Source: Chlorobiota bacterium
GTDB taxonomy: Bacteria; Bacteroidota; Bacteroidia; Bacteroidales; F082
Assembly (NCBI GenBank): GCA_013151215.1
Contig: JAADIS010000121.1
Coordinates: 1 to 64,000, forward strand
Length of the DNA: 64,000 nucleotides
Reading direction: 5' to 3'
The notes under the pieces were generated by a model, which saw only the letters and a list, made by a program, of their open reading frames with translations, had not been told where the DNA came from and did not search any database. Shown here piece after piece: positions 1 through 64,000 of the stretch (the stretch's first letter is position 1; the number at the start of each line of letters is the position of its first letter). The position numbers were made by a program, and so were the translations under genes.

Positions 1-112
1 TTGATAATTAGCCACTAAGACTCTAAGACACTAAGGAAACACAATTATGATATTACTTATTATGGAATTTATATACTATTGATATTCATTAAGTTAACAC
101 ATTTCAATATTT
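1..112. other. AT-rich gene-free stretch with short repeat
   Basis: No coding frame is supported here. Bases 11-40 hold imperfect direct repeats of a cactaag/ctaagac type, a simple intergenic repeat. The rest is AT-rich without visible signals. Confidence 0.4.
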
Positions 113-347
113 AGGGTCTGCTGAAAAAGTCCGTAGTACATCATATACGAAGCCGCAAAGTGAAGATGTATAATAATACTGCGAGCCGCCGCAATGAAGT
201 AGATGATGTGCTACGGGCTAGCAAACAAGATTTTAGAAAAAATGCAGGCTTTTTTAATAAATCCTTAAAAAATGTTTGCATCCCTAACTAACAAAAATCG
301 TGTAACAATATATACCTCACGTTGTTAGGCGTTTTTCAGAAGACCCT
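113..347. mobile_element. Miniature inverted-repeat element, copy 1 (235 bp)
   Basis: The element is bounded by 16-bp terminal inverted repeats, agggtctgctgaaaaa at 113-128 and its near-complement at 332-347 (15 of 16 match). It is flanked on both sides by ATTT (109-112 and 348-351), a likely 4-bp target-site duplication. It has no ORF of useful length. An internal hairpin pairs 131-144 with 209-222 (13 of 14). A diverged copy of exactly the same length lies inverted at 39655-39889. It is probably mobilised in trans by an IS transposase that is not in this window; the IS family cannot be assigned from these data. Confidence 0.7.
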
Positions 348-490
348 ATTTAATAAGTCGCAGGTTGTCAAAGTTTATTTATAAACGCGAAACTTCAGTC
401 CGTTAACTTAGTTGGAAAAAACACTAATGGAATTAAATGCCAAGGGTTTTTGAACAAGATCTTTCATTAGCGCACTGAACCGCTAAATCC
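348..490. other. Gene-free spacer after the miniature element
   Basis: This is the 3' side of the gap before the cupin gene. I see no terminator with a clear T-tract and no ORF. Confidence 0.3.
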
Positions 491-985
491 TCAGAAACCA
501 TAAAGCTTGATGATTTTAGCTTGTTCGGGAAATAACCCTAACAGCTCCTTCTTGGTCGGCATCTCAAAATCATTGAAATCGAATCCGGGAGCAACAGTAC
601 AGCCTACGAGGGTGAAATCCCCATTGGTTCTTGCTGCAAAATAATGTCCGAAAGGAACTATGATTTGTGGCTTATCGCCTTTTTCGATGTCAAGGCCCAG
701 TTTTTCCGCCTTTAGTTTGCCCTCATTTGAAATCGAAAATATAGTTAATGAAGCCCCAGCGTGAAAATTCCAGATCTCATCGGATTTAATTCTGTGGAAA
801 GCCGAGAATTCCCCTGCCTCAAGCAAGAACAATATGGAAGTGGAGATGTTCCTGTCTGCCGGGAACCTATCGCTAAGCGATTTTTTGGGGATAAGCTCCC
901 CGGAACGATAAGTCTCTTTGAACCAGCCTCCTTCAGGGTGTTTTTGAAGTTCGAGCTTTTTAATATAATATCCTGGATCACTCAT
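491..985 (-). CDS. Cupin domain protein, DUF985 family
   Basis: This 164-residue protein looks like a full-length DUF985 single-domain cupin of the RmlC-like fold. Family marks are HPEGGWFKETYRS (residues 16-28), the HRIKSDEIWNFH strand pair (64-75) that would supply metal or substrate-binding residues, and a C-terminal GCTVAPGFDF stretch. No signal peptide is present, so it should be cytoplasmic. The ATG at 985 overlaps the end of the upstream outer-membrane protein gene by 8 bases, so the two are probably co-transcribed and translationally coupled. The family has structures, but its physiological substrate is poorly defined, so no reaction is assigned. Confidence 0.85.
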   Translation of the reverse strand: MSDPGYYIKKLELQKHPEGGWFKETYRSGELIPKKSLSDRFPADRNISTSILFLLEAGEFSAFHRIKSDEIWNFHAGASLTIFSISNEGKLKAEKLGLDIEKGDKPQIIVPFGHYFAARTNGDFTLVGCTVAPGFDFNDFEMPTKKELLGLFPEQAKIIKLYGF

Positions 986-1676
986 TTACCGGTTTGTTTA
1001 AATTACGTTTGCTTTGCCTTTCGTTGAAGATCCAAATCAGCCGGAAACTTATCATCGAGCTTCTTTGGTCGGCACTCTGTTTTTCTCCGGCCAAAGTTTC
1101 GAGCAGTGCGTCGTCGGGTCCCGCCCATATCGATGTCAGGCTATATGAATACCTGATATTTAGCTTGAGCTGCTGATAGATCCTAAACCTGAAATCCAGG
1201 AGCCAATCAAGGTTGTCGCGGCTAAAATATCCATCCAATGGGTTGTCGCTCAACGTTCGGCCGTTTACCACCCATTTAGTGCCTACAAGCCGTGAATACG
1301 ACAGGCCTGTTCCCACCGTAATCCTGTCCCTGTCGGTATATTGTATCAATAATGGGATTTCGGCATAGTTGAGTACGGTTTGATAATTCGGTTTGGCACT
1401 GTCAGGATTTGGGCCGTTTCGGCGATAAGCCCCTTTTTGATTGAAAAGAACCTCCATGTTAATGTCAAAGTTGTTCCAAACCGGGATCAAGACCCCAAGC
1501 CCGAGGTTGACGCCTATTTTGTTGAAGCGGATCATCCCGTTGTTTACCCTGTCGCCTTCTACCTTGCTTAAATTGAAGCCTGCAATGGCTTCCCCTTTAA
1601 TGATTTGAGCCTTTAACGGATTGTTAATCAGTATTAAACTAAACAGAAAACTAAAAACGCACAGCCTTTTCAACAT
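978..1676 (-). CDS. Outer-membrane beta-barrel protein (PorT-like fold)
   Basis: The predicted 232-residue product has a signal peptide (MLKRL then a hydrophobic stretch ending NPLKAQ) and alternating amphipathic strands typical of the small 8- to 10-stranded barrel proteins common in Bacteroidota. The frame is open to an ATG at 1727. However, a perfect -7 element (TAACTTTG, 1704-1711) lies downstream of that codon, and the signal peptide only makes sense from the ATG at 1676, so I start it there. No ligand can be inferred. It is first in a two-gene unit with the DUF985 cupin gene. Confidence 0.72.
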   Translation of the reverse strand: MLKRLCVFSFLFSLILINNPLKAQIIKGEAIAGFNLSKVEGDRVNNGMIRFNKIGVNLGLGVLIPVWNNFDINMEVLFNQKGAYRRNGPNPDSAKPNYQTVLNYAEIPLLIQYTDRDRITVGTGLSYSRLVGTKWVVNGRTLSDNPLDGYFSRDNLDWLLDFRFRIYQQLKLNIRYSYSLTSIWAGPDDALLETLAGEKQSADQRSSMISFRLIWIFNERQSKRNLNKPVNE

Positions 1677-1703
1677 ATATGTACATGATTTGTCTTGATA
1701 ACG

Positions 1704-1711
1704 CAAAGTTA
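1704..1711 (-). promoter_or_regulatory. -7 promoter element of the outer-membrane protein gene
   Basis: The minus strand reads TAACTTTG, a perfect match to the Bacteroidota -7 consensus TAnnTTTG, about 28 bases before the ATG at 1676. No clear -33 TTG was found at the usual spacing. Confidence 0.5.
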
Positions 1712-1763
1712 TATAATTAATTGCCATCTTTGTTATTTGAAAATTGTTTAAGAGGATTAAGAT

Positions 1764-2933
1764 TTGGATCTTAAAAAGATAAAAAATATTGTTTTAAGAA
1801 AGGAAATCCTGCTTTCGATATTTATATTGTCGGTTGTTATAACAAATTTCCAATCAATACTTTCAGGGCCAAACAGGATGGAAAACGGTGAAATGGAATA
1901 TTGTTCTTACAATAATTACATCATTTTTGCCAAGTCGAGTGAGCATATCAGGATGGGCAAGGATTTATATGTCCACTATCCCGATGAGTATTGGGACTTA
2001 TATAAATATAGCCCTAGTTTTGCAGTCTTTTTTGGTTTCTTTGCCACTTTCCCCGATTGGCTAGGCTTGTTCTTGTGGAATTTGTTAAATGCACTGGTGT
2101 TTTTCGTTGCAGTTATTTCAATTCCCGGACTAAGCGAAAAGCAGAAATTGCTTGCTCTGGCATTTAGCTTTATAGAGTTTTTTACTTCCATTCAGAACGA
2201 GCAGTCGAATGCCTTGATGGCCGGATTGATAATACTTGCCTTTTCATCCTTGGAAGGGCGGAAATATTTGTTGGCTAGCTTTTTAATAGTCTTTTCGGTT
2301 TATATAAAGTTGTTTGGAATAGTTGCGCTTGTGCTTTATTTGTTTTATCCGCAAAAGTTGAGGCTGGCGCTTTATACGGCGCTATGGTTTGTGGTCTTGT
2401 TCCTGATACCGTTGGTTTATGTTGATACGGGCGGTTATTTGGCATTGCTCGAGAGCTATGGTCGTATGTTGGCCAACGATAATCGTGTTTCAAATGCCTA
2501 TTCGGTTATGGGCTGGCTCTATAATTGGTTTGGGCTGGAGATTGATAAATACTTCATCGTATTGATGGGGGCTGCCATCCTTATTATACCGTTAATCAAT
2601 ACCGCTAGTTATAAAACATACAGTTACAGGCTATTATGCCTTTCGTCCATACTTGTTTGGGTTGTTGTGTTTAATCATAAAGCAGAGTCGCCTACTTATG
2701 TCATTGCCATGGCAGGGGCATCCTTATGGTTTGTTATTAGCAGGAAATCAGTTGGGAATATTGTTTTGTTCGTGTTTGCTATTATATTTACTTCCTTGTC
2801 GCCAACTGATTTGTTCCCTTCCGTTTTACGGGAGAATGTTGTAATACCTTATAGCCTGAAAGCGTTTCCGCTGATTTTAATATGGGTGAAGATTGTTTTT
2901 GACAGTTTAAGAAAGCCTGGGCTGATGTCCTAA
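1764..2933 (+). CDS. Glycosyltransferase family 87 / DUF2029 membrane protein
   Basis: This 389-residue integral membrane protein has about nine to ten hydrophobic segments (the first at residues 14-34). It matches the GT87 (DUF2029) group of polyprenol-phosphate-sugar-dependent GT-C mannosyl/arabinosyl-type transferases, with an acidic loop after the first membrane helix (ENGEMEYCSYNNY, about residues 40-52). The start is a TTG at 1764, preceded by AGAGGA at 1751-1756, a good ribosome-binding site at proper spacing. Sugar and acceptor are unknown. Its stop codon overlaps the stop of tex on the other strand by 3 bases. Confidence 0.75.
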   Translation: MDLKKIKNIVLRKEILLSIFILSVVITNFQSILSGPNRMENGEMEYCSYNNYIIFAKSSEHIRMGKDLYVHYPDEYWDLYKYSPSFAVFFGFFATFPDWLGLFLWNLLNALVFFVAVISIPGLSEKQKLLALAFSFIEFFTSIQNEQSNALMAGLIILAFSSLEGRKYLLASFLIVFSVYIKLFGIVALVLYLFYPQKLRLALYTALWFVVLFLIPLVYVDTGGYLALLESYGRMLANDNRVSNAYSVMGWLYNWFGLEIDKYFIVLMGAAILIIPLINTASYKTYSYRLLCLSSILVWVVVFNHKAESPTYVIAMAGASLWFVISRKSVGNIVLFVFAIIFTSLSPTDLFPSVLRENVVIPYSLKAFPLILIWVKIVFDSLRKPGLMS

Positions 2934-5056
2934 AATCTCAAGCTCAATCCTATGCGCTTCTTTTGTATGTCAACGGATACTATTTTAAGTTTAAGCTGTT
3001 GGTTAAGGAACAAATGCTCCGAGGGGTTGCTTACGTAGCTATCTGCTATCTGGCTTTTGTGAAGCAGTCCGTTTTCTTTGATGCCTATGTCGATGAACGC
3101 ACCGAAGTCGGTAATGTTTGTAACCATTCCGGGAACTGTCATTCCAACCTTCAGGTCTTCCATTGTTCTTAAATCGGGATCGAACTCAAATATCTTATGT
3201 GCTTTGCGCGGATCCCTGCCTGGTTTTTCCAGTTCGTTGATAATATCCCTTAATGTGGGGATGCCGATATTTTCATCGACATATTCACCGATCTTTATCT
3301 TGCTTAGTAATTCCCTATTGCCTATTAATTCTTCGGCTTTAAAGCCGAAGCTTTTGGCCATTCTATTTACCAGTGCATAGCTCTCGGGATGGACAGCACT
3401 GGCATCCAGCGGGTTTGTGCCATTCTTTATCCTTAAAAAGCCCGCTGACTGCTCGAAGGCCTTAGGCCCTAAGCCCTTTACTTCCTTCAATTGCCCCCTT
3501 GAGGTGAAGTTGCCGTTTGAACTTCGGTGATGAACGATGTTTTGGGCAAGGTTCGGGCCTATTCCGGAAATATATCGTAACAGTTCGGCACTGGCCAAAT
3601 TGAGGTCAACACCAACTGTGTTTACGCAAAGCTCAACCGTTGTCCTCAAACCCTCGGCAAGCAAATTCTGATCAACATCATGCTGGTATTGCCCAACACC
3701 AATTGATTTGGGGTCGATCTTCACAAGTTCGGCCAATGGGTCTTGTAATCGCCTACCTATTGATACAGAGCCTCTTACGGTAATGTCATAATCAGGGAAT
3801 TCCTTTCGGGCTAAGGCAGAGGCCGAATAAATGGAAGCCCCGTTCTCGTTGACCATTATGGCAATAACATCTCTGTTGAACCTGATTCGTTTTATAATGT
3901 TTTCCGTTTCCCTTCCGGCAGTTCCGTTCCCAATGGCTATGGCATCAATTTTATAAGCATTTACAAGGCTGTTGATCTTCTTAATTGCCAAAGTTGTTTG
4001 ATTTTGAGGTGGATGTGGGTAAATTGTCTCGTTGGCCAAAAGATTACCGTTCTTGTCGAGGCAAACTAGTTTGCAGCCGGTTCTGAAACCCGGGTCTATG
4101 GCAAGGATGTTTTTCTGCCCGAGGGGAGGGGCAAGGAGTAATTGCCGTAAGTTCTCAGTAAATACTTTTATGCTGCTTTCGTCGGCTTTTTGCTTTAGTT
4201 CCTTTCTGTACTCTGTTTCCAGCGATGGAAATAATAAACGTTTTATGGAATCTGCCAAAGCGATTTCTTTTTGTTCCGAAGCCTCGTTGGCTTTCCTTAT
4301 AAGCTTATGCCGCAGTTGAGAAAAGGCTGTCTCGAAATCAGGGATTACCTTGATTTTCAATATCCCTTCATTCTCACCCCTGAACATTGCGAGTATTCTG
4401 TGTGCCGGAGCCTTGCCTGCCTGCTCATGCCAATCAGAATAGGATTCGTATTTTGATGCCTGCTCAGTGTTTTTCTTGCTGATTCTCGAGGAAATAGTTG
4501 CCGACCGCCTAAAAAGCCGTCTTAAATCATGTCTGACAAAGCCTTTCTCGCTAATCCATTCTGCTATAATATCCCTGGCGCCCTGAAGTGCCTCTTCAGG
4601 AGTGGCAACGTCTTTTTGCTCGGAGACAAACCCACTTGCGGCATTCATCAGCTTGTTGATGTTCTCAGACATTATCATTTTTGCCAATGGTTCCAGTCCT
4701 TTTGAAATAGCAATGGTGGCCCTGGTTTTTCGTTTCGGGCGATAGGGCAAGTAAATATCCTCGAGTGCGTTAAGGCTTTCGGCACCGCCAATCCCTTGTT
4801 TTAATTGGTCGCTAAGTAAGTCCCTTTCGCTCAGGCTTTTAAGTATTGTATTCTTTCTTTCGGCAAGTGCTAAAAAAACCTTATTTAGTTTCTCTATCTC
4901 GATAAGTTGAAAATCAGTAAGCTCACCTGTTTTTTCCTTTCTGTAGCGGGCAACGAAAGGAATGCTTGCCCCGGACGCGAAAAGCCGCAAGGTATTTTCC
5001 ACTTGCCATTGGTCAATGTTTATGGCGAGGGCAATCTTATCAGAAAACGAGTTCAT
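2930..5056 (-). CDS. tex: Tex family RNA-binding protein (S1 domain)
   Basis: The 708-residue product has the full Tex architecture. An N-terminal helical Tex domain comes first. A YqgF/RNase H-like domain follows around residues 325-450 (ILAIDPGFRTGCK). Then come helix-hairpin-helix segments (YISGIGPNLAQNIVHHR and LKEVKGLGPKAFEQ) and a C-terminal S1 RNA-binding domain (VGMTVPGMVTNITDFGAFID). Tex is a cytoplasmic nucleic-acid-binding factor linked to transcription and RNA metabolism. It starts 15 bases after the T9SS gene ending at 5072, so read-through is possible. It converges on the GT87 gene with overlapping stop codons. Confidence 0.95.
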   Translation of the reverse strand: MNSFSDKIALAINIDQWQVENTLRLFASGASIPFVARYRKEKTGELTDFQLIEIEKLNKVFLALAERKNTILKSLSERDLLSDQLKQGIGGAESLNALEDIYLPYRPKRKTRATIAISKGLEPLAKMIMSENINKLMNAASGFVSEQKDVATPEEALQGARDIIAEWISEKGFVRHDLRRLFRRSATISSRISKKNTEQASKYESYSDWHEQAGKAPAHRILAMFRGENEGILKIKVIPDFETAFSQLRHKLIRKANEASEQKEIALADSIKRLLFPSLETEYRKELKQKADESSIKVFTENLRQLLLAPPLGQKNILAIDPGFRTGCKLVCLDKNGNLLANETIYPHPPQNQTTLAIKKINSLVNAYKIDAIAIGNGTAGRETENIIKRIRFNRDVIAIMVNENGASIYSASALARKEFPDYDITVRGSVSIGRRLQDPLAELVKIDPKSIGVGQYQHDVDQNLLAEGLRTTVELCVNTVGVDLNLASAELLRYISGIGPNLAQNIVHHRSSNGNFTSRGQLKEVKGLGPKAFEQSAGFLRIKNGTNPLDASAVHPESYALVNRMAKSFGFKAEELIGNRELLSKIKIGEYVDENIGIPTLRDIINELEKPGRDPRKAHKIFEFDPDLRTMEDLKVGMTVPGMVTNITDFGAFIDIGIKENGLLHKSQIADSYVSNPSEHLFLNQQLKLKIVSVDIQKKRIGLSLRF

Positions 5057-5071
5057 AATTTTTTATAACAA

Positions 5072-7054
5072 TCAGCGCAAGAGCGTAACGGTGCCTCTTT
5101 TCTTAACTACCATGCTCGCTTGGACGGAGGTTTCGTAACTTTCGAATATTGCTGAATAAACATAAGTCCCAACAGGCGATTCCTGACCTTTATATGTTCC
5201 GTCCCAGCCGTTTGACGGATCATCGGTTTCAAACAATAATTGACCCCATCGGTTGAATATGCTTAGCTTAAAAGATTTAAATCCGCCAAACTGGCCAACA
5301 ATTTTAAACTCCGAATTTGAAATTACGTTGCTTTTCGGGTTGAAGGCGGTAGGGAAGTTTATCTTGGCATATTTTACATAAACCGAATCAGTGTTTTTAC
5401 AACAGTTCGAGTCGGTAACCATGACCGAATAAAGTCCTTCGCCGGTAACATCAAGATATCTTTCGGTGCTTCCACCGGGGGACCACTTATAAAAATCCCA
5501 TTCTCCTGCATCAAGTTGGATAGAGGAGTTTTCGAGTATGAAAAGAGTGTCCACGCCATCAGCCAGAACTATATCCGGGAGGGCGTTGATTCTAATATCC
5601 TTGCTATATACATACTGCTCGGGACCATAATTCTCAGTTAGGTTAATAGTATAGTCACCGGGGTCGCTATAAACAAATCCGGGCTTTAGTTCGTCCATAA
5701 TAACCTGATTCCCTGCAGGGTCGCCGAAATCCCAGTCGGCATTGTCGATATTGGCCTTGTTACGGATCGTTATTTTGGTGGTATCCTTATAGCATTTGTT
5801 GATATAATAAAAATGAGGTATGTCGAGATATGAGGATGCAAAGTTGGGAAGGCCGATAAGGCTGTTGCCTCCTTCCAGGAACAGCCCGTTGTTTGTGGAA
5901 TGGTCCAATTCGTTGTAATTACAAGCTGCCTGAGGCCTGTTCGGATTGTATATCACTCCTAAATTAGGTTTTACATTAGCTCCTACCTTATATTTAGCCG
6001 CATATATTTTTCCATCGGTAGCCAATTGCAGGGCGCCGAACAAACTATCGTTGGTTCCTCCCTGCACATCGAACTGGTGCACGACAAATGGGCTCGCAAA
6101 CGGGTCAGCTTGTGCCAAGTCTAGCTGATATAAAAAGTTGGTTCCGTTGCCTATTGGCGAAATCGTAAAATAAAGCTTGTTGTTGTCAGGTGAGAATTCA
6201 ATTCCGTTGGCATAAGTAAACTGACCGGGAGCGCTGCTTTTCAAGTTGCTGACCTTCCCGCTTGAGTTATTAAAGTCATAAATTTCAACCACACCGTCGT
6301 CAGGGATGACCAAGGCGAGTTTCGTGCCGTCGGGTGAAATCTTCATCGATCCGGCACCATTATTGGAATTTATGTTTCCATTCTGGGGATGCCCCATGCT
6401 AGTGATAATGGGATTTGTGTTTAATATGCTGTCGTTTAGCAGATAAGAGTAAAACTTATTGCCTTTGTTGTCGCCAAAACCGTGGGCCACTATCCAGAAA
6501 TCCCTGCCGTTGGAATGCTTGGTTGCTGTTATCTTCTGGGCATTCTCATTTAACAAGATGTTGTTTTTGGATATAATGCTAGAGCCTCCGGACGCTGGCA
6601 GCTCAGCAATCGAATAATTAATGCCATCGGTAAAAACCGGAGGAATATACATATCGACCGTAAAAACATAATATTTTGTCGAACTGCCGGGTTGCGGTAT
6701 AATAATGGAAGATTGTGAAGCAGAACTGTTTCCATTCAGGTCAGTACCGTTTGTAATTGTATAAAACCCACCGTTTTTAACTAACATCCCGTTGGAGAAA
6801 AGCTTTAGGTTACCATCAGCATCGCTAATGGCCGATGTGCCGTTTGGGAATTCAAAGTTTAGTGCTCCGACCGATGCATTTGCATCCCCATTGGCAAAGT
6901 TTATCAATGCACTATTCCCGAATACCCAGTTCTCTGCCTGACGTGGAAGCTTGTAGTCGCAACTTGTTTGACCAAAAATATTTGCCTGAAATAAAAACGC
7001 TGATATTACTAAAGTTAAGATTCCTTTTATGGTTGAATTCTTAGATTTTTTCAT
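5072..7054 (-). CDS. Secreted T9SS type B cargo with PKD domain
   Basis: The predicted 660-residue product starts with a signal peptide (MKKSKNS, hydrophobic core, ending NIFGQ). An N-terminal half with WD40/propeller-like repeats follows (SPDGTKLALV and FSPDNNKLYFT strands). A PKD-type domain lies near residues 430-520 (WDFGDPAGNQ, FVYSDPGDYTINL). The C-terminal gliding-motility-associated sorting domain of T9SS type B (CHU_C) has the hallmark FPTAFNP, then IFNRWGQLLFE and WDGTYKGQ. It is presumably exported to or through the surface. The frame extends to a TTG at 7090, but the ATG at 7054 sits right before the signal peptide. It follows the T9SS gene ending at 7101 with a short gap. Confidence 0.85.
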   Translation of the reverse strand: MKKSKNSTIKGILTLVISAFLFQANIFGQTSCDYKLPRQAENWVFGNSALINFANGDANASVGALNFEFPNGTSAISDADGNLKLFSNGMLVKNGGFYTITNGTDLNGNSSASQSSIIIPQPGSSTKYYVFTVDMYIPPVFTDGINYSIAELPASGGSSIISKNNILLNENAQKITATKHSNGRDFWIVAHGFGDNKGNKFYSYLLNDSILNTNPIITSMGHPQNGNINSNNGAGSMKISPDGTKLALVIPDDGVVEIYDFNNSSGKVSNLKSSAPGQFTYANGIEFSPDNNKLYFTISPIGNGTNFLYQLDLAQADPFASPFVVHQFDVQGGTNDSLFGALQLATDGKIYAAKYKVGANVKPNLGVIYNPNRPQAACNYNELDHSTNNGLFLEGGNSLIGLPNFASSYLDIPHFYYINKCYKDTTKITIRNKANIDNADWDFGDPAGNQVIMDELKPGFVYSDPGDYTINLTENYGPEQYVYSKDIRINALPDIVLADGVDTLFILENSSIQLDAGEWDFYKWSPGGSTERYLDVTGEGLYSVMVTDSNCCKNTDSVYVKYAKINFPTAFNPKSNVISNSEFKIVGQFGGFKSFKLSIFNRWGQLLFETDDPSNGWDGTYKGQESPVGTYVYSAIFESYETSVQASMVVKKRGTVTLLR

Positions 7055-7100
7055 CCGGTGATTATATATTTTAAACTGGTTTTTCTTCAATAAACTCTAA

Positions 7101-9575
7101 CTAATGCTTAATTATCCTGGAGTAATATTCGCCTGAGGAATGTTTTACCCTTAGAAGGTAAACCCCGGCAGGTTTTGTCCGCAAGTCAATTTGTTCCCGA
7201 AAGTTGGAACTTTCAACTTTGATGTTCTTCCTGGATAATATAACTTTTCCTGTTATGTCCATTATCGCTAAATCTATATGTCCTGTTATATCAGTAACGT
7301 CAATATTGATGATCCCGCTAGTCGGGTTTGGTGTTAAGGAGATGTTGTTCGATAAGGAACCGATTTCCTCAACGCTAATCTCACATTGGTTGAAATCGAA
7401 GATGATAGTTATCTCGGATGAGTCAGAGCAAGTTGTCAAAGGGTTGGTAACATTAACCGAATGAGTCTGGAAATCAATCCAGCTGCCGTTTGTTTTTGCC
7501 ACAAGATATCTGTCTGAAAGGTTGTTCGACCACAGATACTCCATGACAGGGGGATTGTTTTCGTCTCCTGCATCCAGCACTACCGTGTCCCTGACACAAA
7601 CTGCTATCGTGTCCGGCCCAAGGGTGGGATAACCTGAAGGCACCAGTTCAATCACGGGCAAGGGATGTACAGGAACCACGATATGATTGCTTGAAGTTGT
7701 GTAGCCATCGGCAACCTCAGCATAATAAGTCGTTGTCTCCGTGGGTGTTATGACAATATTATCACCATTTGCAGTCCATCCCGGAACGCTACTCGTCCAT
7801 GAAATCGTATAATTGCCGCCGCCGCCAAGAGCGTTGGCGCTCAAAGTTGCCGACTGGCCGATACATAATTCCATTGGGTTCGACTGAGGAAATACGGACA
7901 ATCCGTCACCTGCTGTGTTTATGAGCACTAGATCAGGATCCCCATAGCAACCATTCGCATCGCTCAGCTGCAGGGTGTAGTTTTGAGGCTCTGTCAAAAT
8001 AACGGTAAGCGGATTTGCAATATCGTTCGGCCCGTCGATCATTATTGAGGGCTCCCATAAAAAACTGTAAGGGGCTTGCCCGTTGGTCGCTGATCCCTCC
8101 AGGTTTGTATTTGTTCCTACGTTTATAACCTGGTTGTTACCGGCACTAATAATAGGTTTTGGCAAAACTGTTACAGTAACCTGTGCGTTGATGATAGTAA
8201 AGCCATCGTTTACCTCAACCAAATAAGTGGTGGTAACCAAAGGACTAGCCGAAGGGTTTGCTATATCGGAACTAAATCCTGCCGGGTCCGAGGTCCAGAT
8301 ATAGGTGAAGCTACCGCTACCGCCATCTATACTGGCAAGCAAATCTGTTTGATCGCCGCTGCAAACGGATGAAGGGCTTGCAACAGCATCGACGCTCATG
8401 GGCCCTCCAACTATGTTTACCATCATTTGGTCGGAACTCTGACATGTTGAATTATCATCGGTAACGGTCAGTGTAAATCCCGTACTTTCAGTAAGGTTAA
8501 CCGTTGTCGGGTCTTCAATATACGGATCTTCCAGCTTGTCGAGAGGCGTCCATGTATATGAGTAGTCCCCCGAACCACCTGTGGCGCCTCCATCAAGGGT
8601 TGTTACCCCTGAATATGCAATATCGATGTCTTCGCCCGCATCCGCGACAGGCGAGTTTAAATCTACATTAAAAGCAAATGACTGTACCATCGCATTGTTG
8701 CCGCAAGCATCTTGTATGAAGCTTAGCGGTTTAATCTCAATTGCATACTCGCCGCTTTGTTGAATAGGGGGGGTAAAGCTCATGTGCCAGGTTTTTTCAG
8801 TTTCGCCTCCTATCTCGCAATCGTCTCCCCAAACATCATCGATAGTATAGGGGCCTCCAGGGCCGGTGAGATTGAAATTGCTCGGCTGGACAGTACTGCA
8901 CATTACTTTCTCCGAAAAATCAAAGCTTATCTCAGTTGTGCCACAAATAATATCATCCGTTTCAACACTAACTATCTCGGGTGGTACGTCATCGTAAATT
9001 TGTGCGGTGGAAGCAGTGAAATCCAACGTATAGCCTGCCTGTGAGCTGGAGTAATTACTAATGTTAATAACATAGGTCTCACCCTCAAAAACAGGTATCT
9101 CATCACAATAAGGGCTCCCGGTAGCACTCTGGCAACTTTGGTTCGTATTCCCGTTTGGCCCTGTAATGCCTTTTGTCCCGGAGTAATTGCAACTAACCTG
9201 CATTTGTGAGATATGTGAATAAATGTCCTGGCATTTATAATCGTTCAGGCTGTAAACTGCCCAATCGTAGTCGTTTGCCATATTATTCGGGGTAATGGTA
9301 AACGATAATAAACCTCCCGTTTGAACCGTGAAGATATACCAAACATCGTTTTTCTCACCTGATTGTAAGCAATTCCCCGGGCAAGAACCACTAGTTGGTA
9401 TCTCGTTGGGATAGTTGCCCGTACCCGAATAAGAGTTTGGCTGTATATAAGTGTCCTGACAAACAGGAATCGCACCAAGGCAGTCCTGATCCGTGGGCGT
9501 CTGCGCTATTGAAATGCCTGAAATTAATGTAAAAACAAAAATCACCAGGTATTTCATCTTATTTAATATATTCAT
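7101..9575 (-). CDS. Large secreted T9SS type A cargo with Ig-like/PKD repeats
   Basis: The product is about 824 residues with a signal peptide ending GISIAQ. An N-terminal module follows (CLGAIPVCQDTY, then a DVWYIFTVQTGG jelly-roll-like stretch with several cysteines). After it come an Ig/fibronectin-like part and at least three repeats alternating SFTYIWTSDP-type strands with TTTYLVEV-type ends, as in PKD/SprB-like surface proteins. The final roughly 80 residues are a T9SS type A sorting domain (LTPNPTSGIINI, IDLRTKPAGVYLLRV). No enzyme motif is seen, so an adhesive or structural surface role is an inference. The ATG at 9575 is chosen over the TTG at 9644; ATG 9557 is also possible. Confidence 0.85.
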   Translation of the reverse strand: MNILNKMKYLVIFVFTLISGISIAQTPTDQDCLGAIPVCQDTYIQPNSYSGTGNYPNEIPTSGSCPGNCLQSGEKNDVWYIFTVQTGGLLSFTITPNNMANDYDWAVYSLNDYKCQDIYSHISQMQVSCNYSGTKGITGPNGNTNQSCQSATGSPYCDEIPVFEGETYVINISNYSSSQAGYTLDFTASTAQIYDDVPPEIVSVETDDIICGTTEISFDFSEKVMCSTVQPSNFNLTGPGGPYTIDDVWGDDCEIGGETEKTWHMSFTPPIQQSGEYAIEIKPLSFIQDACGNNAMVQSFAFNVDLNSPVADAGEDIDIAYSGVTTLDGGATGGSGDYSYTWTPLDKLEDPYIEDPTTVNLTESTGFTLTVTDDNSTCQSSDQMMVNIVGGPMSVDAVASPSSVCSGDQTDLLASIDGGSGSFTYIWTSDPAGFSSDIANPSASPLVTTTYLVEVNDGFTIINAQVTVTVLPKPIISAGNNQVINVGTNTNLEGSATNGQAPYSFLWEPSIMIDGPNDIANPLTVILTEPQNYTLQLSDANGCYGDPDLVLINTAGDGLSVFPQSNPMELCIGQSATLSANALGGGGNYTISWTSSVPGWTANGDNIVITPTETTTYYAEVADGYTTSSNHIVVPVHPLPVIELVPSGYPTLGPDTIAVCVRDTVVLDAGDENNPPVMEYLWSNNLSDRYLVAKTNGSWIDFQTHSVNVTNPLTTCSDSSEITIIFDFNQCEISVEEIGSLSNNISLTPNPTSGIINIDVTDITGHIDLAIMDITGKVILSRKNIKVESSNFREQIDLRTKPAGVYLLRVKHSSGEYYSRIIKH

Positions 9576-9662
9576 TGCGGATAAAATAATTTGATATTGG
9601 CTGAAACTATAATTAAACATAATTGCATATCTCGTTAAATGCAATTACGACCTCAACGGAGG

Positions 9663-9670
9663 CAAATTTA
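9663..9670 (-). promoter_or_regulatory. -7 element upstream of the T9SS gene pair
   Basis: The minus strand reads TAAATTTG, a perfect TAnnTTTG match about 87 bases before the ATG at 9575. This would make the outer TTG at 9644 fall inside the leader. It probably drives the two T9SS genes and perhaps tex. Confidence 0.4.
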
Positions 9671-9848
9671 ATAATTATTTAGTTTTTATTAAAAATAAAT
9701 TACATTATTGACAATATTGTTTGAACTAAAGTTGTTTATAAGGCCAAAAGCATGATATTGACCCGTTAATCCGTTAAAAATCGCGATGCTATCGTTAAAA
9801 TTACTGTGTCAACGCTTTAATGTAGCTTTTTAATTGGACAGAAGCTTG

Positions 9849-9856
9849 TAGATTTG
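9849..9856 (+). promoter_or_regulatory. -7 element of prmC
   Basis: TAGATTTG matches TAnnTTTG exactly and lies 18 bases before the prmC ATG, predicting a very short leader. Confidence 0.45.
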
Positions 9857-9874
9857 CGCTCTCAATGTTGAATC

Positions 9875-10738
9875 ATGTTGTGGAAAAATAATCGTTTGTC
9901 CGACTTAAAGAGGAGTTATATAAGTGAATTGGCATCGATTTACGGTGAAAGCGAATCAAAGCAGCAGCTGAATATGTTGATTGATTATTTTTTCGGTTTA
10001 AGTCGCAGCGAGCAAGCTGTAAGATATGACTTTAGGCTGAGCGAGTCGGAAATGTTGAGGATGCACGAGGCAGTAAAGGATTTAAAAAGGAACAAGCCAA
10101 TACAATATATTATCGGCGAGGCGGAGTTTCTGGACATGAGGATAAAAGTCAATGATAATGTATTGATTCCCAGGCCGGAGACTGAGGAACTGATTGAGCT
10201 TATAGCAAAGGGTGAAATCGGGCCGAATTTGAATATCTTGGATATAGGTACCGGATCGGGCTGTATTGCCCTTGCATTGGCGAAAAACCTGGACAATGCA
10301 AGGGTGTCGGCATTGGACATATCAAAAAATGCCCTGAAATTAGCAGACGAAAATGCAAGGATCAATAAGCTTGAAATCAATTTTGTTTCCGACGACATTC
10401 ATAACCCTGCTATTGACTGGGGGCATGAATTTGATGTCATAGTATCTAACCCGCCTTATATTAGACGTTCCGAAGAAGGTCTGATGAAAGCCAATGTACT
10501 TGAATATGAGCCTCATATAGCACTCTTTGTGGAGGACGGCGATCCTTTGCTGTTTTATAAGGCCATTGTTGGATTTGCTGCTGTAAACTTAAAGCCCGGA
10601 GGCAGGTTGTATTTCGAGATAAATGAAGCATTGGCCACAGATGTTAAAATTATGCTTGAGGAAAACTCATATAACAATGTGGGCGTCCATAAGGATATTA
10701 ACGGAAAGGACAGGATGGTCTCGGCATTAAAGGCATAA
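9875..10738 (+). CDS. prmC: Peptide chain release factor N5-glutamine methyltransferase PrmC
   Basis: The 287-residue product is the SAM-dependent methyltransferase that modifies the GGQ glutamine of release factors RF1 and RF2. The N-terminal helical domain ends in the RNKPIQYIIGEAEFL motif. The Rossmann domain carries the SAM-binding ILDIGTGSGCIALALA and the catalytic SNPPYIRR (NPPY) motif near residue 190. Length is normal for the family. It is transcribed alone from a short-leader promoter and ends against the terminator that serves the convergent YebC gene. Confidence 0.95.
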   Translation: MLWKNNRLSDLKRSYISELASIYGESESKQQLNMLIDYFFGLSRSEQAVRYDFRLSESEMLRMHEAVKDLKRNKPIQYIIGEAEFLDMRIKVNDNVLIPRPETEELIELIAKGEIGPNLNILDIGTGSGCIALALAKNLDNARVSALDISKNALKLADENARINKLEINFVSDDIHNPAIDWGHEFDVIVSNPPYIRRSEEGLMKANVLEYEPHIALFVEDGDPLLFYKAIVGFAAVNLKPGGRLYFEINEALATDVKIMLEENSYNNVGVHKDINGKDRMVSALKA

Positions 10739-10764
10739 AAAAAGCGTTTGAATCTCAAGCGCTT
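10737..10764 (-). terminator. Rho-independent terminator after the YebC gene
   Basis: A 10-bp stem (10742-10751 with 10755-10764, one G-T pair, 3-base loop) is followed on the minus strand by a run of seven T. It sits about 20 bases past the YebC stop and overlaps the end of prmC. Confidence 0.8.
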
Positions 10765-10783
10765 ATATCCTTAAAAAAGATCC

Positions 10784-11494
10784 TTAGGCCATATTGGTAT
10801 AGACTTCCAATACATCCTCGTCTTCTTCTATTTTGTCGAGGAATTTTTCTATTTCTATCATCTGCTCGTCGTCGAATTCAACGGGAGAAGTAGGGAATCG
10901 TTGCAAACTAGAGTTTTTAACGTCGATTTTAAGTTTCTCCAATGCGTCTGAAAGGCTTCCGTAATCATGATAATCGGCTTGAACGCTAACTGTGCCGTCA
11001 TCAATTTCAATTTTCTCCAAACCTGCGTCGATAAGTTCCAGTTCAAGTTCCTCGATATCCATTTCTTCGGTTTTGTCAAACTCGAAAACCGCTTTGCGAT
11101 TAAACATAAACTCTAAGGACCCTGTTGGCACGAAAGAGCCGCCAGCCTTGTTGAAATACGATTTGACATTGGCAACTGTCCGGGTTGTGTTGTCGGTGGC
11201 ACATTCGATAAAAACAAGAATGCCATGGGGCCCTTTTCCTTCATAATTCACCTCGATAACGGTATCGGCATCCTTGCCGCTAGCCCTTTTGATGGCCGAG
11301 TCGATATTGTCTTTCGGCATGTTCTGTGCTTTTGCCGTTTGAATGGCATGCCTTAGCTTGGCGTTCATGTCGGGATCGGGGCCGCCCTCTTTTGCGGCCA
11401 GGGTAATTGCTTTGCCCAGTCGTGGGAAAATCTTTGACATTTGACCCCATCTCTTCATTTTTGCCGCTTTTCTATATTCAAATGCTCTTCCCAT
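10784..11494 (-). CDS. YebC/PmpR family protein (TACO1-like)
   Basis: The 236-residue product spans the whole family. The N-terminal part begins MGRAFEYRKAAKMKRWGQM, slightly diverged from the usual GHSKW opening. The conserved KEGGPDPDMNAKLRHAI and NMPKDNIDSAIKRA segments follow, then the acidic C-terminal domains. Members are described as DNA-binding regulators and, more recently, as ribosome-associated translation factors, so the molecular role stays open. The ATG is supported by a -7 element (11517-11524) just upstream and by family alignment. Confidence 0.92.
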   Translation of the reverse strand: MGRAFEYRKAAKMKRWGQMSKIFPRLGKAITLAAKEGGPDPDMNAKLRHAIQTAKAQNMPKDNIDSAIKRASGKDADTVIEVNYEGKGPHGILVFIECATDNTTRTVANVKSYFNKAGGSFVPTGSLEFMFNRKAVFEFDKTEEMDIEELELELIDAGLEKIEIDDGTVSVQADYHDYGSLSDALEKLKIDVKNSSLQRFPTSPVEFDDEQMIEIEKFLDKIEEDEDVLEVYTNMA

Positions 11495-11516
11495 TGTGTT
11501 AATTTTTATATGTCCG

Positions 11517-11524
11517 CAAAAGTA
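11517..11524 (-). promoter_or_regulatory. -7 element of the YebC gene
   Basis: The minus strand reads TACTTTTG (TAnnTTTG), 22 bases before the ATG at 11494. No clear -33 element is visible. Confidence 0.45.
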
Positions 11525-11581
11525 TTAAATGTTGATATCATTTTAAATATTTACGGAAATTAATTTCCTGCTGAGCCAAAG

Positions 11582-12478
11582 TTAATACTCGTCATATATA
11601 ACTTGAGCCAGCTTGTCTGCCGCCTTCTCGTTATACCTGAACCATAGCTCAGGTTCAATCAGTTCTAATTCGCTAAGGCATAAGTCGTTGTTGTTGTCGT
11701 AAATAACATCAACCCTGGCGTAAAAAGTTTTTTCCCCACAACGATCGACCACATATTTGGCAAAGCCGAGTTCTTTTTCGCTGGCCGCATAAAGCTCAAC
11801 GCTACCCCCAAAATCATCCTGTACGCGAAAGTCGCCTGATTTCGCTTTCTTTAAAACGGCATGTGTGAATTCGCCTCCCATGAACATATAGGCCACTTCG
11901 CCCTTGCTTAAAATATTTTGCTGGAATTCCTGAAACATCATGCTCTCATGTTTAAGGAGCTGGTCCAAAATAATTTCCTTTTCTTCAGTATTTTCTTTCG
12001 TTAAGCGGTATGTGTGTCGTCCCGCACCTGAGATCGCGGGTTTTAAGACCGCTTCTTCCCATTTTGATTCGTTAAAAAGTTGGTCGAGGGTTTTTCGCTC
12101 TCCTTTCCCGATAAAGATCGTTTTGGGAATATTAATCCCATTGTTCTCTAAATCAATCAGATAATGCTTGTCGATATTCCATTTCAATGTTTCGTACGGG
12201 TTTATGAGGATTGATTTATTTTTTACGATCTCCAACCAATTGTGAAACTCATTAAACCTGTCGAAATAATCCCAGGTAGTCCTTATCAGCAATAAGCGCA
12301 CCGATTCCCAATTAAAATTGGGGTTGGACCAGGAAGTTCTGAACACCTTGAATCCTTTTGCCTCCAATGCCTTTTGAATCAAGGAATCTTCCAGCAATAT
12401 ATTGGTTTCGTTCTCATCGGAAGCGACAATATTGTCGTATCTGTCCTCGGTAAGAATTACTATATCGAATTTTTGCAT
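11582..12478 (-). CDS. ATP-grasp domain protein
   Basis: The 298-residue cytoplasmic protein has an ATP-grasp fold of the RimK/glutathione synthetase type. An N-terminal preATP-grasp region comes first (LLIRTTWDYFDR). The ATP-binding lysine region is VLKPAISGAGRHTYRL, and a metal-ligand region lies at RVDVIYDNNNDLCLSELELIEPELWF, where the Glu/Asn-type ligands sit near the C-terminus. It resembles the DcsG-like or uncharacterised group seen across bacteria. It should ligate a carboxylate to an amine or thiol with ATP hydrolysis, but the substrates cannot be told. It begins just after the terminator of the OsmC gene, so it likely has its own promoter or low read-through expression. Confidence 0.8.
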   Translation of the reverse strand: MQKFDIVILTEDRYDNIVASDENETNILLEDSLIQKALEAKGFKVFRTSWSNPNFNWESVRLLLIRTTWDYFDRFNEFHNWLEIVKNKSILINPYETLKWNIDKHYLIDLENNGINIPKTIFIGKGERKTLDQLFNESKWEEAVLKPAISGAGRHTYRLTKENTEEKEIILDQLLKHESMMFQEFQQNILSKGEVAYMFMGGEFTHAVLKKAKSGDFRVQDDFGGSVELYAASEKELGFAKYVVDRCGEKTFYARVDVIYDNNNDLCLSELELIEPELWFRYNEKAADKLAQVIYDEY

Positions 12479-12489
12479 ATTAAAGAGTC

Positions 12490-12514
12490 AAAAAAAAACG
12501 ACAATTATTGTCGG
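12490..12514 (-). terminator. Terminator-like hairpin after the OsmC gene
   Basis: The minus strand forms a CGACA/TGTCG inverted repeat (extendable to 7 bp around a very small loop), followed by nine T. It stands between the OsmC stop (12529) and the ATP-grasp start (12478). Confidence 0.6.
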
Positions 12515-12528
12515 CTCAAAAAAATGTT

Positions 12529-12951
12529 TTAATCTTCAAGTACGATTTCGTGTGTTAACTCCGCCTTGCCCTTGAGCAATTCACTTACACCGCAATACCT
12601 GTCCTGTGAAAGCTTTACTGCCTTTTCCAGTTTGTCCGCCGGAAGGTCCTTCCCCCTGAAAATATACCTTATATGTATTTTATGGTAATATTTCGGGTGC
12701 TCGTCAGTAAGTTCGCCATCTACCTCAACATTGAAATAGTCGGGTTTGATGCGCATTTTGCCAAGTATTGAAACAACGTCCATGCCCGTACATCCGCCCA
12801 GCGACACCAAAGTTAGCGGTTTTGGCGTTGGCCCGGTATTAGTGCCGCCAACACTTTCGTGCGCATCAATCTTTATTTTGAAATTATTTACTTCTGCCTC
12901 AAAGGCCATACCTTCTGTCCAGGTAACATTTACTTTTTGTGCCATATTCAT
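12529..12951 (-). CDS. OsmC family protein
   Basis: The product is 140 residues, or 138 if the second ATG (12945, MAQKV) is used. It is a full-length OsmC/Ohr-fold protein with the conserved pattern GPTPKPLTLVSLGGCTGMDVVSIL holding the first reactive cysteine. The second cysteine, in DRYCGVSELLKG, completes the thiol peroxidase pair. Such proteins reduce organic hydroperoxides in the cytoplasm, but many YhfA/OsmC-like members have no assigned substrate. A -7 element lies immediately upstream and a terminator-like hairpin downstream, which suggests a single-gene transcript. Confidence 0.9.
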   Translation of the reverse strand: MNMAQKVNVTWTEGMAFEAEVNNFKIKIDAHESVGGTNTGPTPKPLTLVSLGGCTGMDVVSILGKMRIKPDYFNVEVDGELTDEHPKYYHKIHIRYIFRGKDLPADKLEKAVKLSQDRYCGVSELLKGKAELTHEIVLED

Positions 12952-12961
12952 ATATTTTTCG

Positions 12962-12969
12962 CAAAAATA
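12962..12969 (-). promoter_or_regulatory. -7 element of the OsmC gene
   Basis: The minus strand reads TATTTTTG (TAnnTTTG) only 11 bases before the ATG at 12951, implying a leader of a few bases. Confidence 0.45.
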
Positions 12970-13010
12970 CTTTATTTCTCTTAATCAACATCAAAACCCG
13001 ATCCCAAGGC

Positions 13011-13463
13011 TTAGAAAACAGCAGTCAGCCTGATCTTGCTGCCATTGAAAACAAGCTCGTCGCCTGGTTTCTTATCTGCTAAAGCCTGAAATATAGGTAC
13101 TTGTGGCGATATGGCAAAATACTGCTTTCCATTGATGTCGATTTTCCCCAGGCCTGCCGAAACAAAAAGGTTTTGTTTGTCGGTTAATACTACTGCGCCG
13201 AATTCAACTTTTTTAAGTTCCTTTTTCACACTTATGCTTTGAAGGGTGTTCATAACTATATTTGCCTTGGCTTGTTGTTGGGCAAACATATCGCGCTGCC
13301 TCAACAGTTTTGTCTTAAAGGCATCGTAACGGTCTTTTGGCTGTCCGTACTCATTCGACATTCGCTGGGCTTCGTCAATTTCCATTTGCAGATCGTTAAT
13401 TGCCTTGACCTGCTTCTCGATGCATTTATCCAATAATTCCTTCTTTAACTCTAAATTTGTCAT
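13011..13463 (-). CDS. GreA/GreB-like transcription factor family protein
   Basis: The 150-residue product has an N-terminal coiled coil (about residues 5-75, rich in E, K and Q) and a C-terminal globular domain (EFGAVVLTDKQNLFVSAGLG to the FNGSKIRLTAVF end). This is like the GreA/GreB C-terminal domain that binds RNA polymerase. In this phylum such proteins are often mislabelled 3-oxoacyl-ACP synthase. The acidic tip residues of true Gre cleavage factors cannot be confirmed by eye, so a Rnk- or Gfh-like role is also possible. The frame opens at a TTG (13481), but that codon overlaps the -7 element, so ATG 13463 is the start. Confidence 0.7.
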   Translation of the reverse strand: MTNLELKKELLDKCIEKQVKAINDLQMEIDEAQRMSNEYGQPKDRYDAFKTKLLRQRDMFAQQQAKANIVMNTLQSISVKKELKKVEFGAVVLTDKQNLFVSAGLGKIDINGKQYFAISPQVPIFQALADKKPGDELVFNGSKIRLTAVF

Positions 13464-13478
13464 GAGGATGTTTTTGTG

Positions 13479-13509
13479 CAAAAGTAAAGTTTTAGCCTTT
13501 GCTTTTCAA
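13479..13509 (-). promoter_or_regulatory. Promoter of the GreA/GreB-like gene (-33/-7)
   Basis: The minus strand shows TTG (13507-13509), a 20-base spacer and TACTTTTG (13479-13486), a full Bacteroidota-type promoter. It separates this gene from the cobalamin operon upstream. Confidence 0.6.
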
Positions 13510-13529
13510 TCTTTTGCCCTTAGGTTTTT

Positions 13530-14669
13530 TTACTCGATAAAAGCAATGTCGCCTGGTATGATGCCTGCCTTGAAAGAGGTGATCAACTTTCCTTCGGCCG
13601 AATACCTGAATATGTCGCCGCTTTTGTTGTAGTCGTTGGCATCGCCCACGTAAATTTGGTTTTTGTTGCTAATTGCCAAAGTGTAAAAGTTAAGGTTTTC
13701 GCCAGCAACAATTAATGGGGTAACAGGTATCGAATTGTCGTTTACCGACATCGAATAAACATCTTTGTTGATGAAATAGAGGCTGTCGCCAGCAGGGTTG
13801 ATGGCCAAGTCTGTTGGCGAAGTGCCGATGTCGTCATACTCTAGGGTTTTTAAAACTTTATGGGTCGAAGAATGTATCTTCCACAAACCAGGCTTCTCTT
13901 CATTCATAAAACCCCCGCTGCACAAAACCCAGATATTGTCGTCCTTATCGATGACCATGCTGTTGGGCTCTTTTCCAACTACTACCGAATCAACAATTTG
14001 CATGCTTTGAATGTTCAGTACCATAAGCATGTTGTTCTCTGCTTCCTGATTGTATGCCGACCAGTTCGTGATAAAAACCTCATTGTTTTTCAGCAATAAA
14101 TTCTCCGATGTCCTGCCGATATTTATTTTTGACAATATCGTCATGTCGTCGATGTTTATCAAAGTGAGCTTGTTTTCGTATAGATCACTAACTAATGCCT
14201 TGCCCTCATCTATTTTCAAAAAATTCCTGGGAGATGTGAGCTGATCGATTTTCGCATTGTAAATACCTGTTTTCGCATCTATTTTAAAAACTGTATGCGA
14301 ATTGTTGACAGTAATGAATATGTAGCCGGTTCCTATGAAGATACTATTGGCGACATCGCCCAAAGGCGCGTTGTTCTTACGATAAAAAACCTGCTGTATA
14401 AGTTCATCTGTCTCTTGGTTGTAATAAGTCAGCGATGCGTTGCCGGCTGTGAAATTCCCCTCGTTTACTATAAAAACAGCATGCTCCAACTCTCCGACAG
14501 GGAGAGGGGCTTGATTTTTGTCGCATGAGCCGAAAATTAATAAAATAGCAATAATAACTGCCAGGGTTTTAATGGTAGTACAATTTATTATGGACCCCGT
14601 CCCGCAACTCATGCCCAAAACCAAATTATTGAACTTCCTTAAAATTATTTTAGTAAAACGCTTAAACAT
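13530..14669 (-). CDS. YncE/BtuG-like beta-propeller lipoprotein
   Basis: The 379-residue product has a long N-terminus, then a hydrophobic segment ending IFGSC at about residue 49, a lipobox that predicts a surface or periplasmic lipoprotein. The rest is a run of YncE-like propeller blades (KIDAKTGIYNAKIDQL, LINIDDMTILSKINIG, VLNIQSMQIVDSVVVG). Bacteroides BtuG is a seven-bladed beta-propeller lipoprotein that binds cobalamin very tightly at the cell surface and hands it to BtuB. The fold, lipobox and position directly after a BtuB-like gene in a cobalamin-riboswitch operon support the same role here. The ATG overlaps the btuB stop by one base (TAATG), which implies translational coupling. 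Confidence 0.75.
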   Translation of the reverse strand: MFKRFTKIILRKFNNLVLGMSCGTGSIINCTTIKTLAVIIAILLIFGSCDKNQAPLPVGELEHAVFIVNEGNFTAGNASLTYYNQETDELIQQVFYRKNNAPLGDVANSIFIGTGYIFITVNNSHTVFKIDAKTGIYNAKIDQLTSPRNFLKIDEGKALVSDLYENKLTLINIDDMTILSKINIGRTSENLLLKNNEVFITNWSAYNQEAENNMLMVLNIQSMQIVDSVVVGKEPNSMVIDKDDNIWVLCSGGFMNEEKPGLWKIHSSTHKVLKTLEYDDIGTSPTDLAINPAGDSLYFINKDVYSMSVNDNSIPVTPLIVAGENLNFYTLAISNKNQIYVGDANDYNKSGDIFRYSAEGKLITSFKAGIIPGDIAFIE

Positions 14670-16627
14670 TATTTTGTATTAAAACCTAAAAATGCCTCCA
14701 GATATCTTCCCGGCATTGGCCTCCAAAGTATTGCCTGATACGAGACATTAAATATATTATTTATTTTTATCCTAAGATTTAAACCGAATTTCTTAAATCC
14801 GAACTTCCTCCCTATCGACATGCTGCTCAAAAAATAAGCGGGCAATGTGTTGGAATACAGCGTCTCGCCGTCGAGCGAAGTATTTCTTTTGCCTATGAGC
14901 TGGGTGTTCCAGCTGAAACTGTTTTGCTCGTGTTTTAAATAAATGAACAAGTTTGCAGACTGCAATGGAACATAAATCAGTTGCCTTCCTGCATATCCGG
15001 CGTTTTCTGCTTTTTCGCTTTCGTTAGTCGATCTGTTCAATGAATATTGCGTGGAAAACTTATAGAAAAAACCTCTTGTGTTTCCCGATAGGCTGATACT
15101 GGTTTCCAATCCCCTGGCATGAACACTTTCGACGTTTCGGGCAGTCCAATATCTATAATCGCTTGGAACCCATTGTATCCAGTTGGAGATCTGCGAATTG
15201 TAAAAGCTAATGTCGAACCCTAGGTCAAATGACTCGGAAAATGATTTTGCGTAGTTCAGCCCAAGGTCGAACTGCATTCCTTCCTCAGGCAATAGTTCCG
15301 GGCTTCCACCTGGGAACCAGTATAAATCGTTTAATGAAGGTAGGTTATAATTTAAGTTTACTGATGCCCTTATGTAGATCTCCTCTTGTTTTAACGGTTT
15401 TACGGATAATCCTAAAAATGGTATGATGGGAAGGAACCTATGTTCGGAATATTGCTGGCGCAGCAAAAAATCCATAACAATAGCTTCGGAGAATTTCTTG
15501 TTTAGTTTAAGGTATAGGCCGTAATTCTCCCTCGATTTAATGCCATTATAATTATTCGAGTTCACGGAAAATAAACTTGCTGACAATTCTGCCGAAATAA
15601 TCCAGCCTTTGCTAAGATTGCGGTTTAATTTTGTTTTGAAAAAGCCCGAGCTGCTTTTGTTTGTGGAGTTTATGAACGTTACGGTGTCTTCGTAGTCGGT
15701 GGCCGCAGTTGTCTTCAACAAATAATTCATGTCGTCGTAAAACCAAGCAGCCTTGGTTTCGACAACTGTTCTCGACTTCTTGTATTTATACGAAACAATG
15801 TTCCTGGAACTAAAATCCCCCTGATGCTCCTCATTGTTTCCTACCTCCGCATTGCTCATGACCAAGGGTATCTCCCGATAATTCCATTGATTCCACGATT
15901 GCACTTTGACGGAATGATGTTCCGAGATCAAATAATCGAATTCCTGCACGAAACCTCTGTTGTAGTACGAGGCATTTTCCTGCTTCTGCCATTCGGGAGG
16001 GATGACGGCATTGTTATAGTAAGAGAACGAGTTTTCGGATGAATTTAGATAAACCGATGTGCCTGAGGTAATTTGCTTGAATTTAAGGTTTACTTTAAGC
16101 GTTGTGGTGAAAGTATTAAAACTACCGAAGCCCTGATTGAGTTCAACTTTGTTTGAACTAATGTTACTGCCTGAGTATAAGTTGATTGCCCCGCCTAAGG
16201 CCCCCGAAGTGCTTTTAATGGAACTGCCGCCATAATCAAGTTGTGCCTGATCGAAGAATGCATTTGGCACCAGCGATAAGTCAACTTGACCGAGCATGGG
16301 CGAATTAATCTCGAAATCGTTCCATAAAACTTTAGTGTGCGAAGCAGCCGTACCCCTGAAGGCTGCCGTGGCCAGACTGCCTTTTCCGTACGACTTGACG
16401 AAGATCGGGCTTTCGGCCCTAAGCAGCTCCCCAAGGTCCAAATGGTCTAGATCCTGCTTTATCAGAGTATCTATCTGCTGCGATTTCGTTGTTGAGCTGC
16501 GTTCGACGAAGTTTGACATAACTACCATCTCCTCCAAATTCAATGTGTCGAATATCATTTGTGCTCCTGCCGGAAGGCTCGGCAATAGCGATATGAAAAT
16601 GAGGATATGTTTGATGGTTTTTAGCAT
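14669..16627 (-). CDS. btuB: TonB-dependent cobalamin receptor, BtuB-like
   Basis: The 652-residue outer-membrane receptor has a signal peptide ending LPAGAQ and a plug domain at about residues 50-160 (LGELLRAESPIFVKSYG, then GTAASHTKVLWNDFEINSP, ALGGAINLYSG). A beta-barrel follows, ending in the aromatic terminus LEAFLGFNTK. It lacks the carboxypeptidase-like extension of SusC proteins, which fits a small-ligand transporter. Specificity for vitamin B12 is inferred from the riboswitch that heads the operon and from the BtuG-like neighbour. It starts 6 bases after the preceding T9SS gene and overlaps the next gene by one base. No BtuFCD inner-membrane transporter is in the window. Confidence 0.85.
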   Translation of the reverse strand: MLKTIKHILIFISLLPSLPAGAQMIFDTLNLEEMVVMSNFVERSSTTKSQQIDTLIKQDLDHLDLGELLRAESPIFVKSYGKGSLATAAFRGTAASHTKVLWNDFEINSPMLGQVDLSLVPNAFFDQAQLDYGGSSIKSTSGALGGAINLYSGSNISSNKVELNQGFGSFNTFTTTLKVNLKFKQITSGTSVYLNSSENSFSYYNNAVIPPEWQKQENASYYNRGFVQEFDYLISEHHSVKVQSWNQWNYREIPLVMSNAEVGNNEEHQGDFSSRNIVSYKYKKSRTVVETKAAWFYDDMNYLLKTTAATDYEDTVTFINSTNKSSSGFFKTKLNRNLSKGWIISAELSASLFSVNSNNYNGIKSRENYGLYLKLNKKFSEAIVMDFLLRQQYSEHRFLPIIPFLGLSVKPLKQEEIYIRASVNLNYNLPSLNDLYWFPGGSPELLPEEGMQFDLGLNYAKSFSESFDLGFDISFYNSQISNWIQWVPSDYRYWTARNVESVHARGLETSISLSGNTRGFFYKFSTQYSLNRSTNESEKAENAGYAGRQLIYVPLQSANLFIYLKHEQNSFSWNTQLIGKRNTSLDGETLYSNTLPAYFLSSMSIGRKFGFKKFGLNLRIKINNIFNVSYQAILWRPMPGRYLEAFLGFNTK

Positions 16628-16633
16628 TACATT

Positions 16634-17641
16634 TTATTTATGTAATATTCTTTTGTAAATCAATAAGCTGCCGCTTTCGATCCGCAGTATCAGCAATCCT
16701 TTTGGAAGAGATGAGCCGGAAAGGCTGAAATTGCTATCAGCACACTTCGAGGAATAAACTAGTCTTGAATTCAAGTCGAAAATGCTAATGACGGAGTTTC
16801 TCTCTATTTTCCCTATATTCAGGACATTGGTAAATGGGACAGGATAAATAATTATCTCTTGACCGCTGATTTTGTCAACTGCAAGGTGCTCCACGTCATT
16901 GATTATGCCAACGGCATCCAAATCGAATCCTGATGACTCGAATGGGGTAGGCCATGGATCGTTGATTTTGTTTCCTTGGGAATCATGAGACGCATAAGCG
17001 TCGGCAAGGCTGCCAACAACATCCACTATTTTTATGTATCTGATGTTCTGAACATCCAGGTCGTCAGAATATTGCAGTTCGTTTAAATCGAAGGGGGTGC
17101 CGTATCCACCTCTGTATTTCCCGGCCATATTATACAGTTTAGTGGCATCAAGCGTGCCGAAGGTCGCTATTTGCTCAACGGTTTGAGTATTGGAAACAGA
17201 AGGGAAGCCCACAAAATCTACCCCATCCGAACTTACCTCAACAAAAGCAAGTTCCAGGAAATCATCGTTGAAGGAGTTTTCGAATACCGCAAAATCATTG
17301 CCCGGGCCGTCAACAATGGGCGTGGAAAAATATAATATCGCCGACCCGCCGTCGCCGAGGCTCACTACTCCCTTATCCGCAAAACCGTAGGCCGAGCTGT
17401 CCGAGCCATAAGTTGCCAAGCCCAGACTCGCGTTGCTCATATCAACAAAGCCCCTGTTGATCAGGCAACTATCTGCCCAATTCACAAAAATCGAACTATC
17501 GGCTTTTATGGCCGTGCTGCCCACTTGTCCGGCCGGAGGCGCAAACTGCGCCGATGCCGGTATTTGAAAAAGTAATAATATCGGGGCAATTCCCATAAAT
17601 AGGAACCGCCCGATATTATTAATTGTAGTTGAACGATTCAT
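16634..17641 (-). CDS. Secreted T9SS type A protein of the cobalamin operon
   Basis: The 335-residue product has a signal peptide ending IPASAQ and a beta-rich domain (GDGGSAILYFSTPI, GPGNDFAVFENSFNDDFLELAFVEVSSDG) found in Bacteroidota surface proteins. It ends in a T9SS type A sorting domain (IIIYPVPFTNVLNIG, SLPKGLLILRIESG, YKRILHK). The body contains acidic loops that could bind calcium. I do not recognise an enzyme. Its place between a propeller protein and BtuB under a B12 riboswitch points to cobalamin capture or handover at the surface, an inference from context. Its ATG overlaps the previous stop by one base (TAATG). Confidence 0.75.
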   Translation of the reverse strand: MNRSTTINNIGRFLFMGIAPILLLFQIPASAQFAPPAGQVGSTAIKADSSIFVNWADSCLINRGFVDMSNASLGLATYGSDSSAYGFADKGVVSLGDGGSAILYFSTPIVDGPGNDFAVFENSFNDDFLELAFVEVSSDGVDFVGFPSVSNTQTVEQIATFGTLDATKLYNMAGKYRGGYGTPFDLNELQYSDDLDVQNIRYIKIVDVVGSLADAYASHDSQGNKINDPWPTPFESSGFDLDAVGIINDVEHLAVDKISGQEIIIYPVPFTNVLNIGKIERNSVISIFDLNSRLVYSSKCADSNFSLSGSSLPKGLLILRIESGSLLIYKRILHK

Positions 17642-18903
17642 TAATTTTTAATAAACCTTGATGAAGCCCTCGAATTGTTGCCCATGATATTTATGAAATA
17701 AACCCCGGGATCCAAATTGCTTATATCTATCCTGTCAGAAGCATCGCCCTGATAAACTATGCTTCCCATTACATCAACAATATTGATTCTTTGTATGTTG
17801 AACCTGGTTTTAGTTTTTATCCGAATGAAATCAGTGGCCGGATTCGGGAATAATGAAATCATGCCCTCCTCGCTTATCCTATCGGTCCCGCTGTTTAAGC
17901 GATAGTCAACAGCGATGGCCTGGGCTGAGATACCTGCATCGAACAATCCGGTTTGCGTTCCGCCCAGGTCATAAATAAAACCATCGCCTGAGGAGAAAAA
18001 ATCGCTTGTCGTCAGGTAAATCATATTGTTTAGAGTATCGATCGTCGAGGCTGCTATGCTTGCCGCCTGAGGGTCAACGATCATGTTCATCTCGTCGCTG
18101 TTCATATCATAAGCGGCAATTCCGTTGTTAAGCTCAACATAATATTTATCTTGAAACTGACCAGTTCCGTTTGCCAGTACAGCATTTGTAAATGTTGTTT
18201 CGGCCAAAACATTTCCTTCGTTGTCAAAACTGGCAACCTTAGCCGTGCTGTCGCCCCAGGCTGTTTTCATAAAGCTGAAGATGATATCGTTATAATAAGC
18301 AAAATATCCGATACCGGCATAAAAATCACCATAATCATCTTCCGACAACAGAGTGTTCTCAGCTATGTCGATAGCGGCAATTTTACCCGTGGTGCTTCCC
18401 CATCCGCCCGGAACGGCAACAAGAGCCACACCGTCATTTATCAATATTCCGGCTGCTTCGCCAGAAACCCCTTCTATGTTTGATATAAGAGTTAAGTCAT
18501 CGAGAGAGAATATCCTGACGAAGTTTTCTGTTACTGGATACCAGAACGAGGCGATCAGGACATTGCCGTCGGTCGCAAGTTGATTGATGCCGGAAGCTGC
18601 TACCGAGGCCACCTTCTCATAAGTATCGATGTTGAGCTTAACAATGGAATCTTGTGCTGCAACATAAGCATAGCCGTCATTGATGATCACATCCTGTACC
18701 GATTGGGTATAAATTGTCGCAAATTCGTTTGTGGTTTGGGTTTCCAGGTCGTAGGACGCCACTGTTACGTAATCGTCGGCATTGCCGAAATCGCCACCAT
18801 TGACAAAAATAATTTGTTTGGTGTAGTTTGTCTGCGCATCTGCGCGAAATGCTGAAAGGGCTATCGCAAGCACCATCAGACTTAAAAAGTAAATCTTTTT
18901 CAT
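17641..18903 (-). CDS. Secreted T9SS type A beta-propeller, first gene of cobalamin operon
   Basis: The 420-residue product has a signal peptide (MKKIYFLS to FRADAQ) and a YncE/DUF5074-like propeller of about 300 residues (VTVASYDLETQTTNEFATIY, IVKLNIDTYEKVASVAASG, RIFSLDDLTLISNIEG, KIAAIDIAENTLLSED). It ends in a T9SS type A sorting domain (LFPNPATDFIRI, LDPGVYFINIMG, SSRFIKN). It appears to be a T9SS-exported counterpart of the lipoprotein propeller at the end of the same operon, so a second cobalamin-binding protein is the natural hypothesis. The longer frame to 18948 starts inside the leader hairpin; ATG 18903 directly precedes the signal peptide. Confidence 0.8.
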   Translation of the reverse strand: MKKIYFLSLMVLAIALSAFRADAQTNYTKQIIFVNGGDFGNADDYVTVASYDLETQTTNEFATIYTQSVQDVIINDGYAYVAAQDSIVKLNIDTYEKVASVAASGINQLATDGNVLIASFWYPVTENFVRIFSLDDLTLISNIEGVSGEAAGILINDGVALVAVPGGWGSTTGKIAAIDIAENTLLSEDDYGDFYAGIGYFAYYNDIIFSFMKTAWGDSTAKVASFDNEGNVLAETTFTNAVLANGTGQFQDKYYVELNNGIAAYDMNSDEMNMIVDPQAASIAASTIDTLNNMIYLTTSDFFSSGDGFIYDLGGTQTGLFDAGISAQAIAVDYRLNSGTDRISEEGMISLFPNPATDFIRIKTKTRFNIQRINIVDVMGSIVYQGDASDRIDISNLDPGVYFINIMGNNSRASSRFIKN

Positions 18904-18955
18904 AAAAAAAAGTTTTAAGGAATTATTAAAAAAATTAATTAACCTCAAAACTTTT
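18904..18955 (-). terminator. Leader hairpin with T-tract, likely riboswitch expression platform
   Basis: On the minus strand a 13-bp stem (18943-18955 with 18908-18920, one G-T pair, 22-base loop) runs into eight T that abut the start codon at 18903. It could terminate transcription or hide the ribosome-binding region. It lies between the B12 aptamer and the first gene of the operon, where an expression platform is expected. Confidence 0.65.
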
Positions 18956-19031
18956 CAGGAAGAAACATTATGGAATGTTAAAAAAACATCACCAAGCCAT
19001 TATCCCGAAAGCTTTGATAAAATACAGTATT

Positions 19032-19200
19032 GGCAGGTCTTCTGACTTACTCCGCTTTCGAGGCCTTCCCAATCCCGCAACATGCGGGAAAAGTGACCAA
19101 GGGTTCGAAAGCATAAAGAGCTTACAGCAGCGGGAACTGTACAGGATTTACACCTGTTTCCCTATTATACCACCTGCATGGTCGTGCAGGAAATGGTACC
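19032..19200 (-). promoter_or_regulatory. Cobalamin riboswitch (adenosylcobalamin aptamer)
   Basis: Read on the minus strand this stretch carries the conserved cobalamin aptamer elements in order. These are GGTACC, AATAGGGAA, GGTGTAAATCC, CAGTTCCCGCTGCTGTAAG with the invariant CCCGC..CTGT core, a variable hairpin (CCCGCATG/TGCGGG) and the B12 box AGTCAGAAGACCTGCC at the 3' end. It lies about 130 bases before the start of a four-gene operon with a BtuB-like receptor and should turn the operon off when B12 is plentiful. Confidence 0.95.
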
Positions 19201-19211
19201 AAAACTTGCAG

Positions 19212-19219
19212 CAAAAGTA
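19212..19219 (-). promoter_or_regulatory. -7 element of the riboswitch-led operon
   Basis: The minus strand reads TACTTTTG (TAnnTTTG) about 12 bases before the aptamer, placing the transcript start right at its 5' side. No convincing -33 element was found. Confidence 0.5.
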
Positions 19220-19342
19220 TAAAAATATTTATTCGGCTGATGTTTTATTTACGCAACCAATAAAAATTTCGGCTTGTCATAAGCTTGTTATGTTTTTTTT
19301 AATAAATTAGCGGCCCGATCAAAATCAATAAAAGAGATTAAA

Positions 19343-19558
19343 ATGAAATTGTCCAAAAAGTTTTTTATCCCGATAGTAGTTTTGCTTATTGCCTTTGCGA
19401 TGTCGTCCTGCTCAAAAGGCCTTTCGACCCATAACTATAATGCCCGTCGCAACCAATCCTCAGTTGACCCCGTGAGCACCAAAACAACACCTGTGCGCAA
19501 GAAATATATCATTAAGAACAAGAGGAGGAATATCCTAGGTCAGAAAAAACCCATCTAG
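19343..19558 (+). CDS. Small basic lipoprotein
   Basis: The 71-residue product has a signal sequence (MKLSKKFF, hydrophobic core) ending in the lipobox MSSC at residues 20-23. A short mature part follows, strongly basic at the C-terminus (KKYIIKNKRRNILGQKKPI). No known domain is recognisable. It is divergent from the riboswitch operon and is closed by the shared terminator at 19612-19647. Lipobox, start codon and terminator support a real gene; function is unknown. Confidence 0.6.
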   Translation: MKLSKKFFIPIVVLLIAFAMSSCSKGLSTHNYNARRNQSSVDPVSTKTTPVRKKYIIKNKRRNILGQKKPI

Positions 19559-19611
19559 CCTGGCTAAAAGCATCCTGGTCTTTTACTGGGAAGTAGGTTC
19601 TTCAAAACATA

Positions 19612-19647
19612 AAAAAGGCTGCTTAAAAATGTTTGAGCAGCCTTTTT
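19612..19647. terminator. Bidirectional rho-independent terminator
   Basis: A perfect 12-bp stem, aaaaaggctgct (19612-19623) with agcagccttttt (19636-19647), has A and T runs on both sides. It can stop transcription of the small lipoprotein gene on the plus strand and of the T9SS gene ending at 19663 on the minus strand. Confidence 0.85.
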
Positions 19648-19662
19648 GAAAATCCCATTTGC

Positions 19663-21729
19663 TTATTTCACGATAAGCTTGGTTGTGCTGATACCTTGAC
19701 CGGAAAATATTCTTATTAAATACACACCCGGATTCAAGGCTGATACATCAATTGCCTTGCCGGTAGGAATTGAAAGCGAGCTGACTAATTTGCCATCTTG
19801 GCTTATAACCTCCATTTTATTTATTGGAATGTTTAATTCGTTCTTCAAATAAATAATGTTTTCTGCAGGATTTGGATAAACACTTATAGAAGGATCGTTT
19901 GTTGAGATATCGCTTACATCCAATAAATCGGAATTTATCGCCATAAGGTTATACATTCCCCCAATCCATGAATTTGTATTCACGAATGATGCGCAAAATG
20001 CCGATTGACTTAATGTTTGATGTTCTGTCCAGTTGTAACCGCCGTCATTGGAATAATATATCTGGTTATGGTCAATCAGGTAGCCTCTATTATCATCAAT
20101 GAAATGGAAAATGGCATTATATGATAAGCCTAGCTCGAATACCTTTTCCCAATTGTTGCCGCCATCGCTGCTACGATATACATATCCGATTTCAGTTATA
20201 ATAAAGCCGATATTTTCGTTGATGAAATAAATTTTTGAAGGCACATAAGTGTGATTAGGGTCAACTTTCATGCTAGTCCAATTATTACCACCGTCGGTCG
20301 TTCTCAATAAAAAACCGCTATAATCGTCAACTAGCCAGCCGAAGGTATCGTCATAGAAATATGAAATGGAAAATTTATGATAGTCGTCGAATTCTATTTT
20401 GTCCCAATTATGACCACCATCGGTTGTCTTGTACAATGTGGAAGAGTCATCGCATAAATATGCAGTGTTTTGACTAGGAACTGAAAAATCGTTGAAATAC
20501 GCTCCTTCAGCGGGAGGAAGGTTTAGAGTTTCCCAGTTTTCGCCCTCATCTATGCTTTTTAACAGTTCGTTTTGGAAACTTATAAGGAAAAGCGTCTGCC
20601 CTGCCAAACGTAACTCATAATACCGTTGTTCAGGTATCAGTAAATTGTCTTCCCAAGTATAACCTCCGTCATTGCTTATTAGGGGTTTTGTTGCCATGCT
20701 ATAACCACCTAAAGCAAATCCTTTGCTTTCGTTTAGAAACTCTATTTGTTTGAAATTCAGGGGGTCGACATATAGTAGCCTTTGCCATTCGTTGCTTTCT
20801 TCCGGGATATTATATATGCTGCTTTTATCTCCGCAAGCATACAACTGGCTTCCGCTAAGGGAAATGTCCCTTAAACCCCCGCTATATGGAACCGCTTTAT
20901 AAGCGCTCCAGCTTATACCGTTATCGGTAGTTTTATACAGGGTGAAGCGGTCCATTAAATAGCCTGTTTGGTTTTCCCCGAATTCAATATCGATAAAGTA
21001 GTTCTGATCAAAACTTTTGTCTGTCCATGTTTGACCAAAGTCAGTCGATTTAAACAATTGGCCTCCTTTTCCACAAACAAATACCTCGTCTTGATCGTTA
21101 ATGGCAAGGGATAGAAAAGCAGAAGTAGAGGCCGGGCCTGTCTCTGTCCAGTTAAGTCCGCCATCGCTGGTGGTCATTATAATTCCACCGTAATTTTGCT
21201 TGACACCGCATAATATACCGTGATCTTCATCAAAGAATTTTACGGAATTGTAAACAGTTTCACCACCGATAGAATTTGATATTTTCTGCCAAGTCTGGCC
21301 GCCATCGGTTGTTTTCAGTATTATCTTATACCAGCCTACGATCCAGCCGTTATCCTGGTCAAGGAAGAATACGTCATTAAAGTCCCCTAAAGTTGATGGA
21401 TGGCTTTGGGATTCCCAGTTTTGACCGGCGTCGGTAGTATGAAGAATATCATTCCATCCAACAACCCATCCTTCGGTATCGTTTATGAAATATACCGAAT
21501 GAAATGATTTGTCAGTGTTATGGTATTGCAGACTCCAGCCAAGTCCTTCATCTGCAGTATGTTGTATAATACCGTTCTGGCCAACGGCCCAACCGCTACC
21601 CGTATCGTTGAAAACACAATGGTTTAGAGCACCATAAGGTTGCTGGGTTTGAACTTCTTGCCAGTATCCTTGGGAGTAACTGAGCATGATAATGCTTAGG
21701 AAGATAATTGTTGATGATACTTTTTTCAT
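19663..21729 (-). CDS. Secreted T9SS type A protein with Asp-box (YCF48-like) repeats
   Basis: The 688-residue product has a signal peptide ending MLSYSQG. About ten Asp-box blades follow (TTDGGQTW, TSDGGLNW, STDFGQTW, TTDNGISW, SNDGGYTW, SIDEGENW, TTDGGHNW, TTDGGNNW, SSDGGNNW, SNDGGYNW), as in YCF48/HCF136-like and sialidase-fold propellers. A T9SS type A sorting domain closes it (VYPNPAENIIYLKN, LNPGVYLIRIFSG, TTKLIVK). No sialidase catalytic set is apparent, so it is likely a binding or scaffold protein at the cell surface. A tiny secreted ORF lies 37 bases upstream. The gene ends at a bidirectional terminator. Confidence 0.85.
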   Translation of the reverse strand: MKKVSSTIIFLSIIMLSYSQGYWQEVQTQQPYGALNHCVFNDTGSGWAVGQNGIIQHTADEGLGWSLQYHNTDKSFHSVYFINDTEGWVVGWNDILHTTDAGQNWESQSHPSTLGDFNDVFFLDQDNGWIVGWYKIILKTTDGGQTWQKISNSIGGETVYNSVKFFDEDHGILCGVKQNYGGIIMTTSDGGLNWTETGPASTSAFLSLAINDQDEVFVCGKGGQLFKSTDFGQTWTDKSFDQNYFIDIEFGENQTGYLMDRFTLYKTTDNGISWSAYKAVPYSGGLRDISLSGSQLYACGDKSSIYNIPEESNEWQRLLYVDPLNFKQIEFLNESKGFALGGYSMATKPLISNDGGYTWEDNLLIPEQRYYELRLAGQTLFLISFQNELLKSIDEGENWETLNLPPAEGAYFNDFSVPSQNTAYLCDDSSTLYKTTDGGHNWDKIEFDDYHKFSISYFYDDTFGWLVDDYSGFLLRTTDGGNNWTSMKVDPNHTYVPSKIYFINENIGFIITEIGYVYRSSDGGNNWEKVFELGLSYNAIFHFIDDNRGYLIDHNQIYYSNDGGYNWTEHQTLSQSAFCASFVNTNSWIGGMYNLMAINSDLLDVSDISTNDPSISVYPNPAENIIYLKNELNIPINKMEVISQDGKLVSSLSIPTGKAIDVSALNPGVYLIRIFSGQGISTTKLIVK

Positions 21730-21766
21730 ATTGTTTATTTATTTGATTGAAATTAATTGTTCGTGT

Positions 21767-21874
21767 CTAAATTGAAATTTTCAGTATCGTGTCCTGGGAA
21801 TTGACAAGGCCAATTGTGCCAATCAATAAAAACAGGGTTAATAAAGCCCCTAGATTTAAAGATTTCATTCTCAT
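21767..21874 (-). CDS. Very short ORF that is almost only a signal peptide
   Basis: The 35-residue frame reads MRMKSLNLGALL, a hydrophobic core, then VNSQ and only nine more residues (DTILKISI end). It is a near-perfect Bacteroidota signal peptide with almost no mature part, just before a T9SS gene on the same strand. It could be a leader peptide, a secreted micropeptide, or the stub of a gene lost by deletion or a stop mutation. Nothing downstream in other frames continues it convincingly. Existence as a translated gene is uncertain. Confidence 0.35.
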   Translation of the reverse strand: MRMKSLNLGALLTLFLLIGTIGLVNSQDTILKISI

Positions 21875-22004
21875 TTTAGCTGTTCTAATAATAGTTTTAG
21901 CTAAAATACAAAATATATTAAACTAATTTGCCTGATGTCAAGTAAATAATGTCTTAAAGCTCAAATGCCGCAATAATTCGATTCAGGTAATTTGTATTAG
22001 TAAA

Positions 22005-22038
22005 AAAAAAGCCCCGTCGGTACCGACGGGGCTTTTTT
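22005..22038. terminator. Bidirectional terminator after pruA
   Basis: A perfect 34-base palindrome has a core gccccgtcggtaccgacggggc flanked by A and T runs. It lies 14 bases past the pruA stop on the minus strand, so it terminates pruA. Confidence 0.85.
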
Positions 22039-22051
22039 GGGAATATTGTTT

Positions 22052-23683
22052 TTATTCTTCGATCATAAACGGATAACGGTAATCCTTCGGTGGGTCGAAA
22101 GTTTCCTTAATAGTTCGCGGGGACGTCCAGCGTATCATGTTCAGGTAAGAACCAGCTTTATCGTTGGTTCCCGATGCCCTGGCACCGCCAAATGGTTGCT
22201 GTCCCACTACGGCTCCCGTGGGCTTATCGTTGATATAGAAGTTGCCTGCGGCCTGCGATAAATAGTCAACGGCATAATCTGTGGCATACCTGTCGTTTGA
22301 GAAAATGGCGCCGGTTAAAGCATAAATTGATGTCGTGTCAACCACCTCAAGGGTTTCTTCCCATTTTTCTGCTTCATAAACATAGATTGTAAGGACAGGC
22401 CCGAAGAGTTCCTCTTCCATTGTAACATAATGAGGGTCAGTTGTTACAATGACGGTAGGCTCGATAAAGTAGCCCACGCTGTCGTCGTGGCCGCCACCCG
22501 CTATGATCTCGGTTTCCTTATCGTTTAAGGCATTGTCGATATACATGGAAAGCTTGTCGAAACTAGCCTTGTCGATAACGGCGCCCATGAAATTAGTGAA
22601 GTCCTCAACGTCGCCCATTTTAACTGTTTTGAGATCTGCTATGAGTTTCTCCTTAACGGCAGGCCATATATTGTCGGGGATGTAGGCCCTTGATGCCGCT
22701 GAGCATTTCTGACCCTGGAATTCAAAGGCACCTCTTAATAATGCTGTTGCAACTTGCTCGGCATTTGATGATTTATGTGCAAAAACAAAGTCCTTTCCTC
22801 CTGTTTCACCAACTATTCTGGGATAAGTCTTGTATTTAGCGATATTTGTTCCGATGGTTTTCCAGATTTGCTGGAAAACGGCGGTAGATCCCGTAAAATG
22901 GAATCCGGCGAAATCAGGATGTTCCATAACAACCTTTCCCGCAACCGGGCCCGAGACAAAGACCAGGTTGATTACCCCTGCCGGAACGCCTGCTTCCTCA
23001 AAAAGATCCATGAGGACTTTGGCTGAATAAACCTGGGTATTGGAGCATTTCCAGACAACAACATTTCCCATCATTGCAGGGGCGGTTTGTAGGTTGCCTG
23101 CTATCGAAGTGAAGTTGAAGGGGGTCAGAGCATAAACAAAACCTTCCAGAGGGCGGTATTCCAGGCGGTTCCACATTCCTTTATCGGAACTGGGCTGCTG
23201 CGAATATATCTCTGTCATATACTGAACATTGAACCTGAAGAAGTCGGCAAGCTCACAGGCGGCGTCAATTTCTGCCTGATGGGCTGTTTTCGACTGGCAG
23301 AGCATGGTAGCGGCATTTATTCTAGCCCTATAAGGGCCTGCGAGCAAATCGGCAGCGCGCAAAAAGATGGCGGCACGATGCTCCCATGGCATCCTGGCCC
23401 ACGATTCTGCAGCTTTAAGTGCAGCGTCGATGGCCATGGCGACATGCTCCGCCCCACCTCTGTAGAAATGACCTAATGTATGTTTCAAGTCGTGTGGGGG
23501 ATGAATTTCAATTTTTTGGTCTGTGGTAATGCGTTTGCCGCCTATTATCATAGGGATTTCTATTTCCTGCGACTTCAATTCGGACAACATTGCCTTTAGT
23601 TCAGCCTTTTCAGGCGATCCCGGTGCATAAGACTTCACCGGTTCGTTATATGCTTTTGGCACACTTTCAAGATTCTTGTACAT
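22052..23683 (-). CDS. pruA: L-glutamate gamma-semialdehyde dehydrogenase (P5C dehydrogenase)
   Basis: The 543-residue product is the NAD-dependent aldehyde dehydrogenase that oxidises glutamate 5-semialdehyde to glutamate in proline breakdown. Family marks are YALTPFNFTSIAGN, the NAD-binding FTGSTAVFQQIW segment, the ETGGKDFVF motif with the catalytic glutamate, and GQKCSAASRAYIP with the catalytic cysteine near residue 320. Length matches the stand-alone bacterial/eukaryotic P5CDH type without a fused proline dehydrogenase, and no putA/prodh gene is in the window. It is a single-gene unit between a -7 element and a palindromic terminator. Confidence 0.95.
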   Translation of the reverse strand: MYKNLESVPKAYNEPVKSYAPGSPEKAELKAMLSELKSQEIEIPMIIGGKRITTDQKIEIHPPHDLKHTLGHFYRGGAEHVAMAIDAALKAAESWARMPWEHRAAIFLRAADLLAGPYRARINAATMLCQSKTAHQAEIDAACELADFFRFNVQYMTEIYSQQPSSDKGMWNRLEYRPLEGFVYALTPFNFTSIAGNLQTAPAMMGNVVVWKCSNTQVYSAKVLMDLFEEAGVPAGVINLVFVSGPVAGKVVMEHPDFAGFHFTGSTAVFQQIWKTIGTNIAKYKTYPRIVGETGGKDFVFAHKSSNAEQVATALLRGAFEFQGQKCSAASRAYIPDNIWPAVKEKLIADLKTVKMGDVEDFTNFMGAVIDKASFDKLSMYIDNALNDKETEIIAGGGHDDSVGYFIEPTVIVTTDPHYVTMEEELFGPVLTIYVYEAEKWEETLEVVDTTSIYALTGAIFSNDRYATDYAVDYLSQAAGNFYINDKPTGAVVGQQPFGGARASGTNDKAGSYLNMIRWTSPRTIKETFDPPKDYRYPFMIEE

Positions 23684-23721
23684 AATTCAATAATTTAAGA
23701 TTCGTTCATAAAATCAGGAGG

Positions 23722-23729
23722 CAAAAATA
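23722..23729 (-). promoter_or_regulatory. -7 element of pruA
   Basis: The minus strand reads TATTTTTG (TAnnTTTG) about 39 bases before the pruA ATG. Confidence 0.45.
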
Positions 23730-23855
23730 GTAAATAATTAGTGCCTGTTTAATTTTTAACAGATATTAAATGCTTCATCTTATTTTATAAAAAAAAGAGA
23801 CAAGTAGTATGGGATCCCGTTCAAATATGTATATTTGGAAAAAATTGGTTGATTT

Positions 23856-24602
23856 ATGGAAAAGAGAAGTAGTTCGAGGATTTCAATGATAAAATCGATA
23901 AATTCGCCTCTGGCTTTTTTTGTGATGAATACATTAATTGCCGAATCTGTGCTGGGAATAATTCTTGCAAAAAGCAATGATTATAACTTACTGATAATTA
24001 TCGGGATGCTAAGTTTATTGTTCTTTTCAATAATTGGGGTTACATGGTTGTTTATTAAAGACCCTAAACTACTTTCGCCCGGACAAGGTATAAATATCAA
24101 TGACTTGCCTGTTAAAGCCCAGGTGATAAACGCTCCTAACGAAAAAGGCAGGTATAAAAAGATATTTGATGGCTTCGATGGGGATTTTTTTGCATTCAAC
24201 CCATATTTTCAAGTTGAGGGCATTGCGGACAAATTATACGAAGAGGCAATCAGCTTGCATGTGAAAAGATATAAAAACAACAAAACAAAGAGTAAATATT
24301 TGTTCTTCGACAAAAAAGCATTTGAATCGGGCAGGAATTTTTTTAACGATATTGATTCCAAAAACCCAAACCTGAAGCTTAAAACTAAAGTTAAGTCTGT
24401 TTTTGCACAAATAGATGGATATAAACCGGACTATACTTTTTTTATAGGATATAAAAAAGGCAAATCTTGTATAATTCTATATCCAAAGGCATTGCTGAAC
24501 AATGGACTACCATCGGCGGTTATTTATATTGAAGGAGCGGAGGACATTGAACGGATACTAATTAATTTTTTTATGACACAATGGCAAAAAGCAATAAATT
24601 AA
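23856..24602 (+). CDS. Uncharacterised membrane-anchored protein
   Basis: I do not recognise this 248-residue protein. It has two close hydrophobic helices near the N-terminus (about residues 15-38 and 44-68). A soluble domain of about 180 residues follows, rich in Lys, Phe and Tyr (YKKIFDGFDGDFFAFNPYF, KSKYLFFDKKAF, YKPDYTFFIGYKKGKS, AVIYIEGAEDIERILINFF). No catalytic motif stands out. The soluble part probably faces the cytoplasm. It is followed closely by, or overlaps, the thioesterase gene, which suggests co-transcription. Confidence 0.65.
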   Translation: MEKRSSSRISMIKSINSPLAFFVMNTLIAESVLGIILAKSNDYNLLIIIGMLSLLFFSIIGVTWLFIKDPKLLSPGQGININDLPVKAQVINAPNEKGRYKKIFDGFDGDFFAFNPYFQVEGIADKLYEEAISLHVKRYKNNKTKSKYLFFDKKAFESGRNFFNDIDSKNPNLKLKTKVKSVFAQIDGYKPDYTFFIGYKKGKSCIILYPKALLNNGLPSAVIYIEGAEDIERILINFFMTQWQKAIN

Positions 24603-24604
24603 AT

Positions 24605-24967
24605 ATGAAACTAATATCTACAAATATTTGCAAGACCAGCGATATAGGAGTTAACGAGAATCTTTTCGGTGGCAGGATGCTGTCGTGGCTCGACGAGGCA
24701 GGAGGAATAATGGCGTCCGATGTATGTCGTTCATCTAACGTGATAACGCTTAAAATGGATGAGGTTTTGTTTTTGCGGCCTGTTAAAGTCAAAGAGCAAA
24801 TACGCATTTACGGCAAAGTTGACAAAATTGGAAATACTTCTGTGTCACTCTATCTGGAAGCACGCAGGAATTGCGTGGAAGAGGAATCGGAAGACCTTGT
24901 ATGTTCCACTAAAATGATTTTCGTGCATATCGACAGGAGCGGGAAGCCTAAGAGGATAGTGAATTAA
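24605..24967 (+). CDS. Acyl-CoA thioesterase, hotdog fold (YciA-like)
   Basis: From the ATG at 24605 the product is 120 residues; an in-frame ATG at 24581 would add eight residues and overlap the upstream gene by 22 bases. The hotdog motif reads NENLFGGRMLSWLDEAGGIMA, where the Asp is the usual catalytic residue. It is followed by the MDEVLFLRPVKVKEQIRIYGKV strands and ARRNCVEEESEDLVCSTKMIFVHID. Such enzymes hydrolyse acyl-CoA esters in the cytoplasm, often as hexamers. Chain-length preference cannot be told. Its stop overlaps the stop of the convergent MORN gene. Confidence 0.88.
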   Translation: MKLISTNICKTSDIGVNENLFGGRMLSWLDEAGGIMASDVCRSSNVITLKMDEVLFLRPVKVKEQIRIYGKVDKIGNTSVSLYLEARRNCVEEESEDLVCSTKMIFVHIDRSGKPKRIVN

Positions 24968-25689
24968 TAATCCACCTCTTCGGCAATCCCGCCATTTTCG
25001 TCATAGGTCGTCCACTTGCCTGTTTTGTTTCCGTTTTTGTAATTGCCTGAAATTTTTACTTTCCCGTTTGGGTAGAATTCCTTATACGGCCCCTGGGCGA
25101 TGTTGTTTTTATAGCTTTTAAAGCTTTTATAGTTGCCGTTTGTGTAAAAAACCTCCTGACGTCCCTCGAATTCGCCATTGTGATAATTGTAAACCGCAAT
25201 GGCATTGGCGTCCTGGCCGTACCAAATCGACTGGCCGTCCTTAGCGCCGTTTTTATAAACCGACTCTTCCTGTATCCGTCCGTTTTCGTAATAAACCTTC
25301 CTGTCGCCGTTCAATATCCCCATTTTATAAGTCTCGGCAAGCTGCAACCTTCCCCCCGGATTAAAAGTCATCTTCCTCCCGTTTATTTTTCCGGCCTTGT
25401 ACATTATTTGCTCTGAGATATAACCGCGCTTGCTTATCTTGATGTATAAACCGTCCTTTTTACCTTGATCATATTGCTCGATTATGTGGATTTGCCCGTT
25501 TTCAAAATAAACGTGCCAATCGCCATCTCGTTTGAAATTTTTGAAGGTCCCCTCAATTTGCATACTGCCATATCTCGTTTGATAAAAACCGTCCTCAATT
25601 GTGTCGGGAAGTATCTTTGATAAATCCTGTGCGCCTAGATAAGTGCAAGATAAGGCTAATGCCGTGATAAACAGAAATATATGCTTCAT
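24964..25689 (-). CDS. Secreted MORN/YwqK-like repeat protein
   Basis: The 241-residue product has a signal peptide ending CTYLGAQ. It is then built almost wholly of about nine MORN-type repeats of roughly 22 residues (GDWHVYFENGQIHIIEQY, GLYIKISKRGYISEQIMY, GDRKVYYENGRIQEESVY, GPYKEFYPNGKVKISGNY, GKWTTYDENGG). Databases often call such proteins YwqK-family antitoxins; no toxin partner is present and the signal peptide argues against that role. A periplasmic or surface beta-repeat protein is the safer description. Confidence 0.85.
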   Translation of the reverse strand: MKHIFLFITALALSCTYLGAQDLSKILPDTIEDGFYQTRYGSMQIEGTFKNFKRDGDWHVYFENGQIHIIEQYDQGKKDGLYIKISKRGYISEQIMYKAGKINGRKMTFNPGGRLQLAETYKMGILNGDRKVYYENGRIQEESVYKNGAKDGQSIWYGQDANAIAVYNYHNGEFEGRQEVFYTNGNYKSFKSYKNNIAQGPYKEFYPNGKVKISGNYKNGNKTGKWTTYDENGGIAEEVDY

Positions 25690-25702
25690 GGTATTTTTAG
25701 CG

Positions 25703-25710
25703 CAAATTTA
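25703..25710 (-). promoter_or_regulatory. -7 element of the MORN-repeat gene
   Basis: The minus strand reads TAAATTTG (TAnnTTTG), 13 bases before the ATG at 25689, predicting a very short leader. Confidence 0.45.
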
Positions 25711-25788
25711 ATTTATTTTGGGATAAAATTGAGGGGGCGGCATATTAATTTATTCTGCCGCGTATTGAAATGCTCTTGCCGAATGCGT

Positions 25789-25832
25789 AATAAAAGAAAA
25801 CAGGTCGGGGAGAGGATCTCACAACCGACCTG
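25789..25832 (-). terminator. Terminator-like hairpin in gene-free region
   Basis: On the minus strand caggtcgg (25825-25832) pairs perfectly with ccgacctg (25801-25808) and is followed by TTTTCTTTT. It is about 260 bases past rimO, too far to be an ordinary rimO terminator, so it may end an unannotated small transcript or a long 3' UTR. Confidence 0.45.
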
Positions 25833-26090
25833 AATCAACCAAAACCAAATTTTTCAATTACAATTCCCATATGGGATTGAACATTGTTTTACAATTGCCA
25901 TGCCAATAAATATAAATGCCTGTATTATAGTTATAAAACTATTGGATTGATTTTTTATTAAGTATTGAGCTACCTGTTTGTTTCGGAATTGTATGTTTAT
26001 TTGTGTAATTTATCCGAAAATGAAGAATGTTTTTCCGGTTTTATTATCTAGTTCCCCTAAATTGATTATTGTGATGTTTCCCGGCAGATT
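25833..26090. other. Gene-free spacer 3' of rimO
   Basis: No ORF of credible length is present. A perfect 12-base palindrome tcccatatggga lies at 25866-25877. On the minus strand the segment ends at a terminator-like hairpin, so a small RNA or long 3' UTR is possible but not shown. Confidence 0.3.
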
Positions 26091-27383
26091 TTATTTAACC
26101 AACTCGCCGTGCAGATCGAAAAAATCGCCTTTGAGTATTTTGACCTTATAGAATTCCCCGATTTTAATTTCATGATTTTCATCCTGGACCAACACCTCGT
26201 TATCTACTTCGGGCGAATCAAATTCAGTCCTTCCAATGCAAAAACCGTTTTCGTGCCTGTCGAAAAGAACTTTTAAGAATGTCCCCTCCTTTGTTCTGTT
26301 TTTTTCCAGGGAAATCTGTTGTTGCAACATCATCAGCTTATCGGCCCTGTCTTGCTTGGTTTGTTCCTCTACATCGTCCTCAAGCAAAAATGCTGAGGTG
26401 TCTTCTTCGGCAGAATACCGAAACACCCCCAAACGGTCGAATCTTTGCTTTGCTACGAAATCATATAATTCGTCGAATTCACCTTCGGTCTCGCCCGGAT
26501 ACCCGACAATCAGTGTCGTCCTCAGGCTCGAATCAGGCAGGGCGTTCCTGAAATCCTCAATAAGTTTTAAAGTTGCTTCCTTATCGTGGGCCCTTTTCAT
26601 CGATTTCAATATCCTGTTGTTTATGTGTTGAAGCGGGATGTCCAAATAATTGCAGACCTTAGGGTTGTTTTTTATTTCGTCGATCAAATCTTCCGGAAAG
26701 CCTTGCGGGTATGCATAATGAAGTCGGATCCACTCTATCCCGTCAACTTTTGATAAATTGTTTATGAGCTCGGCAATTCTTCTTTTTTTGTAAATATCCA
26801 ATCCGTAATACGTTAAATCCTGGGCTATCAGCATTATTTCCTTCACGCCTCGCGATGCGAGAAACCCGGTTTCTTTTACTAATTCCCCGATGGGTCTTGA
26901 GATATGTTTTCCGCGGATCAGGGGTATGGCACAAAATGAACAGTTGCGGTCGCAGCCCTCCGATATTTTTAAATAAGCATAATGCTTTGGGGTTGTGAGA
27001 TTTCTTTCGCCAACCAGGTCGAGCTTGTAATCAACATCAAGGGTTTTTAAAATATCCGCAAGGTCGTTTACGCCAAAAAAACCGTCAACATCGGGAATTT
27101 CTTTAATTAGGGAGTCCTTGTACCGTTGTGACAGGCAGCCTGTTACATAAACTTTTGATGTAAGCCCCTTGCTCTTTGCGTCCGTAAGCTGCAAAATAGT
27201 ATCAATGGATTCTTCTTTCGCATCGCCAATGAAGCCGCAAGTGTTCACTATCTGGATATCCGCATCTTCATTTGAATTATGGCTAATGGAGTAATCATTC
27301 CCCAGCTGTCGCATAAGCACTTCCGAATCAACAATGTTCTTGCTGCAGCCCAATGTTACGATATTGACGGTTTTTTTCTTCAA
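26091..27383 (-). CDS. rimO: Ribosomal protein S12 methylthiotransferase RimO
   Basis: The 430-residue radical-SAM enzyme adds a methylthio group to an aspartate of ribosomal protein S12. The N-terminal MTTase domain starts KKKTVNIVTLGCSKNIVDSE with the first cluster cysteine; others are in IVNTCGFIG and VTGCLSQRY. The radical-SAM triad is in SEGCDRNCSFCAIPLIRG, and a C-terminal TRAM domain follows. The ATG of the longer frame (27458) would overlap the upstream gene by 71 bases and add a tail without family likeness. The TTG at 27383, five bases past the upstream stop, gives the usual N-terminus, so I use it. Confidence 0.93.
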   Translation of the reverse strand: MKKKTVNIVTLGCSKNIVDSEVLMRQLGNDYSISHNSNEDADIQIVNTCGFIGDAKEESIDTILQLTDAKSKGLTSKVYVTGCLSQRYKDSLIKEIPDVDGFFGVNDLADILKTLDVDYKLDLVGERNLTTPKHYAYLKISEGCDRNCSFCAIPLIRGKHISRPIGELVKETGFLASRGVKEIMLIAQDLTYYGLDIYKKRRIAELINNLSKVDGIEWIRLHYAYPQGFPEDLIDEIKNNPKVCNYLDIPLQHINNRILKSMKRAHDKEATLKLIEDFRNALPDSSLRTTLIVGYPGETEGEFDELYDFVAKQRFDRLGVFRYSAEEDTSAFLLEDDVEEQTKQDRADKLMMLQQQISLEKNRTKEGTFLKVLFDRHENGFCIGRTEFDSPEVDNEVLVQDENHEIKIGEFYKVKILKGDFFDLHGELVK

Positions 27384-27387
27384 ATTC

Positions 27388-28230
27388 TTATTTTTCTTGC
27401 GGTTTCGTGCTAATGGTTCCGCTAATGGTAGCCGGGAATTTAGTTCCGTTCTGCTCAAGCTCCATGCTCATGTCCATATCCATTTCCGATGAAATAGTCC
27501 AGCCGGTTTTAGTATTGACCAATAGCTTACCGCTAATTTCACCTTTTACCTTAGCGGTTTCGCCATTGAGGTTGTTGGCACTTATTGTTGTTGAAACACC
27601 GAGCGTTACAACTTTTCTGGTAATCTTGATAACTGTATATTTCGTATGATAGTTCATATCGCTGGTTTCCATAGGCTTAATGTCGGCTTCCCAGCTGTCG
27701 TTTACCATAACTTTATAATCGGGGTAAACAACATAGCTGCTGCCTGACGAAAGATTGTTGGCCATATCGTTGTTTTTGCCAAAATCGCCCAAATCATATT
27801 CCTTTACGTTTCCTTTGTTGTCAAAAACCACCGAGTATGAGTTGCCGATAAGTTTTTTGAATGTTTGTGCGATTTGTTTCGACATAGGGTCGCTTTTGCT
27901 TGTCTCCTCTTCGGAGTCGTAAACGATGTCCATGCCGAAGATGCTCTGTTCCATCCGTATTGCTGTGATCGTGGTTTTTGTGGTATTCCCCGTTGCGGAG
28001 GCCTTGTCTATAGTAACAGTTGTTTTTATCGACATAAGCTGGCTTAATGACATGCTTTGCCCGTTGGCTTCAAAATCAATGTCCTGATCGATATTAATAA
28101 GCGTTTTATACGATTTGCCTTGCGTTAACTTATAACTTAACATCACTTTTTTCTGAGCAAAACTTGTTGCCACGAACATGGGTAACATAATAAGGGCAGT
28201 TACCACAGCCACTTTTCTTAAATTTTTCAT
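27388..28230 (-). CDS. Secreted protein, DUF6263-like
   Basis: The 280-residue product has a signal peptide (MKNLRKVAVVTAL to ATSFAQ) and then a beta-rich domain starting KKVMLSYKLTQGKSYKTLINIDQD. It is similar in layout to DUF6263 proteins of Bacteroidota: repeated Thr/Lys-rich strands, SYSVVFDNKGNVKEYDLG, and a late KGEISGKLLVNTKTGWTISSE segment. It is probably periplasmic. No function is known to me. It lies directly upstream of rimO with a 4-base gap, so the two are likely co-transcribed although unrelated in role. Confidence 0.7.
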   Translation of the reverse strand: MKNLRKVAVVTALIMLPMFVATSFAQKKVMLSYKLTQGKSYKTLINIDQDIDFEANGQSMSLSQLMSIKTTVTIDKASATGNTTKTTITAIRMEQSIFGMDIVYDSEEETSKSDPMSKQIAQTFKKLIGNSYSVVFDNKGNVKEYDLGDFGKNNDMANNLSSGSSYVVYPDYKVMVNDSWEADIKPMETSDMNYHTKYTVIKITRKVVTLGVSTTISANNLNGETAKVKGEISGKLLVNTKTGWTISSEMDMDMSMELEQNGTKFPATISGTISTKPQEK

Positions 28231-28283
28231 GAAATAATTTTTATGTTTTTCTTCTTTTAAAAGTAATAAAATTCTTTGAGATA

Positions 28284-29801
28284 CTAAAATGGAGCGTCAT
28301 CACCCGGCTCGTTAATATCGTCCATTTTAGAAGGGACCGTTCTGAATCCGGCCTGGACATCGGCTTCCGGAAAGCCCTGTCCGCCGCCATGAGCATAGTC
28401 CTCGAAACGGGCAAACTTATCGATAAACCTAAGTTTTATGTCGCCGACGGCGCCGTTACGGTGTTTGGCGATAATAACTTCGGTAACACCTGCAGTTGGA
28501 GTCCCATCTTCAAATTGGTCGATTTTATAATACTCTGCCCTGTAAATAAACAAGACCAGGTCGGCATCCTGCTCGATGGCCCCCGATTCGCGAAGGTCGG
28601 AAAGTATCGGCCGTTTGCTTTGCCCGGGGCGTGTTTCAACAGCACGACTTAATTGGGACAGTGCCAAAACCGGGACATTAAGCTCTTTGGCGAGTGCTTT
28701 TAAGGAGCGGGATATCTGTGAGATTTCCTGCTCGCGATTGCCTTTGATGTCTCCGCCGGCAGTCATAAGCTGAAGATAATCGATAAATACCATTTGGATA
28801 TCATGTTGCTGCTTTAATCGCCTGCATTTTGCCCTCAGCTCAAAAATTGACAGGGCAGGAGTGTCGTCTATAAATATCTTGGCATCGCTTAGGCGATTGA
28901 TTTTGGCATTCAACTGTTCCCATTCATGATCCGCCAATTCACCTTTTTTAAGTTTGTCGGATGTTAATTCCGATTCGCTCGAGATAAGGCGCGTTACCAG
29001 TTGAACAGCGGACATCTCCAGCGAGAAGAACGCAATAGACTGCTTGAAATCAACAGCCATGTTCCTTGCCATCGACAAGGCCAGGGCTGTTTTTCCCATT
29101 GAAGGACGGGCGGCAAGAATTATTAAATCCGATTTTTGCCATCCCGAGGTTATCCTGTCCATGTCAACATATCCGGATGGGACCCCGCGGAAATGGGAAT
29201 CTGAATTCTTTGCGCTTTCTATGTCCTCGATGGCCTGCCTGACCAATGAGGGCATGTCCTCGAAATTCCTCCTCAGATTTGTTTCCGAAACAGAAAATAA
29301 ATTTTGTTCGGCTTTATCCAAAAGAGAAAAAACATCAGTAGTATCCTCATAAGCATCCTTGATGATCTCGGAAGATATGGAGATTAAATCGCGCTGAATA
29401 TGCTTTTGTTGGATGATACGCGAGTGATATTCTATATTTGCCGCCGACGCTATACGGCTCGTAAGCATGGTGATATAATATGGGCCGCCAACCATCTCCA
29501 GTTCGCCGGTGCTCTTGAGCTCGTTGGTAACAGTAAGTATATCAATGGGTTCCGATTTGCCGAACAGCCTTGATATCGCGCTGAAGATTCTTTGGTGAGC
29601 ATCTTTATAGAAGACTTTTGGTGTTAGGATATCGATAACCGCAGAAACTGCGTCCTTCTCCAGCATCAGGGCCCCGAGAACGGCTTCTTCCAGGTCTGTG
29701 GCTTGGGGCGGCACCTTCCCATGCTCCAAAAACTGCTGCGGATTCGCCTTATTGGTCAGGCCCTCAGTAGGTTTCTTTCTTTTATTCTTAGTTTCTTCCA
29801 T
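28284..29801 (-). CDS. dnaB: Replicative DNA helicase DnaB
   Basis: The 505-residue product is full-length. The N-terminal DnaB domain begins PPQATDLEEAVLGALMLEKDA and ends near residue 135. The RecA-like ATPase has Walker A AARPSMGKTALALSMA near residue 230, Walker B VFIDYLQLM, and the arginine-finger region AKHRNGAVGDIKLRF. It forms the hexameric helicase that unwinds DNA at the fork and recruits primase. No intein or fusion is seen. A -7 element 5 bases before the ATG suggests a leaderless or almost leaderless message. Confidence 0.97.
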   Translation of the reverse strand: MEETKNKRKKPTEGLTNKANPQQFLEHGKVPPQATDLEEAVLGALMLEKDAVSAVIDILTPKVFYKDAHQRIFSAISRLFGKSEPIDILTVTNELKSTGELEMVGGPYYITMLTSRIASAANIEYHSRIIQQKHIQRDLISISSEIIKDAYEDTTDVFSLLDKAEQNLFSVSETNLRRNFEDMPSLVRQAIEDIESAKNSDSHFRGVPSGYVDMDRITSGWQKSDLIILAARPSMGKTALALSMARNMAVDFKQSIAFFSLEMSAVQLVTRLISSESELTSDKLKKGELADHEWEQLNAKINRLSDAKIFIDDTPALSIFELRAKCRRLKQQHDIQMVFIDYLQLMTAGGDIKGNREQEISQISRSLKALAKELNVPVLALSQLSRAVETRPGQSKRPILSDLRESGAIEQDADLVLFIYRAEYYKIDQFEDGTPTAGVTEVIIAKHRNGAVGDIKLRFIDKFARFEDYAHGGGQGFPEADVQAGFRTVPSKMDDINEPGDDAPF

Positions 29802-29805
29802 GTTC

Positions 29806-29813
29806 CAAAAATA
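29806..29813 (-). promoter_or_regulatory. -7 element abutting dnaB
   Basis: The minus strand reads TATTTTTG (TAnnTTTG) just 5 bases before the dnaB ATG. If used, transcription would start at or next to the start codon. Confidence 0.35.
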
Positions 29814-29914
29814 CTAATATGGTGATGCGGTGCGCTAATTGTTGATAAATTTTTTCGGTTTCGGAAATCCCGTAAACGATGAAAATCGAAATTGGTTCAG
29901 GAGCCAAAAACTGA

Positions 29915-30667
29915 TTATTGAATTTTTTTTAAAAAGTCGTAAAACTTTTCGCTGCCATAACTGACCTGTGGTCGTTGCTCAAGCGGGATTTTCTTCCAGC
30001 AATGTCCCATGAAATCACAGGGGTAAGGTTTTATGCAATGCCCGTCCGGTTCTATTGCTGGCGACTTTTCCAGTTTTAGAGCCTCTTTTTCCCTTGCCGC
30101 CTGCTCTTTAACATACTCCTGCAATTTTAGTACCTCATCGAGAACGCTTGCTTTTTTGAATAATTTATCTATTTCCGGCTGCCCTTCAAACTCATAATCA
30201 GGGTCGATGTGGATTAAAAAGAAATCATTTAATTGTAATCCCGAATTGGTGATGACATAGTATTGAAAAGCAGCATCAAGTATATAAGTGTCTGAAATCC
30301 CAAGGGAACTCTTAACCTCAAAGGCAGTCCATCCGTCATTGCCCTTGACTAAAATATCTAGTATTGCCAGAAGTTGGTCGTATTGAAAACTAACCTCATA
30401 AATAACCTCGTGCATATTGGTGTTTATGATATGCTGAACTTCGAGCACTCGCTTTTGGTATTGCGATGGCGATTTTGGCCGCATATCAATTCCGCCGGGA
30501 AATAATTGCTGGGCCATATCGCCAATTTTATGCCCGCGGCTGAACTTAGCCCTTTGCCCCGGACTAATCCTATCTCTTAAAAACGGACGTTTCTTGTTTA
30601 GATAAAGTGATTTAAGACACTGGTTGCCACGAATAAACGTGGATTTGGACAGAATATGTTTTTCCAT
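29915..30667 (-). CDS. Cas4-like PD-(D/E)XK nuclease
   Basis: The 250-residue protein has the full residue set of the Cas4/RecB-type iron-sulfur nucleases. Cys17 lies in the N-terminal RGNQCLKSLY motif, typical of DUF2779 proteins. His46 is in SRGHKIG. The active-site Asp104 (AILDILVKG) and Glu117-Val-Lys119 (AFEVKS) follow, with a QxxxY-like FQYYV helix. Cys211, Cys217 and Cys223 (CIKPYPCDFMGHC) complete the cluster. It resembles the nuclease half of longer DUF2779 proteins and stops where their second domain would begin. No CRISPR array or cas gene is near. DNA repair or processing is a guess. Confidence 0.75.
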   Translation of the reverse strand: MEKHILSKSTFIRGNQCLKSLYLNKKRPFLRDRISPGQRAKFSRGHKIGDMAQQLFPGGIDMRPKSPSQYQKRVLEVQHIINTNMHEVIYEVSFQYDQLLAILDILVKGNDGWTAFEVKSSLGISDTYILDAAFQYYVITNSGLQLNDFFLIHIDPDYEFEGQPEIDKLFKKASVLDEVLKLQEYVKEQAAREKEALKLEKSPAIEPDGHCIKPYPCDFMGHCWKKIPLEQRPQVSYGSEKFYDFLKKIQ

Positions 30668-30813
30668 GAGGACTATAGTGATTAAAGCGCAAAGGTAGGG
30701 ATTTTAGATGTAGTTTTACCTGTGCCAAACAGCCGGTGACGACTTTCGCTATTTGAGGCCGGAATATAGTTATTGCCTTTGAATCATTAAAAATAAAAGG
30801 GGGTAAAAACAGC

Positions 30814-31452
30814 CTAAGCTTTATGGTTTTTGAAAACCCATATCAACTCGCTGATTATCATTGCAGTTGCTCCCCATACGATATGGACGTCAAAATGAAA
30901 ACAGGGCACGTCAACTAATTTTCCGTTCCTGTGCTTAATGTTCTTGTGCGTAAAGGTCCCGGGGTCCAACAGTAAACCAAACTCAACTTCTATTAACTGT
31001 TCGACTTCGTCTTTGTTAATCATGAATTCGGGGCGTTTTTGCGTGATCCCAACAAAAGGATATACGTCGAAATTGCTTGGTGGAATAAAGAGCGGGCTGA
31101 GCTTCCCGATTATTTCAACGTCATCGCCGACTATGCCCATTTCTTCGTTTGCCTCCCTCAAGGCTGTTGATCGCAGGTCGATATCCGTTTCCTCGAATTT
31201 CCCGCCCGGAAAAGAAACTTGCCCGCTGTGAACGCTATTGTCGGAAGGGCGTCTCATCAGCACGCACATTATTTTGCCCTTGTGGGGATAAAACAATATC
31301 AATACGGCGCTTTGGCGCGTGTCGGCATTTATTGCTTGCATTTTTAACTCCTGCAAACGCATGACGGGAGCCATTCTTAATTGTGCTTCCAATCCCGGTA
31401 GCGATGTCAATGAGGTTTTTAGTTTTTTCGTAAATTCGGCAAAATCATTCAT
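30814..31452 (-). CDS. Nudix hydrolase, CoA pyrophosphatase type
   Basis: The 212-residue cytoplasmic protein carries the CoA-type extension LMRRPSDNSVHSGQVSFPGGK followed by the Nudix box GGKFEETDIDLRSTALREAN-EEMG. This is the signature of CoA pyrophosphatases (NudL/Pcd1 group) that cut CoA to phosphopantetheine and 3',5'-ADP. The TTG of the longer frame (31461) falls inside the -7 element, so ATG 31452 is the start. It is transcribed away from clpS; the two promoters share this short gap. Confidence 0.88.
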   Translation of the reverse strand: MNDFAEFTKKLKTSLTSLPGLEAQLRMAPVMRLQELKMQAINADTRQSAVLILFYPHKGKIMCVLMRRPSDNSVHSGQVSFPGGKFEETDIDLRSTALREANEEMGIVGDDVEIIGKLSPLFIPPSNFDVYPFVGITQKRPEFMINKDEVEQLIEVEFGLLLDPGTFTHKNIKHRNGKLVDVPCFHFDVHIVWGATAMIISELIWVFKNHKA

Positions 31453-31458
31453 TGGTGG

Positions 31459-31466
31459 CAAAAGTA
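31459..31466 (-). promoter_or_regulatory. -7 element of the Nudix gene
   Basis: The minus strand reads TACTTTTG (TAnnTTTG) 7 bases before the ATG at 31452, giving a very short or absent leader. Confidence 0.45.
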
Positions 31467-31519
31467 AAAAAACGAAATCATATTTTTTCGAAATTTATTA
31501 AATCTTGTAAAAATTATCC

Positions 31520-31527
31520 TACCTTTG
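31520..31527 (+). promoter_or_regulatory. -7 element of the clpS-nfeD-floA unit
   Basis: TACCTTTG matches TAnnTTTG exactly, 24 bases before the clpS ATG. Confidence 0.5.
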
Positions 31528-31550
31528 TTAGTTCTGAATTCGTTGGGTTT

Positions 31551-31823
31551 ATGGTGAAGGAAATTGAAAAGCCTGTTGGTAAAGTTAGCACAAATCAAGA
31601 AGAATTAAAGAAGCTTATTCTTTTCAACGATGACGTGAACACTTTTGAATTCGTTATAGATTCGCTGATAGAGGTTTGCGAACATAATCCCATGCAGGCT
31701 GAGAACTGTGCTATGATTACCCATTTTAAGGGAAGGTGCCCCGTTATGTCGGGTTCCTTCAAGGATTTGGAGCCATATCATAAAGCATTGTCAAAGCGGC
31801 AGTTAACAGTTGAAATATCTTAA
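31551..31823 (+). CDS. clpS: ATP-dependent Clp protease adaptor ClpS
   Basis: The 90-residue product is the N-end-rule adaptor that delivers substrates to the Clp ATPase. It shows the family core LILFNDDVNTFEFVIDSLIEV (Asn-Asp for N-degron binding) and the helix with QAENCAMITHFKGRCPVMSG. The frame is open upstream to 31452, but those residues have no family likeness and start before the -7 element; ATG 31551 gives the standard length. The neighbouring genes encode membrane quality-control proteins (NfeD, FloA). Confidence 0.92.
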   Translation: MVKEIEKPVGKVSTNQEELKKLILFNDDVNTFEFVIDSLIEVCEHNPMQAENCAMITHFKGRCPVMSGSFKDLEPYHKALSKRQLTVEIS

Positions 31824-31827
31824 GTTT

Positions 31828-32298
31828 ATGTGGTGGATTGTCGTATTGCTGATATTGATCGGAATTGCACTCCTGGTGCTTGAGGTACTGGTGATACCGG
31901 GAGCCGGTTTTGCTGGCGTCGTCGGTTTTGCGATGATGGTTGCCGGAGTGTGGATGGCATATACGCGGATTGGAATTGCGGAAGGCAACATAGTGATGAT
32001 ATCCACCCTTGTCCTTAACGTCGCGGGCGTTATTTATTTTGTTCGTTCCAAAACATGGAAGAAAGCGATGTTGAAAACCAAGATATCCGGCAAAGTCAAT
32101 GAGATAAATAACGACAATATAAATGTTGGCGACAGAGGAGTTACCATTAGCCGCATTGCTCCCATGGGTAAAGCATTGATCAAGGGTGATTTTGTGGAGG
32201 TCGGCTCAATGTCCGAATTTATTGATCAGGACACTGAAATAGAGATAATTAGAATACAAGGAAATAAAATTTATATAAAACAAATTAAAGATAGTTAA
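31828..32298 (+). CDS. NfeD family membrane protein
   Basis: The 156-residue product has two to three N-terminal membrane helices ([17 protein letters not shown], a Gly/Ala-rich [20 protein letters not shown], and [11 protein letters not shown]). A C-terminal OB-fold domain follows ([38 protein letters not shown]). It is the short NfeD form that pairs with flotillins. The start at 31828 follows the clpS stop by 4 bases; the TTG at 31810 would overlap clpS. It is separated from floA by one base. Confidence 0.9.
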
Positions 32299-32299
32299 G

Positions 32300-33283
32300 A
32301 TGAATGAAATGTATGTTTTTATTGCGCTGGCAGTAGGTGCGATTTTCTTTTTATGGTTGTTGCTTTACTTCATTCCTGTGGGATTGTGGTTTACGGCTCT
32401 TGTTTCGGGTGTTAGGATAAACTTATTGCAGTTGGTGCTCATGCGCTGGCGCAAGGTTCCGCCGCGTGTTATTGTCAATAGCATGATCGGAGCCACGAAA
32501 GCCGGAATAATTTTAAAGCGTGATGACCTTGAGGCCCACTTCCTCGCCGGGGGACAGGTTCAGAAGGTTGTTAACTCATTGATTTCTGCCGACAAGGCAA
32601 ATATGGAGCTGGATTTTAAGACAGCAACCGCCATCGATCTTGCTGGTCGCGATGTCTTAGAAGCAGTTCAAATGTCAGTTAACCCTAAAGTTATTGACAC
32701 AAAGAGAGTTGCCGCTGTTGCGAAAGATGGCATACAGTTGATCGCCGTTGCCAGGGTAACCGTTAGGGCAAATATCAAGCAATTGGTGGGCGGTGCTGGC
32801 GAAGAGACAGTTTTGGCCCGTGTTGGCGAAGGTATAGTTTCGTCGATCGGCTCGGCCAATTCGCATAAGGCAGTACTCGAAAACCCCGATTCTATTTCAA
32901 AGGTCGTTTTGGACAAAGGCCTCGATTCGGGAACCGCTTTCGAGATCTTGTCGATAGATATTGCCGACATTGATATAGGAAAGAACATCGGGGCCGTGCT
33001 TCAAATGGATCAGGCCAATGCCGACAAAAACATTGCTCAGGCAAAAGCCGAGGAAAAAAGGGCCATGGCCGTAGCGCAGGAGCAAGTAATGAAAGCCAAG
33101 GCTCAGGAAGCCCGCGCAAACGTTATTCAGGCAGAAGCCCAAATCCCGATGGCTATCGCCGAATCATTCCGTAGCGGCAACCTGGGGATTATGGATTATT
33201 ATAAATTCCAGAATATCCAGGCAGATACCAAGATGAGGGAGTCGATAAGCGAGGACCCGGGCATTGAAAAAGATCCTAAATAA
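32300..33283 (+). CDS. floA: Flotillin-like protein FloA
   Basis: The 327-residue SPFH-domain protein has an N-terminal membrane segment (residues 5-30), the conserved SPFH core ([60 protein letters not shown]) and an Ala/Glu/Gln-rich coiled coil ([18 protein letters not shown]). It organises membrane microdomains and works with the NfeD protein encoded just upstream. It matches the FloA (YqfA) type in length. It ends before a strong terminator. Confidence 0.95.
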
Positions 33284-33312
33284 AGTTAAAAGAAGGATCT
33301 TTGACAAAACAT

Positions 33313-33353
33313 AAAGCCGTCCCGGACCGTTTAGTCCGGGACGGCTTTTTTTT
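33313..33353 (+). terminator. Rho-independent terminator after floA
   Basis: A 15-bp perfect stem (33313-33327 with 33334-33348) with a 6-base loop is followed by a T-tract to 33353. Confidence 0.9.
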
Positions 33354-33367
33354 ATCAGTAATTTATT

Positions 33368-33375
33368 TATTTTTG
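33368..33375 (+). promoter_or_regulatory. -7 element of the relA-type gene
   Basis: TATTTTTG (TAnnTTTG) lies 40 bases before the ATG at 33415, right after the floA terminator. Confidence 0.45.
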
Positions 33376-33414
33376 TTAACAGCTTATTGAGGATTGCCGA
33401 ACATATAATTTGAT

Positions 33415-35580
33415 ATGAGAGAAACTGGTTTTGAGACATTGTTGATGGTCGGCGATAAGCCAGTACCACCAAAAGATGCTGAAAATATCGTTAAGGCCTA
33501 TGAATATGCGCTACGGGCATCATCAAAAATAAAGCATAATCCCAATGACCCTTATGTTTATCATGCGATAGATGTGGCCGAGATATGTATGAAGGAAATA
33601 GGGCTGGGCCCTACATCTGCTATATGTGGCTTGTTGCATGGATTGGTAGTAAACAACCTCATCGATGACGAAGAAATCTCAAATGAGTTCGGCGAAAGCG
33701 TTGCGGAAATACTGAAGGGGTACAAAAAAGTCTCGGAACTTAGGACAGAGAGGCTTAGTTTTCAGTCGGAGGCTTTCAGCAAGCTTTTCCTCTCAATGGT
33801 TGACGATATGAGGGTGATTCTCATCAGGCTTGCCCACGACCTGAGCGACTTACGCAAGCTTGACAATGTTGGGGAACGGCAAGATGCCTTGATACAGGAG
33901 GTTAAATATCTTTATACTCCGATTGCCCACCAACTTGGGCTTTATAAGATTAAAACAGAGCTGGAAGAAAGGGTAATGCTTTATGAGCATAAGGATGTTT
34001 ATGAGGCCATAAGCACTAAAATTAGGGAAACAAAGGCCAAAAGAGAGGTTTTTATACAAGATTTTATCAGGCCTTTCGAGAGAGAGCTTATGGCTCAGGG
34101 AATGGATTTCGAGATAAAATGGCGGACTAAGTCCGTTCCCTCCATCTGGGCAAAAATGAAAAGGCAAAATATTGATTTCGAGCAGGTCTTTGATCTGTTT
34201 GCCATAAGGATAATCATCAATTCAAAAAAATTAAATAAAGAAAAGGAAGATTGTTGGCGCGCATATTCGATAGTTACGAATTTTTACTCGCCCGACCCCA
34301 AGCGTTTGCGCGATTGGATCACTACGCCCAAGGCAAGCGGTTACGAATCGCTTCATACCACGGTCAAGAGCCATAACGACAGATATGTCGAGGTTCAGAT
34401 TAGAACTGGCCGAATGGATGAGATCGCCGAAAAAGGGCAGGCCTCGCACTGGGCCTATAAGGGTGTCATGAATAAAAAAAATACCGACGACTGGCTCTCG
34501 CAGGTAAGGGATATATTAGAGCATCCCGATCGTATCGAACATGATGTGGCTTATAAAAGCGGAGGGGGTAAAAAAAACGAGAATATTTTCGTGTTCACAC
34601 CAAAAGGTGATCTGAAGCAACTGAAAGCCGGATCCACAGTCCTCGATTTTGCCTTCGAGATACATACCGATGTCGGGAGCTCATGCCAGGGCGCCAAGGT
34701 AAACAACCGTGTTGTCCCAATTAGGTATCAATTGCAAAACGGCGATAAAGTTGACATACTCACCTCTAAAAACCAAAAGCCAAAGCTCGACTGGCTCACT
34801 TTTGTGAATACCGAACGGGCAAGGGTTAAAATAAAACGCAAACTGAAGGAGGATAAATATAAGGAAGCCGAGAACGGCAAAGCTGTATTGCTCCGAAAAT
34901 TCAAGAATTGGAAGTTTAAAAGCACCGACGACCTTATAAATATCCTTGTTAAGCATTACAAACTGGATACCAGCATCGACCTTTATCATCTTATAGCAAC
35001 TGACAAACTGGAGATTGGCGAGGTCAAAAAAGTGATCCGTAATTATCTCAAAAAGGACACGTCCCAGGAAAAGATTGAAGATCAGCCTGTTGACGAAGTT
35101 AAACTTAACAAGCATTACGACGATCGGGAGGAAGTTGTTTATATTGGGGAGAATTTAAGAAATATAAATTACAGAATCGCCAAATGCTGCAACCCTATAA
35201 AAGGTGATAAGGTTTTTGGTTTCGTAACTGTTGCCGGTGGAATTTCTATACACCGCAATAATTGCCCCAACGCAAAGCGCTTAAAGGAAAATTACCCATA
35301 TAGGCTTATGCAGGTCAAGTGGCTGAAAAGCGGCGAGGATAAGTTCACTACCGCCAATTTGAAGATTACCGGCGAAGACAAACTGGGAATTGTTGGCAGC
35401 GTTACAAATACCATCACCAACGATTTGAGGGTCAATATGCGCTCGATAAATTTTAGTTCCAAAGGGAAGTCGTTTAAAGGAATAGTGTCGGTGCTGGTTA
35501 AGGACAACGAGCATCTAAGCCAGCTTATCGCCAAGCTCCTGAAACTTGACGGAGTTGACAAGATAGTGAGGGTAAAGTGA
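33415..35580 (+). CDS. relA: RelA-type (p)ppGpp synthetase with degenerate hydrolase domain
   Basis: The 721-residue long RSH protein has all domains in order: HD hydrolase region, synthetase (RIIINSKK to ASGYESLHTTVK), TGS (NIFVFTPKGDLKQLKAGSTV), zinc-finger/CC domain (NYRIAKCCNPIKGDKVFGFV) and ACT. The HD motif is broken. The usual HD..ED set appears as His75-Gly76..Val79-Asn80, and the later Asp of LADRLHNMR is His141 (LAHDLSDLR). So it should make but not break (p)ppGpp. The synthetase motif RLRDW is closer to the RxKD than to the ExDD type. A second, hydrolase-competent RSH would be needed elsewhere in the genome. Confidence 0.9.
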   Translation: MRETGFETLLMVGDKPVPPKDAENIVKAYEYALRASSKIKHNPNDPYVYHAIDVAEICMKEIGLGPTSAICGLLHGLVVNNLIDDEEISNEFGESVAEILKGYKKVSELRTERLSFQSEAFSKLFLSMVDDMRVILIRLAHDLSDLRKLDNVGERQDALIQEVKYLYTPIAHQLGLYKIKTELEERVMLYEHKDVYEAISTKIRETKAKREVFIQDFIRPFERELMAQGMDFEIKWRTKSVPSIWAKMKRQNIDFEQVFDLFAIRIIINSKKLNKEKEDCWRAYSIVTNFYSPDPKRLRDWITTPKASGYESLHTTVKSHNDRYVEVQIRTGRMDEIAEKGQASHWAYKGVMNKKNTDDWLSQVRDILEHPDRIEHDVAYKSGGGKKNENIFVFTPKGDLKQLKAGSTVLDFAFEIHTDVGSSCQGAKVNNRVVPIRYQLQNGDKVDILTSKNQKPKLDWLTFVNTERARVKIKRKLKEDKYKEAENGKAVLLRKFKNWKFKSTDDLINILVKHYKLDTSIDLYHLIATDKLEIGEVKKVIRNYLKKDTSQEKIEDQPVDEVKLNKHYDDREEVVYIGENLRNINYRIAKCCNPIKGDKVFGFVTVAGGISIHRNNCPNAKRLKENYPYRLMQVKWLKSGEDKFTTANLKITGEDKLGIVGSVTNTITNDLRVNMRSINFSSKGKSFKGIVSVLVKDNEHLSQLIAKLLKLDGVDKIVRVK

Positions 35581-35684
35581 TATTATCTGTTGTGTTTTTG
35601 GTTTTCGAATTGTTCTTGTCGCAATAATATACCTGATAATCACCAATATAACCCAATCTTGCTGTCTTGTCGCCTGCTTGCCTC

Positions 35685-36389
35685 TCAATCTGTTGCATTT
35701 ACATTATTCCAAACCAGCCTGTAGCCGGAGCCATGTACGGTAATTATATTAACATTCCTGTCTGTTGAGAGGTGTTTTCTGAGCTTTGTTATGTAAACGT
35801 CCATACTTCTGGTAGTGAAATAGTTGGCATCGCCCCAGATGCTATTGAGTGCCAGGCTTTTAGGTAATACATTGCCTTTTTGTTCCAGCAGTATCTTTAG
35901 TAATTCCGATTCTTTAGGAGAAAGGGTTTTCCTGGAGTCGTTGGCTTTATCGTATAAAACACGCGATTTAACGTTGAACTTAAACTTCCCGAAGCTAAAG
36001 TTGTCGTTATGGGCTGACAGGGGGCTGCCGCCACGATTAAGTATAGCCTTTATTTTAAACAGGAGGATCTCCGTGTCAAATGGTTTGGTGATATAGTCAT
36101 CAGCTCCTGATTTATAGCCTTTTAAGATATCTTCCCTCAGGGTTTTGGCCGTTATAAAAATGAATGGTGTTTCGGGCTCGCTTTCCTTGATTTGTCTGGC
36201 TATGGTAAACCCATCGACATGGGGAAGCATCACGTCTAAAATTACCAAATCGTATTTTTTGGAGGCAAACTTAGGTAGGGCCAGCATGCCGTCGTCAACC
36301 CAGTCAACATTGAATTCGCTGAGTTCGAGATATGATTTCAATACTTCCCCAAAACTTTTATCATCTTCTACCAAGAGTAACTTTGCCAT
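35685..36389 (-). CDS. OmpR-family response regulator
   Basis: The 234-residue product has a receiver domain (MAKLLLVEDDKSFG, phospho-acceptor Asp52 in VILDVMLPHVDG, the Lys of ITKPFD) and a winged-helix DNA-binding domain (SPKESELLKILLEQKGNVL, RSMDVYITKLRKHLS). The frame extends to a GTG at 36410, but ATG 36389 is the family start. It follows the histidine kinase gene by 10 bases and is its cognate partner. The target genes are not known; the divergent secreted protein at 38236 is a candidate. Confidence 0.92.
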   Translation of the reverse strand: MAKLLLVEDDKSFGEVLKSYLELSEFNVDWVDDGMLALPKFASKKYDLVILDVMLPHVDGFTIARQIKESEPETPFIFITAKTLREDILKGYKSGADDYITKPFDTEILLFKIKAILNRGGSPLSAHNDNFSFGKFKFNVKSRVLYDKANDSRKTLSPKESELLKILLEQKGNVLPKSLALNSIWGDANYFTTRSMDVYITKLRKHLSTDRNVNIITVHGSGYRLVWNNVNATD

Positions 36390-36399
36390 TTTCAACTTA

Positions 36400-38055
36400 T
36401 TAAGATTCACATTTTAATGAAACGGTAAATTTGCTTCCGTTGCCAATTTCACTATCTATTTCAATTTCACCGCCATGGGCGTCAACTATGGCCTTGGCAT
36501 ACGATAATCCAAGGCCGAAACCCTTGATGTTGTGTATGTTGCCGCTAGGTTTGCGATAGAATTTATCGAAAACGTGTTTTTGAACTTCCTTGCTCATGCC
36601 TATGCCGTTGTCGGTAACTTCCAGCAAAAACCTATCCTTTCTCAGGCTTGTGGCCAGAATTATCTCTGGAGGGTTCTCGTTGTATTTTATTGCATTATCG
36701 ATCAAGTTGTTCAGCATGCCGGCAAAATGAAACTCATCAACTTTTATCAAGTGGTGAGAAGCCTTTAGCGAACAGACTATGCGTCCGCCCTTTTCGGAAG
36801 CCCTCAAACTGAAGACCGCCGCCACATTCCCGATAATCTCATGAACATCGGTCTTTTCAAGGTTCAATTTGAAGTCGTGACCATCAATTTGCGCCATCTG
36901 CAACACCTTCTCCACCTGAGAGTTCATGCGTTTGTTTTCTTTCTTTATTAAATCCACATAATAATTCGTCTTCCCTATATCGCCTGCCACTTTTGGCGAT
37001 TCAATGGCTGAGGATGCCAAGCTTATCGTCGCGATAGGTGTCTTGAACTCATGAGTCATGTTATTTATGAAGTCGGACTTGATTTCGGAAATTTTCTTTT
37101 GTTTTTGGATATAATACAGGGTAAAACCGAAAGTCAGTAAAATTATAGTCGTAAAGAGCATTGAGCCAGTGATCAACAAATATACCGACTTATAAATCAT
37201 CGTGTTGGCATTGGGAAAATCAAGCCCTAAAACAGTTGTGTTCCGGAAGATGTCATTGGGGTATAGGCTGGTTTTGTAAGCCATCGGCAAGATGATGTTC
37301 GTGTCGGGATCCGATTTTATCAGTCGGTTGCCTTTTCCCGTATTTGTAAAAAGTTGATAGCTGAAATCCAGACCGATGCCGTTGTTGGTAAGAGATTCCT
37401 TTAATATCTGCCTGAAGTTGTTGCTTTGCGATAAAAATTTCAAACGTTCGTTGTCGAAACTAAATTCCATTACCCATTTATCGATGTTCTCCTGAAACTT
37501 ATTGAGCTTGTCTTCGACTATCTTCTCCTTTACTTTATGGAATTCCATTATTTGTTGCAATGAGTCCAGATGAGATTCAACATTCACTATATCTTGATCA
37601 AAAAATATATCGAGATCTTGAGAAGTACCTTGCTTTTTATCACTGGATATAAGCTTTGTCATTATTTTAAGCCTGCTGAGCTTGTTCGTATTCGTGTCGC
37701 CATAAATTACCACGGTTTTTTCCCCCTCGCTGTCAACAGTGGTAATGGTGCCTGTTAGGTATTGCAAATCGGGAATAGGGATGTTTCCCCCCCCCCCCCT
37801 TGCTAATGAGTCGGCATCGCTGATATTAAAAATAGGTTTTGGGGGCTTTGGCAGGTCTATTTTGTTGTCCATGAATACGAACATCTCGTCGCGCTCGATT
37901 TTATCCACGGTCTTTTTCAGGGCAGCATAAACCATTTTGTCGAAGACCGCTTTCTCCTTCTTTATCGCATAATTTATCCACAGGGCTTGTACCACGATGA
38001 TTCCCAAAAGGCTCAAGGACATTAATATTATTACTATGCGATAGCGTGGTTTCAT
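36400..38055 (-). CDS. Sensor histidine kinase with internal poly-G tract
   Basis: The 551-residue membrane kinase has a first transmembrane helix at residues 7-30 and an extracytoplasmic sensor of about 250 residues. A second helix (LLITGSMLFTTIILLTFGF) is followed by a HisKA domain (NNMTHEFKTPIATISLA, with the phospho-acceptor His) and a HATPase domain with N (DNAIKYNENP), G1 (VTDNGIGMS) and G2 (GFGLGLSYAK) boxes. Residues Arg86-Gly87-90 are encoded by a run of 13 consecutive G, here in frame. Gain or loss of one G would truncate the kinase before its catalytic domains, so it may phase-vary. It is co-transcribed with the response regulator. Confidence 0.92.
   Translation of the reverse strand: MKPRYRIVIILMSLSLLGIIVVQALWINYAIKKEKAVFDKMVYAALKKTVDKIERDEMFVFMDNKIDLPKPPKPIFNISDADSLARGGGGNIPIPDLQYLTGTITTVDSEGEKTVVIYGDTNTNKLSRLKIMTKLISSDKKQGTSQDLDIFFDQDIVNVESHLDSLQQIMEFHKVKEKIVEDKLNKFQENIDKWVMEFSFDNERLKFLSQSNNFRQILKESLTNNGIGLDFSYQLFTNTGKGNRLIKSDPDTNIILPMAYKTSLYPNDIFRNTTVLGLDFPNANTMIYKSVYLLITGSMLFTTIILLTFGFTLYYIQKQKKISEIKSDFINNMTHEFKTPIATISLASSAIESPKVAGDIGKTNYYVDLIKKENKRMNSQVEKVLQMAQIDGHDFKLNLEKTDVHEIIGNVAAVFSLRASEKGGRIVCSLKASHHLIKVDEFHFAGMLNNLIDNAIKYNENPPEIILATSLRKDRFLLEVTDNGIGMSKEVQKHVFDKFYRKPSGNIHNIKGFGLGLSYAKAIVDAHGGEIEIDSEIGNGSKFTVSLKCES
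37787..37799. repeat. 13-base homopolymer (C on plus, G in the gene)
   Basis: An uninterrupted run of 13 C lies inside the histidine kinase gene, in the part coding for the sensor domain. It is the only such homopolymer I noticed in the window. Runs of this length are prone to slipped-strand length change. Confidence 0.9.
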
Positions 38056-38182
38056 TTTTTTTGTTCAGAAGTTCAGAAGTTCAATGGCTCAAAAATACGA
38101 ATCATTTGTTGGCTTGCGTTAACTTTAACCTTTCTTTAACCTTTTTTAACCCAGCTTAACCACTTCAATAACAGCTAATAAA

Positions 38183-38190
38183 TAGTTTTG
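38183..38190 (+). promoter_or_regulatory. -7 element of the secreted protein gene
   Basis: TAGTTTTG (TAnnTTTG) lies 46 bases before the ATG at 38236, in the gap shared with the divergent histidine kinase gene. Confidence 0.45.
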
Positions 38191-38235
38191 CCGAACAAAT
38201 ATGAAATATTTTTATAAACTTATAATAATTAAAAA

Positions 38236-39189
38236 ATGAAAAAATTATTAACGATTGTTTTTGCGGCTGTATTAAGTGGGTTGATTATTGTTCCACGCCC
38301 CGTTAAAGCTCAGGACGTTAAACCTGATAAAAAGAAAAAAACCATTAGCATTAAAACTGTCAGGGAGGAAAACGGCAAACAGATAGTAACCGATACTACG
38401 TTTACCTTTAGTGGTGATATGGACGAACTTGATTTGGGAAAATCCGGTATATCTAATGATAGCGCGAATATGGATGTTGAAGTCCAGGTAGTTGTTAGTT
38501 CGGAGGGCGAAAATACATCTACAAAACGAGTCGTTGTCATGAATGCTAAAGACGTAAAAGTAGGTGAAGGCGGTAAAAACACAAAAGTCTTCAAATGGAC
38601 TGACAAAGACGGTAACGAAATGGCTTTCAACATTGACGTTGACAAAGATGATCTGGTTTCTGATTTGAACCGGATAGAGGCGGAATTGGTGGCCTCAGGC
38701 AAAGAGCTTGAGGATGAATATCTAATGTTGTACGGAAAGTTGTCCTCCCTCGATTCCCTTAAGAACCTGGCAGATTTTGAAGGTATGGAAAAACTTGCGA
38801 AACTGAACGATTTAGACCTCGTTATCAGTTCTTCTGGGGCCATGCCGCCACATCATCCGGATTTTATGCTGTTTTTCGACGATAATACCGTTTCGGATGT
38901 TGAGCTCAGGGATGCCGGAATAAAAAGCAAACCCGACCGTTTGGAAATTGAGAACATGAATCTTGATATCGATAATGGTGTAGTTGATCTAGAATTTAGC
39001 GTTAAGCAAGAAATAAACCCTAAAGTAGTGGTTTATAATGTGTATGGCGATAAAGTTTTTTCAGGGAAACCAAGCTTGATGAATGGCAACTATCAATTAA
39101 AAATGGATCTGTCCAAAAAGCAGCACGGCACTTATTATTTAATGATCGTTTCAGGAAAGAGTTCTTTTACCAGCCGTATGAAACTATAA
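38236..39189 (+). CDS. Secreted protein with T9SS type A-like C-terminus
   Basis: The 317-residue product has a signal peptide (MKKLLTIVFAAVL to RPVKAQ), a lysine-rich stretch, an acidic beta-rich middle part and helical segments (about residues 135-195). Its roughly 70-residue C-terminus resembles a T9SS type A sorting domain (NPKVVVYNVYGDKVFSG, SKKQHGTYYLMIVSG, FTSRMKL), although the usual PNP motif is not evident. I do not recognise the body. It is divergent from the two-component system, which makes it a possible target or co-sensor. It ends in a terminator. Confidence 0.75.
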   Translation: MKKLLTIVFAAVLSGLIIVPRPVKAQDVKPDKKKKTISIKTVREENGKQIVTDTTFTFSGDMDELDLGKSGISNDSANMDVEVQVVVSSEGENTSTKRVVVMNAKDVKVGEGGKNTKVFKWTDKDGNEMAFNIDVDKDDLVSDLNRIEAELVASGKELEDEYLMLYGKLSSLDSLKNLADFEGMEKLAKLNDLDLVISSSGAMPPHHPDFMLFFDDNTVSDVELRDAGIKSKPDRLEIENMNLDIDNGVVDLEFSVKQEINPKVVVYNVYGDKVFSGKPSLMNGNYQLKMDLSKKQHGTYYLMIVSGKSSFTSRMKL

Positions 39190-39233
39190 AGAAAATGTTG
39201 GATTGAAATAAACAAAGGAGTAAATTTCTTATC

Positions 39234-39266
39234 GGGGTCTAGTCGGGAGGCTGGCCCCTTTTTTTT
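39234..39266 (+). terminator. Rho-independent terminator
   Basis: A GC-rich stem (ggggtc at 39234-39239 with ggcccc at 39253-39258, one G-T pair) is followed by eight T. It lies 45 bases after the secreted protein gene. Confidence 0.7.
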
Positions 39267-39654
39267 ATGACTATTCCCTATAATACTTTAGAAATCGCCC
39301 TATTTTTTTCCCTGTTTATACTGACGAAAATCATCTCTGGTTTTAATCCAAAACTACTAACTTGAAATTTGATGAAACGCTTAAAAATTAAACTTGGGGC
39401 AATGCCCAATGTAATTTATACTAATAAAATTAATCTGATTTGAGGAGTATAATAGAGCGGTGCGCTGCGCCTTGAATCTCTATTGTTGGTCAGACTACAA
39501 AGAGGGCGGTGCGCTGCACCATTTTATAATAGGAGTTAATCTTGTTGTGCGATAATTTTTTTTCATTGTGTATTATTAATCTATAATCCTGCGCCTTAGG
39601 ATTGCCAATGATACTACTGTCAAATGATACTGGGCAAAATATAAAATTATAGTT
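39267..39654. other. Gene-free stretch with two near-palindromes
   Basis: No credible ORF is present. Two copies of a 13-base near-palindrome occur 49 bases apart (39459-39471 and 39508-39520), both preceded by agagcggt/agggcggt. They belong to a set of four that bracket this repeat region. Confidence 0.5.
39459..39520. repeat. Left pair of ggtgcgctgcacc near-palindromes
   Basis: ggtgcgctgcgcc (39459-39471) and ggtgcgctgcacc (39508-39520), 49 bases apart, are the reverse complement (one base differs in the first) of the right pair at 40131 and 40182. Confidence 0.75.
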
Positions 39655-39889
39655 AAGGTTTGCTGAAAAGAACATGACGAATAGGATATATATTGTTACA
39701 CGTTTTTTATTAAAACAAATGCAAATTATTTTCAGGGATTTATTAATTAGAAATGCACTTTTTCTGAAAATCTTGATTGCTAACCGTGCGGCACATCACC
39801 TGCTTCATTGATGCGGTTCGCATTATTATTATACAACTTCGCCTGATAGCTTCGTATATGATGCACTATGAACTTCTCCAGCAGACCCT
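39655..39889. mobile_element. Miniature inverted-repeat element, copy 2 (235 bp, inverted)
   Basis: The reverse complement aligns without gaps over all 235 bases with the element at 113-347, at roughly 70-75% identity by eye. The right end gcagaccct (to 39889) matches the terminal repeat well; the left end aaggtttgctgaaaa (from 39655) has decayed. The flanks (agtt and attt) no longer form a clean target-site duplication. Both copies keep the internal segment related to cgtgtaacaatatata. Confidence 0.65.
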
Positions 39890-39932
39890 ATTTATGAGGA
39901 TAATTGTATTGGATTATATGGAGTACAGCTAT

Positions 39933-40135
39933 TAATCCAAAGGTCTAGGTACAAATTAATCCAAAGGTCTTGGTGCAAAATAATCCAAAGGTCTAGGCAT
40001 AAAATAATCCAAAGGTCCAGGTGTAAAATAGTCCAAAGGTCTTGGTGTAAAATAGTCCAAATGTCTTGGTGTAAAATAGTCCAAATGTCTTGGTATAAAT
40101 TAATCCAGGGGTTTGGTATAAATAATCTAAGGTGC
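39933..40135. repeat. 24-bp tandem repeat, nine copies
   Basis: Units begin with taatcc or tagtcc at 39933, 39957, 39981, 40005, 40029, 40053, 40077, 40101 and 40123, with a period of exactly 24 except for a 22-base eighth unit. The consensus is near taatccaaaggtcttggtgt then aaaa. Units differ from each other by a few bases, and in their order the variants grade into one another, as expected from stepwise duplication. The period is a multiple of three and more than one minus frame is open, which creates spurious ORFs. Confidence 0.9.
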
Positions 40136-40194
40136 AGCGCACCGCAATATTTGTAGATATTTTCCATACCAAACAAAAAGAGGTGCAGCGCACC
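40131..40194. repeat. Right pair of ggtgcagcgcacc near-palindromes
   Basis: Two identical copies lie at 40131-40143 and 40182-40194, both followed by g, 51 bases apart. They are inverted relative to the left pair at 39459 and 39508. Confidence 0.8.
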
Positions 40195-40410
40195 GTTCTA
40201 TTAGACATGGGAACAAAACATTCAGATTAAATCAATTGTATAGAGTTCAATTGGTTCGGTTGTGCTTCTTAAGGTCCCTAAACATACAAATGAATGTAGT
40301 CTTATGCACAATAAGGACGTTTGTCATTGTACTGATTGTACTCAGGGTACCAATACTAAATCTGAAGTTGCCAGGATTAGAGTTATTCTCCAATATATAT
40401 GAAAAACGAT
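40195..40410. other. Gene-free spacer 3' of the VOC gene
   Basis: Nothing coding is supported here and no clear terminator with T-tract was found. Confidence 0.35.
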
Positions 40411-41469
40411 TTAATCTTTTATCCTTCCAAAAGCAAGTGTTTTTACCATCCAGTCGGGGAGAGGTTTCTCGGGGTTTCTGTTCCTGAGTTTTAAATACAG
40501 TCCTAACTTTTTGATAATCGGAACCTTATGCGTTTCAACAAACTCTATAAGGGTTCCGTCAGGATCGGCAATATATGCAAATGAACCTGCTGCTTCACCC
40601 ATGTCGAAACTGTCGCCCGAGTCAACTGTAAACGGAAATCCTTTCGATTTGCATTCGTTTCGCAAAATATCCATTCCGCTAATATCGAAACAGAGGTGTA
40701 TAAATCCCAGGTCGCCCCAAATCCTGTCCTTGTAGATTTTATTGGGTTCCCCGTCCATTAGTTGAACTAACTCGATTTGTCGTGGACCAAGTAATTTGCT
40801 GAAGGCACCTTTAGATGGTTTTGAATGCTTCAACAAAACCCTTCGGATTTTATTCCCGCCACCGGGCAACGACTTTAGGTCTTTGTAGGAGCCCTCCCTG
40901 TCATAAACTATTTCGTCCAGTCCAAGAATGTCTCTATAAACCACAAATGCCTTGTCGATATCGGAAACTCCAATTACAGCGCCCAAAGTGCCTCCGGTAA
41001 ATGATTTCTCCTTCTTAAAAACGCTCTCTTCACTAACAATCTGGAAAATATTATTATACGGGTCTTTTATGAAAAAATGCTCATTGCCGACCGGGTCTTT
41101 TTCTATACCGCTCAACAAATCAAGACCGCTATCCTTAAAATGCTTATGTGCCGCATGAACATTTTTGCTCTTAACTTTAGTAATAAAAATCCCCAAATCC
41201 CCAAGTTGAATCTCAAAATTGGCAGCCTCAGGAGTTTTTCCCGTATGCTGCCATATTTCAAAACCTCCACCTCCTTGCATATTCATGGCTAGCGCAGCAT
41301 GTCTTTCCCTCGGTTTGTTGTCGGTATGGGGCAACATAATCTCAGCAACGGCTTTTTCTTCGAAAACACGAATATCCATCCCAAAATATTTCCTATACCA
41401 TTTCCAGGCTTCGTTAATATCGCTTACGCCTATTCCAACCTGTTGAATTCCGCAAATAATCTTTTGCAT
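40411..41469 (-). CDS. Two-domain VOC (glyoxalase/dioxygenase fold) protein
   Basis: The 352-residue protein has two vicinal-oxygen-chelate domains. The first is residues 8-135 (QVGIGVSDINEAWKWYRKYFG, ending PYNNIFQIVSEE). The second is residues 150-315 (GAVIGVSDIDKAFVVYRDILG, FIHLCFDISGMD, ADPDGTLIEFVETHKVP). The layout is that of extradiol dioxygenase or 4-hydroxyphenylpyruvate dioxygenase relatives, but the order and spacing fit neither closely. Metal ligands would be His and Glu at the domain ends. The substrate is unknown. It is 10 bases downstream of the SDR gene, so the two may act on one metabolite. Confidence 0.8.
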   Translation of the reverse strand: MQKIICGIQQVGIGVSDINEAWKWYRKYFGMDIRVFEEKAVAEIMLPHTDNKPRERHAALAMNMQGGGGFEIWQHTGKTPEAANFEIQLGDLGIFITKVKSKNVHAAHKHFKDSGLDLLSGIEKDPVGNEHFFIKDPYNNIFQIVSEESVFKKEKSFTGGTLGAVIGVSDIDKAFVVYRDILGLDEIVYDREGSYKDLKSLPGGGNKIRRVLLKHSKPSKGAFSKLLGPRQIELVQLMDGEPNKIYKDRIWGDLGFIHLCFDISGMDILRNECKSKGFPFTVDSGDSFDMGEAAGSFAYIADPDGTLIEFVETHKVPIIKKLGLYLKLRNRNPEKPLPDWMVKTLAFGRIKD

Positions 41470-41479
41470 ATTAACCTTT

Positions 41480-42274
41480 CTATGTATGATCGATTCTCAT
41501 TACCAACTTCCTGTGAAGCGCCGGGGCAAATCGTTTTAAAAAAACCATAAGTAATTCACTACCACCGATATAAATCTCTTTTTTGTTATTCTTTATTGCT
41601 TTGTAATATTCAAAAGCACATTTTTCGGCACTTATTCCATTGTCTTGACCGGCATCCATTTTGCCATGTGCTTTCCCGTCCTTATCGATGGCATTTAAGG
41701 AGATCTTCGTTTTAACCCTTCCCGGATAGGCTACTGTTACACCAATGTTATTTTCTTTTAGTTCAAACCATAAGGTTTCGAAATATCCGGCAACCGCATG
41801 TTTCGATGCTGAATATGCCGACCGTAACGGAAAACCGAACTTACCTGTTATACTGGATGTTACTGCTATATGTCCGCTTCCCTGCTTCAGCATAAAGGGT
41901 AAAACGGATTTCGTTAAAGTAATGGCCGAAAAGAAATTGATTTCCATGATTTTCCTGTCCATTTCTATTGGTGTTTCCCTGGCAAATGCTCTTTGGCTGA
42001 TTCCGCCATTATTGATCAACACATCGATCCGCCCAAGTTCATTGACGATTTTTTTTGTCAAATTATCGATATCCGAAGTTCGCTCAAGATCAAACTCTAT
42101 AACTGTACATATATTGGAGTATTTTAAGCATTTTTGCTTAACCCTCTCCAATTCAGTGCTGTCGTTGGATGAAATTACAAGCCTGGCTTTGTCTTTTGCG
42201 AAAAGATATGCCAGTTCCTCACCGATTCCTGATGAGGCGCCCGTTATCCAAACTACTTTGTTTTTAAAGTGCAT
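41480..42274 (-). CDS. Short-chain dehydrogenase/reductase
   Basis: The 264-residue SDR has the cofactor motif TGASSGIGEELA (residues 11-22), the NNGG segment at about 89-92, the catalytic Ser of VTSSITG and the YSASK Tyr-Lys pair. It fits the classical SDR group close to DhrB/DltE-like proteins. A longer frame to an ATG at 42343 adds 23 hydrophobic residues not seen in the family, so ATG 42274 is used. It is upstream of the VOC gene and likely forms a pair with it. The substrate cannot be told. Confidence 0.88.
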   Translation of the reverse strand: MHFKNKVVWITGASSGIGEELAYLFAKDKARLVISSNDSTELERVKQKCLKYSNICTVIEFDLERTSDIDNLTKKIVNELGRIDVLINNGGISQRAFARETPIEMDRKIMEINFFSAITLTKSVLPFMLKQGSGHIAVTSSITGKFGFPLRSAYSASKHAVAGYFETLWFELKENNIGVTVAYPGRVKTKISLNAIDKDGKAHGKMDAGQDNGISAEKCAFEYYKAIKNNKKEIYIGGSELLMVFLKRFAPALHRKLVMRIDHT

Positions 42275-42431
42275 GATAGATAATTGATTAAAAAATACAA
42301 AAATGGGATAATTTCCGTAATAAAACACATTTTGGTAAAACATTGCCGGAATAAATAAATTTCCCAGGGGTAAATCCTTGAAGGGAATGTGTTTATTTTC
42401 AGGGATTTGGCATGGACAAGTTCTTTTTTAT

Positions 42432-42464
42432 TTTGGAAATCGAAAATTGTTTTGTTTATCTTTG
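42432..42464 (+). promoter_or_regulatory. Full -33/-7 promoter of the Asp-box T9SS gene
   Basis: TTTG (42432-42435), a 21-base spacer and TATCTTTG (42457-42464) match both Bacteroidota consensus boxes. The ATG follows 13 bases later. Confidence 0.65.
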
Positions 42465-42477
42465 AAAAAAAACTACG

Positions 42478-44052
42478 ATGATAATGAGGTATATACTACT
42501 GATTTTATGTCCCTTGCAAATGTTCTGCCTAAACGCCCAAAACATAAATGTATCCGGTGGCTCGGTTTTCGATGGTGAACCTTTTGTGATAGTTAACCCT
42601 CAAAACCCACAGAATATCGTAATTGCCTGGATGGGATATAAATGGTTGAACAAAATTGTCATTAAATGCAGGAGCAGTTTCGACGGAGGTGATAGTTGGA
42701 GCCAGGCTATAGACATGGGACATGCCCAAGAGGGCTTTACATCTGCAGACCCGTCCATGGCTTTCGACAAAAACGGTGATTTATTCCTGACTTATGTCGA
42801 TTATAATAAAGAAGATGCCGTGGGCGGGGTGTTTATAAGAAAGTCGGAAGATGGTGGATTGTCGTGGCAACAGCAAGTTAAGGTGATTGATATGGATGAT
42901 GACCCGGCAAAAAAACCAATCGACCGTCCATGGGTTGCAATAGACACCTCCGATGGTGTCTACCAAGGAAATATCTATGTTACAACTATGAATGCGAAGG
43001 GAGCCCAAGCCCAGTTCCACCCTTATTTGTCGCGTTCTTTTGATGGAGGACAAACTTGGCAGCCTTGGAGGTTTATAGATGATATTGATTGGTATTCAGG
43101 AAACATAATAATGCAGCCGATGCCGACACCGATAGTCTCTTCCCAAGGTAGGCTGAGTATTATTTATCCCTCATGGGTGTTTACACAAAATTTCCTGCCA
43201 CAATATTTAATGGCCAATTCAACCGACGGCGGTGATATTTTTACGTACAATACCGTTTTTGAATCGGATCAGGGTGTTAGCGACAGCCTGGCAAAAAAGG
43301 GCTATCTTATAAAGTCGAACCCCGTGGACCCGCAAAATATGGTATTTGTGTATTTGTCGAAGCAATTTGGGGATGCTGATGTTGTTCTCGTGGAAACAAG
43401 CGATGGTGGAGATTCATGGAGCGATGCACTTAGGATTAATGACGATGAAGCCGCAAGCGGGAAAATGCAGGATATGCTTTGGGCATCTTATGATTTTGAT
43501 GGCGACTTGATTGTTTGTTGGCGGGATCGCAGAAATAGCCCTGATACCGGATATGTAGCGGCTTCTGAGTTTTACGCTGCCTTCAGGGACAAGGATTCGG
43601 TAAGTTTTTCGAGCAATTTCAGTTTGTCGGATTCAATTATAAGTTATCACGATATTCTTTCGCTCAGCGGAAACGATTTTATGTGTATCGACTTGAAAAA
43701 CGATACTTTAAATGCTGTTTGGGGTGAAGCCCGTGGCGATCAGAGCTTGAACATTTGGTTTCAAAGGATGGATGTTGGCGACGGGATTGTCAGCCTTATT
43801 AGAAAAATTGCCGATGAGTATGAAGGGCCTTCGGTTTACCCTGTACCGGCAGATAATTATTTTAAAATTGAGTCCACAAATATCAATAGTATTCAATTAT
43901 ACGATATGAACGGTAATTTGCTGCTAAACAGGGCAAATGCAGGGGAGGAGATGATGAAGGTCGATACAAAAGATATTGAATCAGGTGTTTATGTCCTGAA
44001 AGTTTATTCGGCTAAGAAAATATATTCCGCGAAGATTATTATAAAACATTAG
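42478..44052 (+). CDS. Secreted T9SS type A protein, sialidase-like propeller
   Basis: The 524-residue product has a signal peptide (MIMRYILLILCPLQMF to LNAQ). A six-bladed sialidase-type propeller with Asp boxes follows (SSFDGGDSW, KSEDGGLSW, SFDGGQTW, NSTDGGDIF, TSDGGDSW). The T9SS type A sorting domain is VYPVPADNYFKIES, IESGVYVLKVYSA, SAKIIIKH. The arginine triad and catalytic Tyr/Asp of true sialidases are not obvious, so it may bind rather than cut glycans. It has its own strong promoter. Its stop overlaps the stop of the convergent aminotransferase gene by 3 bases. Confidence 0.85.
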   Translation: MIMRYILLILCPLQMFCLNAQNINVSGGSVFDGEPFVIVNPQNPQNIVIAWMGYKWLNKIVIKCRSSFDGGDSWSQAIDMGHAQEGFTSADPSMAFDKNGDLFLTYVDYNKEDAVGGVFIRKSEDGGLSWQQQVKVIDMDDDPAKKPIDRPWVAIDTSDGVYQGNIYVTTMNAKGAQAQFHPYLSRSFDGGQTWQPWRFIDDIDWYSGNIIMQPMPTPIVSSQGRLSIIYPSWVFTQNFLPQYLMANSTDGGDIFTYNTVFESDQGVSDSLAKKGYLIKSNPVDPQNMVFVYLSKQFGDADVVLVETSDGGDSWSDALRINDDEAASGKMQDMLWASYDFDGDLIVCWRDRRNSPDTGYVAASEFYAAFRDKDSVSFSSNFSLSDSIISYHDILSLSGNDFMCIDLKNDTLNAVWGEARGDQSLNIWFQRMDVGDGIVSLIRKIADEYEGPSVYPVPADNYFKIESTNINSIQLYDMNGNLLLNRANAGEEMMKVDTKDIESGVYVLKVYSAKKIYSAKIIIKH

Positions 44053-45518
44053 TCGAAATCGAACCAGCCCAATATTTGTTTGTCGAGTTCTATTTCCGAC
44101 TTATGCCTGAACTCATTGGTTTTGGCATCATATTCATAGTCATTTTGCCATTCTTCATGCTTGATTGATATTTCGCTTACTGCTTCGATAATAAACAGCA
44201 GTTCCTCGTCGGTCATAGTTGGATGTAATGAAACTCTTACAAAGCCTGGCTTTTCCGAAAGGTCGCCCTCGTTTATTTTTTTTGTTATCCTGGCAGATTC
44301 TTCGGGAGTAACATTTAGAAGAAAATGCCCATAGGTTCCGGCACAGGCACATCCACCCCTCACTTGTATCCCGAATCTGTCGTTTAAAAGTTTGACTATA
44401 AGGTTGTAATGCACATCTTCAATCCAAAAGGAAAAAATGCCTAAACGATTGTCGATATTGTCAGCCAAAACATGAAGTCCTTTTATTTTACCAAAGCCTT
44501 CAAAAGCAATATCGACCAATTCCTTCTCTCTTTCATTAATGAGTTTTGTGTTTAGTTGCTCTTTAAGCCTTACGGCCATTGCTGCTTTCATGGCCTGTAA
44601 AAAACCCGGTGTCCCACCGTCTTCGCGCAATTCGATGTCGTCGAAATATTTATGTCCACCCCAGGGATCCGTCCATTCCACGGTTCCTCCTCCCGGATTA
44701 TCGGGAACATCCCTTTTATATAGATCTTTATCGAAAATCAAGACTCCCGGCCCACCAGGTCCACCAAGGAATTTGTGAGGAGAAAAAAAGATAGCATCCA
44801 ATTTCATTTCCGGATCTTCGGGGTGCATGTCGATATCGACATAAGGCGCCGAGGCAGCAAAGTCAATTAAGACAATTCCGCCGTTTTGATGTATGATTTT
44901 GGCAAGGCCATAGTAGTCGGGTTCAACGCCCGTAACATTGGAACAAGCAGTGAACGAGCCTATTATGGTCTTTCGATTTGAGTATTTCTTTATTTCCTGT
45001 TCGAAATTTCCCAGATCGCAACGATAATTGGGTTTGTGGTTTACCAAAACTACATCGGCTATAGTTTCAAGCCAGGAAGTGTGGTTTGAGTGATGTTCCA
45101 TATGTGTTAAAAAAACTACCGGTCTATTTTCTTCCGGGATGTCTTCTTTATTTATGCTCCCTGTATAGTCCTTCAACCCCAATATGCGCTGGAACTTATT
45201 GATGACTGCCGTCATGCCAAAACCTGCCGTAATTATAACATCGTTCTCGTCGGCGTTCACATGTTTTTTTAAAATGTCGTGGGCTTCGCGATAAGCACGT
45301 GTCATAAGAGTTCCTGTCAAAGTGGTTTCGGTATGTGTATTGGCTACATAAGGCCCAACATCATTCATGAGTTTTTCTTCTATAGGCTTGTAGAGCCGCC
45401 CGCTGGCAACCCAGTCGGCATAAATGAGTTTCTTGCGACCATAAGGTGATTCAAAATAACTGTCGTTGCCAATAACATTATGACGGAATTTCTGAAAATG
45501 ATCGGATAATTTACTCAT
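44049..45518 (-). CDS. Class V aminotransferase, cysteine desulfurase-like
   Basis: The 489-residue PLP enzyme has the fold-type I layout. The cofactor Asp region is GGIVLIDFAASAPYVDID, and the PLP-binding lysine is in SPHKFLGGPGGPGVLIF. A late GGCACAGTYGHFLL segment places a cysteine where cysteine desulfurases hold their active-site residue. It is longer than SufS (about 410) because of an extended C-terminal part. Related annotated proteins are cysteine desulfurase- or isopenicillin-epimerase-like, so the true substrate is open. A -7 element (45594-45601) lies upstream. Confidence 0.82.
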   Translation of the reverse strand: MSKLSDHFQKFRHNVIGNDSYFESPYGRKKLIYADWVASGRLYKPIEEKLMNDVGPYVANTHTETTLTGTLMTRAYREAHDILKKHVNADENDVIITAGFGMTAVINKFQRILGLKDYTGSINKEDIPEENRPVVFLTHMEHHSNHTSWLETIADVVLVNHKPNYRCDLGNFEQEIKKYSNRKTIIGSFTACSNVTGVEPDYYGLAKIIHQNGGIVLIDFAASAPYVDIDMHPEDPEMKLDAIFFSPHKFLGGPGGPGVLIFDKDLYKRDVPDNPGGGTVEWTDPWGGHKYFDDIELREDGGTPGFLQAMKAAMAVRLKEQLNTKLINEREKELVDIAFEGFGKIKGLHVLADNIDNRLGIFSFWIEDVHYNLIVKLLNDRFGIQVRGGCACAGTYGHFLLNVTPEESARITKKINEGDLSEKPGFVRVSLHPTMTDEELLFIIEAVSEISIKHEEWQNDYEYDAKTNEFRHKSEIELDKQILGWFDFD

Positions 45519-45593
45519 GAAATGATTTTTTTGATTTTAAGTGATTCGCGACCTATGACAACCCCATTGTTGAAGTTGATGCATAATAAATAA

Positions 45594-45601
45594 CAAAATT
45601 A
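45594..45601 (-). promoter_or_regulatory. -7 element of the class V aminotransferase gene
   Basis: The minus strand reads TAATTTTG (TAnnTTTG), about 76 bases before the ATG at 45518. Confidence 0.4.
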
Positions 45602-45680
45602 GCAAAATCGTAGAATATCTAATAAAAGGGCTTAAGCAGGCATTGCTTTTTATGGAGTGGTGGCATTGATGTATATTATC

Positions 45681-45959
45681 TTACTCCAGCCAAGGGTCGA
45701 AATTAGTGTTTGGGCTGGCGTAAATATCGGTATTGTTATATCGTAGTATGGTTTTTAGGAACTCTATTTTTGTTTTTGCAAACTCTTGGTTTTCATCAAG
45801 TTTCAATATTTTGTAATAGTCGTTGATGGCCTTGCCGTTTTCTCCTGTTTTCAGGTATAAGTCAGCACGCTTATAGAGTAGGTCTATATTGGCTTTTTCA
45901 TTTATTAATATGTCGAGCTTCGCAATTTGCCCTGCTATTTCTTTATCTTTTGAATTCAA
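45681..45959 (-). CDS. Small TPR-like protein
   Basis: The 92-residue frame contains at least one clear TPR unit (ANIDLLYKRADLYLKTGENGKAINDYYKILKLDENQ, described by its ends) and a short tail ending FDPWLE. It has no signal peptide. The only usable start is a TTG at 45959, 12 bases after the stop of the large repeat protein, so it is probably translated from the same message. It could assist the large protein; a start or frame problem cannot be excluded. Confidence 0.55.
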   Translation of the reverse strand: MNSKDKEIAGQIAKLDILINEKANIDLLYKRADLYLKTGENGKAINDYYKILKLDENQEFAKTKIEFLKTILRYNNTDIYASPNTNFDPWLE

Positions 45960-45971
45960 ATCTATCTGTGT

Positions 45972-48659
45972 TTAATCGCTTTTTGATATTCTAAGTAGAC
46001 TAATTTCGATATCACCGTTTTCCGGATAAACACTTATCCAGTTGTTGTCGTCGGAAAACCATTTATATTGGTTTCCAACCCTGATAATGTAATCATTCGA
46101 CTCGTTTCCTTCAGGCACGCTAACTACAAAACCTCCGTTTTTCCCTGTTTTGCTTCCATAACCGAAAATAATCTTAAACGAGTTCCCGCTCAAATTTTTT
46201 GCTTTTACAAGTATGTAATTGCTTTTCCTGACATTTATCCTGATAGGCTCAAACATTATTTTTTCGGTTTTGCCCGAATTTATTATTGTTGGTACTTTTA
46301 TAACATCAACAATAGCATTTGTTTCAATCAGGTCGGTAATTTTTTTAATCATCTCTTCCGGATAAGTTTCCTCGGGGAATATTTTGTCTGCCTTCTGATA
46401 TGCAGTGATTGCCTTATCGTAGATTTTTGCCGCATATAGCTTGTCGGCATCTGCTATGGCCAGGTTGAACTTGTTTTTTACAAGCCTGAGTTTTTCCTCT
46501 ATCAAACTGTTGGTCTCGGCAATTTTATCCTTGGGATATGTTTCTTCGGGTTTTAAGCTTGAAGCAATCTTGTACTGGACAATGGCATCGCTTAGGTTGG
46601 ATGCATCGAATAAGTTGTCGGCTTTAACAATGGTTTCTTGATATTTTTTGTTTAACTCGGCGGCCTTTCTTTCAAGAATTATGTTTATTTCACCTAGTTT
46701 TTTTGTTGCTGTCCTTTCGTTGGGGATAAAGCCAAGAGCCGAAAGATATGCAGATCTTGCCTTGACGAACTCCTTTTCGGCATAAAAGCCGTCGCCTTCG
46801 TCCATGGCATTGTCAAATGACTGTTTAAGAGCCATTTTCTTGTCATATTCCATTTTAAGCCCCTTAGCTTTTTCAAGTTGGGAGGCGGCAAAAACATCAG
46901 CGGGTTTTAATTTGAGAGCCGCATTGAGGGCAAGGATCGCCTCGGGGAAATTATTAGTTTTCAACAATGAATCGCTTTTAGCGAGGAAAACTTGATAATT
47001 TTCATCAAGTTGTTTTTGTAATTCTTTCTCTTTTAATAAGATATCTATTTCTGCTATTTTTTTGCCAGGTTCTTTTTCAAGAGGCTTTATTTCGGCCGCC
47101 GCCAAGAAATTGCTACGGGCATCAATATAGTTTTCCTCGCTAAACAGCCTTCTTGCGAGAGTAATTTGCATTTCGTACTTGGCATCTATTTCCCTTTGTT
47201 TGGCAGCATTGGCAATAACGATTTCTATTTCTTTGATTTGATCGGCAGGATATGTCTCGTCTGCCTTGATCAGCAATGCCTCCTTATATTTCGATATGGC
47301 TTCCGGGTATTTTTTCTCAACTACGAGAGCATCGGCTGCAATAATGATTTTTTTATACTCTGTGTCGATTTTAATTTGCTCGGCAAGAAGTTGCTCTTGT
47401 TTTTCTATTTCAGCCAATTGATTTTTGGGATAATCGTCCTCCGGACGAATGTTTGTTGCCAAAGTGTATTTTTGTTTGCTTAAACCAAATTCCTTTTTCT
47501 CGAAAAGGCTGTCCGCCGATTTGATGATAGATGCATAGCGAGCCTCCATTTTAGCCTTCTCTTTTGCATAAAGATTCTCTATTTCAGCGAGTTTGCTCTT
47601 TGGATAATCCTCAGCGGGCTTTAAGCTCAAGGCAAAATTATATTCGGCCCGGGCCGATTTATACTCTTTTAGTTTCAAAAGGCTGTCTGCTGCCTTAAGC
47701 GACTTTTCATAATTTATGTCCAGGTTAGCCATCTGGGCTTTCAGCTGCTCGTCGATCCTGGAAATCATATCCTGGGTATATGAGTTCTCGGGCCATAATT
47801 CAGATGCTGCGGCATAGGCTTCCCTGGCCGATGAATAATTGCGGTTTACATAAAGTTCATCGGCTTTTTCGATTTGTTTGTCGTATTCTAACTGACTGGC
47901 TGCCAGTGGTTCGTACTTTTCAATCTCCTTTTCTACCGCCCAGTCGTCAGGGAAAATCCCAAAGGCTTTTTTAAGGTGGCCGAGAGCCTCAACATAGTTT
48001 TTGATCTTTATGTATCTTTCGGCAAGTTCAACCTCTTCTTTATAAGCAGTTAATTTTGATTCGTATTCTGCTTGAGCGTTTTTTGCTTCGCCTATCAAAC
48101 TTTGGGACAGTTTGTTGTCAGGAAATATCTTTTTCGCCTTCTTGAAATTTAGTATTGCTTCATCATATTGGTTATCAGTGATATTCTCTTTACCTTGGGC
48201 GATAAATTTATTGAAATTCTCCAATTTTTCTTTATTGTTTTTCTGAATTTCGTCGATTTTATCGATTTGTTCCTTTGCATAATCATCGCCTGCAATAATA
48301 GCCATGGCTTTAGCATATTCAGTTTTGGCTTCATCTAGCTTGTTATCATCGAAAAGTTTGTCGGCAACAAGGATGACCTCCAGATATCGGTCTTCACGCT
48401 CAAGTCCGGCATTCATCTCATTAATAATTTCATCGATTTTCGTTTTTGCATAATCATCTTTCGACTTGAATTTTAAGGCCATCTGATAATATGCTTTAGC
48501 GTCGAGGAATTTATGTTGTTCCATGAGTTTGTCGCCCATGATAATGGCTTCATCATAAGTTTTTGCCTGCTGGGAATAACTTATATAATTGCTGAAGAGG
48601 AGAAAAATCAGCATTAATAAATTCTTAAAGTATTTCCCGAATTGAATATTCATTTTCAT
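45972..48659 (-). CDS. Large secreted TPR-like repeat protein
   Basis: The 895-residue product has a signal peptide (MKMNIQFGKYFKN to YISYSQ). About 13 helical repeats of 56-62 residues follow, to about residue 765. Each repeat has the pattern ADxLxxxKxYxxAxxxYxxAxxLKPxExYPxxxIxEI and is joined by charged, coiled-coil-like helices. A C-terminal beta domain of about 115 residues comes last (IMFEPIRINVRKSNYILVKA, GGFVVSVPEGNESNDYIIRV). No known domain name fits the C-terminus. Export points to a periplasmic or outer-membrane scaffold. ATG 48659 is chosen over a TTG at 48698. Confidence 0.8.
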   Translation of the reverse strand: MKMNIQFGKYFKNLLMLIFLLFSNYISYSQQAKTYDEAIIMGDKLMEQHKFLDAKAYYQMALKFKSKDDYAKTKIDEIINEMNAGLEREDRYLEVILVADKLFDDNKLDEAKTEYAKAMAIIAGDDYAKEQIDKIDEIQKNNKEKLENFNKFIAQGKENITDNQYDEAILNFKKAKKIFPDNKLSQSLIGEAKNAQAEYESKLTAYKEEVELAERYIKIKNYVEALGHLKKAFGIFPDDWAVEKEIEKYEPLAASQLEYDKQIEKADELYVNRNYSSAREAYAAASELWPENSYTQDMISRIDEQLKAQMANLDINYEKSLKAADSLLKLKEYKSARAEYNFALSLKPAEDYPKSKLAEIENLYAKEKAKMEARYASIIKSADSLFEKKEFGLSKQKYTLATNIRPEDDYPKNQLAEIEKQEQLLAEQIKIDTEYKKIIIAADALVVEKKYPEAISKYKEALLIKADETYPADQIKEIEIVIANAAKQREIDAKYEMQITLARRLFSEENYIDARSNFLAAAEIKPLEKEPGKKIAEIDILLKEKELQKQLDENYQVFLAKSDSLLKTNNFPEAILALNAALKLKPADVFAASQLEKAKGLKMEYDKKMALKQSFDNAMDEGDGFYAEKEFVKARSAYLSALGFIPNERTATKKLGEINIILERKAAELNKKYQETIVKADNLFDASNLSDAIVQYKIASSLKPEETYPKDKIAETNSLIEEKLRLVKNKFNLAIADADKLYAAKIYDKAITAYQKADKIFPEETYPEEMIKKITDLIETNAIVDVIKVPTIINSGKTEKIMFEPIRINVRKSNYILVKAKNLSGNSFKIIFGYGSKTGKNGGFVVSVPEGNESNDYIIRVGNQYKWFSDDNNWISVYPENGDIEISLLRISKSD

Positions 48660-48732
48660 CAAAAATTTTTCAACGATATTTTGTGTCCGTATCAACAATC
48701 AGGAACGCTTAATTCCCAGTTTTATTTTTCAC

Positions 48733-49380
48733 TTAGATTAAACCGTCAACAATTTCCAGTTTCCTGTCAGCCATATCGGCAAATTCCTTGTTGTGGGTGA
48801 CAATAACAAATGTCTGCTCAAGTTTTTCCCTTAATTGAAAGATAAGTTGGTGCAATTTATCTGATGATTCCGAATCCAGGTTGCCCGAGGGTTCGTCGGC
48901 AAATATTACTGCCGGATTGTTGATCAATGCCCTGGCTATAGCAACCCTTTGTTGCTCGCCTCCCGATAGTGCCGATGGTTTATGTGTCTCCCTATTGCTT
49001 AAGTCCATAATACTCAGTAGTTCATGAGCCTTTTTCGCTGCTTCCTTTTTGTTTGTCCCTGCAATGAAGGCAGGAATGCAGATGTTTTCAAGGGCAGTAA
49101 ATTCAGGGAGTAGATGATGAAATTGGAATACAAAGCCCATCATTTTATTTCTTACTTCCGATAAATCCTTATCGTTTAAGCTCAGGAGGTTTTTGTCCAT
49201 GAGCGACAACTCCCCATCATCGGCCTTATCGATGGTACCCAAAATTTGAAGCAAAGTTGATTTCCCGGCACCCGAGGCGCCCACGATGGACACTACTTCC
49301 CCCTTTGAGACTCTCAGGCTGATGCCTTTTAAGACCTTTATGGCCCCGAATGATTTAATTATATTTTTGGCAACTAACAA
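48733..49380 (-). CDS. lolD: ABC transporter ATP-binding protein, LolD-like
   Basis: The 215-residue ATPase has Walker [13 protein letters not shown], the LolD/MacB-type Q-loop [17 protein letters not shown], signature [16 protein letters not shown], Walker [14 protein letters not shown] and the His switch IVTHNKEF. It would power release of lipoproteins from the inner membrane with a LolCE-type permease, which is not in the window. The frame extends to an ATG at 49422, but a -7 element (49402-49409) lies inside that extension. I therefore start at the TTG at 49380 ([12 protein letters not shown]), which gives the normal family N-terminus. Confidence 0.88.
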
Positions 49381-49401
49381 TATTGTTTTTTTAAACTTGC
49401 G

Positions 49402-49409
49402 CAAAGATA
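49402..49409 (-). promoter_or_regulatory. -7 element of the LolD-like gene
   Basis: The minus strand reads TATCTTTG (TAnnTTTG), 21 bases before the TTG start and inside the longer frame. Confidence 0.5.
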
Positions 49410-49422
49410 CTAATAGAAACAA

Positions 49423-49862
49423 TATGTTCTGAAAATGCTTTGTTCATTTGAATCAAAGTGTTAAGGTAACGAAACCTGCAAACCCCGCTGGATTGGTCAA
49501 ACGAAATTTGTAATTAAATGTGGGATGGGGGGAAATAGGGGAAAGGGAGATGGACCGGTTGTGAGTTGGTGTTTAAGATTATTAGATAAACTTATAAAGT
49601 TGAACCTTCGTATGACATAACTATCCAGTAATTTAACACTAATACCATTGCACCATCAATCCATCAACCCATTAAACCTTTAACAATTCTTGTGTGTTTT
49701 GTTTCTCGCAACGCCGCAACGCCGCTAAGAGCTGATTTCCCGAAACCTTAAAAAACCCATTGCACCATTAACCCATTAACCCCCATTATTTATAATAACC
49801 TCTAAATTATTGTCATTATAAAAACTTTCCTGGTCTTATGGCAGACAAACGATTATTATTTT
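49423..49862. other. Gene-free region with degenerate direct repeats
   Basis: No ORF is supported. Two related blocks built on ccattgcaccat..cccattaa occur near 49645-49680 and 49757-49787, and a cgcaacgc duplication near 49708-49725. These look like low-complexity intergenic repeats. The sucC promoter lies at the right edge. Confidence 0.4.
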
Positions 49863-49870
49863 TACTTTTG
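49863..49870 (+). promoter_or_regulatory. -7 element of sucC
   Basis: TACTTTTG (TAnnTTTG) lies 41 bases before the sucC ATG. Confidence 0.5.
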
Positions 49871-49910
49871 GTGTCCTTAAAAAACGGTATAAAAATTAAA
49901 TAAATACGAA

Positions 49911-51101
49911 ATGAATTTACACGAATATCAAGGTAAATCAATACTTAAAGGATACGGCGTCAGCGTTCCTTTCGGAATAGTTGCAAGTTCTCCCGAAGAG
50001 GCTTTCGAGGCTGCAAAAGAAATACAGAAAAAAACAGGATTCGACAAATGGGCCGTAAAAGCACAGATTCATGCAGGTGGACGCGGAAAAGGCGGTGGAG
50101 TGAAAATTGCCAAAACGCTTGATGAAGTAAAGCGATATGCCGATGAGATCATAGGCATGATGCTCGTTACGCCCCAAACCAAAAAGGAGGGAAAACTTGT
50201 CAGCAGGGTTTTGGTCGAGCAAAACATTTATTATCCCGGTCCGGAAGATGTTGAGGAATATTATATGAGCATCTTGTTAAACCGCGACCAGGGTCAGAAT
50301 ATGCTTATGTATTCGCCAAGAGGCGGAATGAATATAGAGCAGGTTGCCGAAGAAGCTCCTGAGGAAATATTTCATGAGCTTATCGACCCCAAGGTAGGTT
50401 TAACAGGTTTTCAGGCCCGTCGAATTGCTTTTAACCTTGGTTTGAGTGGTGTGGCATTTAAAGAGATGGTGAAGTTTGTCGCCGCACTTTACAAGGCTTA
50501 TACTGGTGCAGATGCCAGTTTGTTCGAAATAAACCCTATCATAAAGGCTGCCGATGGCAGAGTTTATGCTGCTGATGCAAAGGTTGTTATCGACAATAAT
50601 GCGCTTTATCGCCATAAAGACATTGCTGATATGCGCGACCTTGCCGAAGAGGATCCCACAGAGGTCGAAGCAAGCCGTTTCGATTTGAACTTCGTGAAAC
50701 TCGACGGTAATGTCGGTTGTATGGTAAACGGTGCCGGACTTGCAATGGCTACTATGGACATGATCAAGATGTCGGGCGGCGACCCGGCAAATTTCCTGGA
50801 TGTGGGAGGTACTGCAGATGCCAAACGTGTTGAAGAAGCTTTCCGAATTATTTTAAAGGATGAGAACGTAAAAGCCATACTTGTTAATATTTTTGGCGGT
50901 ATAGTCCGCTGCGACCGTGTTGCGCAAGGTATAGTTGATGCTTATAACAATATCGGCGATATTTCTGTTCCTATTATAGTTAGGCTACAAGGTACCAATG
51001 CCGAGGAAGGCAAGAAACTTATCGATGATTCCGGGCTTAAAGTTCATTCGGCCATTCTATTACAAGAAGCTGCACAACTAGTAAATGAAGTTGTAGGATA
51101 A
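49911..51101 (+). CDS. sucC: Succinyl-CoA synthetase (ADP-forming) beta subunit
   Basis: The 396-residue product starts MNLHEYQGKSILKGYGV. It has the ATP-grasp region (WAVKAQIHAGGRGKGGGVKIA), the metal-binding SLFEINPIIK, and the C-terminal ligase motif FLDVGGTADAKRVEEAF with VNIFGGIVRCDRVAQGI. With the alpha subunit SucD it makes ATP or GTP from succinyl-CoA in the TCA cycle. sucD does not follow; a terminator does, so sucC is a stand-alone transcript here, as happens in parts of the Bacteroidota. Confidence 0.97.
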   Translation: MNLHEYQGKSILKGYGVSVPFGIVASSPEEAFEAAKEIQKKTGFDKWAVKAQIHAGGRGKGGGVKIAKTLDEVKRYADEIIGMMLVTPQTKKEGKLVSRVLVEQNIYYPGPEDVEEYYMSILLNRDQGQNMLMYSPRGGMNIEQVAEEAPEEIFHELIDPKVGLTGFQARRIAFNLGLSGVAFKEMVKFVAALYKAYTGADASLFEINPIIKAADGRVYAADAKVVIDNNALYRHKDIADMRDLAEEDPTEVEASRFDLNFVKLDGNVGCMVNGAGLAMATMDMIKMSGGDPANFLDVGGTADAKRVEEAFRIILKDENVKAILVNIFGGIVRCDRVAQGIVDAYNNIGDISVPIIVRLQGTNAEEGKKLIDDSGLKVHSAILLQEAAQLVNEVVG

Positions 51102-51122
51102 ATAACAAGATAATTCCGAAAG

Positions 51123-51158
51123 AAGGCTGTGTCAGGTTTTGGCACGGCCTTTTTTTTG
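51123..51158 (+). terminator. Rho-independent terminator after sucC
   Basis: A 9-bp stem (aaggctgtg 51123-51131 with cacggcctt 51143-51151, one G-T pair) runs into a T-tract to 51158. Confidence 0.85.
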
Positions 51159-51242
51159 CAGACCGGTTTGCGTTCTCAACGGATTTAACTTAAATGTCAA
51201 TATTTTGGAAAGATATTTATTTATTGTTCATCCGGATTATTC

Positions 51243-51926
51243 CTATTTACATAATTCATTATAAAAGAAGACATGCTCAGCAAAGTATTTGAAATCCGCT
51301 TTATTGTTTTCAGTTATTTTGGGGCAATCGTTGAATAAAACCCCAAAGTCTTGTTTCTTGTATTTCTTCTTTCTGATGATCAGGGTGTTACCATCTTTTA
51401 CAACATAATATGCAGTAGCCTCGTTTCCCGAGATACCTATATTACCGCTGGAGGTTTCTCCACTTCGGGCATTAGGCATATCGTACACCTGAATTTTGTC
51501 GTCGAAGCCCGGGTTAAGGAGCTGCAAAAGCAGATATTTATCTTTTGTCGGGTGCTTGACCCTTTTCCAGTAAATATATTCTCTTTCTACGACTTCGCTG
51601 AAATTGGAGTTGGCAAGTTTTTTAATGTTCGACGATTGTTCGGCAATAATTTCAATTTTTGCAAGTCCGTCAACCTTTAATTTGAGTTGCTCTATATCAG
51701 AAGCCTTAAACTTGTTTTTGTTCCCTTGTTCATCCAACAGCATGAAGCTCATCATCCCGTTAGGGCCAAAGGATGCATACTTTATTTTGCCTTTGATTGT
51801 GCTTCCGTCAAGTTTGATTACTTCGGCAGGGCCTGAGATAGAGGATAGTGGAGTTACAAATTGAGCATATGTCATGCTGCTCAATAATAAAATTGCAGAT
51901 AATAAAACTAAGTATTTTTTTGTCAT
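51243..51926 (-). CDS. Secreted protein of unknown function
   Basis: I do not recognise this 227-residue protein. It has a signal peptide (MTKKYLVLLSAILLL to SMTYAQ). A region that may form a small beta barrel follows (GPAEVIKLDGSTIKGKIKYA, a pattern seen in many Bacteroidota proteins that sense or bind at the envelope). Further parts are strands with EYIYWKRVKHPTKDKYLLLQLL and a C-terminal helix with two cysteines (NDCPKITENNKADFKYFAEHV, ending ELCK). It stands alone between sucC and the nar operon. Confidence 0.7.
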   Translation of the reverse strand: MTKKYLVLLSAILLLSSMTYAQFVTPLSSISGPAEVIKLDGSTIKGKIKYASFGPNGMMSFMLLDEQGNKNKFKASDIEQLKLKVDGLAKIEIIAEQSSNIKKLANSNFSEVVEREYIYWKRVKHPTKDKYLLLQLLNPGFDDKIQVYDMPNARSGETSSGNIGISGNEATAYYVVKDGNTLIIRKKKYKKQDFGVLFNDCPKITENNKADFKYFAEHVFFYNELCK

Positions 51927-52260
51927 ATGAGAAGATTTTATTTTGATGCCAAATATCGTAAAAATTTCTATTTGGAATTTTCTTCTTTATAAAAGCTTAT
52001 TAGCTCTATACTATCATATAAAATAATCTTATACCAGGTTCATAAAAAATAAATCTTGTTTTACAATATCCAAGTATGAAATCTTCCTTTTTCAAATAGA
52101 GCTTGTTTAGTAGAACCTAGTTTTTTGAATAAGATAAACATATTTCTCGCTCCTTAAAAATATGATATAGAACATAAAAAAAAGGGCGTTAAATAGATGT
52201 TAAAAAAATCACAAATTATTTAAAAAGCAGAAAATCAGAATTTTAATATAAAATCCACTT
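51927..52260. other. AT-rich gene-free region
   Basis: No ORF, hairpin with T-tract or clear -7 element is visible. It is the left part of the long gap upstream of the nar operon. Confidence 0.35.
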
Positions 52261-52272
52261 ATTCAGAATGAG

Positions 52273-52322
52273 TATAAATTATGATAATGCGCATAAATTG
52301 CGTAAATCTCATCATTATTACT
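52273..52322. promoter_or_regulatory. Candidate operator region of the nar operon
   Basis: Between 52277 and 52318 the AT-rich sequence holds an inverted aattatg..cataaatt pair around the palindrome atgcgcat (52287-52294), and a tgcg-taaat direct repeat. Tandem Crp/Fnr regulators are encoded in the same operon, so this is the likely control site. It is not a standard TTGAT-N4-ATCAA box, and the site is only a candidate. Confidence 0.3.
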
Positions 52323-52357
52323 TTTATTTTTACGGAAAAATTTAAACTCTTTAAAAT

Positions 52358-53194
52358 ATGAGATTCTATAAGTTAAAAGGGGTATTCTTGATTTTGGGGA
52401 TGGCCTTTGCGATTTTTTGTAAAGCCGAAGATGGCAATAGTTTATTTACGAGGCTTTGTACTCCTTGCCATACTATAGGTGGCGGCAGGTTGGTAGGCCC
52501 CGATTTGCTGAAGATTACGGAGAAAAAGGATAAAAGCTGGCTTATTTCTTTTATACAATCCTCACAAAGCGTGATTAAAGATGGCGATGCGGATGCAATT
52601 GCCTTGTTTGACGAGTATAATAAAATAATGATGCCCGACCAACCCTTGAGCACTGCGGAAGTTGAGTCGGTATTAAAATATATTGAATCAAAAAGTAGTC
52701 AGGGCGGACAGGCTGGCACAACAAAGATTGTTGATATGCTAAGTTCTGCCACGGACGATAATATTGCTGAGGGACTTCTTTTGTTTTCGGGGAAGAAAAG
52801 CCTTGAAAACGGTGGTATAGTCTGTATTTCATGCCACAGCATAAAAGACGATAATGTTTTCAGCAGCGGTAAGCTGGCCAAGGACCTTACTTTGACCTAT
52901 GGCATTATGGGGAGCGCCGGCGTCTCGGCCATCCTAAATAGCCCACCATTTCCCGCAATGTCGGAAACCTATAAGAACAATCCTTTGACAGAGGAAGAAA
53001 TATTGAGCCTGACAGCTTATTTGCGATTTGTTGGCGAAAACCGTTATTATCAACACCCCGTTGATTTTGGGACAACATTCGCCGCTTTTGGGATAATCGT
53101 GTTTATAATGTTGAACATCGGCATTATCATACTCTATTTCAGGCGCAAGCGCAATACTGTAAACCAAGAGATACTAAACAGGCAATCTTTATAA
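52358..53194 (+). CDS. Membrane-anchored diheme cytochrome c of the nar operon (NarC-like)
   Basis: The 278-residue product has an N-terminal export signal (residues 1-22) and two class I-type cytochrome c domains with CTPCH (residues 34-38) and CISCH (156-160). A C-terminal membrane helix (about 245-268, FGIIVFIMLNIGIIILYF) is followed by a basic stop-transfer tail. Most of it should lie outside the cytoplasmic membrane. In Thermus the nar operon also opens with a membrane-bound diheme cytochrome c (NarC) needed for an active enzyme. By position the protein here should feed or take electrons at NarI. It starts 24 bases before narG. Confidence 0.85.
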   Translation: MRFYKLKGVFLILGMAFAIFCKAEDGNSLFTRLCTPCHTIGGGRLVGPDLLKITEKKDKSWLISFIQSSQSVIKDGDADAIALFDEYNKIMMPDQPLSTAEVESVLKYIESKSSQGGQAGTTKIVDMLSSATDDNIAEGLLLFSGKKSLENGGIVCISCHSIKDDNVFSSGKLAKDLTLTYGIMGSAGVSAILNSPPFPAMSETYKNNPLTEEEILSLTAYLRFVGENRYYQHPVDFGTTFAAFGIIVFIMLNIGIIILYFRRKRNTVNQEILNRQSL

Positions 53195-53217
53195 TAAATT
53201 AAGCTAAATCTATTTAT

Positions 53218-56200
53218 ATGAGTTGGATAAAAGATTTGATCTCCCCCAAAACAAGGCAATGGGAGGAAATGTATAGAAACAGATGGCAACATGATAAAAT
53301 TGTTAGAAGTACTCATGGAGTAAACTGTACCGGAGGGTGTAGCTGGAACATCCATGTTAAGGACGGTATAGTGGTTTGGGAAACACAGGCCATGGATTAT
53401 CCTTTGTTGGAAAAGTCCCTGCCTCCTTACGAACCTCGCGGATGCCAGCGCGGAATCTCGTTTTCCTGGTATTTGTATAGCCCGATCAGGGTTAAATATC
53501 CTATGATCAGGGGTGCGCTTGTTGACATCTTTAAAGAGGAAAAAGCCAAAACGGGCGATGCCCTGAAAGCCTGGGAAAACATTCAGAGCAACCCTGAGAC
53601 AAGGAAGAGGTATCAAACAGCAAGAGGAAAAGGCGGTTTTAGGAGGGCCAGCTGGGAAGAGGCCAAGGAAATAATTGCTGCGGCAAATATTTATACGGTT
53701 AAAAAGTATGGCCCCGACAGGATGGTGGGTTTTTCACCTATACCAGCCATGTCGATGCTGAGCTATGCTGCCGGATCGCGTTTCCTCCAACTGATGGGAG
53801 GCGTTAACCTGAGTTTTTACGATTGGTATTGCGACTTGCCGAACTCGTTTCCCGAAATTTGGGGAGAGCAGACAGATGTGGCGGAAAGTGCCGACTGGTA
53901 TAACTCCAAGTTTATTGCCGTTATGGGCGCCAACCTTGGGATGACGCGTACACCCGATGTTCATTTCTTTTCCGAGTCGAGGCATAATGGAACAAAGACT
54001 GTTGTTTTTGCCCCCGACTTCAACATGGTTGCCAAATATGCCGATAAGTGGGTTCCTGTTCATGCCGGACAGGACGGTGCGTTTTGGATGGCCGTAACAC
54101 ACATTATTTTAAAAGAGTATCATCACGATAAAAAAACACCTTATTTTATCGATTATACGAAGAAATACACCGATAGCCCTTTTCTGGTGGAAATCAATGA
54201 GGAGGATGGCAAACTTGTTCCCGGAAGAATGTTGAGGGCCTCGGCCGTCAAAAAATATAAGGATATCGAAAAAGGCGACTGGAAGTTTCTCAACATAGAT
54301 TCCAAAAGCGGTGAGATGGTCTGTCCCGGAGGAAGTTCCGGACACAGGTGGGATAGCAAGGACGGTAACTGGAACATGAAATTCGAGGATGCCGAAACAG
54401 GGAAACCTTATGATCCCGAACTGACCTTGTTGGAAAACAAAGACGAAGTGCTGCAAGTTGAATTCATTGAATACGGCAAGAACAAAATAGCCCAAAGGGG
54501 AGTTCCGGTCAAGCACATCAATACAGTTGGCGGTATGGTTAAGGTAACTACCGTTTATGACCTCATTATGGCTCAATATGGCGTTGACAGGGGGCTTGGA
54601 GGCGACTATCCCTCTACTTACGAAGATAAGGAAGCAGCCTATACACCGGCCTGGCAAGAGATATTGACAGGCATCGGCCCCAAGACAGTTATCCAGTTTG
54701 CGCGCGAATGGGCAAGGACTGCGGAAACCACTAACGGAAAATGCAGTATTATAATAGGTGCTGGAATAAATCATTGGTATCACAATAATTTAATCTATCG
54801 TGCCGGAACCATGGCATTGATGCTCACAGGATGTATCGGCGTCAACGGTGGCGGGATGAACCATTATGTAGGCCAGGAGAAACTGGCCCCTACCGATTCG
54901 TGGGCCAGCATAATGTCGGGCAAGGACTGGCAAAAGGGAGTTAGGTTGCAACAAGCACCTATTTGGCATTATATAAACTCCGACCAGTGGCGCTACGACG
55001 GCAATCAGGCCGACTATAATACCGTTCCCGAAAATGAACTGTCCTCAATGCATTCGGCCGATATGACCGTAAAAGCAGTGCGTAACGGATGGATGCCTTT
55101 CTACCCACAATACAACAAGCATAATTTCGATATTATAAAGGATGCCGAGGAATCAGGAGCCAAAACAGAAGATGACATTAAGAAATATGTTGTTGAGAAA
55201 CTGAAGTCCAAGGAGTTGGTTCATTCGGTAGTTGAGCCCGATGAGGAAATCAACTTCCCGCGGCTTTGGTATATCTGGAGAGGAAACGCATTGATGTCGA
55301 GTGCTAAAGGCCATGAATATTTTATGAATCATTATCTTGGCACACATCATAATTCTATTGCTGACGAGGTCGCCGATAAATTCGTAAAAGATATTAAATT
55401 CAGGAGTGAAAGCCCAAAAGGCAAGATGGATCTTATCGTGAATCTTAATTTCAGGATGGATACATCAGCACTATACTCCGATATCGTTTTGCCGGCAGCG
55501 TCCTGGTATGAGAAAACGGATTTAAACAGTACCGATATGCACTCGTTTATTCATCCTCTTTCACCGGCTATTGCACCCGTATGGGAGTCGAAGAGCGATT
55601 GGGTTATTTTCCGCGAGATAGCAAAGGCTACCAGTGAGCTGGCGAAGAAGCATTTTGCTGAGCCTATTAAGGATTTGGTAAACCTGCCCATAGCACACGA
55701 TAGTGCCGGCGAGGTGTCTCAAAGCGAAATAAAAGACTGGAGCAAAGGTGAATGCGAACCTGTTCCAGGTAAAACTATGCATGATATGGTAGTTGTTGAA
55801 CGCGATTATACCAAGATTTATGATAAGTTTATCAGTCTGGGACCCAATATTAAAAATGGATTGGGCGCACATGGCAACACTTATCAATGTGCCGATTTTT
55901 ATGAGAAAATGTTGGACGACAAAGATCATCTTCAAGAGGTTGACGGCAAGAAATACCCTTCGCTTTATGAGGATGAGGAGGCTGCCAATGCAGTTTTGCA
56001 CCTATCAAGCCTCACGAACGGAGAGCTTAGCAAAAGAGCTTATGAAGGAGCCGAGAAAAGAACCGGCATACATCTAACGGATATTTCGGAAGGGAGCAAG
56101 GATGTTCGCATAAATTATAAAGATCTTCAAACAAGGCCGCACCGCTACAACCAATCTCCTGTATGGTCAGGGTTGATGAATGACGGTCGGGCCTACTCAG

Positions 56201-56829
56201 CATATACATATAATGTTGAGCGTTTGATCCCATGGCGCACATTAACCGGGCGCCAACATTTTTATCTCGATCATGAAGCATATATAAAGTTCGGTGAGCA
56301 CCTGCCTACCTATAAGCCATCCCCGAAACCGGAGGTTTATGGCGAGCTTCGTCAGACGGTTGCCACAGGCAGGGCTAAAATGCTAAACGTACTTACTCCT
56401 CACGGAAAATGGCATATCCACTCCACTTATGGCGACACCTTGAGGATGCTTACCCTTTCGAGAGGGATGGAGCCGTGCTGGTTGAGCGTTGAAGATGCAG
56501 CTGAAATGGGCATTAAAGACAACGATTGGGTTGAAGTGTATAACGACAACGGCGTTTATTGCACGCGTGCTTGTGTGAGCGTAAGGATACCTAAAGGTAT
56601 TTGTATAGTTTACCATTCCCCCGAGCGGACTTATTCAGTGCCAAAATCGCAAATAAGGGGAGGAAAGCGTGCCGGCGGACACAATAGTTTTACCAGGGTG
56701 CACCTCAAGCCAAACCTGATGGCCGGTGGATATGGGCAGTTTACCTACCACTTTAATTATTGGGGCCCGGTAGGGGTAAACCGCGACACCCATGTTTTAG
56801 TACAGAAAATGAAAAAAGTAGAATTTTAA
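53218..56829 (+). CDS. narG: Respiratory nitrate reductase alpha subunit NarG
   Basis: The 1203-residue molybdenum subunit reduces nitrate to nitrite. It follows E. coli NarG closely: [22 protein letters not shown] with the FS0 ligands His33, Cys37, Cys41 and Cys76 (PRGCQRG), then [20 protein letters not shown], where an Asp near residue 206 should bind Mo. Later matches are [33 protein letters not shown] and [17 protein letters not shown]. There is no Tat signal, so the active site should face the cytoplasm. It is a little shorter than the 1247 residues of E. coli at both ends. It lies 13 bases before narH. Confidence 0.97.
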
Positions 56830-56842
56830 ATATTATCATACC

Positions 56843-58336
56843 ATGGATATCAGATCACAAATAGCAATGGTTTTTCATCTTGATAAATGTATCGGATGTC
56901 ATACATGTTCAATCGCTTGTAAAAATATATGGACCGACAGGAAAGGTGCGGAGTATATGTGGTGGAACAATGTTGAAACCAAACCCGGTACAGGTTATCC
57001 CAGCAAATGGGAAGATCAGGACATATATAAGGGAGGATGGGAAAAAAAAGGTGACACCCTTGCTCTTAAAGGCGCTGGGAAATTCAAGGGGCTTAAGGTT
57101 TTGTTCCACAATTCGAATATGCCTGTTATCGATGATTATTACGAGCCCTGGACATATCAATATGAGCATTTGTTCGAGGCGGAAGAGGGCGATGACCAGC
57201 CCGTTGCACGTCCGGTTTCACTGATAACAGGCGACCCTATAACTCCTAAGTCGGGGCCAAACTGGGATGACGACCTTAGCGGTTCGGAAGATTATGCCAA
57301 AAACGACGTAAACTTCAAGAATCTGTCGAAAGCAGAACAGGAAGCAATGTTCCAGCTGGAGAGGATGACCATGCATTATTTACCGAGGATGTGCAATCAT
57401 TGCTTGAACCCTGCCTGCGTTGCCGCTTGTCCGTCAGGGGCCATATATAAAAGAGGTGAAGACGGCATAGTGCTTATAAATCAGAAAAAATGCCGTGGCT
57501 GGCGCATGTGCGTAACGGCATGTCCATATAAGAAAAGCTATTATAACTGGAGTACGGGGAAATCGGAGAAATGCTTGCTGTGCTATCCTCGCGTTGAATC
57601 GGGTCAGGCCCCGGCTTGTATGCATTCATGCGTTGGACGTATTAGGTATATTGGCGTAATGTTGTACGATGCCGATAAAATTGAGGCCGCCGCTGCCAGC
57701 TCCAATGATGATCTAATTAAGAACCAACTAGATATTTACCTGGATCCCAACGACCCCGAAGTGATAGCCGCAGCCAGGAAAAACGGTATTGCCGATTCAA
57801 CCCTGGAGACGGCACAAAAATCACCGATTTATAAGTTCGTGAAAAAATGGGGCCTTGCCTTGCCTTTACACCCTGAGTTCCGTACGCTGCCAAACTTGTT
57901 TTATGTGCCACCGTTGTTGCCCACTATGGCTTTTGTCAACGAAGAGGGCTCCTACGAAACAACTAGTGAGTCCTTTTGGGGAGCAATTGAGAAATCAAGA
58001 CTGCCCATGAGTTATCTGGCAAGTTTGTTCAGCGCAGGAAATGAAGAGGTAATTAAGAACATACTTAAAAAACTGATGGCCGTGCGTTTGCACCGCAGGG
58101 CGGAAACAGTTGGCGACCTCCCGGAAGAGGAGTCCAAAGGAGCAATGAAAGATGTTGTTATGGACAAAGATACTGCCGATGCGATATTCAGGTTGACATC
58201 CTTGCCTTTGTTCGATCAGCGCTTCGTTATTCCGCCGGCTCATCGCGAGGAAGCTATGGAAATGCTGGAGAGCACTGCCGATGTTAAAGGAAATACAGGT
58301 TTCGGGTTTAAGGAGCCACCGGTAAGGGGTTTGTAA
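56843..58336 (+). CDS. narH: Respiratory nitrate reductase beta subunit NarH
   Basis: The 497-residue electron-transfer subunit has four cysteine clusters: Cys16, 19, 22 and 26 (CIGCHTCSIAC), CNHCLNPACVAACP, CRGWRMCVTACP with the Trp that marks the [3Fe-4S] site of the family, and CLLC...CMHSC. The length is close to E. coli NarH (512). It carries electrons from the NarI hemes to NarG on the cytoplasmic side of the membrane. A gap of about 60 bases separates it from narJ. Confidence 0.97.
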   Translation: MDIRSQIAMVFHLDKCIGCHTCSIACKNIWTDRKGAEYMWWNNVETKPGTGYPSKWEDQDIYKGGWEKKGDTLALKGAGKFKGLKVLFHNSNMPVIDDYYEPWTYQYEHLFEAEEGDDQPVARPVSLITGDPITPKSGPNWDDDLSGSEDYAKNDVNFKNLSKAEQEAMFQLERMTMHYLPRMCNHCLNPACVAACPSGAIYKRGEDGIVLINQKKCRGWRMCVTACPYKKSYYNWSTGKSEKCLLCYPRVESGQAPACMHSCVGRIRYIGVMLYDADKIEAAAASSNDDLIKNQLDIYLDPNDPEVIAAARKNGIADSTLETAQKSPIYKFVKKWGLALPLHPEFRTLPNLFYVPPLLPTMAFVNEEGSYETTSESFWGAIEKSRLPMSYLASLFSAGNEEVIKNILKKLMAVRLHRRAETVGDLPEEESKGAMKDVVMDKDTADAIFRLTSLPLFDQRFVIPPAHREEAMEMLESTADVKGNTGFGFKEPPVRGL

Positions 58337-58395
58337 AAATCCACGCTTGGCGAACTTGAATTATAACATAAAATATATCTTGATAATAAAAAAAT

Positions 58396-59028
58396 ATGCA
58401 TAATCCGGAATATTATAAAAATATCGCAGAACTCTTCGCCTATCCTGACGAAAGCTTAGTGGTCAAAGCAAGGGTCTTCCGCGATAATATACACTTCCAT
58501 TCTCCTGTGAATCAGGAAAAGCTCGGTGTTTTTCTCGACGCTGTCGAAAAACTGGGCGTAAAACGGCAAAAGGAATATTATTCAAAGACTTTCGATGTTC
58601 AGGCCGTCTGTTATCTGGACATAGGCTATATGATGTTCGGGGAGGACTATAAAAGGGCCCAAATGCTTGTCAACCTCCAGAAAGAACATGAAATTGCCGG
58701 TATTGACTGTGGCACCGAACTTAGCGACCATCTGCCCAATGTGCTGCGTTTGCTTGCCGAAACAAATAATATTGAGCTTGCCGAAGAGCTGGGCTTTATC
58801 ATACTTATCCCAGCCATTAGGTTCATGCTCACTAAGTTTAAAAATATCGATAATTATTATAAAAACCTTTTGGAAGTGTTGTTGGAAATGCTTCAACATG
58901 ATTTCAAGGGTGATGAATTGCTGGAATTTGCTTTTTCGGAGGAATCATTCTCCGGGAAAAACGAGTTTTTGATGCCGTCGCCAAAAATGACGATTTGTGA
59001 TTCTAATTGTAAACAAAAAAGATTTTAA
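58396..59028 (+). CDS. narJ: Nitrate reductase assembly chaperone NarJ
   Basis: The 210-residue, helical, TorD/DmsD-type protein inserts the molybdenum cofactor into NarG and holds NarGH before membrane docking. Family signs are the start YYKNIAELFAYPDESL, the YLDIGYMMFGEDYKRAQMLVNL segment and CGTELSDHLPNVLRLLAE. A short cysteine-containing tail (CDSNCKQ) is present. It is placed between narH and narI as usual, 2 bases before narI. Confidence 0.9.
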   Translation: MHNPEYYKNIAELFAYPDESLVVKARVFRDNIHFHSPVNQEKLGVFLDAVEKLGVKRQKEYYSKTFDVQAVCYLDIGYMMFGEDYKRAQMLVNLQKEHEIAGIDCGTELSDHLPNVLRLLAETNNIELAEELGFIILIPAIRFMLTKFKNIDNYYKNLLEVLLEMLQHDFKGDELLEFAFSEESFSGKNEFLMPSPKMTICDSNCKQKRF

Positions 59029-59030
59029 TT

Positions 59031-59753
59031 ATGAGCAATTATTTTTTCTTTATAGGCTTGCCTTATGCTACAATAGTTATAGTGCTTGTTGGTACGATAT
59101 TCAGATATATGAACTTCGGTTTTAAGATATCCTCCTTGTCATCCCAGTTTCTGGAGGGCAAAGAGCTGTTTTATGGCAGCAGGCCGTTTCACTGGGGACT
59201 TTTGTCCCTTTTCCTGGGCCACTTAATAGCCTTTCTGTTCCCGAAAAGCCTAATGGTGTGGAATAGCGTGCCTCTGCGCATGCTTATTTTGGAAATTGCG
59301 GCCCTGGGTTTTGGCATAACGGTATTATATGGTTTGGGGATGCTTGTTATGCGCAGGTTCAAACATAAGAGGTTGCAGAAGGTAACGACTAAAATGGATG
59401 TTCTTGTATATGTTGTTTTATTGACCCAGGTTATTTCAGGTTTGTGGGTGGCTTACTTCGCCCGCTGGGGCTCGGCATGGTTTCCAACAGTGCTAACGCC
59501 ATACCTGAGGTCGTTGTTTGTGCTCGATCCGGATATTACTGCCGTGGCAGCAATGCCATTGTCGGTAAAAATACATATAGTTTCAGCATTTACATTGATA
59601 GGGCTGATTCCTTTCACCCGTTTTATGCACTTCCTGGTTTATCCTTTCCCATATCTTTTCAGAAGTTATCAGTATGTGATCTGGAATTGGGATCCTAAGA
59701 AAATACGGATATCCAGGAAGCTTGTGAACGGTGTTAGATCAAAGAATAATTAA
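59031..59753 (+). CDS. narI: Respiratory nitrate reductase gamma subunit NarI
   Basis: The 240-residue membrane subunit has five hydrophobic helices. Four histidines in the expected helices would bind the two b-type hemes: His54 (RPFHWG), His64 (LGHLIA), His182 (KIHIVS) and His200 (FMHFLV). It normally oxidises quinol at the outer face and passes electrons to NarH. Here it may also deal with the cytochrome c encoded first in the operon. The C-terminal basic tail fits a cytoplasmic end that anchors NarGH. Confidence 0.95.
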   Translation: MSNYFFFIGLPYATIVIVLVGTIFRYMNFGFKISSLSSQFLEGKELFYGSRPFHWGLLSLFLGHLIAFLFPKSLMVWNSVPLRMLILEIAALGFGITVLYGLGMLVMRRFKHKRLQKVTTKMDVLVYVVLLTQVISGLWVAYFARWGSAWFPTVLTPYLRSLFVLDPDITAVAAMPLSVKIHIVSAFTLIGLIPFTRFMHFLVYPFPYLFRSYQYVIWNWDPKKIRISRKLVNGVRSKNN

Positions 59754-59764
59754 AAATATATACT

Positions 59765-61306
59765 ATGAATAATAAGGCACCATCATTATTGGATTTTAAG
59801 AATCCGAGCATAGCAACTTTGCACTTGACATGGGTTGCGTTTTTCCTGACTTTTGTCGTATGGTTCAATATGGCAGGCGTTCTGTCAAAAATGATAGAAC
59901 AGTTCGATTGGCTATCCAAATCAAACGTAAAAGCATTGCTGGTTACCAATGTGGCGCTGACAATCCCTGCCCGTATCATAGTTGGCGGCTTGATTGACAA
60001 GTATGGGCCGAGAAGAATTTTTGCAGGTTTGATGGTTATAATGGTCATTCCCGGTCTGACATTTGCTTTCGGCGACGACTTAACCCAGCTTGTCTTGTCG
60101 AGATTAGCCCTTGGCGCCATTGGTGCAGGCTTTGTTATCGGTATTAAAATGACAGCAAATTGGTTTACGCCCAAATATATAGGCCGGGCCGAAGGTTTTT
60201 ATGCCGGATGGGGTAATTTTGGCTCAGCTGCCGCCGCTGCCATGGTTCCTTTTGTGGCTGTTAATATCCTTGGTGGCGACTGGCGTTGGTCGTTGGCGAT
60301 AACAAGCATAGTTACAGCAGTTTACGGTGTGGTTTATTTTTTCGTCGTGAAAGATTATCCCGAAGGTTACGAGCCAAAGGCAAAACAGAAAAAAGGGGGG
60401 GCAATGCCTGTTTCCTCCTATTTCGACCTGGGACAGTACGTTGTTTGGGAATTGCCCCTTTATGGTGCGTTGGGCCTGGTGGTCTTTGTTCTGCACAAGC
60501 AGGTTGTAAACGCGCAGCCACTTATTAGCTGGTCGATGGTCTGGGTGTCCTGGCTAATTCTGGGGGTCATATATTTAATTGATGTGGCAAGAATCCTCAA
60601 GGCAAACCTTCCGCGACTTAAAAAAGGAGTTCCTGAAGAGGAAAAATTCCCGTTTGGTAGCGTAGGCGCCCTAAACACCACGTATTTCGCGAATTTTGGG
60701 GCCGAACTGGCAATAGTCTCTATGCTCCCTATGTTTTTTTATGAGGTTTTCAGCAATTTGCTCTATGAAGATGGCTCACAGATAATGACACTAACAATGG
60801 CAGGCGCCGTTGCAGGTTCTTTTGCTTTTATGAACCTGATAGCCCGACCCTTGGGCGGTTTGCTCTCCGATAAGCTGGGAAGCCGGAAAAAAACCATGTT
60901 GCTGTATATGGCCGGAATAACCATAGGCTTTTTCCTCATGGCAATAATTGCTAAATATGGCCCTGTTGGCAGTGACGGGGAAGTTACCTTGTTGCCGCAA
61001 TTCAATACTTTGGCATGGCTGGTCGTATCCATCGCGATTACGATGTTTGCCTCGTTCTTCGTTCAAGGTGCCGAAGGTGCTACTTTTGCCATGATACCTT
61101 CCATTAAAAAGGAAATGACGGGCAGGATAGCCGGAATGGCAGGGGCTTTTGGAAACGTAGGGGCAGTAACCTACTTGTTTTTATATAATTTCATGGACGA
61201 CAAGACCTTTTTGTTTATGCTCTCAGGAGGTGCGTTAATAAGCTTGGTTTATTGTTACTTTATGCTTAGGGAACCTAAAAACGCATTTGTTGACAGTTTT
61301 GAGTAA
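59765..61306 (+). CDS. narK: NarK-type nitrate/nitrite transporter, first copy
   Basis: The 513-residue major-facilitator transporter has about 12 membrane helices, a GGLIDKYGPRR loop, the motif MTANWFTPKYIGRAEGFYAGWGNFGS (described by its ends) and a late AGMAGAFGNVGAVTYL nitrate signature. It looks like the NarK1/NasA group, usually proton-coupled nitrate importers; that assignment is by likeness only. It stands 11 bases after narI, and a second, different NarK follows, so uptake and nitrite exchange may be split between them. Confidence 0.9.
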   Translation: MNNKAPSLLDFKNPSIATLHLTWVAFFLTFVVWFNMAGVLSKMIEQFDWLSKSNVKALLVTNVALTIPARIIVGGLIDKYGPRRIFAGLMVIMVIPGLTFAFGDDLTQLVLSRLALGAIGAGFVIGIKMTANWFTPKYIGRAEGFYAGWGNFGSAAAAAMVPFVAVNILGGDWRWSLAITSIVTAVYGVVYFFVVKDYPEGYEPKAKQKKGGAMPVSSYFDLGQYVVWELPLYGALGLVVFVLHKQVVNAQPLISWSMVWVSWLILGVIYLIDVARILKANLPRLKKGVPEEEKFPFGSVGALNTTYFANFGAELAIVSMLPMFFYEVFSNLLYEDGSQIMTLTMAGAVAGSFAFMNLIARPLGGLLSDKLGSRKKTMLLYMAGITIGFFLMAIIAKYGPVGSDGEVTLLPQFNTLAWLVVSIAITMFASFFVQGAEGATFAMIPSIKKEMTGRIAGMAGAFGNVGAVTYLFLYNFMDDKTFLFMLSGGALISLVYCYFMLREPKNAFVDSFE

Positions 61307-61350
61307 ATAACGCTTTTTAAAGAATAAATATCACTAAATAAAGAAATATT

Positions 61351-62955
61351 ATGTCGAAAATCAATCTTTCAGTATGGGACGTGGAAAACGAATCCTTTTG
61401 GAACAATACGGGGAAAAAAATAGCAAACAAGAATTTATGGATATCTATTCCTGCCTTGCTTCTTGCCTTTGCCGTTTGGATAATGTGGAGCATTATCGCA
61501 ACAAAAATGAAGGCATTCGGGTTTAACTTCGGGATGATTACAGACGATATGAATCCTGCGCAAATAGCAAGTAAACTAAAGGAAATCAATAGCTTGTATT
61601 ATACTCTGCCTGCAATTGCCGGTTTGGCGGGTGCTACCTTGCGCATACCTAATTCATTTTTAATCGCACTGGGCGGTGGCAGGAACGTGATATTTGTTAC
61701 TACCTTATTGCTTTTAATACCGGCGGTTGGAGTTGGTTTCGCCCTGCAGGATGTTAATACACCTTATATCACCTTCGCTATTTATGCTGCCTTATCGGGT
61801 TTTGGGGGAGGGAATTTCTCATCTTCCATGAGCAATATTAGTTTTTTCTTCCCCAAGCGCATGCAGGGGACATCCCTCGGCTTGAACGCCGGTATCGGTA
61901 ACCTGGGCGTAGGCGTTATGCAAAAAACCATCCCGTGGATAATCGGGTTCTCGTTTTTTGGCGCCCTCGATGCCAATGGCAATAAAATTTTCAACGATGC
62001 CCTGTCCGGACTTCAGAACGCGGGATGGGTATGGATTCCGGTATTGAGCCTTGCCACTGTGGCTGCCTTTATTGGGATGAACAATGTAATTACCGGAACA
62101 CCTAAGCTGCCATCAACTTTGCAAGGAATTGCTAAGACAACCTATATGATTGTTTTAGGCTTGGTTGCTGCCTCTGTTGGGGCATACCTTCTAATTGGCT
62201 TGCAAATAAACATGTGGGTTGTTTTGCCGGTAGTTGTTGTATTAACACTTATGTTGATGAAGTTTGCGACTCCTAGCGACATAAAAACCAACCTTAATAA
62301 GCAATTTGCGATATTCAGCAATAAGCATACCTGGATCATGACTATTATTTATACTATGACTTTTGGTTCGTTTATCGGTTTTTCCGCTGCCTTCCCGAAA
62401 TTGAGCCAGGATATATTTGTTTATTCCAATGCTGACGACCCTTCTTTTATTAATCCTAATGCACCTAATTTTCTTATGTGGGTGTTCCTAGGGCCCGTTA
62501 TAGGAGCCTTGATACGTCCTGTAGGCGGTTGGCTTTCAGATAAAATCAACAGCGGTGCTAAAGTTACGGCTTTTAGTACCATTGCACAGATACTTGCCAC
62601 GCTTGCCGTTGCCTATTTCGTTATTCAGGCACGCAACAGCGAGACGCCCGAAGTGTATTGGTGGCCTTATTTCTCTAGTTTCATGGTGCTGTTTTTAACT
62701 ACCGGTATTGGTAACGGGTCAACGTTCAGGAGTATCCCTTTCATTTTCAACAAGGAGCAAGCAGGGCCTGTTTTAGGCTGGACTGCTGCCATTGCTGCTT
62801 ATGGTGCCTTTATTATCCCCAAGGTTTTTGGGCAGCAGATAAAGAGCGGGACGCCTGAATATGCATTATATGGCTTTGCGATTTACTATTTTGTTTGCCT
62901 TGTGCTAAACTGGTGGTTCTACCAAAGCCCTAAGGCAGAATATAAAAATCCCTGA
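61351..62955 (+). CDS. NarK-type nitrate/nitrite transporter, second copy
   Basis: The 534-residue major-facilitator protein has a cytoplasmic N-terminal tail (about residues 1-28) and 12 helices. The signature SSSMSNISFFFPKRMQGTSL then NAGIGNLGVGVMQ is typical of E. coli NarK/NarU, the nitrate/nitrite antiporter group often called NarK2. A second signature-like GGWLSDKINSGAK loop is present. The narK1-narK2 pairing is also known from other nitrate respirers. It ends 2 bases before the Crp/Fnr gene, so the regulator is in the operon. Confidence 0.9.
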   Translation: MSKINLSVWDVENESFWNNTGKKIANKNLWISIPALLLAFAVWIMWSIIATKMKAFGFNFGMITDDMNPAQIASKLKEINSLYYTLPAIAGLAGATLRIPNSFLIALGGGRNVIFVTTLLLLIPAVGVGFALQDVNTPYITFAIYAALSGFGGGNFSSSMSNISFFFPKRMQGTSLGLNAGIGNLGVGVMQKTIPWIIGFSFFGALDANGNKIFNDALSGLQNAGWVWIPVLSLATVAAFIGMNNVITGTPKLPSTLQGIAKTTYMIVLGLVAASVGAYLLIGLQINMWVVLPVVVVLTLMLMKFATPSDIKTNLNKQFAIFSNKHTWIMTIIYTMTFGSFIGFSAAFPKLSQDIFVYSNADDPSFINPNAPNFLMWVFLGPVIGALIRPVGGWLSDKINSGAKVTAFSTIAQILATLAVAYFVIQARNSETPEVYWWPYFSSFMVLFLTTGIGNGSTFRSIPFIFNKEQAGPVLGWTAAIAAYGAFIIPKVFGQQIKSGTPEYALYGFAIYYFVCLVLNWWFYQSPKAEYKNP

Positions 62956-62957
62956 GC

Positions 62958-63641
62958 ATGAACTGCACGAAATGCCCTAACACAAAGTGTTTTGTTCAGA
63001 AATACTGCTTGTCGGAATGGCATGGGTATTCAGAGCATCACAAGATAAGGAAGCAGATATCTGCCTCCAAGACGATATTCTCCAAGGGGGATTTGGTAAC
63101 AGGCTTGTATATTATTTGCTCAGGAAAAGTGAAGGTTTTATTGAAGGATACCAAGGGCGAGGAGTTGATAATCAGGGTAGCAGGAAATGGCCAGGTGCTT
63201 GGCCATAGGGGCATAAGCGATGACATGGTTTACCCTATCTCTGCCGAAACCTTGATTGAGTCGGAAATTGCTTATTTCTCGAACGAGGACTTCTTTAAGC
63301 TGTTGAATGCCAATAAGGATCTTTCATTTTATATGATGATGTTTTTTGCCGATGAGCTGCACAGGTCGGAACAGCTCAGGCATGCTCATTGGAATAAATC
63401 GTCGGAAGCAAAAGTGGCAGTGGCTCTTTTAATGGTCATTAACGCTTTTGGATATAAGGATGATGAGCAAAAAGTCCTGGATTTGGGAATGAATTATCGG
63501 GAACTATCTAAATTTGCACGAATTTCTTATCCCACCTTGTCGAGGGTGCTCAAAGATTTCACCGAGCAAGGTATAGTGAGGTCCATGAATAATGAATTGA
63601 TAATTTCAGATATTGAAGCCTTAAACTCGTATGTCAACTGA
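62958..63641 (+). CDS. Crp/Fnr-family regulator with four-cysteine N-terminus
   Basis: The 227-residue product has an N-terminal Cys3-x2-Cys6-x4-Cys11-x5-Cys17 motif, a cyclic-nucleotide-type sensor barrel (FSKGDLVTGLYIICSGKVKV), the dimer helix and a winged helix-turn-helix (LSKFARISYPTLSRVLKDFTEQGIV). The cysteines could hold an iron-sulfur cluster as in FNR, though FNR places three at the N-terminus and one in the barrel. It likely senses oxygen or nitric oxide and controls the nar operon it belongs to. The following gene is a close relative. Confidence 0.88.
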   Translation: MNCTKCPNTKCFVQKYCLSEWHGYSEHHKIRKQISASKTIFSKGDLVTGLYIICSGKVKVLLKDTKGEELIIRVAGNGQVLGHRGISDDMVYPISAETLIESEIAYFSNEDFFKLLNANKDLSFYMMMFFADELHRSEQLRHAHWNKSSEAKVAVALLMVINAFGYKDDEQKVLDLGMNYRELSKFARISYPTLSRVLKDFTEQGIVRSMNNELIISDIEALNSYVN

Positions 63642-63693
63642 GTAGTTGAAACCTTAGGGGCGGTAGGCTTTTTATCCTTGGTTTATTGTTGAT

Positions 63694-64000
63694 ATGAAGA
63701 GAAAATGCGAAACGTGTCGCCATACAAATTGTTTTATTAACAAGTTTTGCTCCAGCGAATGGAAGCCCCTTATTACTTTTCATAAAACCACTTTGAATTT
63801 TGATGGTGGTGATGTTATCTTTCGGGAAGGCGAAAACGTAGAGGGGATATTCCAGATTTATAGTGGTAAAATTAAAGTGGTGGCTAATTACCAGGGAGTT
63901 AACGAAAGAGTGGTAAGACTAGCGAATTCAGAGCAGTTGTTGGGCCACCGCGGCTTTGGTGGGCAAATGATTTATCCGGTAACGGCAATTGCCCTCGAAA
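63694..64000 (+). CDS. Second Crp/Fnr-family regulator, cut by window end
   Basis: The 102 visible residues repeat the same plan: Cys5-x2-Cys8-x4-Cys13-x5-Cys19 (MKRKCETCRHTNCF and FCSSEW), then the sensor barrel (FREGENVEGIFQIYSGKIKV, LGHRGFGGQMIYPVTAIAL). Spacing of the cysteines is identical to the gene before it, and the two barrels align through GHRG and IYPV/VYPI. It is a tandem paralogue. The DNA-binding part lies beyond the window. Confidence 0.85.
   Translation, partial: MKRKCETCRHTNCFINKFCSSEWKPLITFHKTTLNFDGGDVIFREGENVEGIFQIYSGKIKVVANYQGVNERVVRLANSEQLLGHRGFGGQMIYPVTAIALE

Follow-up and report, generated by a model that had tools for sequence, protein, structure and literature searches.

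In a 64,000-nt stretch of DNA (the window), four same-strand genes behind a cobalamin riboswitch probably form an operon for the capture and import of B12 under scarcity, in which a BtuB-BtuG system would be joined by two further B12 binders, P4 and P3, exported by the type IX secretion system (T9SS). Some microbes make B12 and many more depend on it, so the way in which it is caught shapes which microbes can live together. Judged by sequence and predicted fold, P3 and P4 resemble known B12-binding proteins and probably catch B12 outside the cell.

Organization of the operon and its leader

The genes lie on the reverse strand at 17641-18903 (gene 1), 16634-17641 (gene 2), 14669-16627 (gene 3) and 13530-14669 (gene 4) and encode, in order behind the riboswitch, the two T9SS-tagged proteins P4 and P3, then BtuB and a BtuG lipoprotein. 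As read from the sequence, genes 1 and 2 overlap by one base, as do genes 3 and 4, and a gap of 6 bases separates genes 2 and 3. A first-pass annotation had described a riboswitch heading four coupled genes, and the common strand, these junctions and the riboswitch score given below bear this out. The mechanical ORF list started gene 1 at TTG 18948; because this codon falls inside a leader hairpin, we replaced it with ATG 18903.

The riboswitch aptamer (19016-19218, reverse strand) scored 94.6 bits on the full RF00174 model (1-189), for which the gathering score is 31.5, and was the sole match in the 3.7-Mb assembly, which is 98.6% complete. At its 5' edge, TACTTTTG (19212-19219, reverse strand) is a candidate promoter element read from the sequence; it fits TAnnTTTG, which we take to be the Bacteroidota -7 promoter motif. 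The TTTG at this edge was near-constant across 26 aligned riboswitches, a count that covers TTTG and not the full motif. Sigma-70 and terminator scans yielded matches no more numerous than in shuffled sequences.

Downstream of the aptamer, a hairpin at 18911-18952 (reverse strand) precedes a U run and the gene 1 AUG. The 118-nt leader had a minimum free energy of -28.1 kcal/mol (z -4.5), equalled by 0 of 200 shuffles, a figure that spans two hairpins, of which that at 18911-18952 is the second. A terminator scan based on G+C content did not pick up this hairpin. We consider it a candidate expression platform that could act by termination or by masking the start codon.

Genes 3 and 4 are predicted to encode BtuB and BtuG

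The 652-aa product of gene 3 contains a plug domain and is predicted to be BtuB, the TonB-dependent B12 transporter. Its nearest solved relatives were the BtuB proteins of B. thetaiotaomicron (5e-73), and all four PDB matches at E 0.001 were BtuB-type; the match to TIGR01779 (1.7e-16) was nevertheless below the equivalog cut-off. Gene 4, a 379-aa ORF, is predicted to encode BtuG, the surface B12-binding lid lipoprotein. It had BtuG as its nearest solved relative (3.7e-59), scored 50.9 bits against DUF5074 (cut-off 27.2 bits) and carries a lipobox-like motif, IFGSC, that aligns with VFGSC of BtuG2. The earlier reading of these genes as a BtuB-like receptor and a BtuG-like propeller lipoprotein therefore stands. 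Judged by eye, the long N-terminus of the gene 4 ORF suggests that translation may in fact begin at a Met further downstream.

The arrangement is similar to that of the B12 loci of B. thetaiotaomicron, which also place btuB, btuG and additional B12 binders together with a riboswitch in a single operon. By contrast, the accessory surface proteins there are predicted lipoproteins, whereas two of the three here are T9SS cargo.

Both early genes carry T9SS sorting domains

The C-terminal sorting domain of P4 occupies residues 351-418 (17650-17853, reverse strand; PF18962, Por_Secre_tail, 3.4e-13; TIGR04183 1.1e-12, 47.8 bits) and that of P3 residues 265-331 (16649-16849, reverse strand; PF18962 2.3e-8; TIGR04183 1.1e-7, 31.7 bits). 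All four matches were above cut-off, which for TIGR04183 is 23 bits, in agreement with the T9SS tags first noted on these genes. Our assignment of both proteins as T9SS cargo draws in addition on signal peptides, judged by eye in each, and on the presence of SprA in the host genome (SprA_N, 544.8 bits). Among relatives, the tail was called in 30 of 32 P4 ORFs and 108 of 119 P3 ORFs; at least two of the 11 P3 exceptions are truncated at a contig end, and by eye most of the 11 finish with a similar-looking tail.

Neither ectodomain had a Pfam or NCBIfam family above cut-off; the NCBIfam scan gave a LIC_13355 lipoprotein match (E 0.0012) far under its cut-off. Single-sequence searches of the PDB with P3 and P4 picked up the T9SS tail, a lipase that matched in the tail region of P4, and chance-level rows, and profile searches of the PDB with either protein gave chance-level matches and no B12 protein. 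Their kinship emerged through folds and via BtuH and BtuG proteins from other genomes.

P4 is a BtuG-like propeller

P4 (420 aa) was modelled over its ectodomain, residues 24-337 (17893-18834, reverse strand), with a pLDDT of 93.7 (AF2). The first-pass annotation had proposed a T9SS-exported beta-propeller and a structural comparison with BtuG. BtuG structures did come first in both fold rankings (Foldseek 1.5e-15, TM 0.82; Z 32.8), with BtuG1-3 (8BMZ, 3DSM, 8P97) matching over the full length; the first non-BtuG row had a Z of 29.6, so that the lead over other propellers is modest. Aligned with a BtuG profile, P4 gave an hhalign value of 98.7% over 293 columns; its identity with BtuG is 18%. 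Our working P4 and BtuG profiles cross-recruited (24/34 and 8/32 rows) and served solely to assign each ORF to whichever family scored higher; the case for kinship is made by the separate hhalign alignments and the folds. By these measures, P4 is a distant, full-length relative of BtuG.

We call P4 BtuG-like rather than BtuG: the relation is distant and the Pfam scan returned no DUF5074 match. A lipobox pattern occurred in 0 of 32 P4 ORFs, but it is a weak test, since it matched only 26 of 63 BtuG-like ORFs. By eye, P4 retains few of the aromatics singled out in BtuG2. Unlike BtuG1-3, P4 shows no lipid anchor and is therefore unlikely to act as a lid hinged on BtuB.

The operon also has BtuG proper, encoded by its final gene. 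The possibility that P4 replaces it was rejected, BtuG being retained in 26 of 32 P4 loci (8/10 and 18/22). Among the six loci lacking it, L072 and L109 end within btuB. The others, L036, L079 and L038/L108 (the last pair being one contig counted twice), do not end there, and in the genomes of L036 and L038 BtuG lies on another contig.

P3 is a divergent BtuH-like domain protein

The BtuH-like domain of P3 (335 aa) was modelled over residues 32-250 (16892-17548, reverse strand) with a pLDDT of 95.9 (AF2). In the structural comparison proposed at first pass, its top match was the B12 domain of BtuH2 of B. thetaiotaomicron (7BIZ; Foldseek 4.5e-4; VIA Z 12.3, rmsd 3.1, 157 aligned), followed by the BtuH domain of BtuG1 (8BLW; Z 10.9) and then by the first non-Btu entry (Z 9.8), which BtuH2 leads by 2.5. 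The operon context is likewise shared with these proteins.

Profile comparison points the same way. With hhalign, P3 and BtuH gave 93.2% over 50 columns (shuffles at most 2%), with a score of 53.6 against at most 22.3 across 30 column shuffles. The P3 profile matched four of 10 BtuH-domain ORFs (best 3.2e-8) and missed the other six; one BtuH-domain ORF was confirmed against 7biz at 7.2e-101. Conversely, a BtuH profile built free of P3 matched, besides BtuH, only P3 ORFs (25/119, best 1.4e-7), the window's own P3 not being among the 25.

The distant homology with BtuH2 centres on SLG..GG...DF...N.F. In BtuH2, the contacts with B12 include Asn399, to the phosphate, and Phe401 (PMC8941943). Asn399 aligned with an Asn of P3 in 77 of 77 rows and the nearby Phe401 with a Phe in 73 of 77; the invariant residue is Asn122 of P3, within FENSF. 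A Gln present in 48 of 77 rows came near BtuH2 Gln333 only under forced alignment, and the corrin contacts His476, Tyr510, Trp511 and Trp577 fall in stretches of BtuH2 that could not be aligned with P3. The part of the BtuH2 site that P3 can confidently be said to share is confined to the side of the nucleotide loop.

The models and alignments thus identify P3, which had been noted at first only as an unassigned T9SS partner, as a divergent BtuH-like domain. It differs from BtuH2 in being shorter (~220 versus ~270 aa) and in having no PKD modules; as it carries a T9SS tail in place of lipoprotein export, we name it BtuH-like rather than BtuH. Assignment to DUF4465 was considered and rejected (no Pfam match to PF14717; hhalign 0.4%). 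BtuK of B. thetaiotaomicron is a suspected relative.

The P3 and P4 families belong to the B12 regulon

In two sets of P3 loci, a riboswitch was present at 33/40 and 62/80, three of the 62 being weak calls of 26 to 36 bits, and btuB lay beside P3 in 28/41 and 55/80; these counts include loci near contig ends or without a transporter, and the survey statistics ignore shared ancestry. The 80-locus set comprises closest relatives rather than a random sample, and the two sets have at least three contigs in common. Left out of the 40 loci were G076 and G083, which are weak (~65 residues in ORFs of ~1000 aa), and two contig-end fragments from G014. One G014 contig bears a P3 fragment together with BtuB and BtuG.

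In seven loci, P3 was the sole labelled gene directly behind the riboswitch. The riboswitch was absent at 7/40 loci of the one set, and 11 of the 80 named loci of the other had neither riboswitch nor btuB, including L117, which has the full 6 kb on both sides. As for P4, 149 genomes yielded 13 P4-like stretches, 12 behind a riboswitch and one in a btuB-btuG operon. In this survey, which the first-pass annotation had suggested, the homologues were therefore not found mostly away from btuB or riboswitches; the P3 and P4 families belong to the B12 regulon.

P4 occupies a place held elsewhere by DUF4465 proteins

P4 stands where other operons have a DUF4465 (BtuJ) protein, and the two almost exclude each other. 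No locus had both (0/41 and 0/80). By genome, one had both, 11 had P4 only, 24 DUF4465 only and six neither (p 2.9e-5, a statistic that ignores shared ancestry); in the single genome with both, G089, the P4 stretch is divergent and lies within a BtuH fusion. No DUF4465 (PF14717) was found in the window's own genome. Fusions also occurred: P3 with DUF4465 in seven ORFs, and the P4 domain with a true BtuH domain in one ORF of 1437 aa.

We take IPR026444 to be a T9SS tag. DUF4465/BtuJ proteins (IPR027828) are proven B12 binders (PMC13398666, PMC12751083), and IPR026444 is reported on 229 of 824 DUF4465 proteins (PMC12751083). T9SS-exported B12 binders are therefore not wholly new. Like P4, the tagged BtuJ proteins are linked to riboswitches and adjoin P3; unlike P4, they were not found in this genome. 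Our literature searches found no T9SS BtuH-like or BtuG-like family, nor a propeller-DUF4465 exchange, in print. The initial suggestion that the T9SS proteins would add a B12-binding layer is well supported by comparison of sequences and models.

Proposed mechanism and alternative explanations

At low cobalamin, the riboswitch would permit expression of the four genes; at high cobalamin, the hairpin in the leader, ahead of the gene 1 AUG, would shut them off. BtuB and its BtuG lipoprotein lid would import B12 as in Bacteroides. P4 and P3 would exit by the type IX system, either to stay on the LPS layer or to be set free, and we infer that they capture corrinoids at a distance from the membrane and pass them to BtuG-BtuB. 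P4 fills an exchangeable slot that T9SS DUF4465 (BtuJ-type) proteins hold in sister operons.

That all four parts have Bacteroides counterparts would fit an ordinary BtuB-BtuG operon whose T9SS proteins are just accessory variants of the known BtuH and BtuG, little used and bringing no new behaviour. Known BtuG and BtuH are lipoproteins, however, and the conserved T9SS tail of P3 and P4 implies a different route and anchor, so we think this unlikely. P3 and P4 might instead belong to the B12 regulon and yet bind no free B12, acting as surface scaffolds, as partners whose docking opens the BtuG lid, or as binders of B12-carrier proteins. BtuK2 and BtuL of B. thetaiotaomicron lie in B12 operons and bound no cobalamin (PMC12751083), and no alignment that we made shows the corrin-side residues of BtuH2 to be conserved in P3. 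Set against this, the fold of P3 is nearest to a proven B12-binding domain and retains the phosphate-contacting Asn throughout, and P4 replaces a proven binder family; we judge non-binding to be improbable.

Glycan attachment, with P4 a generic surface propeller, P3 a generic galactose-binding-like (CBM32) module and their operon position incidental, is very improbable. CBM32 modules do come after BtuH when P3 is compared by fold (Z up to 9.8) and many propellers outside BtuG resemble P4, but the linkage to riboswitches in nearly all P4 cases and most P3 loci, including those where P3 stands alone, is hard to call incidental, the more so in a genome with one such riboswitch.

Should environmental Bacteroidota use T9SS to export B12 binders, capture could extend beyond the outer membrane and, unlike that by membrane-bound lipoproteins, may be shared or stolen. 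The main reading also proposes a function for two families whose ectodomains had no Pfam or NCBIfam assignment above cut-off, and the exchangeable slot offers a route to further B12 binders. More tentatively, many Bacteroidota may export B12-capture proteins by T9SS as LPS-borne or free 'cobalophores'. Such extracellular scavenging would be modular and separate from the lipoprotein-based capture of gut Bacteroides, and would pair a near-constant BtuH-like P3 with an exchangeable part: a BtuG-like propeller, a BtuJ-type DUF4465 protein or a transcobalamin-like DUF4430 protein. In favour of the main reading, CobS was not found in the host genome and seven matches to B12-binding domains were over cut-off.

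Organization and regulation of the operon

The only cobalamin riboswitch matched in the 3.7-Mb assembly lies on the minus strand at 19016-19218 (RF00174-type, 94.6 bits). Four packed genes follow on this strand: those encoding P4 (17641-18903) and P3 (16634-17641), then btuB (14669-16627) and btuG (13530-14669), as the first-pass annotation had described. The leader between the aptamer and the first AUG is stable (z -4.5 for the whole leader) and its second hairpin leads into a U run, which makes it a reasonable candidate expression platform. The simplest account of the operon is riboswitch-controlled capture and import of B12, with two of the three surface B12-handling proteins taking the T9SS route.

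A TAnnTTTG-like element at 19212-19219, which we take to be the Bacteroidota promoter motif, extends across the 5' boundary of the riboswitch model. Among 26 aligned riboswitch copies (alignment A3), the TTTG of this element hardly varies. Upstream of the riboswitch, on the same strand, 19663-21729 encodes a T9SS protein with YCF48/BNR repeats that appears to have no connection to B12.

P4 and P3 both carry C-terminal T9SS sorting domains scoring over the curated cut-offs, in agreement with their earlier designation as T9SS proteins, and the translocon gene sprA is present in the window's genome. In the same genome, CobS, which is one marker only, had no match, and seven matches to B12-binding domains exceeded the cut-off. 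The ORFs concerned include ones of 1224 aa and 726 aa, presumably the lengths expected of MetH and methylmalonyl-CoA mutase, respectively. Based on the CobS result and the seven matches, the host most likely requires B12 and takes it up from outside.

The nearest solved structures were BtuB proteins of Bacteroides thetaiotaomicron for the product of gene 3 (E 5e-73) and BtuG proteins for that of gene 4 (E 3.7e-59), which bears out the proposed BtuB-like receptor and BtuG-like propeller. The aromatic positions named for BtuG2 include Trp194, Tyr316, Tyr335 and Trp272 (PMC10404256). In an alignment judged by eye, gene 4 has the same residue at the first three and does not keep Trp272, which the BtuG3 row likewise lacks. 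By sequence, genes 3 and 4 are thus predicted to encode an ordinary BtuB and BtuG.

P3 contains a predicted BtuH-like domain

The P3 ectodomain matched no Pfam or NCBIfam family over cut-off; its likeness to the NCBIfam LIC_13355 lipoprotein, by name presumably a Leptospira protein, was weak (E 0.0012, far below cut-off). An AlphaFold2 model of P3 was generated from a 77-row alignment (pLDDT 95.9). Its top PDB match was the B12-binding lipoprotein BtuH2 (Foldseek 4.5e-4), which also supplied the only two chains at 1e-3 or better. Using VIA-align, BtuH2 again ranked first (Z 12.3, rmsd 3.1, 157 residues), followed by the H domain of BtuG1 (Z 10.9); the first non-Btu entry had a Z of 9.8. The comparison with BtuH that had been suggested therefore placed BtuH2 first by both methods, the region aligned by VIA falling inside residues 318-593, the C-terminal B12 domain. 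BtuH2 has been reported to resemble other folds, AlyQ among them, only modestly (PMC8941943), and the AlyQ CBM32 was also the row after the Btu entries in our ranking.

Profile searches linked the two families in both directions. The P3 profile matched four of ten BtuH-domain ORFs from other genomes (E 3.2e-8 to 3e-4), one of the ten being confirmed against 7BIZ (E 7.2e-101). A profile of these ten ORFs, containing zero P3 rows, matched among the ORFs compared, besides BtuH domains, only P3 proteins (25/119, best 1.4e-7; the window's own P3 was not among the 25). According to hhalign, P3 and BtuH aligned with a probability of 93.2% (score 53.6, 50 columns, 38% identity), as compared to scores of at most 22.3 (2.0%) in 30 column shuffles. 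Assignment of P3 to DUF4465, the BtuJ family, was rejected at 0.4% versus 93.2% for BtuH.

In BtuH2, Asn399 touches the B12 phosphate and Phe401 is near the lower ligand (PMC8941943). With residue numbering checked, both fall inside the block common to P3 and BtuH, where P3 has Asn in 77/77 rows and Phe in 73/77, respectively; the alignment covers this block, and the corrin-side contacts of BtuH2 are not placeable in P3. Together, the models and profiles indicate that the P3 ectodomain is a BtuH-like domain, for which B12 binding is predicted.

P4 is a predicted BtuG-like propeller

Apart from its tail, P4 had no Pfam match. The proposed comparison of its predicted structure (pLDDT 93.7) with BtuG returned BtuG entries as the top eleven by both Foldseek (1.5e-15, TM 0.82) and VIA (Z 32.8 to 29.8). 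With the next propeller at Z 29.6, BtuG leads by a modest margin. In hhalign, P4 and BtuG aligned in full-length register (98.7%, E 1.8e-16, 293 columns, 18% identity). By eye, the P4 consensus shares the DY that lies near the BtuG C-terminus (Tyr335 of BtuG2), and the window's P4 has DF at this place. P4 is thus probably a BtuG-like propeller, and B12 binding is again a prediction. Such a propeller could serve as a BtuB lid or as a capture protein; the latter is more likely since no lipid anchor was seen and BtuG is usually present too.

Association with cobalamin riboswitches and btuB

P3 matches (E 0.001) occurred in 44 of 149 genomes of the order, 42 of them strong (5.4e-37 or better). Set 1 comprised 40 P3 loci from these genomes, of which 33 had a cobalamin riboswitch: 31/38 using Rfam and 2/2 using our own model, built from 26 riboswitches of P3 loci. 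The remaining seven had none by either. With the window added, btuB was present in 28/41 loci. Set 2, the best 80 of at least 535 P3 relatives in a named collection (Bacteroidota and three Chlorobiota), shares at least three contigs with set 1, as their lengths indicate. Among these best 80, a riboswitch occurred in 62, always on the P3 strand (three weak), btuB in 55, and either in 69. The riboswitch was <500 nt upstream of P3 in nine of the 80 loci, in seven of which P3 was the sole gene among the tracked families. Eleven of the 80 had neither; in ten of these the contig stopped less than 6 kb away on one or both sides, and L117 had no such cut.

P4-like stretches (E 1e-15) numbered 13 in 12/149 genomes. 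Twelve had a riboswitch upstream on the same strand, including two (L166, L169) with no btuB nearby; the thirteenth (L049) was in a btuB-btuG operon. P3 was present in all 12 P4 genomes (p 7e-8, kinship ignored). The T9SS homologues thus occur mostly beside riboswitches or btuB, as the first-pass annotation had anticipated. One locus, L145, has two cobalamin riboswitches (2679-2885 and 4405-4610), each preceding a T9SS protein gene.

The slot beside P3 is exchangeable

The T9SS neighbour of P3 was a DUF4465 protein in 7/10 P3 operons tested. P4 and DUF4465 shared no locus in set 1 plus the window (n=41; P4 10, DUF4465 19, neither 12) or among the best 80 of at least 535 relatives (22, 29 and 29, respectively). 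Over 42 genomes with P3, one had both, 11 P4 only, 24 DUF4465 only and six neither (p 2.9e-5 for avoidance, kinship ignored). No DUF4465 was found in the window's genome. A third occupant, a DUF4430 T9SS protein, lies directly behind the riboswitch in L064 (6803-7963, minus) and L076 (4779-5963, plus). A similarly placed protein in L065 (2341-4209, plus), whose DUF4430 match is below cut-off, seems to join DUF4430 to P3. The slot appears exchangeable among P4, DUF4465 and DUF4430.

Fusions were also found. Seven single ORFs join P3 to DUF4465. In L165, a 1437-aa ORF truncated by the contig end (4222-8535) joins a true BtuH domain (residues 224-500; 8BLW, 1.4e-38) to a P4-like propeller (about 797-1139), one of the 13 P4-like stretches; in this fusion the upstream cobalamin riboswitch lies at a distance of about 760 nt.

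We assume that IPR026444 denotes the T9SS tag. Among BtuJ members, 317 of 824 have C-terminal extracellular targeting motifs, 229 of these with IPR026444 (PMC12751083). DUF4465 proteins are proven B12 binders (PMC12751083, PMC13398666), with binding across phyla and TonB receptors and PF16819 propellers as neighbours (PMC13398666). DUF4430 is found at the C-terminus of animal transcobalamins (PMC4350170), and BtuB-BtuG complexes (PMC10404256) and BtuH (PMC8941943) have already been described. In searches of open-access PubMed Central, we found no T9SS BtuH-like or BtuG-like family, no P4/DUF4465 exchange, and neither P3-DUF4465 nor BtuH-P4 fusions.

Six further T9SS proteins beside P3 have ectodomains with no Pfam family over cut-off: L032 5263-5982, L074 5228-5947, L034 4900-5940, L084 4175-5362, L048 6751-7896 and L096 4823-5971. 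All six loci contain a cobalamin riboswitch, and these proteins may represent additional B12-binding families.

Follow-up and report, generated by a model that had tools for sequence, protein, structure and literature searches.

A 13-G tract in the sensor-domain loop of a Bacteroidales histidine kinase: mutation hot spot or phase-variation switch?

The gene for a sensor histidine kinase in an uncultured Bacteroidales bacterium runs through 13 consecutive G, a tract whose length decides in silico whether the full kinase can be translated. The reading we favour, with middling confidence, is that the tract is an incidental mutation hot spot in a tolerant loop, not an evolved switch. The DNA analysed, here called the window, is a stretch of 64,000 nucleotides of contig JAADIS010000121.1; the genome to which it belongs (G000) is a 154-contig draft of 3.72 Mb that is 98.6% complete.

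The tract and its reading frame

The features on which the analysis turns are as follows, in window coordinates.

37787..37799, minus strand (13 C on the plus strand): 13-G homopolymer, read directly from the sequence
37735..37830, minus strand: hypervariable sensor-domain loop, about residues 76-107, from an alignment and an AlphaFold2 model
36403..38055, minus strand: sensor histidine kinase of 551 aa, from its open reading frame, domain matches and a model
35685..36389, minus strand: OmpR/PhoB-type response regulator, about ten bases downstream of the kinase
38236..39189, plus strand: divergent secreted protein of 317 aa, with a weak match to Por_Secre_tail (type IX sorting tail)

On the coding strand of the kinase the tract reads AGG-GGG-GGG-GGG-GGA, that is Arg-Gly-Gly-Gly-Gly, and runs from the second base of the Arg codon (codon 86) through three GGG codons to the second base of GGA, whose A is the first base after the tract; the protein around it is DSLA-R-G-G-G-G-NIPIP. 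The original prediction had described both the run of 13 G and this reading, and the sequence bears it out on each. When tract lengths from 9 to 17 G were simulated, the kinase frame was open at 10, 13 and 16 G only, and every other length led to a stop at codons 99-109, within the periplasmic sensor region and ahead of the catalytic domains; the truncation in the sensor domain that had been predicted for a one-base slip is thus reproduced in silico. Two marks of a contingency locus are therefore seen here: a homopolymer of at least 8 G/C in an ORF or a promoter (here the 13 G of the kinase gene) and loss of expression on a change of one unit, the latter in silico only.

A two-component system kept beside a secreted protein

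The kinase is predicted, from sequence and model, to have an N-terminal membrane helix and a second one beyond a periplasmic sensor region at about residues 31-285 (some 250 residues); its catalytic domains are HisKA (326-391) and HATPase_c (442-549). It is probably co-transcribed with the response regulator, and the pair, a HisKA and HATPase_c kinase adjoining a regulator with receiver and Trans_reg_C domains, has the make-up of an OmpR-type two-component system. Like RprX/RprY of Bacteroidota, it combines a membrane kinase bearing a periplasmic sensor with an OmpR-type regulator after it, and RprY is the best NCBIfam match of the regulator; it differs in that this match, at 249.3 bits, falls under the RprY cut-off of 370 bits, which places it outside RprXY by that measure, and in being kept together with a divergent secreted protein.

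The order of secreted protein, divergent kinase and regulator is retained in all ten family orthologues with covered flanks (G002, G004 and eight from other genera; the sister species, G003, is outside this count, its contig breaking off 144 bases upstream of the kinase), so that the link between kinase and secreted gene exceeds chance adjacency. The three genes are a conserved unit. That the kinase controls the secreted gene, as the earlier suggestion of joint switching supposes, is something we infer from adjacency.

Between the kinase and the secreted gene lies a short tandem repeat, CTTTAACCTTT, at 38123-38151, possibly an operator with direct repeats. At 39933-40127 the window also holds a tandem array of about eight copies of a 24-bp unit, TAATCCAAAGGTCTTGGTGTAAAA, flanked at 39447-39525 and 40129-40206 by inverted REP-like elements, GGTGCGCTGCGCC.

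The loop that holds the tract

An alignment of 25 sequences places the loop among the most variable segments of the kinase, with many gaps and mostly unconserved columns; in the AlphaFold2 model, pLDDT is about 32-46 over the tract segment and below 50 over most of the loop. The tract site is the least conserved and lowest-confidence loop of the sensor domain, and the model suggests that this loop is probably disordered. Of the glycine codons in the window only 17% are GGG, which makes several of them in a row improbable under free codon choice, and this improbability in turn suggests a DNA-level process, not a need of the protein, as the source of the tract.

Long G/C runs in the genome

Across the whole genome we counted 21 G/C runs of at least 8 (12 of 8, 6 of 9, 2 of 10 and one of 13), which makes the kinase tract the longest G run and the only one above 10, the next longest being 10. 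Markov models of order 0 to 5, built from the window, give an expectation per genome of about 9-76 runs of at least 8 and about 0.002-0.08 runs of at least 13; with one such run seen, the tract is a clear length outlier. Runs of at least 8 occur in about the number expected by chance, most of the models leave a slight excess from 9 upward, and the genome is not strongly enriched for G runs. One of the two 10-runs, on contig 83, encodes MPTGGGKS, which we take to be an ordinary RecQ Walker motif; this run was ruled out as a second contingency locus on account of that RecQ-like motif. MutS1 and MutL are both present and intact.

The tract site in relatives

The nearest genome, that of the sister species, has a kinase 93% identical to ours; the two genes are 1653 nt each and align without a single indel at 91.1% nucleotide identity. 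At the tract site, the sister reads CTGGGAAACAAAA (or GCTGGGAAACAAA, depending on how the shared flanking G is assigned), encoding Ser-Trp-Glu-Thr-Lys, and the site is unrelated in sequence in congeners at 61-62% identity and in orthologues further removed. The window's own run aside, none of the orthologous kinase loci examined holds a G/C run of at least 8, and maintenance in homologues, which is usual but not obligatory for a contingency locus, is therefore not seen. Absence of the tract from close relatives had been set in advance as an outcome that would count against phase variation, and it is what we found, in the 93%-identical sister and in all orthologues examined. In Campylobacter, however, homologues more than 90% identical can lack a tract (PMC6321876), so that this absence is not decisive.

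A scan of GTDB-220 yielded no second genome of this species or of its sister, the sole close congener being PKTD01 (Marinilabiliales bacterium BM719). The runs of 12-17 G that we inspected in relatives all lay outside long ORFs; a 13-G run inside a conserved gene is unusual, and a single case cannot show selection. G/C tracts do change length within the genus, as follows from an intergenic poly-C tract with matching flanks that has nine C in the window's genome (contig C11, 8462-8470) and 14 in the sister (contig C17, 19790-19803).

Leader tracts of secreted proteins

G000, G002 and G003 also carry a family of giant secreted proteins that match Sortilin-Vps10 weakly and whose open frames reach about 1750 aa; in their genes an ATG leader of about 17-20 codons is followed by a G-rich or C tract and then by a signal-peptide core. 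Eight copies were examined: L226 (contig C154), L234 (C127) and L240 (C36) of G000, L227, L233, L239 and L247 of G003, and L228 of G002. In every copy the ATG of the leader and the signal-peptide core are in different frames, the shift being +1 in some and -1 in others, and the downstream frames are long and open throughout; six of the tracts are G-rich (two of them interrupted by A) and two are C7. The leader of one copy (L148/L234, G000 contig C127) contains a perfect 16-nt palindrome, TTCCGAGGCCTCGGAA, that is absent from its paralogues. A further secreted gene of G003 (L195/L293, contig 84, 18742-18808) has 11 G between leader and signal peptide, again out of frame, and an unrelated secreted gene has 9 G in frame in both genomes (L142, G000 contig C20; L210, G003 contig C56).

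On the simplest reading of their sequences, the leader-tract genes would be candidate phase-variable surface proteins that are mostly off; programmed frameshifting and mis-identified starts are the alternatives. They are better candidates for phase variation than the 13-G kinase tract, and the family may be worth more than the tract itself.

Hot spot or switch

Our favoured account of the kinase tract is that a lineage-specific homopolymer would have arisen in an unconstrained, probably disordered loop in the periplasmic sensor domain of an RprX/PhoR-like kinase, and would be tolerated because four glycines are harmless in that loop. Such a run would be expected to gain or lose G far more often than other sites. 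Each gain or loss of a G would then bring a kinase stop at about codon 100-108, removing the second membrane helix and the HisKA and ATPase domains; the response regulator, which has its own start, might persist unphosphorylated or drop through polarity. Since the tract is prone to slippage, occasional kinase-off and revertant cells are to be expected. Most likely these cells are a by-product of the mutation hot spot, not the output of an evolved switch, although both the off-state phenotype and the absence of selection for switching are things that we infer. A point against the hot spot is that the tract is in frame, and its retention at 13 may be the result of selection that favours the ON state, as at a genuine contingency locus.

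Phase variation by frameshift is known to affect sensor kinases, a further point against the hot spot. Adaptive phase variation at this tract is possible, and the strongest rival to the hot spot, though we think it doubtful, is a contingency locus in which a selected 13-G switch turns the kinase on and off reversibly by slipped-strand mispairing; we hold with the same reserve that the two-component regulon, perhaps including the divergent secreted protein, would be switched with it. At 13 G the tract is longer than the 8 G from which switching is reported in Campylobacter (PMC6321876), its frame outcome in silico is cleanly ON or OFF, and there are precedents in the homopolymer phase variation of the two-component genes flgR and flgS of C. 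jejuni (PMC3930126) and in the two-component frameshift of Bordetella pertussis (Stibitz 1989, as listed in PMC11868660). The genus, too, has other contingency-like loci, namely the genes with out-of-frame leader, tract and signal peptide; its intergenic poly-C tract of nine or 14 C speaks for changes of tract length, and kinase, regulator and secreted gene have stayed together across the family. Weighing on the other side, the tract is conserved in no relative, even at 93% identity; codon 86 lies mid-domain, whereas the other candidate loci have their tracts in a 5' leader; MutS1 is intact, as is MutL; and the genome has no clear excess of such tracts.

With flgR and flgS of C. jejuni and bvgS of B. 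pertussis the tract shares a frameshift-prone homopolymer inside a two-component gene, truncation on a change of one unit and potential reversibility; the run in bvgS is shorter than the present 13-G tract. The flgR tracts are of A/T (PMC3930126). In all these systems variants have been isolated, and those of flgR shown to revert, whereas the present tract is known from one assembly. With the poly-G loci of Campylobacter it shares a poly-G in an ORF at a length above the known switching threshold, and the lack of the tract in close homologues; Campylobacter, in contrast, has many tracts, above chance, where our genome has one run above 10 and about the expected number at 8, and MutS1 is present here. 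In principle, then, the tract would work like a contingency locus, and it is a candidate member of that class only.

In-register replacement of the sister sequence

Compared with the sister, 9 of the 13 bases at the tract differ, against a gene mean of 9%, and yet there is no net change in length, which is not what simple growth by slippage predicts and so counts against the hot spot. There are three ways to read this: insertions and deletions that offset one another and passed the filter of the reading frame, rapid substitution, in one lineage or the other, in a loop free of constraint, and bases called as G in register. The last would make the tract a sequencing or assembly artefact, with 13 G called or assembled over a different true sequence; we consider this unlikely. 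In-register dark-cycle G calls of two-colour Illumina chemistry would be one example. What speaks for it, besides the excess of differences, is that the 13 G replace the sister's CTGGGAAACAAAA while the 1653-nt gene keeps its length throughout, that the genome is a draft in 154 contigs, and that a relative's assembly contains a poly-G run of more than 100. This run (G022 contig 18, from 81680), the source of most of the high G-run counts in that draft, is likely a two-colour sequencing artefact, so that poly-G artefacts probably exist in the group.

As a control, the window and G003 were compared over about 35-36.5 kb of their alignment, 13 ungapped bases at a time. Such stretches differ at 8-9 bases at a few other sites too, in well-conserved DNA: 28234, 33440, 46125 (reverse strand), so that in-register replacement alone is not exceptional and is weakened as proof of an artefact. 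Moreover, the tract sits near the middle of a 72-kb contig whose sequence matches well on both sides, and the other comparable long G runs of the genome mostly have recognisable counterparts in the sister, which makes it less likely that this assembly suffers from poly-G artefacts in general.

Implications

A wider proposal, which we regard as improbable, is that poly-G slippage, beside DNA inversion, serves a member of the Bacteroidales for phase variation, with the tracts of the giant secreted proteins and the 13-G kinase as a regulatory switch above envelope genes. In one paper on phase variation in Bacteroides (PMC3090145), the mechanism described is promoter inversion, and slippage at homopolymers is no more than suggested; a literature search of partial coverage found no report of poly-G phase variation in Bacteroidales. 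Slippage during transcription or translation, with the DNA stable and RNA polymerase or the ribosome slipping so that a fraction of the kinase is truncated and its dosage lowered, has very little to recommend it: a poly-G of this length would be a plausible substrate and lengths other than 10, 13 and 16 do close the frame, but the tract is not conserved as a programmed signal would be.

Under the favoured reading of a tolerated hot spot, a slippage-prone tract can appear in a regulator's tolerant loop within one lineage, and contingency loci could in turn evolve with such tracts as their raw material. If switching at the tract proved true, the whole two-component regulon of an uncultured Bacteroidales bacterium would be bet-hedged by one DNA tract.
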